The notes below the pieces were generated by a model. It saw nothing but the letters and a program-made list of their open reading frames with translations, was not told where the DNA came from and did no database searches. A stretch of DNA of 64,000 nucleotides. It comes from Conyzicola lurida (GTDB lineage: Bacteria; Actinomycetota; Actinomycetes; Actinomycetales; Microbacteriaceae). Position 1 is the stretch's first letter. The number at the start of each line of letters is the position of its first letter. Positions 1-64,000 of the stretch are shown here, in pieces. Location: assembly GCF_014204935.1 (NCBI RefSeq), contig NZ_JACHMJ010000001.1, forward strand, positions 682,001 to 746,000. The letters run 5' to 3'. Made by a program: the position numbers and the translations under genes.

Positions 1-347
1 CCGAACGTGACGCCGGATTCGTCGGAGCGGGCGCCGCGGGAGTGCGTTTCGTGCTCGGCACCGACGCGAACGGCAAGTTCGTGGTGTTCGGCGACCAGTA
101 CGAGGAGATCCGCATGATGGCGGAGACCTTCGAGTGGACCGCCGAGCGCGCGCTCGTCGCCGCCACCTCCGACGCGGCCGACGTCGTCGGCATGGCCGCG
201 AAGGTCGGCACGCTCGCCGAAGGCTTCGGCGCGGACTTCATCGTGATTAAGGGCCGTCCGTGGGAAAACATCGACGACATGCGCGTCGAGAACATCGTCG
301 CCGTCGTCTCGCGCGGCGTCGTCGTCTCGGGCGAACTGCCCTCCTGA
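1..347 (+). CDS. Amidohydrolase family protein, C-terminal part only
   Basis: The reading frame is open to the left edge, so the N-terminus and most of the metal-binding barrel lie outside the window. The visible ~115 residues carry the amidohydrolase C-terminal pattern: a segment with 'SDAADVVGMAAKVGTLAEG', where a bound catalytic domain hands over to the composite beta domain, then 'GADFIVIKGRPWENIDDMR', the typical ending of imidazolonepropionase/dipeptidase-like amidohydrolases. It stops 53 bp before a solute-binding lipoprotein gene on the same strand, so it is probably the first visible member of the transport and deaminase operon. The substrate cannot be told from this fragment. The family assignment is fairly safe; a metal-dependent hydrolase of a cyclic amide or peptide is the likely activity. 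Confidence 0.75.
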   Translation, partial: ERDAGFVGAGAAGVRFVLGTDANGKFVVFGDQYEEIRMMAETFEWTAERALVAATSDAADVVGMAAKVGTLAEGFGADFIVIKGRPWENIDDMRVENIVAVVSRGVVVSGELPS

Positions 348-400
348 TCCAGCTCCACCCCGCACCACACAGTGACCCATCACCCGAAAGGAACCACACA

Positions 401-2005
401 GTGAGCACCAAGAGAACTCGCCTTATGCGATGGGCGTCCCCCATCGGCGCGGTCGCGGCGATCAGCATCCTCGCCGCCTGCAGCAGCACCCCCGCCGAGA
501 CCGAGGTCCCCCTCGAGTCCGGCAAAGACACCATCGTCTTCGCCATCAAGGAAGACCCCACCTGCCTCGACCCGCAGCTGACCTCGCTCACGACGTCGCT
601 GAACATCGGCCGCCAGGTCGTCGACTCGCTCGTCGACCAGGATCCCGAGACCGGCGAGATCGTGCCGTGGCTCGCCGAGTCCTTCGAGACCAACGACGAC
701 CTGAGCTCGTTCACCTTCACTCTGCGTGACGACGTCACCTTCAGCGACGAGACCCCGCTCACCTCCGAGGTCGTCCAGGCGAACCTCGACTCGCTCATCG
801 CCCTCGGCCGCACCGCGCCGCTCGCGTCGCAGTACCTCGCCGGCTACGTCGACACGACGATCGTCGACGACCTCACCTTCACGGTGAACTTCTCCGCTCC
901 GAACGCCGCCTTCCTGCAGGGCGCCTCGACCATGACGCTCGGTATCGTCTCCGCGGCGACCGCCGCCGAGGCCGCTGACGTGCGGTGCACCGTCGGCCCG
1001 ATCGGCTCCGGCTCGTTCGTGTACGAGTCGTACACCCCCAACGACTCGGTCGTCATCGTCAAGCGCGACGGCTACGACTGGCCGTCCGAGCTGCGCGAGC
1101 ACACCGGCGAGGCCCTCGTCGACACCATCGAGTTCCCCGTGATCGTCGAGAACGGCGTGCGCACCGGCGGACTCGAGTCCGGCGAGTTCGACATCATCCA
1201 GGACCTGCCGTACATCGACGAGGCCCGCTTCACGACCGACGACTTCAACCTCTACGCCAAGGCGAACACGGGTGTGCCGAACGGTCTGATCCCCAACACC
1301 ACGCGTCCGATCGTCTCGGACGAGGCCGTGCGCAAGGCGATGCTGCTCGGCACCGACCGTGAAGAGATCAACCTCCTCACCGGTTCCGCGAGCGGCAACC
1401 CCGCCACCAGCACGCTGACCAGCTCCACCTCGGGCTTCACCAGCCAGGCCGACGCGATGGCGTACGACCCCGACGCCGCCGAAGAACTCCTCGACGACGC
1501 CGGCTGGGAGATGGGCGCCGACGGTATCCGCGAGAAGGACGGCGTGCCGCTGACCGTGACCGTCACCGCTTTCTACGCGCAGGACGTGCTCGAGGCCACG
1601 CAGATCCAGCTCAAGAAGATCGGCGTCGACCTGCAGATCAAGATCGTCACCTCCGGCGACTTCTTCTCGGCCATCGCGACGGGCGACTACGACTTCCTCG
1701 GAGCCGGCCTCACCCGCAGCGACCCCGACGCCCTCCGCGTGCTGTTCTCGCAGGCGTCATCCTCGAAGTGGGCCATTCTCGACGACGCCGAGCTCGAGTC
1801 GATCCTCATCGAGCAGGCCGGCACCGCCGACACCGACGCTCGCCAGGCCCTGATCGACCAGGCGCAGGAGCTCATCATCGACAAGGCGTACATCATCCCG
1901 CTGCTCGAGACGACGCAGCTCCACGCGTCCAGCTCGTCGGTCGACGGTGTCACCTTCGACTCCGCGTCGCGCATCCAGCTCTACGACGTCCGCGCCGCCG
2001 AGTAA
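401..2005 (+). CDS. ABC transporter substrate-binding lipoprotein, family 5 (peptide/nickel/opine type)
   Basis: This 534-aa protein should capture the substrate outside the membrane for the downstream permeases. From the GTG at 401 the product starts with a basic stretch, a hydrophobic segment and the lipobox ILAAC, so Cys27 is the expected lipidated residue. AAAGGA lies about 9 nt upstream; earlier in-frame codons give an Arg-rich, non-signal extension, so they were rejected. Length and pattern ('PWLAESFETNDDLSSFTFTL', a mid-protein 'GSGSFVYESY', and 'DAAEELLDDAGW') are those of the DppA/OppA family. Family 5 proteins bind peptides, nickel, opines or other organics. Neighbouring deaminases suggest a nitrogen heterocycle here, which is inference. 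Confidence 0.9.
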   Translation: MSTKRTRLMRWASPIGAVAAISILAACSSTPAETEVPLESGKDTIVFAIKEDPTCLDPQLTSLTTSLNIGRQVVDSLVDQDPETGEIVPWLAESFETNDDLSSFTFTLRDDVTFSDETPLTSEVVQANLDSLIALGRTAPLASQYLAGYVDTTIVDDLTFTVNFSAPNAAFLQGASTMTLGIVSAATAAEAADVRCTVGPIGSGSFVYESYTPNDSVVIVKRDGYDWPSELREHTGEALVDTIEFPVIVENGVRTGGLESGEFDIIQDLPYIDEARFTTDDFNLYAKANTGVPNGLIPNTTRPIVSDEAVRKAMLLGTDREEINLLTGSASGNPATSTLTSSTSGFTSQADAMAYDPDAAEELLDDAGWEMGADGIREKDGVPLTVTVTAFYAQDVLEATQIQLKKIGVDLQIKIVTSGDFFSAIATGDYDFLGAGLTRSDPDALRVLFSQASSSKWAILDDAELESILIEQAGTADTDARQALIDQAQELIIDKAYIIPLLETTQLHASSSSVDGVTFDSASRIQLYDVRAAE

Positions 2006-2031
2006 CCACCCGCACCACAACGGAAGCCGCA

Positions 2032-3063
2032 GTGAATACAGCAGGAACGTCACCCCAGAACAGGTTCGTGGTAGCCCTCCGCTACCTCGCGCCCAAGATC
2101 GTCCAATTCGTCTTCGTGATCTGGGCGACCTACACGGTGACGTTCCTGCTGATCCACCTGCTTCCCGGCGACCCGTTGCTCGCCGCCCTGTCCGTCAAGG
2201 GCGGCGACGCGACGGCCACCGACCCGGAGTCGCTCGCGCTGCTCCGGGCGCAGTACGGCCTCGACGGTTCCCTCTGGGACCAGTACGTCGGCCACATCGT
2301 CTCCGCCCTCCAGGGCGACCTCGGCGTCTCGATCGCCACCGGGCAGCCGGTCGGCGACATGATCGCCCGCGCCCTGCCGAACACGGTGAGCGTGGCGCTG
2401 CTCGCCCTCGTGCTCGGTGTCGTCACCTCGGTCGTCATCACCTACTTCGCCTACATCGCCCGCTGGCGCTGGGTACGCACCACGCTGCTCCAGATCCCGC
2501 CGCTCGGCGTCGCCATCCCGGCGTTCCTCAGCGGCCTCGTGCTGGTGAGCGTCTTCGCCTTCGGGCTCGACCTGCTCCCGTCATCCGGCAGCCGCAGCCC
2601 TCTCAGCGTCGTGCTGCCCGCGGTCACCCTCGCGCTGCCCGTCGGTGCCATCTTCTTCCAGGTCTTCTCCGCCGCCGTGCTCGAGGCCATGGCGAGCCCG
2701 TACGTCTTCACCGCCGTCGCCAAGGGTCTCGCGCCGCGCACGATCTTCGCGCGCCACGTGCTGCGCAACTCGCTCCTGCCCTCCATCACCATCCTCGGCC
2801 TGCTCATCGGCTACCTCGCCGGCGGCACCGCCGTGGTCGAGACGGTGTTCTCACGAGACGGCATCGGCCGCCTCACCGTGGACGCCGTGCTGTCGAGGGA
2901 CTCCAACGTCATCCAGGGAATCATCATCGTCGTCGCGCTCGTCTACTCGGTGGTCAACCTGATCGTCGACCTCTCCTACGGCATCATCGACCCGCGCACC
3001 CGCGCCAAGCTCAGCGGCACCTCGGTGGCCCGCGCCAAGGACGAAGCGGCGGTCGAACTGTGA
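2032..3063 (+). CDS. ABC transporter permease, DppB/OppB type
   Basis: A 343-aa inner-membrane permease, one of two forming the channel. It shows the DppB hallmark N-terminal membrane span followed by 'HLLPGDP', several hydrophobic segments, and the cytoplasmic coupling motif near 'AVAKGLAPRTIFARHVLRNS' that docks on the ATPase. The GTG at 2032 was chosen because upstream in-frame sequence is an Arg-rich shadow of the previous gene; GGAAG lies a few bases upstream. It follows the binding protein by 26 bp and overlaps the next permease by 4 bp (GTGA). Confidence 0.9.
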   Translation: MNTAGTSPQNRFVVALRYLAPKIVQFVFVIWATYTVTFLLIHLLPGDPLLAALSVKGGDATATDPESLALLRAQYGLDGSLWDQYVGHIVSALQGDLGVSIATGQPVGDMIARALPNTVSVALLALVLGVVTSVVITYFAYIARWRWVRTTLLQIPPLGVAIPAFLSGLVLVSVFAFGLDLLPSSGSRSPLSVVLPAVTLALPVGAIFFQVFSAAVLEAMASPYVFTAVAKGLAPRTIFARHVLRNSLLPSITILGLLIGYLAGGTAVVETVFSRDGIGRLTVDAVLSRDSNVIQGIIIVVALVYSVVNLIVDLSYGIIDPRTRAKLSGTSVARAKDEAAVEL

Positions 3064-3853
3064 GACTCCTCCGTCAGCCCGGCATCATCGTCTCGGGCCT
3101 CGTCATCCTCCTCTCCGTCGTCGTGATGCTCTGGCCCTCGCTCTTCGCCACGCACGACCCGTACGAGAGCATCGCCCTCGACCGGCTGCAGGGTCCGAGC
3201 GGCGCCCACTTCTTCGGCACCGACCACCTCGGCCGCGACCTCTACTCGCGCGTCGTCTACGGCGCGTTCCTCTCCCTCGCCGCGGCGGGCGCGGCGGTGC
3301 TCGTCGGCGTGATCGTCGGCGCCGTCGTCGGACTGCTCTCGGGCTTCATCGGCGGCCGGTTCGACTTCGTCGTGATGCGCTTCGTCGACGTGCTGATCGC
3401 CGTGCCGAGCATCCTGCTCGCGCTCATCGTCGTGGCGAGCCTCGGCTTCGGCCCGTGGTCGGTCGCCCTCGGCGTCGGACTCGGCGCCACCGGCTCCTTC
3501 ACCCGCATCATGCGCTCGCAGGTCGTGCGTGTGCGTAACGAGGAATACGTCGAAGCCGCCCGAACGCTCGGTGTGCGCTGGCCCTCAATCGTCTTCACCC
3601 ACATCCTGCCCAACTCGGCCCGCCCCGTCATCGCCTACGCGGCGCTCGAACTCGGCTCGGCGATCCTCGCCGTCTCCGCGCTCAGCTTCCTCGGCTTCGG
3701 CGCCCAGCCGCCCGAGCCCGAGTGGGGCGCCCTCGTCTCCGCCGGCCGCGACTTCGTGTCGACGGCCTGGTGGCTCAGCGTCATCCCCGGTTTCGTGATC
3801 CTCGTGATCGTGCTCGCCGTCAACCGCATTGCCCGCGCGATCGGAGAGAACCG

Positions 3854-3857
<4 letters not shown>
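3060..3857 (+). CDS. ABC transporter permease, DppC/OppC type
   Basis: A 265-aa second permease. The start is the GTG at 3060 inside a GTGA overlap with the preceding stop. The first span is followed by 'FFGTDHLGRDLYSRVVYGA', a near-diagnostic DppC signature, and the EAA coupling loop is visible as 'EYVEAARTLGVRWPSIVFTH'. It is slightly short for DppC, which usually has a longer N-terminal segment, but all core spans are present. It overlaps the ATPase gene by ATGA. Confidence 0.9.
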
Positions 3858-5517
<1,660 letters not shown>

Positions 5518-5521
<4 letters not shown>

Positions 5522-6657
5522 CCCTCGCAGACCTGACGACCGCGGACACCCGCGTCGACGAAGAGACGATCCGCGCCCTGCCCAAGGCCGAGGTGCACGT
5601 GCACCTCGAGGGCGGTTTCGACCTCATCGACCTCATCGACCTCGCCAAAACGGCGGGCGTCCCCCTGCCCGGCCCCGCACGCTCGCTCTTCGACGTGAGC
5701 ACGCACGACGCGGTCGAGGCCCCCCAGATCACCTCCGGCGGCGGTGCCAAGAACGGTGTCGGCGTCGGAGGCCTCAGCGGCTTCCTGAAATTCCTCGACT
5801 GGGAGTGCGGACTCGTCACCACCCCCGAGCAGGCCGCCCGCACCGCGTACAAGTTCGCCGCCCGCGAGAGCGCATCCGGCATCCGCTACGCCGACGCCGT
5901 GATCAACCCCACCCACTGGAGCGCGTGGGCCGGCCGAACCCCGCAGCTGTTCGAGGCCTTCGCCGCCGGACTCGACGAGGCGGCCCAGGACGGCCTCGCC
6001 GAGATCGGACTCTGCCTGTCGCTGCTGCGGTCGCAGAGCGGCGCCGAGGCCGTCGAGATCGTCGAGTGGATGTCGGCCGCCCGACCCGCGCGTGTCGTGG
6101 CGCTCTCGGTCGACGGCGACGAGCGCGTCTCCGGTCGCACCGGCGCGAAGTTCGCCGACGCCTTCACCCTCGCCCGCGACGCCGGATTCCACCGCACGGT
6201 GCACGCCGGCGAATCGAGCGGACCCGAGGGCGTATGGGACGCCGTCGACCTGCTGCACGCCGAACGCGTCGACCACGGCGTGCGCTCCATCGAAGATCCC
6301 GCCCTCGTCGCCCGCCTGGTCGAGAGCGAGGTGTCGCTCGGCATCTGCCCGCGCTCCAACGTCACGCTCGGCATCTACCCGGACTGGGCGAGCCACCCGA
6401 TCGAGAGACTCCGCGAGGCCGGCGTCACGGTCACGGTCAACACGGACGACCCGGCACCCCTCGGCACCCGTCTCGAGTCCGAGTGGGCCATGTGCGCCGA
6501 CACCTTCGGCTGGTCGCTCGCGGACCTCGGCGAACTCGCGCACAACTCGGTGCGCGCGAGCTTCGCCAACGACGACCTCAAGCGCGACCTGCACAGCGAA
6601 ATTTCCTCTTTTATTACGGATGCCGCGGCCGCCGATACGGCAGAATCACAGTCATGA
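5518..6657 (+). CDS. Adenosine deaminase family protein
   Basis: A 379-aa metal-dependent deaminase. The family set is complete: 'PKAEVHVHLEG' (His27 and His29, zinc ligands), 'HAGE' (His229 ligand, Glu232 catalytic), 'VDHGVRS' (His253), 'SNVTLG' and 'VNTDDPA' (Asp310 ligand). Adenosine deaminase converts adenosine to inosine; relatives act on adenine, N6-substituted adenines or aminodeoxyfutalosine, and sequence alone does not separate them. An insertion rich in Gly after residue 70 precedes the substrate-binding helices. It starts at a GTG inside a GTGA overlap with the ATPase and overlaps the next gene by ATGA, so it is part of the transport operon. Confidence 0.88.
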
Positions 6658-8492
6658 GCACCGCGCTGCGGCCAGACCTGCTCCCGACCAACGAGGAGCT
6701 GGCGGTGCTGCGCCGGGTCGCGATCGGGCAGGCGCCCGCCGACCTGATCATCCGCGGCGGATCGGTACTGTCGGTGCACACGGGCGAGTTCCTGCTGCGC
6801 GACGTGGTCGTCTCGGGCCGGCACATCGCGGCGGTCACCCCGGTCGGGCACTTCGACTGCGAGACCGTCATCGACGCCGCCGGAAAGCACGTCCTGCCCA
6901 CGTTCATCGACGCGCACCTGCACATCGAGTGGACGATGCTCACGCCCGGCGAGCTCGCCCGGCTGAGCGTGCCGCGCGGCACCACGACCGTGCTCACCGA
7001 CCCCGACGGGCTCGCCAACGTCGCGGGCATCGACGGTATGGACTTCATGCGCGAGACCGGCACCCCGTTCCGCATCTTCGAGCAGGTCAGCCCCTCGACC
7101 CCGGTCAACGCTGCACTGGAGCGAGGGGGAGCGGTGATCGCCGAACAGCTCGTGCTCGACCGCCTCGACGACGCCCGCTCGGTCTCGCTCGGCGAGGGCA
7201 ACCCGTTCGACCTGAGCGACGTCGCCACCAACCGGTTCCGCCAGGCGATGGTCGCCGGCAAGCGCATCACCGGCCACTCGGCGCGGCAGAGCGGCGAGGG
7301 ACTGTGGGGCTACCTCGCGGCCGGCGTCGGCGACGACCACAACGCGGCGACGATCGACGAGGTGCTGGAGCGCGTGCGTCTCGGCGCCATGATCACCCTG
7401 ATGAGCGGCTCGATGAACGACAACACGGTCGAGGTCTTCGCCGACCTCGACCGGGTCGGCCCCGCCCTCGACCACATGTCGTTCTGCGCCGACGACAAGC
7501 ACGTGCTCGACATCGCCACCGAGGGCCACATCGACCACCACGTGCGTCAGGCGATCGCCGCGGGCATCCCCGCCGCGCAGGCCTACCGCATGGCCAGCTG
7601 GCAGCCCGCGCTGTACTACCGGCTCGACCACCTGATGGGTTCGGTCACCCCGGGCCGGCTCGCCGACCTGCAGATCATCGACGACCTCGCCGGAGTGCGG
7701 GCCGAGCGCGTGATCGTCGGCGGAGAGCTCGTCGCCGTCGACGGCGTGCCGTACTTCGACAACACCGACGACGTGCCCGAGTGGCTCACCGCCACCATGC
7801 ACGTGCCGGAGGAGTTCCCCGCCTCTCTGCTCGCGGTGCCGGCTCCCGGCGAGACCGCGACGGTGCAGGCGATGGAGATGTACGACGGCTACTTCAAGCG
7901 CGCCTTCCACGTGGCCCTGCCCGTCGTCGGCGGGGCGGTCACGTCCGACGTCGAACGCGACGTACTCAAGATCGCCGTGGTCGACCGGCACTACGGCGAC
8001 GGCCAGTGCGGGGTCGGATTCGTGCGCGGCTTCCAGCTCGCCCGCGGCGCCCTCGCCGTCACCATCAACTGCACGAACGCCAACATCGTCGCGGTCGGCA
8101 CCAACGACGACGACATCGCGGTCGCCGTCGGCGCGTTGCGCGACCAGGGCGGCGGTTTCGTCGTCGTCGACGGCGGCGAGGTCGTCGCCCGGGTTCATCT
8201 GCCGGTCGGCGGCATGATGAGCGCGGCCCCGTGGGAGACCACCGCGGCGCAACTCTCCACCGCGAACGACGTGGCATTCGAACTGGGATGTCGCATTCGC
8301 TCGCCCTTTATGGTTCTGTCGTTTGTGGGGCTCGGTGTCGTTCCCGACCTTGGGCTCACGGAACTCGGTCTGATCGACGCCACGAGCCAGAGTTTCATCG
8401 ACCTGGTTCTCACGTCGGGCCCCGACGGCATCGCCTGCCGCTGCCCGAATCACGACTATCCCGTGCACAGCATCATGGAGGACCACTCGTGA
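6654..8492 (+). CDS. Adenine deaminase-like amidohydrolase
   Basis: This 612-aa protein matches adenine deaminase (adenine to hypoxanthine and ammonia) in layout: N-terminal beta segment, 'FIDAHLHIEW' with metal ligands His88 and His90, 'VPRGTTTVLTDP', 'GHSA', 'CADDKHVLD', and the adenine-deaminase C-terminal domain with 'LPVGGMMS' and 'LSFVGLGVVPDLGLTELG'. It departs from the classical motifs: 'HIEWTML' replaces the usual HIESSM, and 'DPDGLANVAG' replaces DPHEIANV, so the His there is missing. A C-terminal 'CRCPNHDYPVH' segment is also unusual. The fold is certain; adenine as the substrate is less so. The ATG overlaps the preceding stop by ATGA. Confidence 0.82.
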   Translation: MSTALRPDLLPTNEELAVLRRVAIGQAPADLIIRGGSVLSVHTGEFLLRDVVVSGRHIAAVTPVGHFDCETVIDAAGKHVLPTFIDAHLHIEWTMLTPGELARLSVPRGTTTVLTDPDGLANVAGIDGMDFMRETGTPFRIFEQVSPSTPVNAALERGGAVIAEQLVLDRLDDARSVSLGEGNPFDLSDVATNRFRQAMVAGKRITGHSARQSGEGLWGYLAAGVGDDHNAATIDEVLERVRLGAMITLMSGSMNDNTVEVFADLDRVGPALDHMSFCADDKHVLDIATEGHIDHHVRQAIAAGIPAAQAYRMASWQPALYYRLDHLMGSVTPGRLADLQIIDDLAGVRAERVIVGGELVAVDGVPYFDNTDDVPEWLTATMHVPEEFPASLLAVPAPGETATVQAMEMYDGYFKRAFHVALPVVGGAVTSDVERDVLKIAVVDRHYGDGQCGVGFVRGFQLARGALAVTINCTNANIVAVGTNDDDIAVAVGALRDQGGGFVVVDGGEVVARVHLPVGGMMSAAPWETTAAQLSTANDVAFELGCRIRSPFMVLSFVGLGVVPDLGLTELGLIDATSQSFIDLVLTSGPDGIACRCPNHDYPVHSIMEDHS

Positions 8493-9262
8493 CAATCAAC
8501 CGACCGCTGCCCGTCGACGCCGCGGCCCGTTCCGAAGACGACCGCATCCGCGGGGGAGTTCTGCGCTTCGTCCGCGAGGCGGCACTCGCCCACGAGTCGC
8601 TGCCCGGCGAGGTCGAACTCGCCAAGCGGCTCGAGTGCACGCGCCAGCAGGTGCGCCACGCGCTCTCGTCGCTCGAACGCCAGGGAATCGTCAAGCGCCG
8701 CCAGGGCGCGGCGACCGTCGTCGACCCGGTCGCCCTTCGCATGAGCGTGCGGCTCGAAGAGCAGCTCGAGCACTCCGAACTGCTCGCCCGCATGGGCTAC
8801 CAGTCCGCCGTCGAGGTGATCGAGTCCGAACTCATAGCGATGCCCGGCTCGATCGCGCCGCTGCTCACCTCCCAGGCCGGACCGACCGCACTCCGCGTGG
8901 TCAAACGCTGGACCGCCGACGGCGTGCCCGCCATGGTCGCGGAGAACCACGTGGCGTTCCCGCGGGACGTGCCCGACGACATCGTCGGCGAAGAGTCCGT
9001 CTTCACCCTCGCCGAGCGGGTCTGGGGCGAGTCGATCGTCTGGGAGGTCGCCACCCCCGGCGTCACCATCCTCGACGCCGAACGCGCGGAACTCCTCGGC
9101 CTGCCGGTCGGTGCCGCCGCCCTCACGCTCGAGATCATCGGCACCACCGTGAGCGGCCGCCGCACCTTCCACGCGTTCGAGACGCACAACCCCGCCATCG
9201 TCAGCTACTCCTTCGTGCGCACCGTGCGGCCGCCGTGGAGCAACTCGTACTCCGGCGACTAG
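8489..9262 (+). CDS. GntR family regulator with UTRA ligand-binding domain
   Basis: A 257-aa transcription regulator. Residues ~10-75 form the winged helix ('VELAKRLECTRQQVRHALSS', then 'LERQGIVKRRQGAATVVDP'). The rest fits a UTRA domain, the HutC-type sensor of small molecules, with 'RVVKRWTADGVPAMVAENH'. It starts at a GTG overlapping the stop of the adenine-deaminase-like gene (GTGA). Being last in the operon, it probably controls its own operon in response to the transported compound or a breakdown product. The ligand is unknown. Confidence 0.88.
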   Translation: MTINRPLPVDAAARSEDDRIRGGVLRFVREAALAHESLPGEVELAKRLECTRQQVRHALSSLERQGIVKRRQGAATVVDPVALRMSVRLEEQLEHSELLARMGYQSAVEVIESELIAMPGSIAPLLTSQAGPTALRVVKRWTADGVPAMVAENHVAFPRDVPDDIVGEESVFTLAERVWGESIVWEVATPGVTILDAERAELLGLPVGAAALTLEIIGTTVSGRRTFHAFETHNPAIVSYSFVRTVRPPWSNSYSGD

Positions 9263-9296
9263 CCGGCTCCGTCATCCGCCCGACCCAAGGACCAGC

Positions 9297-10430
9297 ATGA
9301 TCTCGCGCCTCTCACCGACCGCCCCGCCCGCCGACGAGCAGGCCTGGATCGACACCGTCACCGAGCTCGCCGTCGGCTTCGCCGAGCGGGCGTCCCACTA
9401 CGACGAAGTCGGCGAGATCCCCGTCGAGAATCTCGAGGCGCTCGCGACGAGCGGGCTGGATGTCGCGTGCCTGCCGGTCGCGGCCGGGGGACAGGGCCTC
9501 TCCTTCCGCACCATCGGCGCGGTCATCTCGATCATCTCCGCGGCCTGCCCCTCGACCGGGGCTCTCTGGCTCATGCACATCGGCGCCGCCTACGGTCTCG
9601 TCACCCTCGGCTCGCCGACGGCATCGGCGTTCTTCGCCGCGGAGCTCACGGCGGGCAAGCGCTTCGCGAACGCCCTCTCCGAGCCGACGAGCGGCAACAT
9701 GTTCCTCATGCCGCAGCAGGCGGCCGAGCCCGTGGAGGGCGGCTACTCGCTCGCGGGCGCGAAGCGGTTCGTCTCCGGCTGCGAGATCGCCGACTACTAC
9801 CTCACCAACACGCTCGTCGACGGCGCGCCCGCGTTCTTCGGCGTCGCCCGCGACGAGACGGTCAGCTTCGTGCCGATCTGGGACACCATGGGCATGCGCG
9901 CCACCCGCAGCCAGCTGATGAGCTTCAACGGCACGCTGCTGCGCGAGGAGTTCCGCTGCGCCCGCCCCGCGCCCGAGCAGGCGAACCTCATCTCGGCGGG
10001 GTTGCCCTTCGTGTCGATCGGCATCGCCCAGTCGGCGCTCGACGCGTTCTCGGCGCAGGCGCGCGGACGCGTCATCCCGAGCACGGGGGAGCCCCTCTCG
10101 AAAATGCAGTGGCTGAAGTTCGACACCGCCGCGCAGTACACGCAGCTGCGGGCGGCACGCCTGCTCGCCGAGCAGACGATGTGGCTCGCCGACATCGCGC
10201 ACCCCGACGCGACGATGGTCGCGGTCGAGGCGAAGTACCTGGCGAACGAGGTCGCGAAGACCGTCGCCGCGCTCGGCGTGAAGGTGGGCGGCGGTTCGGG
10301 CTACCTGCGCACGTCCCCGATCCAGCGGCACTTCCGCGACGCGCAGGCCGGCGCGCTGATGGCCTACTCGGTCGAGGTCTGCCAGGACGTCATCGGCGGC
10401 TGGGTGCTCGACCCCGAGCCCGCCCCCTGA
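9297..10430 (+). CDS. Acyl-CoA dehydrogenase-fold flavoprotein (possible monooxygenase-like subgroup)
   Basis: A 377-aa protein with acyl-CoA dehydrogenase organisation: N-terminal helical domain ('SGLDVACLPVAAGGQGLS'), middle beta domain ('LAGAKRFVSGCEIADYYL', 'WDTMGMRATRSQLMSF') and C-terminal helical domain. The C-terminus reads 'SGYLRTSPIQRHFRDAQAG' rather than the YEGT-type segment carrying the catalytic Glu of many true dehydrogenases. This resembles the flavin-dependent oxygenase or nitrososynthase branch. Start ATG 9297 has AAGGA about 5 nt upstream. It lies 35 bp after the GntR gene and may be co-transcribed. The substrate is unknown. Confidence 0.8.
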   Translation: MISRLSPTAPPADEQAWIDTVTELAVGFAERASHYDEVGEIPVENLEALATSGLDVACLPVAAGGQGLSFRTIGAVISIISAACPSTGALWLMHIGAAYGLVTLGSPTASAFFAAELTAGKRFANALSEPTSGNMFLMPQQAAEPVEGGYSLAGAKRFVSGCEIADYYLTNTLVDGAPAFFGVARDETVSFVPIWDTMGMRATRSQLMSFNGTLLREEFRCARPAPEQANLISAGLPFVSIGIAQSALDAFSAQARGRVIPSTGEPLSKMQWLKFDTAAQYTQLRAARLLAEQTMWLADIAHPDATMVAVEAKYLANEVAKTVAALGVKVGGGSGYLRTSPIQRHFRDAQAGALMAYSVEVCQDVIGGWVLDPEPAP

Positions 10431-10566
10431 CTCCGGTTCGTCGGAGCGACGCTGAGCGACGTCGCGCTCGCGGTGTTGTGTCGCGGGGCCGCTGAGGTTT
10501 GTGCCGCACGCGGATGCTCGTGCAGGCGCGTGCGCGACAAATCACCGCGCGCCGCTGGCGAGACGG

Positions 10567-11328
10567 CTACGGCTCCGGCGTGAGCTCGGGCGCGCCGTCG
10601 ATGGTGCGGCCGAGGCGGTTGCTCGCCGTCGTCATGTGCGTGCCCATCGCCGCGGCGACCGCGGCGGGGTCGCGCGTCGTCAGCGCCTCGAACACGGCGC
10701 GGTGCTCGTCGAGTGCGTTGACGGCGTCGTCCTCGGCCTGCAGGCCGCGCTCGACCCAGACGCGCAGCAGCGACCGGATGCTCTGCAGCAGGTCGAGCAG
10801 CACCTGGTTGCGCGAGCCGCGGGCGATCTGCAGGTGGAACTTGAGGTCGGCCTCGATGAACCGGCTGCGGTCGTTCACCGTCTCGCTCATGATCTCGACC
10901 TGGCGCCCCAGCTCGCGTAGCTCGCGGTCGGTGAGGTTGACGGCGGCGAGGGTCGCGGCGAACACCTCGAGCTGTGCGCGCAGCTCGATGAGGTCGGCCG
11001 TGCGCGGCGCGCCGAGCATGAGCCCCCAGCTGAGCGTCTCGGGCAGCAGCTCCGAGGCGTTGCCGCGCAGGTAGGTGCCGGAGCCGGGACGCACGTCCAC
11101 GATGCCCAGGATCTCGAGGGCCGCGAGGGCCTCCCGTACGGCGGAACGGCCGATACCGAGGGATGTCGCGAGCTGCCGTTCCGCGGGCAGGCGGGTTCCG
11201 GGCTCGATCTCCCCGCTCGTGAAGTAGTCGAGCAGTCGCTTGGCGACCGCGCTCACGGCGGTGCCGCTCGGAACGCTTCCGATCGCGGCACTCATTTGGT
11301 CGGCGGTGTTACCGGGATAGGCAGGCAT
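10567..11328 (-). CDS. FadR subfamily GntR regulator (FCD domain)
   Basis: A 253-aa repressor-type protein. It has a winged helix at residues ~20-90 ('TRLPAERQLATSLGIGRSAV', 'LEILGIVDVRPGSGTYL') and a helical FCD domain ('DLIELRAQLEVFAATLAAV', 'FHLQIARGSRNQVLLDLL', 'DEHRAVFEAL') that usually binds carboxylate or sugar-acid ligands. Met12 is a possible alternative start. It is transcribed away from the MFS-kinase-isomerase operon, with 135 bp between them, and most likely regulates that operon. A sugar acid such as apionate would be a typical FCD ligand; this is inference. Confidence 0.9.
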   Translation of the reverse strand: MPAYPGNTADQMSAAIGSVPSGTAVSAVAKRLLDYFTSGEIEPGTRLPAERQLATSLGIGRSAVREALAALEILGIVDVRPGSGTYLRGNASELLPETLSWGLMLGAPRTADLIELRAQLEVFAATLAAVNLTDRELRELGRQVEIMSETVNDRSRFIEADLKFHLQIARGSRNQVLLDLLQSIRSLLRVWVERGLQAEDDAVNALDEHRAVFEALTTRDPAAVAAAMGTHMTTASNRLGRTIDGAPELTPEP

Positions 11329-11371
11329 GGGAGAACTCAGAATACCCGCTCGGTGAGCGGACTTTAACTAT

Positions 11372-11400
11372 TTGCAAATTGGTCAACCGGTTGTTAGGTT
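11372..11400 (+). promoter_or_regulatory. Promoter of the sugar-acid operon with a palindromic candidate operator
   Basis: TTGCAA (11372-11377) and TAGGTT (11395-11400) are separated by 17 bp, a plausible sigma-70-type promoter. The spacer contains the perfect palindrome CAACCGGTTG at 11384-11393, in a position where a bound FCD repressor would block RNA polymerase. The MFS gene starts 64 nt downstream with AAGGGAG before its GTG. Confidence 0.55.
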
Positions 11401-11463
11401 TGACCCTCGAGTGCGAGCGAACTGCATCGAACGATCTACCGAGCGATAACAAGGGAGTTACCA

Positions 11464-12858
11464 GTGGCCAACCCGAGCGTGGAAACCAAGGTTTCCGCCG
11501 TCGAGAAATCGACCATCAGGAAGGTGTCGATCCGGCTCGTCCCGTTCGTCGCCCTCATGTTCTTCATCAACTACCTCGACCGGTCGGCCATCGGCTTCGC
11601 CGGACCGAACGGTATGAACGACGACCTCGCACTGACCGTGACCCAGGTCGGATTCGCCTCCGGCGTGTTCTTCATCGGCTACATCCTCCTCGAGGTCCCC
11701 TCCAACCTGGCGCTCGCCCGCTTCGGCGCCCGCCGCTGGCTCGCCCGCATCATGGTCACCTGGGGCATCGTCGCGGTCCTCTTCACCTGGGTCGGCAGCT
11801 TCGAGCACCTCGCGATCCTGCGCTTCATCCTCGGTGTCGCCGAAGCCGGCTTCTTCCCCGGCGCCATCCTGTTCCTCAGCCTCTGGGTCCCTTCGCGTCA
11901 CCGCGGCAAGATCCTCGCGCTCTTCTACCTGGCTCAGCCGCTCAGCACCGTCATCGGCGCACCGCTCGCCGGCCTCCTCATCGGCGCCCACGGCTTCCTC
12001 GGCCTCGAGGGCTGGCGCGTGATGTTCCTCGGTGTCGGCCTGCCCGCGATCATCGTCGGCCTCATCGCCTGGTTCTACCTCAAGGACAAGCCCACCGACG
12101 CCAAGTGGCTCACGCGTGAAGAGCAGCAATGGCTCACCGCAGAGCTCGCGGCGGAAAAGACCAAGACCGAGGCCCTCCACGTGGTCAAGGGCAAGCAGCA
12201 CGGCGGACTCCGCACCGCGTTCTCGAGCGGCCGCGTCTGGGTTCTCGCGTTCATCTACTTCGGCTTCATCTACGGCCTGTACACCCTCGCGTTCTTCCTG
12301 CCGACGATCATCGCCGGGTTCCAGGAGATCTACAACGTGGAGTACAACGTCTTCGAGCGCGGCCTGATCACCGCCATCCCGTACATCCCCGCCGCCTTCG
12401 CCCTCTGGTTCTGGACCAAGGACGTCTCCAAGCGCGGACTCAAGACCTGGCACATCGCCGGTCCCGCGGTCGTCGCTGCGCTCACCATCCCGCTCGCGCT
12501 GTTCGCCGGTTCGCCCGCGCTCACCGTCGCGATCATCGCGCTGACGGCCATAGCGATCTTCGCCGTGCTGCCGAACTTCTGGACCCTGCCCACGCAGTTC
12601 CTCACCGGTGCCGCAGCCGCGGCCGGCGTCGCGCTGATCAACACGGTCGGAAACCTCGCCGGCTTCGGTGCCCCGTACATCACGGGTGCCGTCGCGGACG
12701 CCACGAAGGACGCCAACGGCGAACCGCAGTACTTCGTCCCGATGGCGATCGTGGGCTTCTTTATGCTGCTCTCCGCCGTTTTGATGGTGTTGCTGGCCCG
12801 TGCCGGGAAGAAGAACGCCCCGGCAGACGGCGACGTCGCCGTCACCATCGCACATTAG
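11464..12858 (+). CDS. MFS transporter, anion:cation symporter type (probable sugar-acid uptake)
   Basis: A 464-aa membrane protein with about 12 hydrophobic segments. The first span is followed by 'NYLDRSAIGFAGPNGM' and 'LARFGARRWLARIM', typical of the ACS group that carries tartrate, phthalate, glucarate and related anions. A basic/acidic central loop at residues ~200-240 separates the two halves. The GTG start at 11464 has AAGGGAG 6-12 nt upstream. It is the first gene of the operon for a four- or five-carbon sugar acid and is the only transporter in it, so it is the likely importer of the pathway substrate. Confidence 0.88.
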   Translation: MANPSVETKVSAVEKSTIRKVSIRLVPFVALMFFINYLDRSAIGFAGPNGMNDDLALTVTQVGFASGVFFIGYILLEVPSNLALARFGARRWLARIMVTWGIVAVLFTWVGSFEHLAILRFILGVAEAGFFPGAILFLSLWVPSRHRGKILALFYLAQPLSTVIGAPLAGLLIGAHGFLGLEGWRVMFLGVGLPAIIVGLIAWFYLKDKPTDAKWLTREEQQWLTAELAAEKTKTEALHVVKGKQHGGLRTAFSSGRVWVLAFIYFGFIYGLYTLAFFLPTIIAGFQEIYNVEYNVFERGLITAIPYIPAAFALWFWTKDVSKRGLKTWHIAGPAVVAALTIPLALFAGSPALTVAIIALTAIAIFAVLPNFWTLPTQFLTGAAAAAGVALINTVGNLAGFGAPYITGAVADATKDANGEPQYFVPMAIVGFFMLLSAVLMVLLARAGKKNAPADGDVAVTIAH

Positions 12859-12864
12859 TCACCC

Positions 12865-12891
12865 GGGGCAGCCGCGATCGGCGGCTGCCCC
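12865..12891 (+). other. Intercistronic stem-loop between transporter and kinase genes
   Basis: Eleven perfectly paired bases (12865-12875 with 12881-12891) enclose a 5-nt loop and no T-run follows. It sits between the transporter stop and the kinase start and could slow 3' decay or partly end transcription, lowering or separating expression of the enzymes from that of the transporter. Confidence 0.6.
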
Positions 12892-12916
12892 GCCCTCAGC
12901 TTCAGGAGTTCACCCC

Positions 12917-14662
12917 ATGACTCGTCTGTTCAACGATCCGACCGAGTTCGCCGACGAAATGATCGACGGCTTCGTCGCCGCGAACCACCTGCAGGTGCGC
13001 CGCGTCTCCGGCGGAGTCGTGCGCTCGACGCGCTCGACCCCCGACTCCGTGGCCGTCGTCATCGGCGGCGGTTCCGGCCACTACCCGGCCTTCGGCGGTC
13101 TCGTCGGCCAGGGCCTCGCGCACGGCGCGGCCATGGGCAACCTCTTCGCCTCCCCCTCGGCCGGGCAGGTCTACTCGGTCGCCACCGCCGCGAACAACGG
13201 CGGCGGCGTCCTGCTCAGCTACGGCAACTACGCCGGCGACGTGCTGCACTTCACCCAGGCGCAGGAGAAGCTGCGCAACGAGGGCGTCGACTGCCGCACC
13301 GTCACCGTCACCGACGACATCGCGAGCGCCTCCATCGCCGAGAAGCACAAGCGTCGCGGCATCGCCGGCGACCTCACCGTCTTCAAGGCAGCGGCCGCCG
13401 CCTCCGAGGCCGGATACTCGATCGACGACGTCGAGCGCGTCGCCATCCTCGCCAACGAGCGCACCCGCAGCATCGGCGTCGCCTTCACCGGCTGCACGCT
13501 CCCCGGCGCGGACACCCCGCTCTTCACCGTTCCCGAGGGCCGCATGGCCGTCGGCATGGGCATCCACGGCGAGCCCGGACTGCGCGAGACCGACGTGCCG
13601 AGCGCCGACGGCCTCGCCGACCTGCTCGTGGGCGAACTGCTCGCCGAACTGCCCGACGGAATCGGGCAGGCCGACGGCCAGCGCGTCGGCGTGATCCTCA
13701 ACGGCCTCGGTTCGGTCAAGTACGAAGAGCTGTTCGTCGTCTACAAGCGCGTCGCCGCCCTGCTCGAGGAGGCCGGCCTCACGGTCGTCGACCCCGAGGT
13801 CGGCGAACTCGTCACGAGCTTCGACATGGCGGGCGTCTCGCTCACCCTGTTCTGGCTCGACGACGAACTCGAGACCTTCTGGCGCGCGCCCGCCGACACC
13901 CCCGCGTACCGCAAGGGATCGGTCGGCGCCGCCGAGCAGATGGACGAGGCCGAGATGCACGACTCCGTGGCCACCGCCGCGGTCGTCGAGCCCGGCAGCC
14001 CCGAGTCGCAGGCCGCCGCCGTCACCGCCCTCGCCGCGATCGAGGCCGTCCTCGCCGTCATCGAGGAGAACGCCGACGAACTCGGGCGCATCGACGCCGT
14101 CGCCGGCGACGGCGACCACGGAGTCGGCATGCAGCGCGGCGCCCGTGCCGCAGCCGCCGCCGCCCGCGACGCCCAGGCCAAGGGCGCGGGTGTCGAAACG
14201 CTCCTCGTCTCGGCCGCCGATGCGTGGGCCGACCGTGCCGGCGGAACCTCCGGTGCGCTCTGGGGCGTTATGCTCCGTGCACTCGCCGGCGAGGTCGGCG
14301 ACACCGCCGCCCCGACGGCAGAATCCGTGTCGGCCGGCGTCACCGCCGCCCGCACCGGCATCCAGTCGTTCGGCAAGGCCGAGGTCGGCGACAAGACCAT
14401 GGTCGACGCGATCGTCCCCTTCACCGACACGCTCGCGGCCGAGGTCGCGACCGGTAAGGGACTGACCGCCGCCTGGTCGACCGCCGCCGACGCGGCCACC
14501 GCCGCCGCCCGCGAGACCGCCGACCTCCTTCCCCGCATGGGACGCGCGCGTCCGCACGCGGAGAAGAGCCTCGGCACGCCCGACGCGGGAGCCCACTCGT
14601 TCGCGCTCATCGTGCAGTCCATCGCCGTGGTCCTCACGGCAGAAAAGGGAGAAACAGAATGA
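12917..14662 (+). CDS. lerK: Two-domain dihydroxyacetone-kinase-family protein, probable L-erythrulose 1-kinase
   Basis: A 581-aa DhaK-DhaL fusion. The DhaK half has '[15 protein letters not shown]' and '[10 protein letters not shown]', whose His forms the hemiaminal bond with the ketose. The DhaL half has the nucleotide and Mg site '[15 protein letters not shown]' and '[12 protein letters not shown]'. ATP-dependent kinases of this layout phosphorylate dihydroxyacetone or erythrulose. The neighbours here, RpiB-like and TPI-like isomerases, are the partners known from L-erythrulose catabolism in mycobacteria, so L-erythrulose 1-phosphate is the expected product. AGGAG lies 9 nt before the ATG. 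It overlaps the next gene by ATGA. Confidence 0.72.
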
Positions 14663-15129
14663 CCGACACCCTCCGTATCGTCATCGGAAGCGACGACGCC
14701 GGCTTCGACTACAAGGAGATCCTGAAGAAGGACCTCGAAGCGAACCCCGGAGTCGCCTCCGTCGTCGATGTCGGCGTCGACGCCGACGGCCACACCGCCT
14801 ACCCGCGCGTCGCGATCGCCGCCGCCGAGCTGGTGGCCAAGGGCGAAGCCGACCGCGCGCTGATCTTCTGCGGCACCGGCCTCGGCGTCGCCATCTCCGC
14901 CAACAAGGTCGCCGGCATCCGTGCCGTCACCGCCCACGACAGCTTCTCCGTCGAGCGCGCCGTGCTGAGCAACAACGCGCAGGTTCTCACCATGGGCCAG
15001 CGCGTCATCGGAATCGAGCTCGCCCGCCGCCTCGTGCGCGAGTGGCTCACCTACCGCTTCGACGAGTCGAGCGCGAGCGCCGAGAAGGTCGCCGTGCTGA
15101 GCGAGTACGAGGCGACAGGCTCCTGCTGA
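14659..15129 (+). CDS. derI: RpiB-like isomerase, probable D-erythrulose 4-phosphate isomerase
   Basis: A 156-aa RpiB/LacA-family protein: '[12 protein letters not shown]' at the N-terminus (substrate-binding Asp region), catalytic Cys71 in '[15 protein letters not shown]', and '[15 protein letters not shown]'. RpiB proteins interconvert aldose and ketose phosphates. In tetrose pathways a homologue turns D-erythrulose 4-phosphate into D-erythrose 4-phosphate, which feeds the pentose phosphate and aromatic pathways. It overlaps the kinase by ATGA and the TPI-like gene by one base. Plain ribose 5-phosphate isomerase is the alternative, but the context argues for the tetrose. Confidence 0.7.
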
Positions 15130-15866
15130 TGACCGACCGCAGAGCGACCGTCGGCGTGAGCCTGAAGATGTACTTCGGGCACGCGCAGACGCTCGCGTGG
15201 TGCGCAGAAGTCGCACGAGTCGCGCGCGAGCACGACGGTGTCGACGTCTTCGTCATCCCCGACTTCGTCTCCATCGTCGACGCCGTGCGCGTCTTCGACG
15301 GAAGCGGCGTGACCGTCGGCGCCCAGGCCCTGTCCTGGGACGACGCCGGCGCGCTAACCGGCGAGGTCAGCGGTTCCGTGCTCGCCGAGGTCGGCGTCGG
15401 AGTGGTCGAGGTCGGCCATGCCGAGCGCCGCCGCATCTTCGGCGAGACCGAGGCGATCGTGGCGTCGAAGACGGCCGCCGCGCTGCGCAACGGCCTCGCG
15501 CCCGTGCTCTGCATCGGCGAAATCACCGAGGGGCCAGCGGATGCCGCGGCCGACGAATGCCTCCGTCAACTGGAGGACGCCCTGAACGGCGCTCCGGCGG
15601 GCAAGGTCATCGTCGCCTACGAGCCCGTCTGGGCCATCGGTGCCGCGCAGCCCGCGCCGACCTCGCACATCCGCGCGGTCAGCGCGCGCCTCCGCGCCGC
15701 CGTCGCCGACTGGACGGACCGTGACGGCAGCGTCGTGATCTACGGCGGCAGCGCCGGACCCGGCCTGCTCACCGAACTGGGCGACGACGTCGACGGCGTC
15801 TTCCTCGGCCGGTTCGCCCACGACCCCGCCGCTCTCGCGGCCGTACTCCAGGAGGCGACCCGATGA
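15129..15866 (+). CDS. lerI: Triose-phosphate-isomerase-like protein, probable L-erythrulose 1-phosphate isomerase
   Basis: A 245-aa TIM-family isomerase. Lys13 in 'VSLKMYFG', His97 in 'VEVGHAERR' and Glu165 in 'AYEPVWAIG' correspond to the TPI catalytic Lys, His and Glu. The usual Asn of 'NWKMN' is replaced ('SLKMY'), and the phosphate loop reads 'IYGGSAGPGLLTEL'. These deviations suggest it is not the housekeeping enzyme. Homologues next to the Dha-type kinase interconvert L-erythrulose 1-phosphate and D-erythrulose 4-phosphate. The start ATG overlaps the previous TGA by one base; the end overlaps the next gene by ATGA. Confidence 0.72.
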   Translation: MTDRRATVGVSLKMYFGHAQTLAWCAEVARVAREHDGVDVFVIPDFVSIVDAVRVFDGSGVTVGAQALSWDDAGALTGEVSGSVLAEVGVGVVEVGHAERRRIFGETEAIVASKTAAALRNGLAPVLCIGEITEGPADAAADECLRQLEDALNGAPAGKVIVAYEPVWAIGAAQPAPTSHIRAVSARLRAAVADWTDRDGSVVIYGGSAGPGLLTELGDDVDGVFLGRFAHDPAALAAVLQEATR

Positions 15867-16654
15867 TCGGTCTCGGTACCTATTCCTTCTTCTGGCAGCA
15901 CTCCGAGCTCTCGCCCCAGCGGCTGACGCTCTCCGACATGCTCCAGCTCAGCTCCGACGAGGGCGTCGAGGTCTTCCAGATCTGCGACTACGCGCAGGTC
16001 GAGGACCTGTCGACGTCCGGGCTGCGCGAGCTGAAGGCGACAGCCGACGACCTCGGGATCGCACTCGAACTCGGAACCCGGGGCGTGGCATCCGCCCATC
16101 TCGACACGTACCTCTCGATGGCGACCGCTCTCGGCGCCACCACGGTGCGCAGCATGATCAACACCGCCACCGAGAAGCCGACGCTCGCCGAAGCGCAGGC
16201 CCAGCTCGAGGGCGCGCTGCCTGCCTGGGCCGACGCGGGGGTCGACCTCGCGCTCGAGACGTACGAGCAGATCTCGTCGACCGACCTCGTGTCGCTCGTC
16301 GAGGCCGTCGCCCACCCGAATCTGGGCATCTGCCTCGACCCGGCCAACTCGGTCGCGGCGCTCGAGAACCCGCGCGACGTCATCGACCGCACCGCCCCGT
16401 ACGTGAAGAACGTGCACTCCAAGGACTTCGCGTTCACCCGCCGCGGTGGATGGGTCGGTTTCACTCTCGAGGGCGTGCCCCTCGGAACCGGGCTGCTCGA
16501 CTACGACTACCTCCTCGAGGTAGTGCGTCCCGAGGAGCGCGGCATCAATCAGATCATCGAGCACTGGCTTCCGCTCGGCGAGTCCATCGAGGACACCATC
16601 GCCCTCGAGAACACCTGGAATACCTCCAACCTGCAGTACCTAAGGAGCAAGTAA
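15863..16654 (+). CDS. oiaC: Xylose-isomerase-like TIM barrel protein, probable 3-oxo-isoapionate decarboxylase
   Basis: A 263-aa AP-endonuclease-2/xylose-isomerase-like barrel. The four expected metal ligands are visible: Glu132 ('ALETYEQ'), Asp159 ('CLDPANS'), His185 ('NVHSKDF') and Glu233 ('IIEHW'). The N-terminus 'GLGTYSFFWQHSE' and 'VFQICDYAQV' fit the subgroup associated with apionate degradation, where the enzyme decarboxylates 3-oxo-isoapionate to L-erythrulose. Immediate neighbours (erythrulose kinase and isomerases before, PGDH-type oxidoreductase after) support this. The alternative is a sugar epimerase. It ends one base into the next ATG. Confidence 0.62.
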   Translation: MIGLGTYSFFWQHSELSPQRLTLSDMLQLSSDEGVEVFQICDYAQVEDLSTSGLRELKATADDLGIALELGTRGVASAHLDTYLSMATALGATTVRSMINTATEKPTLAEAQAQLEGALPAWADAGVDLALETYEQISSTDLVSLVEAVAHPNLGICLDPANSVAALENPRDVIDRTAPYVKNVHSKDFAFTRRGGWVGFTLEGVPLGTGLLDYDYLLEVVRPEERGINQIIEHWLPLGESIEDTIALENTWNTSNLQYLRSK

Positions 16655-17508
16655 TGTCGAACCCCATTTCCATCGCTGTCATCGGTGCGGGCGGAAAGAT
16701 GGGCACGCGAGTGTCCAACAACCTCGCCAAGACCGACCACACGGTGTACTACAGCGAGAACTCGCCCGCCGGCCAGGCCCGCATGGCCGACCTCGGCCGC
16801 ACGGTGACTGCCAGCGAAGAAGCCGTCGTCCTCGCCGACGTCGTCATCCTCGCGGTGCCCGACCTGGCCCTCGGCCCGGTATCGAGCGCGCTCGTCCCGC
16901 TGCTGCGTCCGGGCACCGTCGTGCTGACCCTCGACCCCGCCGCCGCGTACGCCGGTCTGCTCACCACGCGTGAGGACGTCGTCTTCGCCGTCGCGCACCC
17001 GTGCCACCCGTCGGTCTTCCTCGAGCGTCACACGCCCGAAGAGTACGCCGACACCTTCGGCGGGATCGCTGCCCCGCAGGACGTCGTCGCGGCCATCGAG
17101 AGCGACGACGACGAGAAGCGCGCCATCACCGAGGCGACCATCTGCGCGATGTACGCGCCGGTCATCGACGTGCACTGGGTCACCGTCAAGCAGCTCGCAC
17201 AGCTCGAGCCGACCCTCGTGGAGACCATCGCCTGCATGATCGGCGCACTCCTCAAGGAGTCGCTCGACGAGGCGATCAACACCATGGGCGTCCCGGAGCC
17301 CGCCGCCCGCGCCATCCTGCTCGGCCACACGCAGGTCGCCCTCGCGAACTCGCTCAAGGGCGACAACCCGTTCTCCGACGCGTGCCTCATCGCGATGGAC
17401 TACGGCCGCTCGAACATCATCAAGGAGGACTGGAAGAAGGTCTTCCAGGACGACGAGCTCGACAAGAACCTCGCCGCGATGCTGCACCTCGACGCCATCA
17501 AGCGCTGA
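16654..17508 (+). CDS. apnO: NAD-dependent oxidoreductase with phosphogluconate-dehydrogenase-like C-terminus, probable D-apionate oxidoisomerase
   Basis: A 284-aa protein with an N-terminal Rossmann motif ('VIGAGGKMG', residues 9-17) and a helical C-terminal domain in which 'WVTVKQLAQLEPTLVET' and 'DYGRSNIIKEDWKKVF' fit the PGDH_C-type family. Members include D-apionate oxidoisomerase, which oxidises D-apionate with isomerisation to 3-oxo-isoapionate. A cluster of His/Cys residues ('VAHPCHPSVF') is a likely part of the active site. AAGGAG at 16642-16647 precedes the ATG. It is last in the operon, 13 bp before a terminator. Other sugar-acid dehydrogenase activities remain possible. Confidence 0.62.
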   Translation: MSNPISIAVIGAGGKMGTRVSNNLAKTDHTVYYSENSPAGQARMADLGRTVTASEEAVVLADVVILAVPDLALGPVSSALVPLLRPGTVVLTLDPAAAYAGLLTTREDVVFAVAHPCHPSVFLERHTPEEYADTFGGIAAPQDVVAAIESDDDEKRAITEATICAMYAPVIDVHWVTVKQLAQLEPTLVETIACMIGALLKESLDEAINTMGVPEPAARAILLGHTQVALANSLKGDNPFSDACLIAMDYGRSNIIKEDWKKVFQDDELDKNLAAMLHLDAIKR

Positions 17509-17521
17509 CTGCCGAACGCAG

Positions 17522-17555
17522 AAAGCCCCGTCGTCCGAGAGGATGGCGGGGCTTT
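17522..17555 (+). terminator. Rho-independent terminator of the sugar-acid operon
   Basis: Nine paired bases (17522-17530 with 17547-17555) frame a 16-nt loop, and the 3' arm runs into TTTT. It lies 13 nt after the last stop codon of the operon. Confidence 0.85.
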
Positions 17556-17574
17556 TCGTGTGCGCACCGGCGCA

Positions 17575-17691
17575 CGTCCGACAGGACCGATCGCCCGTCT
17601 CGCCCGTCCGACAGGACGGATCGCGCGGCGCCGGCCGCGGCATCCTGTCGACCAGCTCTGCCTGACCAGACGAGTGGATGCCGCGGCCGGC
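17575..17691. repeat. Cluster of palindromic intergenic repeats (REP-like)
   Basis: Two direct copies of CGTCCGACAGGAC start at 17575 and 17605. The second pairs with TCCTGTCG at 17643-17650. A perfect 16-bp inverted repeat follows (17630-17645 with 17676-17691, 30-nt loop) whose arms contain GGATGCCGCGGC. The 19-mer GGCGCCGGCCGCGGCATCC at 17627-17645 recurs at 56557-56575. The CCGACAGGAC core recurs at 21171-21180. Such features suggest a family of extragenic palindromes. Confidence 0.75.
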
Positions 17692-17747
17692 CCACCCGGA
17701 CCGGCACGGGCCCGGCATGCCCGCCGGCCGCGCGGCAGAATGGAGGC

Positions 17748-18353
17748 ATGGGGTTGTTCGGACGCAAGAAGCGCGTGTATCTGGGCGAGTACGTCGAACC
17801 CGCGCCGGTCGAACCGCCGCCGGTCGAGCGCGTCGTGCACGAGGGCGCCCTCATCGGCGAGTCTGTCGTGCGTCTCGTCCTGCGCAACCGTGTGATCGTC
17901 GACGCGCTGCGCGAGCACAAAGACCTCGACCGTCCCGGTCTCGCGCAGCTCGCCGCGGTCGAACTCGAGCGTCTCGCCCAGCACGAGCGCGAATCGGCCG
18001 AGCGGGTGCAGGGCCGCCGCGAACGCCAGGAGGCGGCCGACGCGACCCGCAAGCGCAGCGCCCTCGACCCCGACGACATCGAGGAGAGCCACCGGCGCGA
18101 ACGGCTGCATCGGGAGATGGCCGACGCTTTCGTGACGCGGGCCACCGACGGCGCGCTGCTCGACAGCCTGGTCGAACGGTCGTTGGAGGAGGCGTGGTCC
18201 GAGATCGGTCCCGTGTTCCTCGAGCGCGCGGGGGAGCAGTCGCTCGTCGTCGACCGGGATTCCCGCTACGAGCAGGAACGCGTCGACCGGGTCGGTACGC
18301 TGCTCGCCCTCGACCTGACGAAGCTCGCGATCGAGCGCGGCGTCGAGCTGTAG
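17748..18353 (+). CDS. Hypothetical protein, charged, probable coiled coil
   Basis: A 201-aa protein not recognised. It starts with 'MGLFGRKKRVYLGEYVEP' and a Pro/Val-rich stretch, followed from about residue 60 by a highly charged Glu/Arg-rich helical region ('QHERESAERVQGRRERQE') likely to form a coiled coil, and a more ordered C-terminus ('LLDSLVERSLEEAWSEIGPV'). There is no signal peptide or membrane span. GGAGG lies a few bases before the ATG at 17748. It stands alone between a repeat cluster and the converging rmuC. Codon use matches its neighbours, so it looks native. Confidence 0.75.
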   Translation: MGLFGRKKRVYLGEYVEPAPVEPPPVERVVHEGALIGESVVRLVLRNRVIVDALREHKDLDRPGLAQLAAVELERLAQHERESAERVQGRRERQEAADATRKRSALDPDDIEESHRRERLHREMADAFVTRATDGALLDSLVERSLEEAWSEIGPVFLERAGEQSLVVDRDSRYEQERVDRVGTLLALDLTKLAIERGVEL

Positions 18354-18362
18354 AACCGAGCC

Positions 18363-19562
18363 CTAGGACGCGCTCGGCAGGTCGAACTCGAGCGCGGTCA
18401 GCGGCCTGGCCGACGACTCGGTCGTCGCGGCGGTGCCGATCACCTTCGACTCGTCGAGAACGTTGAGCTTGCGCGCGGTCACGAGCACCCGGCTCTCGAG
18501 CGAGTTCGCGAACGCGTTGTAGTTCGTCACCGTCGAGTCGATCGAGCGGCGCAGCTTGTCGGCGTGCTCCGACAGGAGCGACAGCCGCTGGTACAGCTCC
18601 TTGCCGAGGTCGAACAGGTTCTTCGCGTTCTCGGTGAGCACGTCCTGCTGCCAGGTGAACGCGACCGTCTTGAGCACCGACCAGAGCGTGACGGGGGAGG
18701 CGAGCGCCACCCGCTTGCCGAACGCGTAGTCCATGATGCTCGGATCGGCCTCCATGGCGGAGGCGACGAGCGACTCGCTCGGGATGAACGCGATCACCAG
18801 CTCGGGTGACGCGTCGAGCCCCGCCCAGTACGCCTTGCTCGCGAGCGTGTCGATGTGATTGCGCACCACGCGCACGTGCTGCTTCATCAGCGCCTCGCGG
18901 CGCGCGCCTTCTTCGCCGGTCGCGGTGACGGCGATCTGCGACGCCTCGAGGTAGGCGGCGAACGGCACCTTCGCGTCGACCGCGATGTTCTTGCCGCCCG
19001 GCAGGTGGATCACCATGTCGGGGCGGCCGGCACCCGCGTCGGAGGAGATCGACGACTGCACGTCGAAGTCGACGCGCTCGATGAGTCCGGCGGCCTGCAC
19101 GACGTTGCGCAGCTGGGTCTCGCCCCAGACTCCGCGTGTGCCGTTGTTGCGCAGCGCGGAGGCCAGCGACTCCGCGGTGCCGCGCAGGCGCTCCTCCGAC
19201 TCGGTCGCGTTCTTCAACTGTTCGCTCAACTGCCCGTGCTGCAGGCTGCGCTGCGCCTCGAGCTCGGCGACCGTCTGCTGCATCGTTCGCAGGGTCTCCT
19301 GCACGGGCGAGAGCGCCTGCAGTACCCGGCTGTCGTTTTCGTGCCGCTGCTGGTTGACCCGCTGCTGGCCGAGCAACTGCTCGACCTGCTCGCGCAGCGC
19401 CACCGCCGTGGCGTCGGCGGCCGCCGCCTCGGCCTTCAGCTCGGCGACGACGTCGAGCGGCTGGCTCGACGCGGGTCGCGAGCGCGCCACGAGCAGCCCG
19501 ATCACGCCGCCGAGCACGACGCCGATGACCAGACCGAGGAGCAGGGAGATGATGGGGTCCAT
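18363..19562 (-). CDS. rmuC: DNA recombination protein RmuC
   Basis: A 399-aa protein. Residues ~4-24 form a membrane anchor ('PIISLLLGLVIGVVLGG'). Residues ~40-130 are Glu/Gln-rich coiled coil. The RmuC nuclease-like domain follows, with 'GVWGETQLRNVVQAAGL' and 'GGKNIAVDAKVPFAAYLEA'. RmuC limits certain DNA rearrangements at inverted repeats. The start at 19562 (Met before 'DPIISLLL') was chosen because the 27-residue upstream extension is Arg-rich and unlike RmuC. It converges on the hypothetical gene with a 9-bp gap and diverges from the dehydrogenase gene. Confidence 0.9.
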   Translation of the reverse strand: MDPIISLLLGLVIGVVLGGVIGLLVARSRPASSQPLDVVAELKAEAAAADATAVALREQVEQLLGQQRVNQQRHENDSRVLQALSPVQETLRTMQQTVAELEAQRSLQHGQLSEQLKNATESEERLRGTAESLASALRNNGTRGVWGETQLRNVVQAAGLIERVDFDVQSSISSDAGAGRPDMVIHLPGGKNIAVDAKVPFAAYLEASQIAVTATGEEGARREALMKQHVRVVRNHIDTLASKAYWAGLDASPELVIAFIPSESLVASAMEADPSIMDYAFGKRVALASPVTLWSVLKTVAFTWQQDVLTENAKNLFDLGKELYQRLSLLSEHADKLRRSIDSTVTNYNAFANSLESRVLVTARKLNVLDESKVIGTAATTESSARPLTALEFDLPSAS

Positions 19563-19647
19563 GGGCCCAGTGTCGCACCGGGTACCGACACGGCCGGGGG
19601 CGCGCGCCGCTCTCACACGGATAAATGTCCGGGAAATGTCCACGCAC

Positions 19648-19653
19648 TACAGT
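19648..19653 (+). promoter_or_regulatory. -10 element of the mmsA-type gene, leaderless transcript expected
   Basis: TACAGT ends 6 nt before the ATG at 19660 and there is no Shine-Dalgarno sequence, so transcription probably begins at or next to the start codon. Confidence 0.5.
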
Positions 19654-19659
19654 GCTGCC

Positions 19660-21147
19660 ATGAACATCGTCGAACACTTCATCAATGGCGCGTCCTTCAG
19701 CGGCGAATCGACGCGCACAGCCCCCGTCTACAACCCGGCGGCCGGAGTCGTGCAGCGCGAAGTGCGCCTCGCGAGCGTCGCCGACGTGGACGTCGCGGTG
19801 CAGGCGGCCGCGGCGGCCTTCCCCGACTGGGCCGGCGCTTCCTGGGCCAAGCGCCAGGGCGTGCTCTTCACCTTCCGAGAACTGCTGAACGCGCGCAAGG
19901 GCGAGCTCGCTGCCATCCTCACGAACGAGCACGGCAAGGTCACCTCCGATGCCCTGGGCGAAGTGGCCCGCGGTCTCGAGGTGGTCGAGTTCGCGACATC
20001 CATGCCCCATCTGGCCAAGGGCGAGTACAGCGAGAACGTCTCCACCGGCGTCGACGTGTACTCGATCCGGCAGCCGCTCGGTGTCGTCGGCATCATCAGC
20101 CCGTTCAACTTCCCGGCGATGGTGCCGCTCTGGTTCTTCCCGATCGCGATCGCGGCCGGCAACACCGTCGTGCTCAAGCCGAGCGAGAAGGACCCGTCGG
20201 CCGCAATCTGGATGGCCGAGCTCATGAGAGAGGCCGGTCTGCCCGACGGCGTGCTCAACGTGGTGCACGGCGACAAGGAGTCGGTCGACGCACTGCTCGA
20301 GCACCCCGGCGTCGCCTCGATCAGCTTCGTCGGCTCCACCCCGATCGCGAAGTACGTCTACGAGACCGGCACCCGGCACGGCAAGCGCGTGCAGGCGCTC
20401 GGCGGCGCGAAGAACCACATGCTCGTCCTACCCGACGCCGACCTCGACCTCGTGGCCGACTCCGCCGTCAACGCGGGCTTCGGTTCGGCGGGCGAACGCT
20501 GCATGGCGATCTCGGTCGTCGTCGCCGTCGAACCCGTGGCCGACGAACTCGTCGAGAAGATCAGAGACCGGATGTCGCAGCTGACGGTCGGCGACGGTAC
20601 ACGCGGCTGCGACATGGGGCCGCTCATCACCCGTGAGCACCGCGACAAGGTGGCGGGCTACATCGACGTGGCGATCGCCGACGGCGCCGACGTCGTGGTC
20701 GACGGCCGCGGGGTCGAGGTCGACGGTGAGAGCGACGGCTTCTGGCTCGGCCCGACGCTCATCGACCAGGTCTCGACGACGTCGGACGTCTACACGCACG
20801 AGATCTTCGGCCCCGTGCTCAGCGTCGTGCGCGTCGCCACGTACGACGACGGGCTCGCGCTCATCAACGCGTCGCAGTACGGCAACGGCACCGCGATCTT
20901 CACCAACGACGGGGGAGCGGCGCGCCGTTTCCAGCGCGAGGCGACCGTCGGCATGATCGGCATCAATGTGCCGATCCCGGTGCCGGTCGGCTACTTCTCG
21001 TTCGGCGGCTGGAAGGACTCGCTCTTCGGCGACACCAAGGCCTACGGTCCGGACGCGGTGCACTTCTTCACGCGGCAGAAGGCGATCACCAGCCGCTGGC
21101 TCGACCCGAGCCACGGCGGCATCAACCTGGGCTTCCCGCAGAACTGA
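19660..21147 (+). CDS. mmsA: CoA-acylating methylmalonate-semialdehyde dehydrogenase
   Basis: A 495-aa aldehyde dehydrogenase. The catalytic Cys281 lies in 'GSAGERCMAIS'. 'KPSEKDPSAA' and the NAD-binding segment are present, and the MmsA-specific C-terminus reads 'PVPVGYFSFGGWKDSLFGD'. The enzyme converts methylmalonate or malonate semialdehyde with CoA and NAD to propionyl-CoA or acetyl-CoA, in valine, beta-alanine or inositol breakdown. No other gene of these pathways is nearby. An ATG at 19636 is a possible alternative start, but 19660 gives the standard family N-terminus and sits just after a -10 box. Confidence 0.9.
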   Translation: MNIVEHFINGASFSGESTRTAPVYNPAAGVVQREVRLASVADVDVAVQAAAAAFPDWAGASWAKRQGVLFTFRELLNARKGELAAILTNEHGKVTSDALGEVARGLEVVEFATSMPHLAKGEYSENVSTGVDVYSIRQPLGVVGIISPFNFPAMVPLWFFPIAIAAGNTVVLKPSEKDPSAAIWMAELMREAGLPDGVLNVVHGDKESVDALLEHPGVASISFVGSTPIAKYVYETGTRHGKRVQALGGAKNHMLVLPDADLDLVADSAVNAGFGSAGERCMAISVVVAVEPVADELVEKIRDRMSQLTVGDGTRGCDMGPLITREHRDKVAGYIDVAIADGADVVVDGRGVEVDGESDGFWLGPTLIDQVSTTSDVYTHEIFGPVLSVVRVATYDDGLALINASQYGNGTAIFTNDGGAARRFQREATVGMIGINVPIPVPVGYFSFGGWKDSLFGDTKAYGPDAVHFFTRQKAITSRWLDPSHGGINLGFPQN

Positions 21148-21171
21148 CCCTCGCCCGTACCTGCGCCCGAC

Positions 21172-21256
21172 CGACAGGACCGCGGCCGGTTCACCGGCCG
21201 TCTGGTCCTGTCGATCGTGCGACGGGTGCGACGGGTGCGACGCGTCCTGTCGGACG
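21172..21256. repeat. Long extragenic palindrome with 9-bp tandem triplicate; possible bidirectional terminator
   Basis: CGACAGGACC (21172-21181) pairs perfectly with 21204-21213, and inside it 21183-21189 pairs with 21194-21200 around the loop TTCA. Three tandem 9-bp units follow (GTGCGACGG, GTGCGACGG, GTGCGACGC; 21217-21243). GTCCTGTCGG comes next at 21244-21253, the inverse of 21171-21180. It lies between converging genes. Confidence 0.75.
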
Positions 21257-21282
21257 GACGAACCGGGCTCGACGACCCCGCG

Positions 21283-21699
21283 CTAGTTGACCGGCCCCGT
21301 CCACTTCTCGCCGGGGCCCTTGCCCACGGCGTCGGGGATGCTCGACGCCTCGCGGAACGCCAGCTGCACCGTACGCAACCCGTCGCGCAGGGCGAGGGCG
21401 TGGTGGTCGCCGAGGTCGGGGGCGCTCGCCGTCACGAGCCCGGCCAGCGCGTTGATCAGCTTGCGTGCCTCGTCGAGATCGATCTGGGACGCGGCATCCG
21501 GGTCGTCGGCAAGTCCCAGCTTGACGGCCGTCGCACTGAGCAGGTGGATGGCGACCGTGTTGATGACCTCGATGGCCGGCACCTCTCCGATGTCGCGGAT
21601 CTCGATGTCCGGATCGAGGTTCGCGCCCGAGTGATCGTGTCCGTCACCGCCGTGGAGAGTGGAGCTGGCGGGGTGATCGTGGGAGTAGGGCTCGCTCAT
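21283..21699 (-). CDS. DUF1844 family protein
   Basis: A 138-aa protein of a conserved actinobacterial family usually found beside infC. The N-terminal ~35 residues are His/Gly/Asp-rich and probably disordered ('HGGDGHDHSGANLDPDIE'). The conserved core is helical ('VINTVAIHLLSATAVKLGL', 'ARKLINALAGLVTAS'). The Met at 21699 was chosen because GGAAG precedes it and the upstream extension is basic and unlike the family. It is transcribed away from infC, sharing the intergenic region. The function is unknown. Confidence 0.82.
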   Translation of the reverse strand: MSEPYSHDHPASSTLHGGDGHDHSGANLDPDIEIRDIGEVPAIEVINTVAIHLLSATAVKLGLADDPDAASQIDLDEARKLINALAGLVTASAPDLGDHHALALRDGLRTVQLAFREASSIPDAVGKGPGEKWTGPVN

Positions 21700-21710
21700 T
21701 GGGGACTTCC

Positions 21711-21970
21711 TTAGTCTTTTCGCGCGGTGTCTGCTATTCTTGTGCAGGCTTCGGGGCTTGCCCCGATACGAAAGTGGAGATTCTCCCACCCGTCAACCGC
21801 TTCTCAAGGTTACCGGGTAGTTACACCCCGCCAGCGATGCACCGAACACGTGCGCCGAGGGTAGATAAACAGGGTGTTGGCGTAGCAACTGCAACGCGTG
21901 ATTCTTCTCTTCGTCCCTGCCCGGCATCCGTCGGCCAGAGTGGCTACCAGATTTACAAGAGGAGCTCCGC
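21711..21970 (+). promoter_or_regulatory. infC promoter and long 5' leader
   Basis: A possible promoter is TTAGTC (21711-21716) with TATTCT (21735-21740), spacing 18. The leader then carries a hairpin with six G/C-rich pairs (21751-21756 with 21761-21766) and a CTTG tetraloop. It continues about 200 nt to AAGAGGAG at 21957-21964, six bases before the AUC start. A leader of this length before infC-rpmI-rplT is a common site of autogenous control by IF3 or L20; which applies here is not shown. Confidence 0.5.
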
Positions 21971-22664
<694 letters not shown>

Positions 22665-22672
<8 letters not shown>

Positions 22673-22859
22673 GCAGAAGACGCACTCGGGCGCCAAGAAG
22701 CGCTTCAAGCTCACCGGTACCGGCAAGATCAAGAAGCAGGGCGCAGGCATGCGACACAACCTCGAGGTCAAGTCGAGCAAGGTCAAGCGCAGCCTGAACA
22801 AGGACCGCCTCGTCGCTCCCGCCGACGCGAAGATGATCAAGAAGCTTCTCGGCAAGTAA
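22665..22859 (+). CDS. rpmI: 50S ribosomal protein L35
   Basis: A 64-aa, very basic protein starting '[20 protein letters not shown]', the L35 signature. Its ATG lies inside the end of infC, with AAAGAGG upstream, so translation is coupled to infC. Canonical infC-rpmI-rplT order. Confidence 0.97.
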
Positions 22860-22897
22860 CGCCGGCGCCCACTAAGAGACTTTGAAGGAATAGAACA

Positions 22898-23284
22898 ATG
22901 GCAAGAGTAAAGAGAGCAGTCAACGCTCACAAGAAGCGTCGCGTCATCCTCGAGCGCGCGAAGGGCTACCGCGGACAGCGTTCGCGCCTGTACCGCAAGG
23001 CAAAAGAGCAGGTCACCCACTCGCTCGTCTACGCGTACCGCGACCGCCGCGCCCGCAAGGGTGACTTCCGTCGCCTGTGGATCCAGCGCATCAACGCCGC
23101 GTCGCGCGCGAACGGCCTGACCTACAACCGCCTCATCCAGGGCCTCAACCTCGCGGGCATCCAGGTCGACCGTCGTATCCTCGCCGACCTCGCGGTCACC
23201 GAGCCTGCCACCTTCGCAGCGATCGTCGCCACGGCCAAGGCAGCACTGCCCGCCGACACGAGCGCTCCCAAGGTCTCGGCCTAG
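22898..23284 (+). CDS. rplT: 50S ribosomal protein L20
   Basis: A 128-aa basic protein beginning '[19 protein letters not shown]', followed by '[19 protein letters not shown]' and '[13 protein letters not shown]', the L20 signature. L20 binds 23S rRNA early in 50S assembly and can repress its own operon. GAAGGA precedes the ATG. It is the last gene before a strong stem-loop. Confidence 0.97.
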
Positions 23285-23301
23285 TTCGACCACTTTTCAC
23301 T

Positions 23302-23340
23302 CCGCCGCGCTGGCACTCCTCGTGAGTGTCAGCGCGGCGG
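23302..23340 (+). terminator. Stem-loop terminator of the infC operon
   Basis: A 17-pair stem with one G-T pair (23302-23318 with 23324-23340) and a 5-nt loop lies 18 nt after the rplT stop. There is no proper T-run, which is common for actinobacterial terminators. Confidence 0.75.
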
Positions 23341-23364
23341 CGGTTAAAGCGCCTGCCGCCCGCC

Positions 23365-23370
23365 TAAACT
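23365..23370 (+). promoter_or_regulatory. -10 element of the rRNA methyltransferase gene
   Basis: TAAACT ends 7 nt before the ATG at 23378 and no ribosome-binding site is visible, so a leaderless mRNA is expected. Confidence 0.5.
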
Positions 23371-23377
23371 TGGCCGC

Positions 23378-24181
23378 ATGATCGACAACCCGCGCTCCCC
23401 TCGAGTACGCGGCGTGGCAAAGCTTGCCAAGAGAGACGCCCGGTCCCAGACCGGGTTTTTCCTTTTGGAAGGCCCCCAAGCCGTTACTGAAGCCCTCACC
23501 TACCGGTCGGAGCTTCTCGTAGAGCTCTTCGCGACCCCCACAGCACTCGACAAGTACCCCGAGATCGCGAGAATCGCCGACGAGATCGGCCTCGAGGTCG
23601 AATTCGTCACGGAGGACGTGCTCGACTCCATGGCCGACACCGTGACGCCGCAGGGCATCATCGCTGTCTGCAAGCAGTTCCCGACCTCGCTCAAGGACAT
23701 CCTGGCGGGCGAGCCCAAGCTCATCGCCATTCTCGAAGAGGTGCGGGATCCCGGCAACGCCGGCACGATCATCCGCGCCGCCGACGCCGCGGGTGCCGAC
23801 GCCATCATCCTCACCGGCCGCAGCGTCGACCTGTACAACCCCAAGGTCGTCCGTTCCACCACCGGCTCTATCTTCCACATCCCCGTGGCGATCGCCGCCG
23901 ACCTCGAGACGGTCATCGAGAAGGTCAAGGGCTACGGCCTGCAGATCCTCGCCGCCGACATCAAGGGCGCCGACCTGCTCGAGGCGCGCACCAGCGGCGT
24001 CCTCGACAAGCCGACCGCGTGGCTGTTCGGCAACGAGGCGCGCGGCCTGAGCGACGAACACTTCGCCCTCGCCGACAGCGCGATCACCGTGCCGATCTAC
24101 GGACAGGCCGAATCGATGAACCTGTCCACGGCGGCATCCGTCTGCCTGTATGAAAGCGCCTTCGCCCACAAACTGGCCTGA
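23378..24181 (+). CDS. SpoU/TrmH-family RNA 2'-O-ribose methyltransferase
   Basis: A 267-aa SPOUT methyltransferase. An N-terminal substrate-binding domain ('GFFLLEGPQAVTEAL') precedes the three SpoU motifs: 'PGNAGTIIRAADAAGADAI', 'LFGNEARGLS' and 'PIYGQAESMNLSTAASV', which form the SAM-binding knot. Homologues between rplT and pheS in actinobacteria are thought to act on 23S rRNA, but the target nucleotide is not known from the sequence. It follows the rplT terminator and has its own promoter. Confidence 0.9.
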   Translation: MIDNPRSPRVRGVAKLAKRDARSQTGFFLLEGPQAVTEALTYRSELLVELFATPTALDKYPEIARIADEIGLEVEFVTEDVLDSMADTVTPQGIIAVCKQFPTSLKDILAGEPKLIAILEEVRDPGNAGTIIRAADAAGADAIILTGRSVDLYNPKVVRSTTGSIFHIPVAIAADLETVIEKVKGYGLQILAADIKGADLLEARTSGVLDKPTAWLFGNEARGLSDEHFALADSAITVPIYGQAESMNLSTAASVCLYESAFAHKLA

Positions 24182-24232
24182 ATTACGCGACTTGGTTTTG
24201 TTTCAGCTGGGTAAAGAAGTAGCTGAGAGTTT

Positions 24233-24267
24233 GTACCCCGCCCGACCCGTGTGGTTGGGTGGGGTAC
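24233..24267 (+). promoter_or_regulatory. Inverted repeat abutting the gluA start codon
   Basis: GTACCCC (24233-24239) is repeated inverted as GGGGTAC (24261-24267), with inner ACCC/GGGT arms (24245-24248, 24257-24260). The right arm ends directly before the ATG at 24268 and covers the only G-rich ribosome-binding sequence. In RNA the structure would hide that site; as DNA it could be a regulator site. Confidence 0.5.
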
Positions 24268-25005
24268 ATGGAACCTCTAGTCGTTGTAGACCACGTCAAT
24301 AAGCACTACGGCGAACTCCACGTTCTGAAAGACATCACCACCACGATTCACCGCGGCGAAGTGGTCGTCGTCATCGGTCCCAGCGGTTCGGGTAAATCCA
24401 CGCTGTGCCGGGCGATCAACCGCCTCGAGACCATCGACAGCGGCACCATCAGCATCGACGGAAAGCCGCTCCCGGCCGAGGGCAAGGACCTCGCCCGTCT
24501 GCGTGCCGACGTCGGCATGGTGTTCCAGAGTTTCAACCTGTTCTCGCACAAGACGATCCTCGAGAACGTCACCCTCGGCCAGACGAACGTGCGCAAGCGC
24601 TCGAAGGCCGACGCCGACAAGAAGGCGATGGAGCTGCTCGACCGCGTCGGTGTCGCCAACCAGGCGAACAAGATGCCGTCCCAGCTCTCCGGCGGCCAGC
24701 AGCAGCGTGTGGCCATCGCCCGCGCCCTCGCCATGGACCCCAAGGTCATGCTCTTCGACGAGCCGACCTCGGCACTCGACCCCGAGATGATCAACGAGGT
24801 GCTCGACGTGATGGTCGGCCTCGCCAAGGACGGCATGACCATGGTCGTCGTCACCCACGAGATGGGCTTCGCGCGCAAGGCCGCGCAGCGGGTTCTGTTC
24901 ATGGCCGACGGTGCGATCGTCGAAGAGGCCACCCCCGAGAAGTTCTTCACCGACCCCCAGAGCACGAGAGCCCAAGACTTCCTCTCGAAGGTCCTTACCC
25001 ACTAA
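24268..25005 (+). CDS. gluA: Glutamate/polar amino acid ABC transporter ATP-binding protein
   Basis: A 245-aa ATPase with '[10 protein letters not shown]' (Walker A), '[20 protein letters not shown]' (signature) and '[15 protein letters not shown]' (Walker B). It is close to GlnQ/GluA of the polar amino acid family ('[20 protein letters not shown]'). A GTG at 24259 is a possible alternative start adding three residues. The gene order ATPase, binding protein, permease, permease equals gluABCD of corynebacteria, which takes up glutamate. Confidence 0.9.
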
Positions 25006-25049
25006 CCGGTGGGTGAGCAACACAGCACCACAGCAACCAGGAGGACACC

Positions 25050-25928
25050 ATGAGACTCAAAAAAAGTCTAATGATCTCAGCCATCGCCCTGACCGGTGTG
25101 CTCGCGCTCAGCGCCTGCACGAACTCGGCGGCCCCCGAAGCAGAAGTGACCCCCGAGGCGGAGGTCACGTTCGAAGCCGGCACCACCATGGCGGCACTCA
25201 ACGAGGCCGGCACCATCACTATCGGCACGAAGTTCGACCAGCCGCTCTTCGGCCTGGCCGGCCCCGACGGCGACCCCGTCGGATTCGACGTCGAGATCGG
25301 CAAGCTCATCGCCGCCAAGCTCGGCATCGCCGCGGACGACATCGAGTGGACCGAGACGGTCTCCAAGAACCGCGAGCCGTTCATCCAGTCGGGCGAGGTC
25401 GACCTCGTCATCGCGACCTACACGATCAACGACACCCGCAAAGAGGTCGTCTCGTTCGCCGGACCGTACTACGAGGCCGGCCAGGACATCCTGGTCCTCG
25501 CGGGCAATCCCGACGGGATCGAGAGCATCGACGACCTCGCCGGCCAGACGGTCTGCTCCGTCACCGGCTCGACGTCGGAAAAGAACCTCGTCGACGCCGG
25601 CGTGACCGTGCTTCCCGCAGCCGGCTACGGCGACTGCCTCGAGCCGCTGCGCTCGGGCGCCGTGGTCGCGGTCTCGACCGACAACGTGATCCTCGCCGGT
25701 CTCGCCGACCAGAACTCGGGTGAGTTCGAAGTCGTCGGCAACCCGTTCACCGAGGAGCCCTACGGCATCGGCCTCGCGCTCGAAGACGACGAGTTCCGCT
25801 CGTGGATCAACGACGTGCTGACCGAGTCCTACGAGGACGGAACCTGGGACGCCGCATGGGAGTCGACGGTGGGCAAGGTCCTCGAGACCCCGACGCCCCC
25901 GGCCGTGGACAACTACACGCGTCCGTAG
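25050..25928 (+). CDS. gluB: Glutamate-type ABC transporter substrate-binding lipoprotein
   Basis: A 292-aa family 3 binding protein. The signal peptide ends in lipobox LSAC ('VLALSACTNS'), then an Ala/Glu/Pro-rich linker. The ligand domain starts 'GTITIGTKFDQPLFGLAGPD', close to GluB. 'DLVIATYTINDTRKEVVSFA' and a Cys pair ('TVCSVTGS', 'GYGDCLEPL') are also typical of the glutamate/glutamine group. A strong AGGAGG lies 5 nt before the ATG. A stable stem-loop follows the gene and may raise its mRNA level above that of the permeases. Confidence 0.9.
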   Translation: MRLKKSLMISAIALTGVLALSACTNSAAPEAEVTPEAEVTFEAGTTMAALNEAGTITIGTKFDQPLFGLAGPDGDPVGFDVEIGKLIAAKLGIAADDIEWTETVSKNREPFIQSGEVDLVIATYTINDTRKEVVSFAGPYYEAGQDILVLAGNPDGIESIDDLAGQTVCSVTGSTSEKNLVDAGVTVLPAAGYGDCLEPLRSGAVVAVSTDNVILAGLADQNSGEFEVVGNPFTEEPYGIGLALEDDEFRSWINDVLTESYEDGTWDAAWESTVGKVLETPTPPAVDNYTRP

Positions 25929-25938
25929 TCTCACCGCC

Positions 25939-25982
25939 GAGATCAGGGCCCGCGCCGCGAGAGCGACGCGGGCCCTGATCTC
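25939..25982 (+). other. Perfect 16-bp stem-loop between gluB and gluC
   Basis: Bases 25939-25954 pair perfectly with 25967-25982 around a 12-nt loop, with no T-run. A structure here usually protects the upstream message or lets only part of the transcripts continue, giving more binding protein than permease. Confidence 0.75.
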
Positions 25983-26033
25983 AGTCACGCAAGTCACCAG
26001 CGCCAGTCAACGGGCGAGAAAGGGAGGTGGGCA

Positions 26034-26681
26034 ATGGATGCCATTATCGAAAATCTTCCGACATTCCTGAGCGGTTTCGGCAAGACCCTCGGCCTGCTCG
26101 GCCTGTCCGGCAGCCTCGCGCTCGTGCTGGGCGTCGTCGTGGCCGCCATGCGGATCTCGCCGGTCGGTTCCCTGCGCGGCTTCGCCGCCTTCTACACCGA
26201 GATCGTGCGCAACACCCCGCTCACCCTCGTCCTCTTCTTCTGCGCCGTGGTCCTCCCGTACCTCGGTGTGCGCCTCGACTACTTCGTGTTCGCGGTCGCC
26301 GGCCTCACGGTCTACACCTCGCCGTTCTTCGCCGAGGCCATCCGCTCGGGCGTCAACGGCGTGCCCATCGGCCAGGCCGAAGCGGCACGCAGCCTCGGCT
26401 TCGGATTCGGCCAGACCCTGCGCCTCATCGTCCTCCCGCAGGCGATCCGCATGGTGGTCCCGCCGCTCATCAACGTCTTCATCGCTCTCACCAAGAACAC
26501 CTCCGTCGCCGGCGGCTTCTTCGTGATCGAGCTGTTCGCCTCGGCGAGCGTCGTCATCAACGTCCGGGGTGACGAAGTGATCGCCATCCTGCTCGCGGTC
26601 GCGGCCTTCTACCTCGTCGTCACCATCCCGCTCGGCCTGATAGCCGGCCAGGTCGAGAAGAGAGTGGCGATCCTGCGATGA
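26034..26681 (+). CDS. gluC: Glutamate-type ABC transporter permease 1
   Basis: A 215-aa permease of the His/Glu/Gln family. About five hydrophobic spans are visible, with 'VRNTPLTLVLFF' and the coupling motif 'GQAEAARSLGFGFGQTLRLI'. 'NTSVAGGFFVIEL' near the C-terminus is typical. GGGAGG precedes the ATG. It overlaps the next permease by ATGA. Confidence 0.9.
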   Translation: MDAIIENLPTFLSGFGKTLGLLGLSGSLALVLGVVVAAMRISPVGSLRGFAAFYTEIVRNTPLTLVLFFCAVVLPYLGVRLDYFVFAVAGLTVYTSPFFAEAIRSGVNGVPIGQAEAARSLGFGFGQTLRLIVLPQAIRMVVPPLINVFIALTKNTSVAGGFFVIELFASASVVINVRGDEVIAILLAVAAFYLVVTIPLGLIAGQVEKRVAILR

Positions 26682-27589
26682 GTAACTCGGTCCTCTACGA
26701 CGTCCCCGGGCCCAAGGCCCGCCGCCGCTCGTTCATCATCTCCATCATCGGCGGCGTGGTCATCGCGGCCGGTGTCGCCTGGCTCATCGCGGGCCTCGCC
26801 GCTCCGCGGGTCTCGGTCAACGGCGCCGTGAGCCCCAGCCTGCTCGACCCCAGCCGCTGGGACATCTTCACCGACGTGCAGCTCTGGCTCGGCGTCGGCG
26901 ACGGTGTGCTCGCCACGTTGCGCATGGCCGCGGTCGCCGCCGTCCTCGCGCTGACGCTCGGCGTGCTCTTCTGCTTCGGCCGTACCTCCGACACCAAGTG
27001 GATCCGCATCCCCACCTCGGTGCTGCTCGAGTTCTTCCGCGGCATCCCGGTTCTGCTCCTGATGCTTTTCACGCTCCTCGTCTTCAGCACCGGCGCGTAC
27101 TGGGCCGGCGTCATCGGTCTCGGCATCTACAACGGCGCGATCATCGGCGAGGCCCTGCGCGCCGGCGTCAAGTCGCTGCCCAAGGGACAGCGCGAGTCGG
27201 GCCTGGCCATCGGCCTGACCCCCGTGCAGACGCGGCTCAAGATCGAATTCCCGCAGGCGTTCCGCCAGATGCTGCCGATCATCATCGCCCAGCTCGTGGT
27301 GCTGCTCAAGGACACGTCGCTCGCCTACGTGATCGCCTACCCCGAGCTGCTGCGCCGGGTCATGACGTACCTGTCGAACTACTACGGCAACAACTACCAG
27401 TTCTCGCTATTCGTCATCGTTCTCGCGATCTACCTCGCGATGAACTTGTCGCTGTCCTGGCTCGCCCGCGTGGTCGCGCGTCGGACGGCCGGCGGCGCGA
27501 AGGGCAAGCGGGGCAGAAAGGACGAGCCCGTGATCGACATGGCGAAGCTCCCCGACGCGGGCATGGGCGGCGGCGTGGGTCCGCTGTAG
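26678..27589 (+). CDS. gluD: Glutamate-type ABC transporter permease 2
   Basis: A 303-aa permease with the family motif 'EFFRGIPVLLLMLFTLL' and coupling loop 'LPKGQRESGLAIGLTPVQTR', then 'LLKDTSLAYVIAYPELLRR'. An N-terminal extension of ~70 residues and a basic C-terminal tail ('GGAKGKRGRKDEPVI') match GluD-type proteins, which are longer than GluC. It completes the importer and ends just before pheS. Confidence 0.9.
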   Translation: MSNSVLYDVPGPKARRRSFIISIIGGVVIAAGVAWLIAGLAAPRVSVNGAVSPSLLDPSRWDIFTDVQLWLGVGDGVLATLRMAAVAAVLALTLGVLFCFGRTSDTKWIRIPTSVLLEFFRGIPVLLLMLFTLLVFSTGAYWAGVIGLGIYNGAIIGEALRAGVKSLPKGQRESGLAIGLTPVQTRLKIEFPQAFRQMLPIIIAQLVVLLKDTSLAYVIAYPELLRRVMTYLSNYYGNNYQFSLFVIVLAIYLAMNLSLSWLARVVARRTAGGAKGKRGRKDEPVIDMAKLPDAGMGGGVGPL

Positions 27590-27599
27590 CGGTTCCGAC

Positions 27600-27605
27600 T
27601 AAACT
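27600..27605 (+). promoter_or_regulatory. -10 element of pheST
   Basis: TAAACT ends 8 nt before the GTG at 27614. No Shine-Dalgarno sequence lies between, so pheS mRNA is probably leaderless. Confidence 0.5.
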
Positions 27606-27613
27606 CGGTGCTT

Positions 27614-28654
27614 GTGTCAGAACCCACCGAGATCACCGAAGAGGCCGTCGCAGCGGCGGTTGACGCCGCCCTCGCCGCGGTCGCCGCAACCACGACGGTG
27701 AGCGAGCTCAAGCTCGCCCGCGCCGCCCACACGGGGGAGACCTCGACGCTCGCGCAGCTCAACGCGCTGATGCGCAGCGTGCCCGGCGACCAGAAGGCCG
27801 CCGCGGGCAAGCTCGTCGGCGGCGCCCGAGGCACTGTGAACCAGGCCGTCGCCGCGCGCGAGGCCGAGCTGGCCGTCGCCGAGGAGAACGCCAAGCTCGC
27901 GGCCGAGGCTGTGGACGTGACGGCGATCCCCGTCCGCTGGAAGGCCGGCGCGCGCCATCCCATCTCTCTTCTGATGGAGAAGATGAGCGACACGTTCATC
28001 AGCATGGGCTGGGACGTCGCCGAAGGCCCCGAACTCGAGAACGAGTGGTTCAACTTCGACTCGCTCAACTTCGACGAGGACCACCCGGCCCGCGCCATGC
28101 AGGACACCTTCTTCGTCGACCCGGTCGAGAAGCACCTCGTGCTGCGAACCCACACCAGCCCGGTGCAGAGCCGTTCGCTGCTCACCCGCGAGCTGCCCGT
28201 CTACGTCGTCGCGCCCGGCCGCGTCTACCGCACCGACGAGCTCGACGCCACGCACACCCCCGTGTTCCACCAGATCGAGGGCATCGCCATCGACAAGGGC
28301 CTCACGATGGCGAACCTGCGCGGCACTCTCGAGCACCTCGCCCGCGCCACCTTCGGCGAGGGCGCGCAGATCCGTCTTCGCCCCAACTTCTTCCCGTTCA
28401 CCGAGCCGAGCGCCGAAATGGACGTCTGGCAGCCGAACGCCAAGGGCGGCGCACGCTGGGTGGAGTGGGGCGGTTGCGGCATGGTCAACCGCAACGTGCT
28501 GCGCGCTGCCGGCATCGATCCCGACGAGTACCAGGGCTTCGCCTTCGGTCTGGGCATCGACCGCACGCTGCAGTTCCGCAATGACATGAATGACATGAGA
28601 GACATGGTCGAGGGCGATACCCGCTTCAGCCAGCAGTTCGGAATGGTGGTCTGA
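27614..28654 (+). CDS. pheS: Phenylalanyl-tRNA synthetase alpha subunit
   Basis: A 346-aa class II synthetase subunit: N-terminal coiled coil (residues ~1-85), then 'HPISLLMEKMSDTFISMGW', motif 2 region ('PVYVVAPGRVYRTDELDATH'), 'FFPFTEPSAEMDVW' and motif 3 'GFAFGLGIDRTLQF'. It acts with PheT to charge tRNA-Phe in the cytoplasm. A GTG at 27608 would add two residues; 27614 fits the TAAACT -10 better. Its stop overlaps pheT (TGATG). Confidence 0.96.
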   Translation: MSEPTEITEEAVAAAVDAALAAVAATTTVSELKLARAAHTGETSTLAQLNALMRSVPGDQKAAAGKLVGGARGTVNQAVAAREAELAVAEENAKLAAEAVDVTAIPVRWKAGARHPISLLMEKMSDTFISMGWDVAEGPELENEWFNFDSLNFDEDHPARAMQDTFFVDPVEKHLVLRTHTSPVQSRSLLTRELPVYVVAPGRVYRTDELDATHTPVFHQIEGIAIDKGLTMANLRGTLEHLARATFGEGAQIRLRPNFFPFTEPSAEMDVWQPNAKGGARWVEWGGCGMVNRNVLRAAGIDPDEYQGFAFGLGIDRTLQFRNDMNDMRDMVEGDTRFSQQFGMVV

Positions 28655-31146
28655 TGCGTATCCCAATCAGCTGGCTCGGCGAGTACGTCGACCTGCCCGA
28701 GGACGTCTCGGTCGAGCACCTGCACGCCGCGCTCGTCAAGGTCGGCTTCGAGGAAGAGGGCTTCCACGGCTTCGACCTCACCGGACCCGTCGTGGTCGGC
28801 CAGGTGCTCGAGTTCACTCCCGAGCCCCAGACCAACGGCAAGACCATCAACTGGTGCAGTGTGGATGTCGGAGAGCCCGAGCCCCGCGGAATCGTCTGCG
28901 GTGCCCACAACTTCGCCGTCGGTGACAAGGTCGTCGTCTCGCTGCCCGGCGCGGTGCTGCCCGGACCGTTCCCGATCGCGGCCCGCAAGACGTACGGGCA
29001 CGTGTCCGACGGCATGATGGCGTCGGCGCGCGAGCTCGGTCTCGGCGAGGAGCACGACGGCATCCTTCTGCTCAAGAACCTCGGGCTCGACCCCGAGGTC
29101 GGCGTCGACGCGCTCGAACTGCTCGGCCTGCACGACTTCGCCGTTGAGATCAACGTCACGCCCGACCGCGGCTACGCGCTGTCGATCCGCGGCGTCGCGC
29201 GCGAGTACTCGCACTCGACGGGCGCGGCGTTCCGCGACCCCGTCTCGGTCGCTGCGCCCGTCGAAGCGTCGGGCTTCCCCTTCGCCGCCGCCGACACCGC
29301 ACCCATCCGCGGCCGCGCCGGCGTCTCGGTCTTCGAGACGCTCGTCGTGCGCGGCATCGACGCGACCCGCCCGACCCCGTCATGGATGGTCGCTCGTCTC
29401 GCCCTCGCCGGAATGCGCTCGATCTCGCTCGCCGTCGACATCACCAACTACGTGATGCTCGAACTCGGCCAGCCGATCCACGGCTACGACCTGGCCACGC
29501 TCACCGACGGCATCACCGTGCGCCGCGCGACCGCGGGCGAGACGATCGTCACGCTCGACGGCCAGACCCGCACGCTCCACGTCGAAGACCTGCTCATCAC
29601 CGACGGGTCCGGCCCGATCGGCCTCGCCGGCGTGATGGGCGGCGCGACCACCGAGATCGGCGCGGGCACCACCGACGTGCTCATCGAGGCCGCGAACTTC
29701 GACCCCGTGTCGATCGCCCGCAGCGCCCGCCGCCACAAGCTGCCGAGCGAGGCGGCCAAGCGCTTCGAGCGCGGTGTCGACCCGCTCGTCGCGGCTCCGG
29801 CCGCCGCGCGCGTCGCCCAGTTGCTCGTCGAGCTCGCCGGCGGAACCGTCGACACGCTCGGCTCCTCGTACAGCACCTACGCGCCCGCCGAGGCGATCGA
29901 ACTGCCGACCGACTACGCCGCGCGCATCATCGGCGTCGACTACACCCCGCTCGAGATCGAGACGGCGCTCACGACCATCGGCGCGACGATCGCGCCCGCG
30001 GCCGGCGCCTACATCGTGACGCCGCCGAGCTGGCGCCCCGACCTCACCGACAAGGCGACCCTCGTCGAGGAGGTCGCCCGCATCGTCGGCTACGACCGCA
30101 TCCCGTCGGTACTGCCCACCGCGCCTCCCGGCCGCGGCCTGACCCGCCCGCAGCGCCTGCGCCGCGCCGCGTCGCAGGGACTCGCGAGCGGCGGACTCAC
30201 CGAGGTGCTGTCCTACCCGTTCGTCACCGACGCCGCGAACCAGCTGTTCGGCTCCGCGACCGCCGAAAAGGTCACCGCGATCAAGCTCGCGAACGCGCTC
30301 GACTCCGAGTCGGCCTGGATGCGCGTCTCGCTGCTGCCCGGCCTCATCGACGCCGCACGCCGCAACCTGTCGCGTGGTCTCACCGACCTCGCGCTCTACG
30401 AGATCGGCCTGGTCTTCCAGCCCGTCGCCGGGGTCTCTTACGGCAGCGGCCCGCTGCCCAGCGGCACCGAGCGCCCCTCCGTCGAGAAGCTCGCCGAGCT
30501 CAACGCCGGCATCCCGCCGCAGCCGTGGCACGTCGCCGCGCTCTTCGTCGGCGACGCCAGCCCCAAGCAGCCGGGCGCCGTCGCTGTCGCCTCCGGTCTC
30601 GCCGACGCCCTCGGCGCCGCGCACCAGCTCGCGCTCTCGGTCGGTACCGCGCTGACCGTTCGCCAGGGCAGCCACCAGGCCATGCACCCCGGACGCACCG
30701 CGTCGCTCTGGGTGGGGGAGACCCTCGTCGGCTACGCCGGCGAACTGCTCCCGGCGATCGCGGACGACCGCGACCTGCCCCGCGTGGTCGCGCTGCTCGA
30801 GGTCGACCTCGACGCGCTCATCGCGACCGCCTCCGAGGACGTCACGCCGTCGACGATCGTGTCGTTCCCGGCCGCGACGCAGGACCTGTCGCTCGTCGTC
30901 TCCGCCGACACCGCGGCCGGCGACGTGCTCGCCGTCGTGATCGAGGGTGCCGGTGCGCTCCTCGAGAACGCGCGGCTCGTCGACGACTACCGCGGCACCG
31001 GCATCGACCACGGCAGCAAGTCGCTGACCTTCGCGCTGCGCTTCCGCGCTCCCGACCGCACGCTGACCGCGGCCGAGGCCACCGAGGCGAAGACCGCCGC
31101 GGTGACGCTCGCGGCCGAGCGGTTCGGGGCGACGCTGCGCGAGTAG
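28654..31146 (+). CDS. pheT: Phenylalanyl-tRNA synthetase beta subunit
   Basis: An 830-aa subunit with full domain order: 'MRIPISWLGEYVDLPEDVS', EMAP/OB fold ('GIVCGAHNFAVGDKV'), B3/B4 editing domain ('EAANFDPVSIARSARRHKL'), B5, the synthetase-like core and the C-terminal anticodon-recognition (FDX-ACB) domain ('SKSLTFALRFRAPDRTL'). The length is standard for actinobacteria. A short stem-loop (31146-31152 with 31164-31170) follows the stop, after which base composition drops. Confidence 0.96.
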   Translation: MRIPISWLGEYVDLPEDVSVEHLHAALVKVGFEEEGFHGFDLTGPVVVGQVLEFTPEPQTNGKTINWCSVDVGEPEPRGIVCGAHNFAVGDKVVVSLPGAVLPGPFPIAARKTYGHVSDGMMASARELGLGEEHDGILLLKNLGLDPEVGVDALELLGLHDFAVEINVTPDRGYALSIRGVAREYSHSTGAAFRDPVSVAAPVEASGFPFAAADTAPIRGRAGVSVFETLVVRGIDATRPTPSWMVARLALAGMRSISLAVDITNYVMLELGQPIHGYDLATLTDGITVRRATAGETIVTLDGQTRTLHVEDLLITDGSGPIGLAGVMGGATTEIGAGTTDVLIEAANFDPVSIARSARRHKLPSEAAKRFERGVDPLVAAPAAARVAQLLVELAGGTVDTLGSSYSTYAPAEAIELPTDYAARIIGVDYTPLEIETALTTIGATIAPAAGAYIVTPPSWRPDLTDKATLVEEVARIVGYDRIPSVLPTAPPGRGLTRPQRLRRAASQGLASGGLTEVLSYPFVTDAANQLFGSATAEKVTAIKLANALDSESAWMRVSLLPGLIDAARRNLSRGLTDLALYEIGLVFQPVAGVSYGSGPLPSGTERPSVEKLAELNAGIPPQPWHVAALFVGDASPKQPGAVAVASGLADALGAAHQLALSVGTALTVRQGSHQAMHPGRTASLWVGETLVGYAGELLPAIADDRDLPRVVALLEVDLDALIATASEDVTPSTIVSFPAATQDLSLVVSADTAAGDVLAVVIEGAGALLENARLVDDYRGTGIDHGSKSLTFALRFRAPDRTLTAAEATEAKTAAVTLAAERFGATLRE

Positions 31147-31289
31147 CTCCTTAAAGCAGCCAGAAGGAGCGCCGGAGATCCTCCTCCCCGTATGTCAACG
31201 GTGAAGAATGTCGGGTTCAATCGGTGGCGGTCGCTACCTCACTGTCAGTATTTGATATATGCTCATTGGCAAAAGGGTGGAGGACGAAT

Positions 31290-32219
31290 GTGGACAGGTC
31301 GTCGAGCGAGAAACGTTTGGGGAAGCCCGGACTGACGATTGGCTGGCCAGCACTATCGCTGGGACTCGGGATACTGGCTACGGGCTCGCTTGGAACTTTG
31401 GCTGTCGTCGCGACGATTAGCGAGGTAGATGCGTTGTCAACCGTCGCTTTGGCGCTGGCAATCCTGGCCTTCGCGGCGCAGATTGTGGTGTCTCTATCGC
31501 AGGCGCAGGGACAAGCGCACCAGCAAACGGAAATTGGGAGGGTTAATGCGGAGACTCGCGGGCTATTGGCGCAGATAACTGCCCAGTCTGACTCGCTCCT
31601 TGCCAATCAACGTGAGCAGTTCACCAAGGTTCTTGATGCAGCCCTTGGCAGCGACCTCATTCGAAACGCAGTGACGGAAGTTGCCACTGCCGATGGCGAC
31701 GACGCCGAAAATCCAATGACACCCGGAGAGAATGATTCCGCGCCGAGTATTGATGTAGATGCACTGTCGGAGAATCTCCAAAAGACATTGAAAACGGCCT
31801 TCGAAAACGTTTCGGCCTCGAGGACGGCTCAGCGCTCGGCAGGATCGCCCCCGCGCATTCCTGATTCCGACAGGTTTTCTGACCTACTGGATTCGGTGAA
31901 ATCACTTCCGGACGCTGACCACGACGGCAAGCGTGCTTTCGAAGTATTCAAGTCTTTGTCGCCTCTTGAATTATCCACACTGAGCAGTCGGGCATACTCC
32001 GATCTGGATAAAGCACGACGCGGGCGTCAGCCCGAAGGCGTACTGAGAAATGTAACCAACCTCACCCCTGCGACTCAAAGGCTTGTGGACTTGGGTCTAA
32101 TCGAATTCACCGAGAGGACGAGACCAGCGGAAACCTGGACTCGACGCATAACGCCGCTTGGCTGGAAGGTAGTCAGATTCCTGTTGGGACGAGGAGACAT
32201 GTCTGCTTTCACCGGGTAG
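31290..32219 (+). CDS. Unrecognised membrane protein, two spans plus C-terminal winged-helix-like region; accessory
   Basis: A 309-aa protein not recognised. The GTG at 31290 was chosen because GGAGG lies six bases upstream. Residues ~17-43 and ~48-70 are hydrophobic spans ('ALSLGLGILATGSLGTLAVV', 'VALALAILAFAAQIVVSL'). A Gln/Glu-rich helical stretch follows ('QTEIGRVNAETRGLLAQI'), then a polar linker. The last ~75 residues look like a winged helix ('NLTPATQRLVDLGLIEF', 'TRRITPLGWKVVRFLLG'). Codon use is relaxed: a sample line has 34/60 G+C against 42/60 in pheT. This and its place between pheT and argC suggest horizontal transfer. It may be a membrane-tethered sensor or defence component; this is conjecture. 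Confidence 0.7.
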   Translation: MDRSSSEKRLGKPGLTIGWPALSLGLGILATGSLGTLAVVATISEVDALSTVALALAILAFAAQIVVSLSQAQGQAHQQTEIGRVNAETRGLLAQITAQSDSLLANQREQFTKVLDAALGSDLIRNAVTEVATADGDDAENPMTPGENDSAPSIDVDALSENLQKTLKTAFENVSASRTAQRSAGSPPRIPDSDRFSDLLDSVKSLPDADHDGKRAFEVFKSLSPLELSTLSSRAYSDLDKARRGRQPEGVLRNVTNLTPATQRLVDLGLIEFTERTRPAETWTRRITPLGWKVVRFLLGRGDMSAFTG

Positions 32220-32469
32220 TGCTTCGAGTTAGCATGCTCCGTTCGATGAGGTGTGTCGGCGTCGCGACTCAGTCGACCCATGAATTGAGCGTCGTGTCCA
32301 GCTAGCTATAGTCAGCCGCGGTATGTAGTCGCCAGAGCTCTTGTATCCCTAGGTTGCCAATGAAAGCCGGGCAGCAGGCGAGGCAATTCTTGCTTGCGCG
32401 CCTTGTTGGGATTACTTGATTCGTCAAATTCAGCGCTGAAATGCCGCGATATGGCTCGCCCATGACCGT

Positions 32470-32522
32470 ATCGAAACCCTGTCGCGTCGCGCCACGGTTT
32501 CGATTCGGGCCGTAGACGGCCC
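32470..32522. other. Two adjacent stem-loops upstream of argC
   Basis: ATCGAAACC (32470-32478) pairs with 32496-32504 around a 17-nt loop. Three bases later GGGCCGT (32507-32513) pairs with ACGGCCC (32516-32522). They could be a transcription terminator of the accessory gene or a small structured RNA; no T-run follows. Confidence 0.5.
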
Positions 32523-32737
32523 TACTCAACCACCGATTCGGCCAACAGGTGCCGCGTACAGTACGCTCGCTCCGTGGCCATTTCTCGCATCGCACTCCCG
32601 ACCAGCTCCGTGCTGTCTTTCGGGCTGCGACGTCGTGCCACCTCCGAGCGACTCTAGGCGTCGAGCACCCGACAGGGTCGACCCATCCGTGGTCCCCGTC
32701 CACCTCGCCGCCGCCTCATTCCCATCACCCCACTGAA

Positions 32738-32743
32738 TAAGGT
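32738..32743 (+). promoter_or_regulatory. -10 element of the arginine operon
   Basis: TAAGGT ends 6 nt before the argC ATG at 32750, with no Shine-Dalgarno sequence. A leaderless transcript for the whole arg operon is the simplest reading. Confidence 0.5.
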
Positions 32744-32749
32744 TGAGTC

Positions 32750-33796
32750 ATGTCACTTTCCGTTGCCGTCGCCGGCGCTAGCGGCTACGCCGGAGGCGAG
32801 CTCCTCCGGTTGCTCGCCGCGCACCCGGAGTTCACCGTCACCACCGTCACCGCGTTCAACAACGCCGGGGAGAAGCTCATCTCCCTCCAGCCCCACCTGC
32901 GCTCTCTCGCGCACCTCACGCTCGTCGCGACCACCCCCGAGAACCTCGCCGGGCACGACGTCGTCTTCCTCGCCCTGCCGCACGGCAAGTCGGGAGAGAT
33001 CACGGCGGCCCTGCCCGAGGGAACCCTCGTCATCGACTGCGGGGCCGACCACCGCCTCACGAGCGAGAGCGACTGGGCCGACTTCTACGGCGGCGAGTAC
33101 TTCGGTGCCTGGACCTACGGCCTGCCCGAGCTGATCCACGCCGACGGCACCAAGCACCGCGACGAGATCGTCGGCGCCAGCCACATCGCCGTCCCCGGCT
33201 GCAATGTCACCGCCATCTCGCTCGGCCTCGCGCCGGGCATCCAAGCCGGTGTCCTCGAGGCCGACGACATCGTCGCGATCCTCGCGGTCGGCCCGTCCGG
33301 TGCCGGCAAGGCTCTCAAGACGAACCTGCTCGCGAGCGAGATCCTCGGATCCGCTTCCGCGTACGGCGTCGGCGGCACCCACCGTCATACCCCCGAGATC
33401 CGGCAGAACCTGGCGCTGGCCGGCGGCACCGCGGTGAGCGTGTCGTTCACTCCGATGCTCGTGCCGATGAGCCGGGGAATCCTCGCGACGTCCACCGCCA
33501 AACTCGCCCCCGGCGTCACCGCCGCGCAGGTGCGGTCCGCGTTCGAGACCGCCTACGCCGACGAGCCCTTCGTGCACCTGCTGCCCGAGGGCGAGTTCCC
33601 GCGCACCGCGGACACCGTCGGCGCCAACACCGCGCTCGTCGGCCTCGCCGTCGACGAGTCGACCGGCCGCGTCGTCACGGTCACCGCGATCGACAATCTC
33701 GTCAAGGGAACCGCCGGCGCCGCCATCCAATCAGCCAATATCGCCCTCGGTTTCGCAGAAACCACGGGTCTCAGCACCAATGGAGTAGCACCGTGA
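32750..33796 (+). CDS. argC: N-acetyl-gamma-glutamyl-phosphate reductase
   Basis: A 348-aa NADPH-dependent reductase, third step of arginine synthesis. It has N-terminal '[16 protein letters not shown]', catalytic Cys151 in '[13 protein letters not shown]', and '[16 protein letters not shown]'. It is the first gene of argCJBDF. The stop overlaps argJ by GTGA. Confidence 0.96.
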
Positions 33797-34950
33797 GCGT
33801 CACACACCCGGCAGGATTCGTCGCAACAGGAGTCGTCGCCGGTCTCAAATCGACGGGCAAGCAGGATGTCGCCCTGGTGCAGAACCTCGGACCGGAACAG
33901 GCCGCGGCCGTCGTCTTCACCAGCAACCGCGCCAAGGCCAACCCCATCATCTGGTCGCAGCAGGTGATCACCGACGGCATCGTCTCGGCGATCGTGCTCA
34001 ACTCGGGCGGGGCCAACTGCTACACCGGGTCGTTCGGTTTCCAGACCTCGCACGCGACGGCCGAGGCCGTGGCCGAGGGACTCGGCATCTCGTCCGGCGA
34101 CGTGCTCGTCTGTTCCACCGGCCTCATCGGGGTCGGCGGGCAGGACTTCCGCGACAAGGTGCTCGGGGGAGTCGCCACCGCGGTGCCCGCGCTGAGCGCC
34201 GACGGCGGACACGACGCGGCCCTCGCGATCATGACCACGGACTCGAAGCCGAAGGAATCCGTCGTGCAGGGCGCCGGCTGGTCCATCGGCGGCATGGCGA
34301 AGGGCGCGGGCATGCTCGCACCGGGTCTCGCCACGATGCTCGTCGTGCTCACCACCGACGCGCTCGTCACGAGTGCCGACCTCGATTCCGCGCTCCGTGC
34401 CGCCACGCGCGTCACGTTCGACCGGCTCGACTCCGACGGCTGCATGTCGACCAACGACCAGGTGTCGCTGCTCGCGAGCGGCGCCTCCGGCGTCACCCCG
34501 AGCCTCGAGGCGCTCACCGCCGCCGTCACCGCGATCTGCGCCGACCTCGCCGCCCAGCTGCAGGCCGACGCCGAGGGCGCGAGCCACAACATCTCGATCG
34601 AGACGATCAACGCGGCCAGCGAGGACGACGCGGTCGAGGTCGGCCGTTCCGTCGCCCGCAACAACCTGTTCAAGGCCGCCGTCTTCGGCAACGACCCGAA
34701 CTGGGGCCGCGTGCTCGCCGCGATCGGAACGACGACCGCCGAATTCGACCCCTACGACGTTGACGTCACGATGAACGGCGTACGGGTCTGCCGCTCGGGG
34801 GAGCCCGACCAGCCGTCCGACGCCGTCGACCTCACCCCGCGCGCCACGCACGTGCTCATCGACCTCAAGGTCGGCACGGCAACCGCGACGATCCTCACCA
34901 ACGACCTCACGCACGACTACGTGCATGAGAACAGCGCGTACTCCAGCTGA
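33793..34950 (+). CDS. argJ: Bifunctional glutamate N-acetyltransferase / ornithine acetyltransferase
   Basis: A 385-aa ArgJ. The self-cleavage site is visible as '[16 protein letters not shown]', with Thr181 becoming the nucleophile of the beta chain. '[17 protein letters not shown]' and '[11 protein letters not shown]' are family motifs. It recycles the acetyl group from N-acetylornithine to glutamate, so no separate argA or argE is needed. GTG start inside a GTGA overlap with argC; the end overlaps argB by one base. Confidence 0.96.
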
Positions 34951-35852
34951 TGGGCGTCTTCAGGGAAGCCCAGGGCCTCGAGGTCGGCATCAAGACCGCC
35001 GTGCTGATCGAGTCGCTGCCGTGGCTCAAGCAGTTCCACAAGAAGATCATCGTCGTGAAGTTCGGCGGCAACGCCATGGTCGACGACGAGCTGCAGCGCG
35101 CGTTCGCCGAAGACATGGCGTACCTGCACTTCGCCGGCATCCACCCCGTCGTCGTGCACGGCGGCGGGCCGCAGATCTCCAAGCGCCTCGCCGAACTCGG
35201 CATCGACAGCGAGTTCCGCGGCGGCTACCGGGTCACGACCCCCGAGTCGATCGAGGTGGTGCGCGACGTGCTCTCCGGCACGATCAGCCGCGACCTCGCC
35301 GAACTCGTCAACGAGCACCAGCCCGGTCTGGCCGTCGCCATCTCCGGCGAAGACCGCGGACTCTTCGGCGGACGCCGCCGGGGTGCCGTCGTCGACGGAC
35401 AGCCGGTCGACCTCGGCCTGGTCGGCGACGTCGTCGAGGTGGATGCCGCGGCGATCCTGGAAGCGGTCGAAGCCGGCCGCATCCCGGTGGTGGCGTCTAT
35501 CGCCCCCGATCTCGACGCGCCGGGCCAGTCCCTCAACATCAACGCCGACTCGGCCGCCGCAGCGCTCGCGATCGAGCTCGGCGCGGCCAAACTGGTGATC
35601 CTCACCGACGTCGCCGGTCTCTACCGCGACTGGCCCAACCGCGATTCGCTCATCTCGATCATCGACACGGAGGAGCTCACCGAGCTGCTGCCCGCGCTCG
35701 AGTCGGGCATGATCCCCAAGATGACCGCGTGCCTCGAGGCCGTCGAGGGTGGTGTGGCCAAGGCCGCGATCATCGACGGCCGCGAGCCGCACTCGATCCT
35801 GCTCGAGGTCTTCACCCACAGCGGTGTCGGCACGGAGGTGGTACCCGTATGA
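34950..35852 (+). CDS. argB: N-acetylglutamate kinase
   Basis: A 300-aa amino-acid kinase: '[19 protein letters not shown]', '[13 protein letters not shown]', '[18 protein letters not shown]' and '[19 protein letters not shown]'. The N-terminal helix ('[20 protein letters not shown]') is the kind found in arginine-sensitive hexameric enzymes, so feedback inhibition by arginine is likely. Overlaps argD by ATGA. Confidence 0.96.
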
Positions 35853-37033
35853 ACGACAGCACCGCGGCCTACAAGTCGCGCTTCACCTCCACCATGATGG
35901 GCAACTGGTCAGCACCGCTCACCACACTCGTGCGCGGCGAGGGCTGCCAGGTCTGGGACGCCGACGGCAAGCGCTACCTCGACTTCCTCGGCGGCATCGC
36001 CGTGAACGCGCTCGGCCACGCCCACCCGGTGCTGGTCGAGGCGGTCAGCCGCCAGGTCGCGACCATCGCCCACGTCTCCAACTACTTCGCCACCCCACCG
36101 CAGGTCGAGCTGGCCGAGCGACTGCTGCGTCTGACCGGCGCGGGCGACAGCGGACGCGTCTACTTCGCGAACTCCGGCACCGAGGCGAACGAGGCGGCGG
36201 TCAAGCTGGCCCGCCGCAACGGGCAGCACAAGAAGATCATCGCGCTGAACAACTCGTTCCACGGCCGCACGATGGGCGCTCTCGCGCTCACCGGCAAGAC
36301 CGCGCTGCGCGAACCGTTCGAGCCGCTCGTGCCGAACGTCGTGCACATCGATTCCACGATCGAGGCGCTCGAGGCCGCGATCGGCGACGACGTCTCCGCG
36401 ATCGTGATCGAGCCGATCAAGGGCGAGGCCGGGGTCATCGACCTGCCGGCCGGGTTCCTGAAGCGCGCCCGCGAACTGACCACGGAGTTCGGTGCGCTGT
36501 TGATCCTCGACGAGATCCAGACCGGAGCCGGCCGCACCGGCGTCTGGTTCGCGTACCAGCGCGAGGGCATCGTGCCCGATGCGATCACGCTCGCGAAGGG
36601 TATGGGCGGCGGAATCCCCGTCGGGGCTCTCGTGACCTTCGGTGCGGCATCCGGCCTCTTCACTCCCGGCCAGCACGGCACGACCTTCGGCGGCAACCCG
36701 CTCGCGACCGCCGCCGCCAACGCGGTGCTCGGCGAGATCGAGGCGTCGGGACTCGTCGAGAACGCGGCACTGCGCGGCGCACAACTGCGCGCGGCGATCA
36801 CCGCCATCGGCTCTCCGCTCGTCGCCGAACTGCGCGGGGAGGGCCTGCTGATCGGCGTCGGTCTGACTGCGCCGGTCGCCGCGGCCGTCACGGCGCGTGC
36901 ACTCGAGCTCGGCCTCATCGTCAACGCGCCGAACGAGTCGAGCATCCGACTCGCGCCGCCCCTCATCATCGGCGACTCCGAGATCGCCGAATTCATCACC
37001 CTCTTCACCCAGGCCTTGGAGGCTTCCGCATGA
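35849..37033 (+). CDS. argD: Acetylornithine aminotransferase
   Basis: A 394-aa class III PLP aminotransferase: '[18 protein letters not shown]', '[18 protein letters not shown]', '[15 protein letters not shown]' and the PLP lysine in '[15 protein letters not shown]'. It converts N-acetylglutamate semialdehyde to N-acetylornithine. GGAGG lies 10 nt before the ATG. Overlaps argF by ATGA. Confidence 0.96.
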
Positions 37034-37953
37034 CCCGCCACTTTCTCCGCGACGACGACCTGACCCAGGCCGAGCAGCTCGAGATCCTCGACCTCGCCGT
37101 CGAACTCAAAAAGGACCGCTACGCCTCGAAGCCGCTCGCCGGACCACAGACCGTCGCCGTCATCTTCGACAAGTCGTCGACCCGCACCCGCGTCTCTTTC
37201 GCCGTCGGCATCGCCGACCTCGGCGGCAGCCCGCTCATCATCTCCACGGCGAACAGCCAGCTCGGTGGCAAAGAGACGCCGAGCGATACCGCCCGCGTGC
37301 TCGAGCGCATGGTCTCGGCGATCGTCTGGCGCACCTACGCGCAGAGTGGCCTCGAGCAGATGGCGCTCGAGACCACCGTTCCCGTGGTCAACGCGCTCAG
37401 CGACGACTTCCACCCGTGCCAGCTTCTCGCCGACCTGCTCACCATCCGCGAGCACCGCGGCGAACTCGCCGGCCTCACCGTCACCTTCCTCGGCGACGGC
37501 CGCAGCAACATGGCGCAGTCCTACCTGCTGGCGTGTGCCGTGGCGGGCATGAACGTGCGCATCGCGAGCCCCGACGCCTACGTACCCGACCCGCAGGTCG
37601 TCGTCGACGCCGAGACGATCGCCGCGGCCAACGGCGGCTCGGTCGCGCTCTTCACCGACCCGGCCGAGTCCGTCACCGGGGTCGATATCGTTGTCACCGA
37701 CACCTGGGTGTCGATGGGCAAAGAGGACGAGAAGGCCGAACGCGTCGCCACCTTCGGCGCCTACCAGGTCGACTCCGCCCTGATGGCGCTCGCGAAGCCC
37801 GACGCGCTCTTCCTGCACTGCCTCCCCGCCGACCGTGGCTACGAGGTGACCGCCGACGTGATCGACGGCGAGCAGAGCGTCATCTGGGACGAGGCGGAGA
37901 ACCGCCTGCACGCCCAGAAGGCGCTCCTCGTCTGGTTGCTCGAGCGGGCATGA
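37030..37953 (+). CDS. argF: Ornithine carbamoyltransferase
   Basis: A 307-aa carbamoyltransferase with the carbamoyl-phosphate motif 'KSSTRTRVSFAVG' (STRTR), 'DDFHPCQLLADLLTI' (HPCQ) and the ornithine loop 'FLHCLPADRGYEV'. It forms citrulline from ornithine. Overlaps the next gene, a membrane protein, by ATGA, so that gene is translated as part of the arg operon. Confidence 0.96.
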   Translation: MTRHFLRDDDLTQAEQLEILDLAVELKKDRYASKPLAGPQTVAVIFDKSSTRTRVSFAVGIADLGGSPLIISTANSQLGGKETPSDTARVLERMVSAIVWRTYAQSGLEQMALETTVPVVNALSDDFHPCQLLADLLTIREHRGELAGLTVTFLGDGRSNMAQSYLLACAVAGMNVRIASPDAYVPDPQVVVDAETIAAANGGSVALFTDPAESVTGVDIVVTDTWVSMGKEDEKAERVATFGAYQVDSALMALAKPDALFLHCLPADRGYEVTADVIDGEQSVIWDEAENRLHAQKALLVWLLERA

Positions 37954-39056
37954 GCCTCTCGCCGACGGACGCGGTGAACCCTGTCGTCGCACGCCTGCGT
38001 GCGTACGGCAGGGCGCCGCGGATCGTCGGCATCGACATCGCCCGCGGTCTGGCGGTGCTCGGAATGTACGGCGCCCACGTCGGTCTCACCGAGCCGTTCG
38101 ACTTTGCCCGGCCTGGCACCTGGCTCGACGTGGTCAACGGCCGGTCGTCGATCCTCTTCGCGTTGCTCGCCGGCGTCTCGATCGCGATCATCTCGGGCGG
38201 CACCCGCACCCTCGACGGGGTCGAACTGGTGCAGGCGCGCGTGCGCATTTTCACCCGGGCCGCGATCATCTTCGGGCTCGGCGGGTTCCTCGAGTTCCTC
38301 GGCTCGGGCATCGCGATCATCCTGCCGACCTATGCCGCGCTGTTCGTGCTCGCCCTGCCGTTCCTGCGGTGGCGATCGCCGCGGCTCTTCGCGTTGGCCG
38401 GGACGGTCGCGCTGATCGCGCCGTTCGTGCAGCTCATCGTCGCCAGCGGGGGAGAGGGCGGAGGCGGAGCCATCATGGAGCTGCTCTTCACCGGCCACTA
38501 CCCGGGTGTCATCTGGATCGCCTTCGTGCTCGCCGGCGTCGGTATCGGACGGCTCGATCTCGCCGCGATCCGCGTGCAGCTCTGGATGCTCGCCGCCGGC
38601 TTCGTGCTCGCGGTCGTGGGGTACGGCGGGGGAGTGGTGGCGCAGGCGGAGGTACCCGCACCGGCCGTGAGCCCGCCGGTCGGGACCGTCGACTTCTCCG
38701 TGCTCGCCACGGTCGAAGCGCACAGCGGCAGCCAGTTCGAGGTCGTCGGCTCGGCCGGCTTCGCGATCCTCGTGGTCGCGCTCTGCCTGCTGGCCGCGCG
38801 GGTGGCCAAGTGGCCCCTCTTCCCGGTGGCCGCCGTGGGCTCGATGGCGCTCAGCGCGTACACCGTGCACGTGCTCATCGTCGCGGTGATCGGCCGCGAC
38901 GCGTTCGCGCAGCCCGACAACGGCCTGTACCTCGGCTTCGTCGTCGGGGCACTCGTCGCGTGCAGTATCTGGGCGGTGGCCGTGGGCCGCGGCCCCCTCG
39001 AACAGGCGCTCACGCGCGCCTCCCGGTGGGCGGCCGACACGGCCGACCGCCGGTAG
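37950..39056 (+). CDS. Multispanning membrane protein, acyltransferase-like (DUF1624/DUF418-type)
   Basis: A 368-aa protein with about ten hydrophobic spans. The opening 'RIVGIDIARGLAVLGMYGAH' is the typical start of the HGSNAT/YeiB-like group (DUF1624, DUF418), whose members are predicted transmembrane acyltransferases or of unknown role. The C-terminal half has 'FPVAAVGSMALSAYTVHVL', common to that group. It overlaps argF by ATGA and precedes argG by 35 bp, the position where argR stands in many actinobacteria. No DNA-binding domain is present. A link to arginine metabolism is not shown. Confidence 0.78.
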   Translation: MSLSPTDAVNPVVARLRAYGRAPRIVGIDIARGLAVLGMYGAHVGLTEPFDFARPGTWLDVVNGRSSILFALLAGVSIAIISGGTRTLDGVELVQARVRIFTRAAIIFGLGGFLEFLGSGIAIILPTYAALFVLALPFLRWRSPRLFALAGTVALIAPFVQLIVASGGEGGGGAIMELLFTGHYPGVIWIAFVLAGVGIGRLDLAAIRVQLWMLAAGFVLAVVGYGGGVVAQAEVPAPAVSPPVGTVDFSVLATVEAHSGSQFEVVGSAGFAILVVALCLLAARVAKWPLFPVAAVGSMALSAYTVHVLIVAVIGRDAFAQPDNGLYLGFVVGALVACSIWAVAVGRGPLEQALTRASRWAADTADRR

Positions 39057-39091
39057 TCTTGTCAATGATTTAACCCAAGGAGAAAACACAC

Positions 39092-41726
<2,635 letters not shown>

Positions 41727-41727
41727 C

Positions 41728-41868
41728 ATGGCCGACAAGAAGAAGCCCGGTTTCAGCTGGTACGAGCCGCTGCAGAACCGCGGCCGCATCATCGTCATCT
41801 CCGTCGCGGGCCTGATCCTCGTTGGCGCGATCGTCGCGGCGATCGTGCTCGGCATCCCGGTCTTCTAG
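41728..41868 (+). CDS. Small single-span membrane protein (46 aa)
   Basis: The frame runs MADKKKPGFSWYEPLQNRGR, then a hydrophobic span of about 23 residues rich in Ile, Val and Ala, ending GIPVF. The positively charged N-terminus suggests it stays in the cytoplasm. The ATG lies one base after the argH stop, with no strong ribosome-binding site, so translation is likely coupled. Not recognised; the defined architecture and G/C-rich third positions support a real gene. Confidence 0.65.
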   Translation: MADKKKPGFSWYEPLQNRGRIIVISVAGLILVGAIVAAIVLGIPVF

Positions 41869-41888
41869 GTCCGAAGATACAAGCCCCG

Positions 41889-42485
41889 ATGTTCGACCGG
41901 AGCTTCCTCGCCCGCCCCGCGGTCGAGGTCGCCCCCGAGTTGCTCGGCTCCCACCTCGTCGCGGGCGAGGTGGTGCTGCGCATCACCGAGGTCGAGGCCT
42001 ACCTGGGGGTCGGCGACGACCCCGGTTCGCACTCGTTCCGTGGCAAGACCCCGCGCAACTCGGTGATGTTCGGCGAGCCCGGGCACCTGTACACCTACTT
42101 CACCTACGGCATGCACGTCTGCGCGAACGTGGTCTGCTCGCCCGCGGGCACTTCGTCGGCGGTGTTGCTGCGCGCCGGCGAAATCGTCGAGGGACGCGGG
42201 ATCGCCGCGATGCGCCGCACGACCTCGCGCACCCCGGCCGACCTGGCCCGCGGACCGGCGCGGCTCACCGTCGCCCTCGGAATCACCCTCGCCGACGGCG
42301 GCACCGATCTCGCCGCGGGGCCGCTGCGGCTCGAAATGTCGGCCGCGCCATCCACGTTCTCGACGGGCCCGCGCACCGGTGTCTCGGGTCCCGGCGGTAC
42401 CGACGCCTACCCGTGGCGGTTCTGGCTTCCGGGCGATCCGACGGTCTCGCCCTATAAGGCCCACGCCCCCAAGAAACGATCGTGA
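41889..42485 (+). CDS. mpg: 3-methyladenine DNA glycosylase (AAG/MPG family)
   Basis: A 198-aa alkyladenine glycosylase: catalytic Glu in 'LRITEVEAYLGVGDDPGSHS', intercalating region 'LYTYFTYGMHVCANVV' and 'VLLRAGEIVEG'. It removes alkylated purines in base excision repair. It lies between argH and tyrS, as in several actinobacteria. No clear ribosome-binding site precedes the ATG; it starts 20 bp after the small membrane gene. Confidence 0.92.
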   Translation: MFDRSFLARPAVEVAPELLGSHLVAGEVVLRITEVEAYLGVGDDPGSHSFRGKTPRNSVMFGEPGHLYTYFTYGMHVCANVVCSPAGTSSAVLLRAGEIVEGRGIAAMRRTTSRTPADLARGPARLTVALGITLADGGTDLAAGPLRLEMSAAPSTFSTGPRTGVSGPGGTDAYPWRFWLPGDPTVSPYKAHAPKKRS

Positions 42486-42498
42486 CCGGTTGGTCGAC

Positions 42499-42504
42499 TA
42501 GCCT
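42499..42504 (+). promoter_or_regulatory. -10 element of tyrS
   Basis: TAGCCT ends 6 nt before the GTG at 42511; no Shine-Dalgarno sequence, so a leaderless mRNA is expected. Confidence 0.5.
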
Positions 42505-42510
42505 GTACGG

Positions 42511-43821
42511 GTGTCTTCTCCAGCAGCCCAGGTACCCGCAGTCCAGCGCAACGACGACTCGTTCGACGACGTCTGGGACGAAATCGTCTGGCGCGGCCTC
42601 GTGCACGTCTCGACGAACGAGGAGGAGCTGAAGAAGCTGCTGTCCGGCCCGCCGATCACCTACTACTGCGGATTCGACCCGACCGCCCCCAGCCTGCACC
42701 TCGGCAATCTGGTGCAGCTGCTGCTCATGCGCCGCCTCCAGCTCGCGGGCCACAAGCCGCTCGGACTCGTGGGCGGTTCCACCGGCCTGATCGGCGACCC
42801 GCGGCCGACGGCCGAACGCACTCTGAACACCCCCGAGGTCGTGAAGGAGTGGGTCGGCTACCTGCAGGGCCAGGTCTCGCGGTTCCTGAGTTTCGAGGGT
42901 GACAACGCCGCCCGCCTCGTCAACAACCTCGACTGGACGGCGCCGCTCTCGGCGATCGACTTCCTGCGCGACATCGGCAAGCACTTCAGGGTCGGCACGA
43001 TGCTGAAGAAGGATGCCGTGAGTGCGCGTCTCAACTCCGACGCGGGCATCAGCTACACCGAGTTCAGCTACCAGATCCTCCAGGGTCTGGACTTCCGCGA
43101 GCTCTACCGCCAGTACGACTGCGTCCTGCAGACCGGCGGAAGCGACCAGTGGGGCAACCTCACCAGCGGCACCGACCTCATCCGGCGGTCCGAGGGAGTG
43201 TCGGCGCACGCCATCGGCACCCCGCTGATCACCAATTCCGACGGCACCAAGTTCGGCAAGAGCGAGGGCAACGCGATCTGGCTCGACCCGACGATGACGA
43301 GTCCGTACGCGATGTACCAGTTCTGGCTCAACACCGACGACGCCGACGTCGTGAACCGGCTCAAGATCTTCACGTTCCTCGACCGTGCGCGCATCGACCA
43401 GCTGGCCGAGCTCGTGGCGAGCGAACCGTTCCGCCGTGAGGCTCAGCGCACCCTCGCTTTCGAGGTAACCGCATTCGTGCACGGTGTCGCCGCGACCGAG
43501 TCGGCGATCGCTGCGTCGGCTGCCCTGTTCGGGCAGGGCGAGCTCGAGACTCTGGATGCCGCGACCGTCGCCGCGGCGATGGCAGAGCTCCCGTCGGCAA
43601 CGGTGACCTCGACCACCACGGTCGCGCAGGCGCTCGTCGATACCGGTCTCACCAAGGGTCTCGGCGAATCCCGTCGCGCCATCGGCCAAGGCGGGGTGTA
43701 CCTGAACAACGTCACGGTCACCGATGATGCGGCCGACTTCACGGGCGCCGCTCTCGCGAGCGGTCATGCCGTGCTGCGGCGCGGCAAGAAGACGCTCGCG
43801 GCAGTCCTGATCTCGGAGTAG
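42511..43821 (+). CDS. tyrS: Tyrosyl-tRNA synthetase
   Basis: A 436-aa class I synthetase: 'YCGFDPTAPSLHLGNLVQL' (HIGH region as HLGN), 'GGSDQWGNLTSG', the KMSKS equivalent 'KFGKSEGNAIWLD', and a C-terminal S4 RNA-binding domain ('GLGESRRAIGQGGVYLNN'). It charges tRNA-Tyr. GTG start next to a -10 box. Confidence 0.96.
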   Translation: MSSPAAQVPAVQRNDDSFDDVWDEIVWRGLVHVSTNEEELKKLLSGPPITYYCGFDPTAPSLHLGNLVQLLLMRRLQLAGHKPLGLVGGSTGLIGDPRPTAERTLNTPEVVKEWVGYLQGQVSRFLSFEGDNAARLVNNLDWTAPLSAIDFLRDIGKHFRVGTMLKKDAVSARLNSDAGISYTEFSYQILQGLDFRELYRQYDCVLQTGGSDQWGNLTSGTDLIRRSEGVSAHAIGTPLITNSDGTKFGKSEGNAIWLDPTMTSPYAMYQFWLNTDDADVVNRLKIFTFLDRARIDQLAELVASEPFRREAQRTLAFEVTAFVHGVAATESAIAASAALFGQGELETLDAATVAAAMAELPSATVTSTTTVAQALVDTGLTKGLGESRRAIGQGGVYLNNVTVTDDAADFTGAALASGHAVLRRGKKTLAAVLISE

Positions 43822-43872
43822 TCCCCGGCATCACACGCCGATCCATGTAACACGTTCGACACGAACCCTCGC

Positions 43873-43878
43873 TATCCT
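43873..43878 (+). promoter_or_regulatory. Possible -10 element of the following membrane protein gene
   Basis: TATCCT lies 25 nt before the ATG at 43904, and AGGGAG stands between. No clear -35 was found. Confidence 0.35.
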
Positions 43879-43903
43879 CAACTTCAAGCGAGGGAGTGGG
43901 CAC

Positions 43904-44602
43904 ATGGTGGATCCGGACGGGCACGAGACGGCACTCCGCGACAGCGACACGTTCGACTCCCTAGTCGCGACGGCGCCCGCCGGCCCGTCCCGCATCGATC
44001 CGTCCATGGTGCTCGACTTCTCCGACCGGCCCGCGCGCGAGCGCAAGCACACGTCGCCTCTCGAATGGGCGGGTCTCGTGCTCGCCGTGATCCTTCCGCC
44101 GCTGGGGTTGCTGGTGACCGTGGTCGCCCGCATCGTCATCCGTCGTCGCCACGGCTGGACCACCGGCGTCGCGGTCGCCGCCACCGTCATCTCGATCGTG
44201 CTCACACTGGTCTTGGCCGGGGGAGCGGTCTACCTCAAGAGCGTCAGCGATGCGGATGCCGCGGCCGAGGCACTCCTCGCCGAAGCGGCCCCGCTCTGCG
44301 AAGCCATCGCCGCGACCCCCGACGTACTCGACACCCCGGCGTACGGCTGGCCGACCGACGTCGCCGCGTTGCCGGTCACCCTCGAGGCGATGAAGGCGTA
44401 TCAGGCGCACTGGGCGGAGCTCGCGCAGCTGGCGCCGGCTTCCGCGCAGACCAACGTCGCGGCCATCGCCGACCAGGCGCAGATCCTGGTCTCGGCCGTC
44501 GAGTCCTCCCAGATCATCGATCGCGCCGGCAACCTCGCGATCATGTCGACGATCACCGACGCCTCCGGTCTTCCCGGCTGGGTTACCCGCAACTGCTCCT
44601 GA
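43904..44602 (+). CDS. Hypothetical membrane protein
   Basis: A 232-aa protein not recognised. The first ~50 residues are polar and probably cytoplasmic. Two hydrophobic spans follow at about 54-78 ('WAGLVLAVILPPLGLLVTVV') and 85-110, like DUF4190-type proteins. The rest is an Ala-rich helical domain predicted outside the cell, with two Cys (in 'APLCEAIAA' and the last residues 'RNCS') that could form a disulfide. AGGGAG precedes the ATG. It stands between tyrS and the rrn promoter region. Confidence 0.75.
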   Translation: MVDPDGHETALRDSDTFDSLVATAPAGPSRIDPSMVLDFSDRPARERKHTSPLEWAGLVLAVILPPLGLLVTVVARIVIRRRHGWTTGVAVAATVISIVLTLVLAGGAVYLKSVSDADAAAEALLAEAAPLCEAIAATPDVLDTPAYGWPTDVAALPVTLEAMKAYQAHWAELAQLAPASAQTNVAAIADQAQILVSAVESSQIIDRAGNLAIMSTITDASGLPGWVTRNCS

Positions 44603-45189
44603 TCGCCCTCGATTGCAGGCGAACACTGGATGCCGCGCGTTGCGACACGCCCGGGATGCGGGTTGCTTTGCGGGGCTGCGGGGGCACACGTAGAGTAATC
44701 ACTCGTCACCCCAAAGGTGCGGAAAGCCGCAGAGCTTCCCGGCCTCAAGCAGGGGACTGAATCCCCACTATTTTCCGACTGTGTTCATGTGACCGGTTTG
44801 GTATGGTGTTTGGATGAGATTTCCGCCTCTGGCGTGGGGTCTATTGAGATGTTGTTCGGACATGGAAGTGTCCGGCGGGTCGATTTGACACCGGGCCGGG
44901 ACGTGGTAAGTTATACAGGTTGCCCTGAGCGAGACCGTGAGGTTGAATCAGGAGCGTCCGATCCTTGAGAACTCAACAGCGTGCACAATGTCAAATGCCA
45001 AAAACCCGGGCATTCGGAGCCGTTCTAGCGGCGATGGATGTCACGGATTCCTTTGGAAATTGAATTAAAACAAACAAAGCAAGTCAGTAATGATTTGTTC
45101 TGTCAGTTTCAAACTTGTCGCATCGACATCCTATTCCGGGTGCGTGCGGCGCTAGATGTGCCGTCAGCTTGCTGGCGTGCAGTCAAACA
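44603..45189 (+). promoter_or_regulatory. rrn operon promoter and leader region
   Basis: This 587-bp stretch has no gene. A short hairpin followed by a T-rich run (44752-44773) may end upstream transcription. Two promoter candidates follow: TGTGAC (44788-44793) with TATGGT (44812-44817), spacing 18; and TTGACA (44885-44890) with TAAGTT (44907-44912), spacing 16, the stronger. TTGAGAACTCAACAGCGTGC at 44965-44984 is a typical actinobacterial rrn leader block and is echoed in the 16S-23S spacer. The final ~200 nt are AT-rich leader removed during processing. Confidence 0.75.
44752..44773 (+). terminator. Possible terminator before the rrn promoters
   Basis: GGGGA (44752-44756) pairs with TCCCC (44762-44766) around CTGAA, followed by ACTATTTT. 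The stem is short, but the T-run is one of the few in the window. It would insulate the rrn promoters from the upstream gene. Confidence 0.45.
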
Positions 45190-50253
<5,064 letters not shown>

Positions 50254-50433
50254 AACACCTTCTGTCTGCAGCAATGCAGATGATGAGTATGCTTGCGTCC
50301 ACTATGTGGTTCCTGATCTACGGTCGGGAACCGCGAACACAACCACTGTGTTCCACCCCCACAGCCACCAGGCTGCAGGACGGACACACAGTGCGCATGT
50401 TTCGCGAAACCTTTTTGATACAGATCAAAAGAG

Positions 50434-50551
50434 TTTCGGCGGCCATAGCGAGAGGGAAACGCCCGGTCACATTCCGAACCCGGAAGCTAAGACTCTCTGC
50501 GCCGATGGTACTGCAAGGGGGACCTTGTGGGAGAGTAGGACACCGCCGGAC
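50434..50551 (+). rRNA. rrf: 5S ribosomal RNA
   Basis: The sequence from TTTCGGCGGCCATAGCGAG to AGGACACCGCCGGACA has the 5S layout, including 'CCCGGTCACATTCCGAACC' and 'GGGAGAGTAGGAC'; the first and last ten bases pair. About 118 nt; ends are approximate. It follows the 23S by 180 nt. Confidence 0.94.
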
Positions 50552-50560
50552 ACAAATTAG

Positions 50561-50590
50561 ACAATGGCCACCCTTCGGGGTGGCCATTGT
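50561..50590 (+). terminator. rrn operon terminator
   Basis: Thirteen perfect pairs (50561-50573 with 50578-50590) close a TTCG tetraloop, followed by GCTTT. It lies ten bases after 5S. Confidence 0.92.
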
Positions 50591-50703
50591 GCTTTAACAA
50601 GGGCGCCGAAAAAGGCGCATGCCGAGCACAACTGCAACAATGGACTGTCGGCTCCAGAGCTACGAGCTCGCCGACTGCCACAGACAAGTACACAGGAGAC
50701 CCA

Positions 50704-51918
50704 GTGAGTGATTCCGGAGACCGCGGCCGAGGCCCAGGCGGCCCAGGCCAGGAGCCACGTCGCCCGGGCGGCGGCAATACCGGCGGTCGCGACGACCGCA
50801 ACGCCGGCCCCGCGAAGGGTCGTCCCGAGAACGGCCGCCCCTCCAGCGGGCGACCCACTGGTGACCGTCCCGAGCGTTCTGCCCGCGACGCCGAGCGAGC
50901 CCAGCGCAACAACGACCGTCTCGGCCGCGACAGCAACCGCCCCGCCCGTGACGGCGATCGCCCGCAACGAAGCAACGACAGTCCCGCACGTGACGGCGAC
51001 CGTCCGCAGCGCAACCATGCCGAGCGCGGTGGCGCCGGCCGTAAGCCCGAAGGCGAGAAGCGCCTCTGGACCAGCGGCGGCAAGCCCGCCCGCGGCGATC
51101 GCGACGCCCGCTTCAGCGAGCCCGAAGAAGACCGCGACCCCTTCAACATCCGTTCGGTGCGTCCGCGCCACGACGACCCCGAGATCCCCGAGGGCACGAA
51201 CCCCAAGGATCTCGACCGCGTCGCCGGCAACGAACTGAAGACACTCGCCAAGGACAATGCGGAGGGCGTCGCCCAGCACCTCGTGATGGCCGCACGCCTG
51301 ATCGACACCGACCCCGAGCTCGCCCACCGCCACGCGCTGTCCGCGGCCCGTCGCGCCGGCCGCATCGGTGTTGTACGCGAAACCCTGGCGATCACCGCCT
51401 ACGCGATCGGCGACTTCGCCCTTGCGCTGCGGGAGCTGCGCACCTACCGCCGCATCACCGGGCGCGACGACCAGCTGCCCATGATGGTCGACAGCGAACG
51501 TGGCATCGGACGCCCCGACCGCGCCCTCGAGCTTGGCCGCTCCGTGCCCCGCTCGTCGCTGCCGGTGCCCGTGCAGGTGGAGCTGGCGATCGCCATGTCC
51601 GGCGCGCGCCTCGACCTCGAGCAGCCCGATCTCGCGCTCATCGAGCTGCAGATCCCGCAGCTCGACCCCACGACAGCGTTCTCCTACAGCCCGAACCTGT
51701 TCGCCGCTTTCGCCACCGTGCTCGAAGAGCTCGGCCGCGACGAGGAGGCCGAGCAGTGGTACGCCTACGCGGACGCCGCGGCCGACGCGCTCGAGTTCGC
51801 CGACAACGGCGGCGAAGAGGCGACCATGGAGATCATCGAAGAGGACTGGACCGAGAGTGAACTGGACGAGCCCGTTCAAACGGCGACCGAAGGCGACGAC
51901 AGCAAGTCCGATGACTAG
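50704..51918 (+). CDS. TPR-like protein with Arg/Gly/Asp-rich disordered N-terminus
   Basis: A 404-aa protein. Residues ~1-170 are low-complexity and rich in Arg, Gly, Asp, Pro and Asn, with near-repeats such as 'ARDGDRPQRSNDSP' and 'ARDGDRPQRNHAER'. This is likely a disordered, possibly RNA-binding tail. Residues ~175-370 form helix pairs of tetratricopeptide type ('AHRHALSAARRAGRIGVVRE', 'FALALRELRTYRRITG'). The C-terminus is acidic. The GTG at 50704 has ACAGGAGA about 5 nt upstream. It overlaps the HAD gene by 8 bp. In actinobacteria such genes often sit near tyrS and tlyA; the function is not established. Confidence 0.8.
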   Translation: MSDSGDRGRGPGGPGQEPRRPGGGNTGGRDDRNAGPAKGRPENGRPSSGRPTGDRPERSARDAERAQRNNDRLGRDSNRPARDGDRPQRSNDSPARDGDRPQRNHAERGGAGRKPEGEKRLWTSGGKPARGDRDARFSEPEEDRDPFNIRSVRPRHDDPEIPEGTNPKDLDRVAGNELKTLAKDNAEGVAQHLVMAARLIDTDPELAHRHALSAARRAGRIGVVRETLAITAYAIGDFALALRELRTYRRITGRDDQLPMMVDSERGIGRPDRALELGRSVPRSSLPVPVQVELAIAMSGARLDLEQPDLALIELQIPQLDPTTAFSYSPNLFAAFATVLEELGRDEEAEQWYAYADAAADALEFADNGGEEATMEIIEEDWTESELDEPVQTATEGDDSKSDD

Positions 51919-52918
51919 CCCCACCCCGCTCGACGGCATCGATCTCGTCCTCGCCGACCTCGACGGTGTCGTCTACCGCGGACCGGACGCGATTCCGTTC
52001 GCCATCGAGGCGCTGAACGCCGCGGCACAGCACCACCGTGTCGGCTACCTGACCAACAACGCGTCGCGCACCGACGCGTCCGTCGCCGAGCACCTCACGT
52101 CGCTCGGCCTCACGGTCGCTCCCGAGGAGGTCGTGACCTCTCCGCAGGCTGCGATGCGCGTGATGGCGACCCTCGTTCCCGTGGGTTCGCTGATCCTCGT
52201 CATCGGGGGAGCGGGGCTCGTCGACGAGGTCGAGAAGGCCGGCTACACGGTCACCCGTTCGGCCCTCGACTCGCCCGCCGCCGTCGTGCAGGGCTTCTCG
52301 CCCGAGGTCGGCTGGACCCAGCTCGCCGAAGCGGCGTTCGCGCTCCACGCACCCAAGGGCGGCACGGGCATCCCGTGGGTCGCCACGAACACCGACTGGA
52401 CGATCCCGCAGGCCCGCGGCACCGCGCCCGGCAACGGCACGCTCGTGTCGGCCGTGCACACCGCCGTCGGCCGCCTGCCCGTCGTGGCCGGCAAGCCCGA
52501 GGTTCCGATGTTCGAGGTGGCGACCGACCGGTTCTCTGCCACGAGCACACTGGTCATCGGCGACCGTCTCGACACCGACATCCTGGGGGCTAATCGCGCC
52601 GGTCTCTCGTCGGTACTGGTGCTCACCGGCATCGACCAGGCCAAGCAGGTGCTCGCCGCCGAACCGGCCCAGCGTCCCACCTACATCCTCGAGGACCTGC
52701 GCCAGCTCTCCGAGCCGTACCCGCAGACCGTCGAGACGACGGACGGCGCGGCCACGGTCGTCACGGTTGGGGAGTCCGTCGTGCGTCGCGAGGGCGAGAA
52801 CATCACCGTCGTGAACGCCGGCACGCCCATCGACCTGCTGCGCGCCGGCTGCGCCGCGATCTGGAACTCGGGCGTGGCAATCTACGGACTCCGCGTACCC
52901 GCGGAGCTATATTCGTGA
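51911..52918 (+). CDS. HAD-IIA family hydrolase (NagD-like phosphatase)
   Basis: A 335-aa phosphatase: motif I 'LADLDGVVYRG' with nucleophile Asp, 'VGYLTNNASRTD' (motif II), 'PVVAGKPEVPMFEVA' (motif III Lys) and 'VIGDRLDTDILGANRAGL' (motif IV). The middle part is the IIA cap. Family members hydrolyse phosphoglycolate, glycerol phosphate or nucleotides; the substrate is not predictable here. It starts inside the preceding gene (8-bp overlap). About 60 extra residues after motif IV are not part of the core. Confidence 0.88.
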   Translation: MTSPTPLDGIDLVLADLDGVVYRGPDAIPFAIEALNAAAQHHRVGYLTNNASRTDASVAEHLTSLGLTVAPEEVVTSPQAAMRVMATLVPVGSLILVIGGAGLVDEVEKAGYTVTRSALDSPAAVVQGFSPEVGWTQLAEAAFALHAPKGGTGIPWVATNTDWTIPQARGTAPGNGTLVSAVHTAVGRLPVVAGKPEVPMFEVATDRFSATSTLVIGDRLDTDILGANRAGLSSVLVLTGIDQAKQVLAAEPAQRPTYILEDLRQLSEPYPQTVETTDGAATVVTVGESVVRREGENITVVNAGTPIDLLRAGCAAIWNSGVAIYGLRVPAELYS

Positions 52919-52937
52919 GCATGAAGCGAGCACGGTC

Positions 52938-53111
52938 ATGACCGACGACGACGGTACGGTTAGCGGCGACGTGGGCACCCACGAGACCGACGCCCTGCTG
53001 TCGCGACTGCGCCTGATCGAAGACCAGCCGCTCGACACCCGCGCCGACGCCTACGCGCACGTGCACGAACAGCTGCAGTCCGAGCTCGAGGGCGGCGACA
53101 CCCATCGCTGA
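52938..53111 (+). CDS. Small acidic protein (57 aa) preceding tlyA
   Basis: The frame MTDDDGTVSGDVGTHETDAL continues with 'RLRLIEDQPLDTRADAYAHV' and ends in 'GGDTHR'. It is helical and acidic. Short proteins with 'RLxxIExxPLxxRAxAYxxxH' lie before tlyA in related actinobacteria. It starts 20 bp after the HAD gene and its stop overlaps the probable tlyA start, suggesting coupling. Function unknown. Confidence 0.72.
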   Translation: MTDDDGTVSGDVGTHETDALLSRLRLIEDQPLDTRADAYAHVHEQLQSELEGGDTHR

Positions 53112-53898
53112 TTCCCGTCTCGACGCGGCACTCTCGGAACGCGGCCTCGCCCGGTCGCGCACCCACGCCGCGCGGCTCATCGCCGACGGCCTGGTGACGG
53201 TCGACGGTGTGCCCGTCGTGAAGTCGTCGGCGCGCGTGCGCGAGAACCAGAGCATCGTCGTGGCGGAAACCGACCACTACGTCAGCCGCGCCGCGCACAA
53301 GCTCGTCGCCGCACTCGACGCATTCGGTGTCGATCCGGCCGGACGGCTCGCGCTCGACGTCGGCGCCTCCACCGGCGGGTTCAGCCAGGTGCTGCTCGAA
53401 CGCGGCGTCGACCGCGTCATCGCGCTCGATGTGGGGCACGATCAGCTCGCGCCGACCGTGCGCTCCGACGAGCGGGTCACCGTCGTGGAGGGCTTCAACG
53501 CGAGGTTCCTCACGGCCGAGGCGCTCGCTGGCGCATCCGGAATCACCGACGTCCCCACGCTGGTCGTGGCCGACCTGTCGTTCATCTCGCTGCCCACCGT
53601 GCTGCCGGCGGTCATCGCGACGGTGGGGACGGGAGCCGAATTCGTGCTGCTGGTCAAGCCGCAGTTCGAGGTCGGCCGCACCGGTATCCGCGAGGGGATC
53701 GTGAAAAGCGCGGGACTCCGGGCCGACGCCGTCACCGGCGTGCTCTGGGCCGCTTGGGATCTCGGTCTCCGGACGGCCGGCGTCATCCCCTCCCCAATCG
53801 CCGGCGGGTCGGGGAATCAGGAGTATCTGGTCTGGTTGAGCACGAGCTCGGGTTCTAATCCGACAGAATGGTTAGAGCACGTTACTGCGATCACTTGA
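53104..53898 (+). CDS. tlyA: TlyA family 16S/23S rRNA 2'-O-methyltransferase, apparent AUC start
   Basis: A 264-aa protein with an N-terminal S4 domain ('RLDAALSERGLARSRTHAAR') and a Rossmann methyltransferase domain ('LALDVGASTGGFSQVLLERG', 'VADLSFISLPTVLPAV', 'VLLVKPQFEVGRTGI'). TlyA methylates ribose in both rRNAs and affects capreomycin sensitivity. In this frame no ATG, GTG or TTG lies between the stop at 53014 and the S4 domain. ATC 53104 stands where relatives have ATG and gives normal length. A GTG at 53194 would remove half the S4 domain. The AUC overlaps the stop of the 57-aa gene. Confidence 0.85.
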   Translation: MADSRLDAALSERGLARSRTHAARLIADGLVTVDGVPVVKSSARVRENQSIVVAETDHYVSRAAHKLVAALDAFGVDPAGRLALDVGASTGGFSQVLLERGVDRVIALDVGHDQLAPTVRSDERVTVVEGFNARFLTAEALAGASGITDVPTLVVADLSFISLPTVLPAVIATVGTGAEFVLLVKPQFEVGRTGIREGIVKSAGLRADAVTGVLWAAWDLGLRTAGVIPSPIAGGSGNQEYLVWLSTSSGSNPTEWLEHVTAIT

Positions 53899-53930
53899 TC
53901 GCCGGTGAGGATCGCGAAGGGGTTGCGTAC

Positions 53931-54854
53931 GTGACACAGGCACGACACATTCTCATCGTCGCGCACACGGGCAGGGCCGATTCTCTCGACGCCGCCGTGC
54001 GCGTCTGCCGTCAGCTGTCGACGGCCGGGGTTTCCCCCGTGCTCTACGGCGAAGAGTACGACGAGGTCCTCGAGGCCTCGCCCGACCTCGCGCCCGTCGC
54101 CAAGCTCGGCGAGTCCGTGCAGGTCTCCGACCTCGAACTCGTGATCGTGCTCGGCGGCGACGGCACCATCCTGCGCGCCGCCGAACTCACCCGCGGCTGC
54201 CCCGTGCCCCTGCTCGGCGTCAACCTCGGCCACGTCGGGTTCCTCGCCGAGAGCGAGCGCGAAGACCTCACCGAGACCGTCACGCGCGCCCTGGCCCGCG
54301 ACTACACGGTCGAAGAACGCCTCACGCTCAACGTGCGCGTCAAGGTGAACGCCGAGGTCGTCTACGAGACCTGGGCGCTCAACGAGGCCACGGTCGAGAA
54401 GGCGAGCCGCGAGCGCATGCTCGAGGTCGTCATCGAGGTCGACGGCCGGCCGCTGTCGTCGTTCGGCTGCGACGGCGTCGTGATGTCGACCCCCACCGGT
54501 TCCACCGCGTACTCCTTCTCCGCCGGCGGCCCGATCGTCTGGCCGAGCGTCGACGCGCTGCTGCTCGTGCCGCTGAGCCCGCACGCCCTGTTCGCGCGGC
54601 CCCTCGTGGTCGCGCCCGACTCCTTCTTCGCGGTCGAGGTGCTCGAGCGCAACCAGGGCATCGGCGTGCTCTGGTGCGACGGCCGCCGCGGCTACGACCT
54701 GCCGCGCGGCGCCCGCGTCGTCGTCAAGCGCTCCGACGTGCCCGTGCGCCTCGCGCGTCTCGCCCAAGGACCCTTCACCGACCGACTGGTGGGCAAGTTC
54801 AACCTGCCGGTCAGCGGCTGGCGCGGCCCGGTCGGCGAGGGGGCCTCGCAATGA
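53931..54854 (+). CDS. nadK: NAD kinase
   Basis: A 307-aa kinase making NADP from NAD. It has 'LGGDGTILRAAEL' (GGDG motif), 'NEATVEKASRERMLEVVI', and 'GVVMSTPTGSTAYSFSAGGP'. The GTG at 53931 was chosen over 53868 because AAGGGG lies upstream and the protein then starts with the normal 'TQARHILIVAHTGR'. It overlaps recN by ATGA. Confidence 0.95.
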   Translation: MTQARHILIVAHTGRADSLDAAVRVCRQLSTAGVSPVLYGEEYDEVLEASPDLAPVAKLGESVQVSDLELVIVLGGDGTILRAAELTRGCPVPLLGVNLGHVGFLAESEREDLTETVTRALARDYTVEERLTLNVRVKVNAEVVYETWALNEATVEKASRERMLEVVIEVDGRPLSSFGCDGVVMSTPTGSTAYSFSAGGPIVWPSVDALLLVPLSPHALFARPLVVAPDSFFAVEVLERNQGIGVLWCDGRRGYDLPRGARVVVKRSDVPVRLARLAQGPFTDRLVGKFNLPVSGWRGPVGEGASQ

Positions 54855-56548
54855 TCGAAGAGATCTCGATCCGCAACCTCGGTGTCATCGGCGAAGCCCG
54901 TCTTCCGCTCGGCCCCGGGTTCACCGCGATCACCGGCGAGACCGGCGCGGGCAAGACCATGGTCGTCAGTGCGCTCGGCCTCCTCCTGGGCGAGCGGGCG
55001 GATGCCGCGGCGATCCGTTCCGGCAGCGCCCAGGCCATCGTCGAGGGCCACTGGATCATCGACCCCGACGGTGCGGTCGCCGAGCGCGTGCGCGACGCCG
55101 GGGGAGACCTCGACGACGGCGAACTCATCATCGGCCGCTCCATCTCCGCCGAGGGGCGCGGTCGCGCGACCGTCGGCGGGCGCACCACCCCGGTGAGCGT
55201 GCTCGGCGAGATCGGCGAGCAGCTGGTCGTCGTGCACGGGCAGAGCGACCAGATCCGACTGCGCTCGGCCACCGCCCAGCGCGAAGCCCTCGACCGGTTC
55301 GCCGGCACCGAGCTCTCCGGGCTCGTCGGCACCTACCAAGACGTCTTCCGGCGCTGGCAGGCCAACCAGGGCGAACTCGACGTGCTCATCGCCGAGGGCG
55401 ACCGTCGTGCCCGCGAGGCGGAAGACCTGCGTCTCGCCACCGCCGAGATCGAGGCCGCCGCCCCGCAGCGCGGCGAAGACGTCGAACTCGGCGAACGCGT
55501 CGACCGCCTCACCAACCTCGAAGACCTGCGGCTCGCCGCCGCCCAATCGCTCGACCTGGTCTCCGGACAGAATTCCGACGATGTCGCCGACGCCCTCACT
55601 CTGCTCGACTCCGCGCGCCGCCAGCTCGAGCGCGTCGCGCCGCACGACCCGCAACTGCCGCCCATCGTCGAAGCCCTCGCCGCCGTCGAGATCCAGGTCA
55701 CCGAGATCTCGGGCCAGCTCTCCAGCTACCTCGGCGCGCTCGACACCGACGGCGGGCGCGAACTCGAGGCGCTGCAGGAACGCCGCGCCGAGCTGAATGC
55801 GCTCGTACGCAAGTACGGCCAGTCGCTCGACGAGGTCATCGACTTCCTCGACGCGGGCAGCGGCCGCCTGCTCGAACTCGACACCGACTCCGACCGCATC
55901 GAGGCGCTGCAGGCCGAGGTCGCCTCCGACGAGGCCCTCGTCGTGGAGCTCGCCGGCCGCCTCAGCGCCGTGCGGTCCGCCTACGCCGCCCGCCTCGCCG
56001 AACGCGTCACCGAAGAACTGGGCGCGCTCGCGATGCCCAACGCCCGGTTGACCGTGGCCGTGGAGGACCGTGCCGAGTACTCGCTGAGCGGCAAGGACCA
56101 GGTGTCGATCCTGCTGCAGCCGCATTCCGGCGCCGAGCCGCGCGCTCTCGGCCGTGGCGCGTCCGGCGGCGAGCTGTCGCGCGTGATGCTCGCGATCGAG
56201 GTCGTCATCGCCGGCAACGACCCCGTGCCCACCTTCATCTTCGACGAGGTCGACGCGGGGGTCGGCGGTGCAGCGGCGATCGAGATCGGCCGGCGTCTCG
56301 CCCAGCTCAGCCATAGCGCCCAGGTGATCGTGGTCACCCACCTCGCCCAGGTCGCGGCCTTCGCCACCAACCACCTGCGCGTGCTGAAAGACGTCGACGG
56401 CTCGGTCACCGCGTCGAGTGTCGAACAGCTCGAGGGAGACGACCGCATCGCCGAGATGGCGCGGCTCCTCTCCGGTCTGCAGGACTCCGAGAGCGCGCTC
56501 GCCCACGCCCGCGAACTCATCGATACGGCCCGCGCGCTCGACGCCTGA
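54851..56548 (+). CDS. recN: DNA repair protein RecN
   Basis: A 565-aa SMC-like ATPase: 'GFTAITGETGAGKTMVVSAL' (Walker A), a long central coiled coil with hinge at about residues 150-370, 'LGRGASGGELSRVMLAIEVV' (signature) and 'TFIFDEVDAGVGGAAA' (Walker B). It acts in double-strand break repair. Downstream the 19-mer repeat at 56557-56575 begins 8 bp after the stop. Confidence 0.95.
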   Translation: MIEEISIRNLGVIGEARLPLGPGFTAITGETGAGKTMVVSALGLLLGERADAAAIRSGSAQAIVEGHWIIDPDGAVAERVRDAGGDLDDGELIIGRSISAEGRGRATVGGRTTPVSVLGEIGEQLVVVHGQSDQIRLRSATAQREALDRFAGTELSGLVGTYQDVFRRWQANQGELDVLIAEGDRRAREAEDLRLATAEIEAAAPQRGEDVELGERVDRLTNLEDLRLAAAQSLDLVSGQNSDDVADALTLLDSARRQLERVAPHDPQLPPIVEALAAVEIQVTEISGQLSSYLGALDTDGGRELEALQERRAELNALVRKYGQSLDEVIDFLDAGSGRLLELDTDSDRIEALQAEVASDEALVVELAGRLSAVRSAYAARLAERVTEELGALAMPNARLTVAVEDRAEYSLSGKDQVSILLQPHSGAEPRALGRGASGGELSRVMLAIEVVIAGNDPVPTFIFDEVDAGVGGAAAIEIGRRLAQLSHSAQVIVVTHLAQVAAFATNHLRVLKDVDGSVTASSVEQLEGDDRIAEMARLLSGLQDSESALAHARELIDTARALDA

Positions 56549-56556
56549 TCCGGGCG

Positions 56557-56575
56557 GGCGCCGGCCGCGGCATCC
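56557..56575. repeat. Single copy of the 19-mer intergenic repeat
   Basis: GGCGCCGGCCGCGGCATCC is identical to 17627-17645. The inverted partner arm present in the other cluster is missing here. Confidence 0.75.
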
Positions 56576-56636
56576 CTCGAATGTTTCGCTCGCGTGACGG
56601 TTCGCCGCAGCCGTGCACGAAACCGCAATCGTGGGA

Positions 56637-56642
56637 TACGCT
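56637..56642 (+). promoter_or_regulatory. -10 element of pyrG
   Basis: TACGCT ends 8 nt before the GTG at 56651, without a ribosome-binding site; leaderless or near-leaderless mRNA expected. Confidence 0.45.
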
Positions 56643-56650
56643 AGAACCCC

Positions 56651-58343
<1,693 letters not shown>

Positions 58344-58351
<8 letters not shown>

Positions 58352-59036
58352 GACCGCTTCGGTCCCTGAGCATGTCGACCCGTCGACAGACTCGGGGACC
58401 GGGCTCCTCGCGGACGAGTTCCTCGACCTGCCCGTCGCCTCGAGCGAGGTCGTCTTCCACGGCGCGATCTGGGACGTGCGGCAGGACAAGTTCTTGTACG
58501 CCGGGTCGCAGATCACCCGGGAGTACATCGACCACACGGGCGCCGTCGCGGTGCTCGTGCTGGACGACGAGGACCGGGTCTGCCTGATCCGTCAGTACCG
58601 TCATCCCATCGCCACCCGCGAGTGGGAACTGCCCGCCGGCCTTCTCGACTTCGCGGGGGAGTCGGCGCTCAGCGCCGCCCAGCGCGAGCTCGCCGAAGAG
58701 GTCGACCTCGTGGCGGCCGACTGGGCGCTGCTCGTCGATTTCCACACGTCGCCCGGCGGCAACAACGAGGCGCTGCGCGTCTACCTGGCCCGTGGCATCA
58801 GCGACGCGGCCGAGGTGTTCGAGCGCACCGACGAGGAGTCGGAGATCGAGAAGCGCTGGGTGCCTCTCGACGAGGTCGTCGACGCCGTGCTCGGCCGCCG
58901 GGTGCAGAACTCGATCCTGGCGATCGCGGCGCTCGCCGCGCATACCTCGCGTGCCCGCGGCTGGTCGAGCCTCGCCGACGCGGATTCGCCGTGGCCGCAG
59001 CACCCGGTCGCCCGTCGCCTCGCCCGCTCGGAATGA
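58344..59036 (+). CDS. Nudix hydrolase, ADP-ribose pyrophosphatase type
   Basis: A 230-aa hydrolase. The Nudix box is seen as '[20 protein letters not shown]' followed by 'EVDL'. '[20 protein letters not shown]' and the overall layout match ADP-ribose pyrophosphatase. The start GTG lies in the end of pyrG. The first ~25 codons are written by a near-palindromic sequence (58360-58401), and the N-terminal ~30 residues are not conserved with the family. It overlaps xerD by ATGA. Confidence 0.9.
58360..58401. repeat. Near-palindrome embedded in the 5' end of the Nudix gene
   Basis: The two 21-nt halves (58360-58380, 58381-58401) match as inverted repeats at 17 of 21 positions by my count. The arms have CGGTCCC, GAG and TGTCGAC in common. 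This resembles the widespread extragenic palindrome family with core CCTGAGC-TGTCGA, but lies in coding sequence. Confidence 0.65.
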
Positions 59037-59956
59037 CCGGCGCGGGGTCGGCGCCGCTCGCGATCGCGATCGATCGCTATCTGCGCCACCTCGCGATCGA
59101 GCGCGGGCTCGCGCAGAACACCCTCGACGCCTACCGTCGTGACCTCGACGCCTACGCGGCCTTCCTCGCGGAGCGCGGAATCGAGACCCCCGAGGGCATC
59201 GCGCCCGCCGAGGTCGCCGCGTTCGCCCGGCACCTCGGCTCCCGGCCGGAGGGTGCTTTCGTCGCGTCATCCATGGCCCGCATGCTCTCGTCGGTGCGTG
59301 GACTGCACAAGTTCCTGCTCGGCGAGGGACTGGTCGAGACGGATGCCGCGACCGATACCAAACCGCCGAAACTCGGGTCGCGCCTGCCCAAGGCCATCAC
59401 GATCGAGCAGATGGGTCGGGTGCTCGCCGCGACCGACGGCGACGAACCGCAGCGGCTGCGCGACAAGGCGCTGCTCGAACTGCTCTACGCGACCGGTGCC
59501 CGCATCTCGGAGGCCGTGGCGCTCAACGTCGACGACGTGATCGACGGCGACGTCGTGCGGCTGTTCGGCAAGGGCGGCAAGCAGCGCATCGTGCCGGTCG
59601 GCAGCTACGCGCGCGCGGCGATCGACGACTACCTCGTGCGGGCCCGGCCGACGTTCTCGGTGCGTGGCACGTCGACGCCCGCGCTCTTCCTCGGGGCGCG
59701 TGGGGCACGGGTGTCGCGGCAGAACGCCTGGCTCATCATCCGTGCTGCGGCCGAGCGGGCAGACCTCGGGTTCGAGATCTCCCCGCACACCTTCCGGCAC
59801 TCCTTCGCGACGCACCTGCTGGCGGGCGGCGCCGACGTGCGCGTGGTGCAGGAACTGCTCGGCCACTCCTCGGTCGCGACGACGCAGATCTACACGCTCG
59901 TCACCGCGGACACGCTGCGCGACATGTACACGACAGCGCACCCGCGGGCGCGATAA
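59033..59956 (+). CDS. xerD: Site-specific tyrosine recombinase XerD
   Basis: A 307-aa recombinase. An N-terminal SAM-like core-binding domain ('[19 protein letters not shown]') precedes the catalytic domain. Arg157 ('ATGARISEA'), the lysine in 'GKGGKQRIV', His252 and Arg255 ('[14 protein letters not shown]'), His in 'LLGHSSV' and nucleophile Tyr287 ('TTQIYTLVT') are all present. It resolves chromosome dimers at dif with XerC. It is next to a ParA-type ATPase and scpAB, a common actinobacterial arrangement. Confidence 0.94.
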
Positions 59957-60053
59957 GGGTGACCCACCGCCGCCTTACGCGCCGGGGCTGACCGCAGCAG
60001 ATACAGTTGTAACGCTCAGCTGATGTGTGGCTGGCAGGAACGGGAGTGACCGC

Positions 60054-60941
60054 GTGACGGCCAAGAAGAACACCGGCGGCGAGCTGTCAGGCCTCGAGAC
60101 GCCGGTAATGGGTCCGACCGGACGACCGGTCACCGCTTTCCCCGTGCCCGCGCCGCTCGGCGAACACGGACCCGCGCGCATCATCACCCTCTGCAACCAG
60201 AAGGGCGGCGTCGGCAAGACGACGACGACCATCAACCTGGCCGCCTCGCTCGCCGAATACGGCCGCAAGGTGCTCGCCATCGACTTCGACCCGCAGGGCG
60301 CGCTCTCCGCCGGACTCGGCGTGCGCAACCACGACGTGCCCACGATCTACGACCTCATGCTCGGCACGCTCAAGAACCCGACCGAGGCGATCGTCGAGAC
60401 CGCCTACCCGGGCCTGCACATCATCCCGGCCAACATCGACCTCTCGGCCGCCGAAGTGCACCTCGTCAACGAGGTCGCGCGCGAGAACATCCTCGCCCGC
60501 GTACTCGCCAAGGTGAGCGACAAGTACGACGTGATCCTCATCGACTGCCAGCCGTCGCTCGGCCTGCTCACCGTGAACGCGCTCACCGCCGCGCACGGCG
60601 TGCTGATCCCGCTCGAGTGCGAGTTCTTCGCACTGCGCGGTGTCGCCCTACTCGTCGAGACCATCGACAAGGTGCGCGACCGTCTGAACCCGGCGCTCGA
60701 GCTCGACGGCATTCTCGCCACCATGTACGACTCGCGCACGCTGCACTCGCGCGAGGTGCTCGAGCGGGTCGTCGACACGTTCGGCAGCAAGGTGTTCGAG
60801 ACCGTCATCGGCCGCACGGTGAAGTTCCCTGACGCGAGCGTCGCCGGCGCACCGATCACGACGTTCGCGCCCGACCACCAGGCCGCAGAGGCGTACCGCC
60901 AGCTCGCACGAGAGTTGATCTTCCGTGGCGCAGCCGCCTAG
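60054..60941 (+). CDS. parA: ParA/Soj-family ATPase upstream of scpA
   Basis: A 295-aa deviant Walker A ATPase: 'ITLCNQKGGVGKTTTTINLA', 'LAIDFDPQGALSAGLGV', 'LIDCQPSLGLLTVNAL'. The GTG at 60054 was chosen because GGGAG lies 7 nt upstream; a GTG at 60027 is possible. A TACAGT at 60002-60007 may be the -10. It has no partner parB here, and in actinobacteria this xerD-linked copy is distinct from the origin-linked parAB. It probably assists chromosome organisation with ScpAB. Confidence 0.88.
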   Translation: MTAKKNTGGELSGLETPVMGPTGRPVTAFPVPAPLGEHGPARIITLCNQKGGVGKTTTTINLAASLAEYGRKVLAIDFDPQGALSAGLGVRNHDVPTIYDLMLGTLKNPTEAIVETAYPGLHIIPANIDLSAAEVHLVNEVARENILARVLAKVSDKYDVILIDCQPSLGLLTVNALTAAHGVLIPLECEFFALRGVALLVETIDKVRDRLNPALELDGILATMYDSRTLHSREVLERVVDTFGSKVFETVIGRTVKFPDASVAGAPITTFAPDHQAAEAYRQLARELIFRGAAA

Positions 60942-61761
60942 CAGCGAGACGGCAGTAGCTCCCGCCGAGAGCACCGATCCGGCGACCTTCCGCGTCAACC
61001 TCGGCAATTTCGACGGACCGTTCGACCTGCTGCTATCGCTCATCGCGAAGCACGAGATGGACATCACCGAGATCTCGCTGAGCATCGTGACGAGCGAGTT
61101 CATCGCCTACCTGCGCGACCTCGACTCAGTCGCGGAGCTCGACCAGGCGTCGGAGTTCCTCGTCGTCGCGGCGACCCTGCTCGACCTCAAGGTCGCGGGC
61201 CTGCTGCCGCAGGGCGAGCTCGTCGACGCCGAAGACGTGGCCCTGTTCGAAGCCCGCGACCTCCTGTTCGCGCGCCTGCTGCAGTACCGCGCGTTCAAGG
61301 AGGCCACCAAGTGGTTCTCCGGACACTTCGACGACGAGGCGACCCGGCACTACCGGTCGGTGCGTCTCGAAGAGAAGTATCGCCAACAGACGCCCGAACT
61401 GGTCTGGACGCTGACGCCCGAGGACTTCGCGGCGCTCGCCGCCCTCGCCATGGCGCCGCGCGAGATCCCCACGGTCGGGCTCGACCACCTGCACGCGCCG
61501 CTCGTCAGCATCCGCGAGCAGGCGTCGCACGTCGTCGCCCTGCTGCGGGGTAACGGCACCATGACCTTCCGCCAGCTCATCGCGGGCGCCGACCTCAAGG
61601 GTGTCGTCATCGCCCGGTTCCTCGCCGTGCTCGAGCTGTACCGCCACGCGGCCATCTCGTTCGAACAGCTCGAACCGCTCGGCGAGCTCAGCATCCGCTG
61701 GAGCGCCGACCACTGGAGCGACGACAGCCTTGCCAATCTGGGAGCCGATTACGATGCCTGA
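60925..61761 (+). CDS. scpA: Segregation and condensation protein A
   Basis: A 278-aa kleisin: 'FRVNLGNFDGPFDLLLSLIA' at the N-terminus is diagnostic, followed by 'DLDSVAELDQASEFLVVAAT' and a C-terminal winged helix ('FRQLIAGADLKGVVIARFLA'). It joins the SMC heads with ScpB. The GTG start lies inside the end of the ParA gene (17-bp overlap); the end overlaps scpB by 8 bp. Confidence 0.94.
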   Translation: MAQPPSSETAVAPAESTDPATFRVNLGNFDGPFDLLLSLIAKHEMDITEISLSIVTSEFIAYLRDLDSVAELDQASEFLVVAATLLDLKVAGLLPQGELVDAEDVALFEARDLLFARLLQYRAFKEATKWFSGHFDDEATRHYRSVRLEEKYRQQTPELVWTLTPEDFAALAALAMAPREIPTVGLDHLHAPLVSIREQASHVVALLRGNGTMTFRQLIAGADLKGVVIARFLAVLELYRHAAISFEQLEPLGELSIRWSADHWSDDSLANLGADYDA

Positions 61762-62329
61762 GCCTGTCACCGCGGAACCGGTCGCACTCGACCGCGCGCT
61801 CGAGGCGATCTTTATGGTCGCCGACGAGCCGCAGAGCCTGGTCAGCATCGCCACCAGCGTGCAGGTCCCGGTCGCCGAGGTGCGCAAGGCGATCGCCCGG
61901 CTCGTCGCCGACTTCGACGGCGAGAACGGGGGAGTTCGTCGCGGTTTCGAACTGCGCGAAGTCGCGGGCGGATGGCGCATCTACGTGCGTGCGGAACTCG
62001 ACGACGTGGTGCGCGACTTCGTGCTCACCCAGAACCCGACGAAACTCAGCCAGGCCGCGCTCGAGACCCTCGCCGTGATCGCCTACAAGCAGCCGATCAG
62101 CCGCGGCGCGGTGGCCTCCATCCGCGCCGTGAACGTCGACTCCGTCGTGCGCACGCTGCTCGGCCGCGGGCTCATCACCGAAAGCTTCACCGACAGTGAG
62201 ACCGGTGCAATTCACTACGCCACAACCGACCTGATGCTCAGCCAGCTCGGAATCAACAGCATCGACGAACTGCCGCACCTCTCGCCGCTGCTCGCCGATG
62301 GATCGGACGGATTCGATGAACGACCATAG
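61754..62329 (+). CDS. scpB: Segregation and condensation protein B
   Basis: A 191-aa protein with two winged helices: 'ALEAIFMVADEPQSLVSIAT' and 'QAALETLAVIAYKQPISRGA', then 'LLGRGLITESFTDSETGA'. It dimerises and binds ScpA in the condensin complex. It starts inside scpA and its end overlaps the rluB start. Confidence 0.94.
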   Translation: MPEPVTAEPVALDRALEAIFMVADEPQSLVSIATSVQVPVAEVRKAIARLVADFDGENGGVRRGFELREVAGGWRIYVRAELDDVVRDFVLTQNPTKLSQAALETLAVIAYKQPISRGAVASIRAVNVDSVVRTLLGRGLITESFTDSETGAIHYATTDLMLSQLGINSIDELPHLSPLLADGSDGFDERP

Positions 62330-63134
62330 CCCCGCCACCGACAGCTACAGCAACCCCGAGGGCGAGCGCCTGCAGAAAGTCATGGCCGCCGCGGGCGTCG
62401 CCTCGCGCCGCGTCTGCGAAGACCTCATCGCCGCCGGCCGCGTCGCGGTCAACGGCGTGCGCGTCGAGGAGCCCGGCCGCCGCGTGCTGCCCACCGACCT
62501 CGTGTCGGTCGACGGCAAGGCCATCCAGCTCGACACCACGAAGCTGTACATCATGCTCAACAAGCCGGTCGGCATCGTGTCGTCGCTCAACGACGACCGC
62601 GGACGCCCCGACCTGCGCCGCTACACGAGCATGTTCGACGAGCGCCTGTTCAACGTCGGCCGCCTCGACGCGCAGACGTCGGGCCTGCTGCTGCTGACCA
62701 ACGACGGCGAGCTCGCGCACATCCTCGCGCACCCCTCGTTCGGCGTGCTCAAGACCTACATCGCCAAGGTCGAGGGCGTCGTCAACCAGCACACGATCAA
62801 CAAGCTGGTCGGCGGCATCGAGCTCGAAGACGGGCTGATCGAGGCCGACAAGGCCCGCATCATCGGCACCCCCTCGAACGACGAGACCGTCGTCGAGGTG
62901 ACGCTGCACTCGGGACGCAACCGCATCGTGCGCCGCATGCTCGAAGAGGTCGGCCACCCGGTGATCGACCTCGTGCGCCGCCAGTTCGGACCCCTGCACC
63001 TCGGCAGCCTCGCCCCCGACGCCATGCGCGACCTCACCAAGGAAGAAGTGGGCGAGCTGCTCACCATCTCCCGCGGCGGCAAGGTTTCCGCAGCGTCCGA
63101 CGGTGAGACGGAGAAAGACGACAGCGATGACTGA
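62316..63134 (+). CDS. rluB: 23S rRNA pseudouridine synthase, RluB/RsuA family
   Basis: A 272-aa synthase. An S4 domain ('GERLQKVMAAAGVASRRVCE') is followed by the catalytic domain with the Asp in 'NVGRLDAQTSGLLLLTNDGE' and 'LHSGRNRIVRRMLEEVGHPV'. It modifies helix 89/90 of 23S rRNA in homologues. An ATG at 62298 would add six residues. It overlaps scpB and tyrA. Confidence 0.92.
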   Translation: MNDHSPATDSYSNPEGERLQKVMAAAGVASRRVCEDLIAAGRVAVNGVRVEEPGRRVLPTDLVSVDGKAIQLDTTKLYIMLNKPVGIVSSLNDDRGRPDLRRYTSMFDERLFNVGRLDAQTSGLLLLTNDGELAHILAHPSFGVLKTYIAKVEGVVNQHTINKLVGGIELEDGLIEADKARIIGTPSNDETVVEVTLHSGRNRIVRRMLEEVGHPVIDLVRRQFGPLHLGSLAPDAMRDLTKEEVGELLTISRGGKVSAASDGETEKDDSDD

Positions 63135-64000
63135 CCGGCGTCTCGCCGGCCCCGTGCGCATCGTCGGTACCGGCCTGCTCGGCACCAGCATCGCCCTCGC
63201 GCTCCGTGCGCGCGGCGTCGACGTGGCGCTCGCCGACATCTCGCCGTCGAGCCTCGCGCTCGCCATCGACTACGGCGCCGGCCGGGCTGCCCAGCCCGAC
63301 GACACCCCCGAGCTGATCGTCGTCTGCGTGCCGCCGGACGTCGTCGCCCGCATCGCCGCGCAAGAACTCCGCGAGTTCCCGAACGCGCTCGTCACCGACG
63401 TGGCGAGCGTCAAGGTCGCGCCCCTGCGCGAGCTGATCGAGCTCGGCGCCGACGTCTCCCGGTACATCGGCTCGCACCCCATGGCCGGCCGCGAACGCAG
63501 CGGCGCCATCGCGGCGCGCGCCGACCTGTTCATCGGACGCCCCTGGGTGATCGCGGGCCACGACGGCATCAGCTACGGCCGCGCCGCCCAGGTGGAACAG
63601 CTCGCCCTCGACCTCGGCGCCATCCCGATCGAGATGACCGCGGAGGATCACGACCGCAACGTCGCCCTCGTCTCGCACACCCCACAGGTGATCTCCTCTC
63701 TGCTCGCCGCCAGACTGACCGATGCCACCGACGCGGCCACGTCGCTTGCCGGACAGGGACTGCGCGACACCACGCGCATCGCCGCCAGCGACCCCGAACT
63801 CTGGGTACAGATCCTGCGCGCCAACGCCCCCGAGATCACCGGCATCCTGCGCGCGTACCGTGACGACCTCGACCGGGCTATCAGTACACTCGAGGCCCCG
63901 GATGTCGCTGGTGCACGCCGCGCCCTCGCCGAACTCATCGCGGGTGGCAACACCGGCGTCGCCCGCCTGCCCGGCAAGCACGGCCAGGCCAAACACTTCA
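63127..64000 (+). CDS. tyrA: Prephenate dehydrogenase, 3' end outside the window
   Basis: The first 291 residues are visible and the frame is open at the right edge. It has a Rossmann motif 'VRIVGTGLLGTSIALALRAR', 'TDVASVKVAPLRELIE', 'GSHPMAGRERSG' (catalytic His region) and 'DHDRNVALVSHTPQVISSLL'. It oxidises prephenate to 4-hydroxyphenylpyruvate in tyrosine synthesis, or arogenate to tyrosine. The ATG overlaps the end of rluB by 8 bp. Usually cmk and der follow in actinobacteria. Confidence 0.93.
   Translation, partial: MTDRRLAGPVRIVGTGLLGTSIALALRARGVDVALADISPSSLALAIDYGAGRAAQPDDTPELIVVCVPPDVVARIAAQELREFPNALVTDVASVKVAPLRELIELGADVSRYIGSHPMAGRERSGAIAARADLFIGRPWVIAGHDGISYGRAAQVEQLALDLGAIPIEMTAEDHDRNVALVSHTPQVISSLLAARLTDATDAATSLAGQGLRDTTRIAASDPELWVQILRANAPEITGILRAYRDDLDRAISTLEAPDVAGARRALAELIAGGNTGVARLPGKHGQAKHF

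Follow-up and report, generated by a model that had tools for sequence, protein, structure and literature searches.

The operon of Conyzicola lurida described here, which lies within the 64,000-nucleotide stretch of DNA that was analyzed (i.e., the window), probably encodes the lower half of a decarboxylating, OiaC-type pathway for D-apiose and D-apionate whose genes are split between two loci; the upper half would be an unlinked pair of genes for a short-chain dehydrogenase (SDR) and an ApnL-family protein. With somewhat less assurance, we propose that actinobacteria possess a split apiose regulon, in which an FCD regulator, acting at a palindromic operator (GGTCAACC-GGTTGACC), governs the OiaC-type operon as well as the unlinked genes for a divergent ApnL lactonase and an SDR serving as a D-apiose 1-dehydrogenase unrelated to ApsD. 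With these assignments, a wide range of actinobacteria would have a pathway for a plant-wall sugar, and a new kind of apiose dehydrogenase is predicted; the operator motif would provide a means of locating scattered apiose genes. No paper on the operon in actinobacteria was among the literature matches listed, which covered titles and abstract openings with subscription papers mostly outside the scope; nothing was found on apiose catabolism in actinobacteria or on D-apiose in Microbacteriaceae in a search that likewise left out most subscription papers.

Operon Structure and Conservation

All seven genes that an earlier note had placed at 10567-17508 were recovered with the same coordinates, strands and order (Table 1). 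Six co-directional genes encode an MFS protein, a Dak kinase, an RpiB-like protein, a TPI-like protein, a TIM barrel and a PGDH_C oxidoreductase, and they are preceded by a divergent GntR/FCD regulator. The probable start codons of the kinase, TPI-like and PGDH_C genes are the ATGs at 12917, 15129 and 16654, respectively; given these starts, the last four junctions overlap by 4, 1, 4, and 1 bp, and 58 bp separate the MFS and kinase genes. The hairpin found 3' of the last gene, which was matched in stability by 0 of 200 shuffles, is probably a terminator; a simple terminator scan left it unflagged. The identical seven-gene order, fronted by a divergent regulator of the GntR/FCD kind, was found in 38 of the 86 loci compared (the window's own locus counted), and the arrangement is therefore not a product of chance.

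Table 1. Genes, predicted operator and hairpin of the operon, in window coordinates and gene order, with the Pfam matches of the encoded proteins.
Feature	Position	Strand	Details
GntR/FCD regulator	10567..11328	-	GntR 61.9 bits, FCD 95.2 bits
Predicted operator TTGGTCAACCGGTTGT	11379..11394	+	includes the 13-mer GGTCAACCGGTTG at 11381-11393
MFS importer	11464..12858	+	MFS_1
LerK-like Dak1-Dak2 kinase	12917..14662	+	Dak1+Dak2
DerI-like RpiB-family isomerase	14659..15129	+	LacAB_rpiB
LerI-like TPI-family isomerase	15129..15866	+	TIM 187 bits
OiaC-like xylose-isomerase-type TIM barrel	15863..16654	+	AP_endonuc_2
ApnO-like PGDH_C oxidoreductase	16654..17508	+	PGDH_C 197.5 bits
Hairpin 3' of last gene	17516-17561	+	-35.5 kcal/mol, z -7.72

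Proposed Lower Pathway

In the proposed pathway, D-apionate would be either brought in by the MFS protein or produced in the cell. The ApnO-like enzyme would oxidize it, with rearrangement, to 3-oxo-isoapionate, which the OiaC-like enzyme would decarboxylate to L-erythrulose. LerK would then form L-erythrulose 1-phosphate, and its isomerization by LerI and DerI would give D-erythrose 4-phosphate, which would feed the pentose phosphate pathway. Gene context supports the route from D-apionate via 3-oxo-isoapionate and L-erythrulose to erythrose 4-phosphate. The enzyme set, gene order, FCD regulator and decarboxylating route that the earlier note proposed are supported. For the other known route, which uses a RuBisCO-like protein (OiaX/OiaT), a search for PF00016 found no such protein in the genome, whereas 5 of 14 control genomes had one.

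The OiaC-like protein, which had no match in NCBIfam, is 55% identical over 262 residues to a protein of Pectobacterium carotovorum, and OiaC has reportedly been assayed from Pectobacterium. Its residues E132, D159, H185, and E233, kept in at least 97% of 88 aligned rows, are likely metal ligands, and the protein is a candidate 3-oxo-isoapionate decarboxylase. The ApnO-like protein, whose gene was the sole PGDH_C hit in the genome, had 5t57 as its best PDB match (E 2.8e-63); it is 42% identical to 5T57 and to an OiaK-linked protein and 59% identical to its Pectobacterium counterpart. Relatives of ApnO lie beside or near genes annotated as OiaK or OiaX in Paraburkholderia, Rhizobium and Marivivens plasmids, with OiaK scoring 822 bits (cut-off 700), and proteins with at least 55% identity to the ApnO-like protein occur in 71 of 80 named OiaC loci. 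Phylogenetically, it separates from 5T57 and from three OiaK/OiaX-linked proteins (support 99/98) and groups with the OiaC-linked proteins, that of Pectobacterium included. Clustering away from characterized ApnO and OiaC was named in the earlier note as evidence against the apionate assignment; since the protein lies outside the 5T57/OiaK/OiaX clade, half of that outcome was found. We regard it as a putative D-apionate oxidoisomerase.

At the family level, the remaining three enzymes match the LerK, LerI and DerI types for L-erythrulose. The putative L-erythrulose 1-kinase scored 741 bits against NF011049 (cut-off 492), and its best copies in other operons are 58-76% identical. The LerI-like protein, a predicted L-erythrulose 1-phosphate isomerase, matched the PDB entry 11ef "L-erythrulose-1-phosphate isomerase" with an E-value of 1.7e-35, fifth behind four triosephosphate isomerase entries, and its gene is not the one that scores best as TPI in the genome. 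The DerI-like protein, which may serve as a D-erythrulose 4-phosphate isomerase, scored 147 bits against NF051858 (DerI), under the cut-off of 240, and 208 bits against TIGR02133 (ribose-5-phosphate isomerase), over the cut-off of 168; its gene is one of three RpiB-family genes in the genome. A second LerK-DerI-LerI set is found elsewhere in the genome. The MFS protein, which probably imports D-apionate or its lactone, is 64% identical to the MFS protein adjoining ApnO and OiaK in Paraburkholderia sprentiae. The P. sprentiae branch has only the apionate step in common with the window operon.

The Unlinked SDR-ApnL Pair

The earlier note stated that there was no apiose dehydrogenase or apionolactonase. 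This is contradicted by an ApnL homologue at G000:C1:2357069-2358799, 1.66 Mb from the operon, which is positioned behind an SDR gene with the predicted operator of the operon in front. On the fragment that holds the pair (L112), the SDR gene spans 9233-10072 and the ApnL homologue 10069-11802. One window is thus insufficient for concluding that upper-pathway genes are missing, and import of apionate by the MFS protein is plausible, though not on the grounds of absent upper genes. The SDR, as a D-apiose 1-dehydrogenase, and the ApnL-family protein, as a lactonase, would convert D-apiose to D-apionate.

The sole NCBIfam match of the ApnL homologue was NF049900 (199 bits, E 1.3e-58, under the 750-bit cut-off), and ApnL relatives had no Pfam match at E 1e-3 and chance-level ones only up to E 10. 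Its predicted structure (pLDDT 90) weakly resembled glycosidase folds, with TM ≤0.37 by query length among the matches listed, so that a glycosidase role is possible. A GH36 gene and an ABC importer precede the SDR-ApnL pair; no relatives of this GH36 gene were found in the other loci searched, and neither is therefore given a role in the upper pathway. No Gfo/Idh/MocA-type ApsD orthologue was found: the protein of Rhizobium sp. K102, which judging by its place may be ApsD, had eight matches in the window's own genome, and the best of these (29% identity, 68 bits) was rejected as an orthologue. The SDR is predicted to be a new type of D-apiose dehydrogenase that acts in the stead of ApsD.

In 20 of the 86 operon loci, ApnL lay in the flanking sequence retrieved (about 10 kb), and in 16 of those 20 the SDR (63-78%) accompanied it. 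The SDR also occurred with ApnL in all eight actinobacterial fragments (8/8) chosen for ApnL beyond the flank range. Among 46 further operon genomes, i.e., those without ApnL nearby, it was found in 10 and not in the other 36, which indicates that the operon can exist without ApnL; the 36 include the 15 Streptomyces searched, P. carotovorum and the nearest relative, Glaciihabitans tibetensis. OiaC co-occurred with ApnL across 396 genomes (Fisher test, p 3.9e-6), which is not independent evidence because the three genomes with both belong to one family. In Arthrobacter sp. NtRootA1, the operon, the SDR, ApnL, two PF13204 apiosidase-like proteins, GH78 and GH43 are found within about 27 kb; a PF13204 apiosidase-like gene was not found in the window's own genome.

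Regulator and Predicted Operator

The GntR/FCD protein probably represses the operon and the unlinked SDR-ApnL genes, with its binding predicted and an effector presumed; control of both loci would be exerted via GGTCAACCGGTTG. In the 3.64-Mb genome, exact copies of GGTCAACCGGTTG are found at only two places, 5' of the operon and 5' of SDR-ApnL. The 12-mer core of the operator was present in 30 of 48 regulator-operon intergenic regions (i.e., those of the 86 loci in which the regulator had at least 45% identity, the next gene was recognized and 40-700 bp lay between) and in none of 300 single-base shuffles. Seventeen of the 18 regions without this core had TTGGTNACCAA, and one (L079) had neither. 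These exact-core counts were used in place of a position weight matrix, which was dropped as many Streptomyces sites fell within the regulator coding sequence. The 10-mer core occurs 5' of the SDR once each in the window genome, Planctomonas and five Agreia, the expected number being 0.05 per fragment, and the motif is absent 5' of the SDR in two Arthrobacter fragments (L136 and L137). The second site, before SDR-ApnL, sits within a strong 24-pair hairpin, and the match there may arise from this position.

Alternative Explanations

The operon could instead serve imported D-apionate only, with SDR-ApnL belonging to another pathway and the common 13-mer being due to chance or part of the hairpin. 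The conserved MFS gene, the overlap of the second site with the hairpin and the presence of ApnL in just 10 of the 46 further genomes are all consistent with this explanation, which we nevertheless consider unlikely, as the exact 13-mer occurs at just two places, the core also precedes SDR-ApnL in Planctomonas and Agreia well above expectation, 16 loci have SDR and ApnL in the operon or next to it, and the NtRootA1 island carries apiosidase-like genes. It is rather improbable that the substrate is a different five-carbon acid, such as a linear pentonate, which the PGDH_C protein would oxidize to a 3-oxo acid and the TIM barrel would convert to erythrulose, the lower steps being unchanged. Decarboxylation of a 3-oxo pentonate would likewise yield a tetrulose, the ApnO-like protein forms its own clade, and its relatives were identified from context; against this acid are the recurring linkage to ApnL-family genes, the linkage to apiosidase-like genes in NtRootA1 and an MFS protein common to the OiaK-linked locus.

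An erythrulose or tetritol operon with incidental ApnO-like and OiaC-like genes is the least credible reading and would be very surprising. According to PMC10733421, LerK, LerI and DerI are tetritol enzymes, and tetritol catabolism by LerK-LerI-DerI is credited there to Huang et al. (2015). Consistent with such an operon are this tetritol assignment and the second LerK-DerI-LerI set of the genome. The pathway proposed here has in common with tetritol catabolism the steps that lead from L-erythrulose to erythrose 4-phosphate. The erythrulose of tetritol catabolism, however, comes from a polyol dehydrogenase rather than from the decarboxylation proposed here, and Pfam and NCBIfam-type profile matches revealed no polyol dehydrogenase in the operon. 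Moreover, in 7 of the 86 loci, OiaC and ApnO occur together with the regulator, whether or not the MFS gene is present, and no LerK, DerI or LerI gene was found in a span of 9 kb; contig ends cut some of these loci. The split D-apiose/D-apionate pathway is the reading that we prefer.

Comparison with Known Systems

Degradation of D-apionate via the OiaC route was reportedly described by Carter et al. in Nat Chem Biol in 2018. As in the window operon, genes of the ApnO, OiaC, LerK, LerI and DerI types are brought together in this route. In P. carotovorum, these enzymes are all encoded at one locus, in the order MFS-LerK-LerI-OiaC-ApnO with a divergent DerI gene, whereas DerI is inside the operon of the window, whose ApnO-like and OiaC-like proteins are 59 and 55% identical to those of Pectobacterium, respectively. 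The actinobacterial version in the window has an FCD regulator, in contrast to the sugar-binding regulator of the enterobacterial loci.

The RuBisCO-like routes with OiaK and OiaX, found on plasmids of Rhizobium sp. K102 and Marivivens sp. LCG002, have an ApnO-family enzyme in common with the window, and K102 also has LerI/DerI-like genes. They differ in that decarboxylation in the window is assigned to the TIM barrel, that no RuBisCO-like protein was found in the window genome and that their ApnO belongs to another clade. Like the ApsD-ApnL upper pathway, the window genome has an ApnL-family protein adjoining a sugar dehydrogenase, but this dehydrogenase is an SDR rather than a Gfo/Idh/MocA protein and its ApnL is divergent. 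In Pseudomonas japonica, the OiaC operon is instead accompanied by ApnL and a Gfo/Idh protein 54% identical to that of K102.

Organization of the Operon

The divergent GntR/FCD regulator and six plus-strand genes ending at 17508 that the earlier note described were borne out by coordinates and family matches in the window (C1:682001-746000 of a 3.64-Mb, single-contig genome). We prefer start sites at 12917 for the kinase, 15129 for the TPI-like protein and 16654 for the PGDH_C protein. Because an ORF without family match and an opposite-strand RmuC gene lie downstream, the operon is suggested to end at the hairpin that precedes both. No tRNA genes were found across the window.

Positions of features in the window, in the window genome (G000) and in its SDR-ApnL fragment (L112)
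Feature	Position	Strand	Remark
GntR/FCD regulator	10567-11328	-	divergent from six-gene operon
13-mer GGTCAACCGGTTG, first copy	11381-11393
Stable hairpin	17516-17561		3' of operon's final gene
ORF without family match	17678-18466		downstream of operon
16S, 23S and 5S rRNA genes	45190-50551		consecutive
13-mer GGTCAACCGGTTG, second copy	C1:2356177		directly 5' of SDR
ApnL homologue	G000:C1:2357069-2358799		unlinked to operon; NF049900 match
24-pair hairpin	L112 9155-9215		-42.7 kcal/mol; between ABC permease and SDR

Distribution and Gene Order

Sampling of 396 genomes from the phylum found OiaC relatives (E <= 1e-30) in four, one of them the window genome. A scan of species genomes yielded 334 OiaC relatives, and the 86 loci compared comprised the best 80 of these, which biases the comparison to close relatives, together with 2 plasmid loci, 3 further genomes and the window. 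The order regulator, MFS, LerK, DerI, LerI, OiaC and ApnO was found in 38 of the 86 loci; in 13, exclusively from Enterobacterales and with Pectobacterium carotovorum DSM 30168 among them, DerI was divergent from MFS-LerK-LerI-OiaC-ApnO; the remaining 35 had partial sets or different orders, some of them interrupted by contig ends. ApnO of at least 55% identity accompanied OiaC in 71 of the 80 loci, six had a relative of 41-44% and three had none. Among these best 80, the closest OiaC and ApnO relatives were those of Glaciihabitans tibetensis (75 and 95%, respectively), which points to Microbacteriaceae as the family of the window genome. The operon is a conserved actinobacterial form of a known kind of pathway, all biochemical steps of which we infer.

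LerI was unrecognisable between DerI and OiaC in one operon (L011, genome G257) and followed ApnO in another (L045). In enterobacterial loci such as L070, a transaldolase-like and a malic-enzyme-like gene, as judged by inspection, flank the operon; this placement would suit an erythrose 4-phosphate product but could be an accident of insertion.

Predicted Enzymes and Transporter

The best PDB match of the PGDH_C protein was 5T57 (E 2.8e-63), which we take to be Cupriavidus ApnO. In an 88-row tree, a long branch (99/98) placed the OiaC-linked proteins, including those of the window and Pectobacterium, on one side and 5T57, 3c24 and three OiaK/OiaX-linked rows on the other; 53 columns, the HPxHP motif among them, were still common to both sides, with 97% or more of 87 rows conserving them (3c24 omitted). 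ApnO relatives adjoin or neighbour OiaK/OiaX-annotated genes in Paraburkholderia sprentiae, Rhizobium sp. K102 and Marivivens sp. LCG002. At 55% identity to its Pectobacterium counterpart, the OiaC-like TIM barrel retained E132, D159, H185 and E233, which are likely its metal ligands.

Loci of the Propionivibrio/Accumulibacter type (L025, L027, L029, L031, L032 and L073) had OiaC of 58-63% and an ApnO relative of 41-44% that formed its own clade, and no LerK, LerI or DerI was found near their OiaC. L027 additionally encoded a transporter of the DctP type and a member of the four-carbon acid kinase family. These loci may serve a different substrate.

LerI matched PDB 11ef, named L-erythrulose-1-phosphate isomerase; conversion of L-erythrulose to erythrose 4-phosphate by way of LerK, LerI and DerI has been described (PMC10733421). 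The window genome had three TPI-family and three RpiB-family genes; therefore, the LerI and DerI copies of the operon are not the sole ones. A second set of relatives of LerK (61%), DerI (84%) and LerI (54%) was found at about 5992-16367 of another fragment of this genome (L099, G000:C1:421001-441000), together with genes for a dehydrogenase resembling PdxA, a TIM-barrel protein, an amidohydrolase, an MFS protein and a Tct transporter; it is perhaps a tetronate or tetritol cluster.

The operon's MFS protein shared 64% identity with its P. sprentiae counterpart encoded next to ApnO and OiaK. Apionate and 3-oxo-isoapionate are all that the OiaC and OiaK/OiaX branches have in common before they diverge, which makes apionate or its lactone the likeliest cargo. 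Import of the acid, as the earlier note proposed, thus is still plausible, beside internal production.

An Unlinked SDR-ApnL Pair

Apionolactonase, previously considered absent, has a homologue (ApnL) elsewhere in the window genome, which matched NF049900 (D-apionate lactonase) at 199 bits, against a cut-off of 750 and 537 bits for Erwinia typographi. In 20 of the 86 loci, an ORF conserved in the neighbourhood of the operon shared 37-50% identity with it. Immediately 5' of ApnL is a short-chain dehydrogenase (SDR) gene, the longest ORFs sharing 4 bp. SDR accompanied ApnL in 16 of these 20 loci, the exceptions being L060 (Pseudomonas japonica), where a Gfo/Idh protein replaces it, L072, with an SDR of 35% only, L075 and L083. 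Among fragments taken where ApnL lies outside the operon fragment, SDR adjoined ApnL in 8/8 from actinobacteria and 0/2 from Erwiniaceae. By contrast, no distant ApnL was found in 36 of 46 operon genomes searched, the nearest relative, G. tibetensis, included. Among the best 25 listed, all NCBIfam matches of SDR (glucose 1-dehydrogenase subfamily and others) were under cut-off.

Arthrobacter sp. NtRootA1 has an island in which 8-11 kb separate SDR and ApnL from ApnO and which also encodes two apiosidase-like proteins (PF13204), GH78, GH43 and GH3. A genome search found no PF13204 gene in the window genome, where genes for a GH36 protein and for an ABC importer lie 5' of SDR. The ApnL homologue of Rhizobium sp. 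K102, broken in frame (L101 15242-17070), is inside an OiaX/four-carbon-kinase/Gfo-Idh cluster; that of Arthrobacter ISL-5 (L137) contains a stop, with intact relatives elsewhere.

A Predicted Two-Locus Regulon

New here, as predictions, are the SDR-type apiose dehydrogenase and a regulon in which SDR-ApnL and the operon would form one two-locus unit. Of 48 regulator-operon intergenic regions, 30 carried the 12-mer GGTCAACCGGTT, against none of 300 single-base shuffles. Seventeen of the 18 regions without it, from Streptomyces or the Streptomyces part of the tree, contained TTGGTNACCAA; that of Arthrobacter pascens (L079) had neither. The 13-mer GGTCAACCGGTTG was found in exactly two places genome-wide, one at each locus; allowing one mismatch added eight places, and a reversed control pattern gave three altogether across the whole genome.

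Each of the SDR-ApnL fragments from the window genome, from Planctomonas and from five Agreia contained the 10-mer GTCAACCGGT once, where an order-2 Markov model built on four of these fragments predicts 0.05 per fragment. It lies roughly 30-80 bp 5' of the approximate start of SDR. Because the five Agreia are closely related, this evidence amounts to about three lineages, all Microbacteriaceae. GTCAACCGGT was not present in fragments L137-L139, and in NtRootA1 it was found at island genes other than SDR. A caveat is that the second 13-mer site of the window genome spans the loop of the 24-pair hairpin, which may be a terminator, an attenuator or an extended operator.
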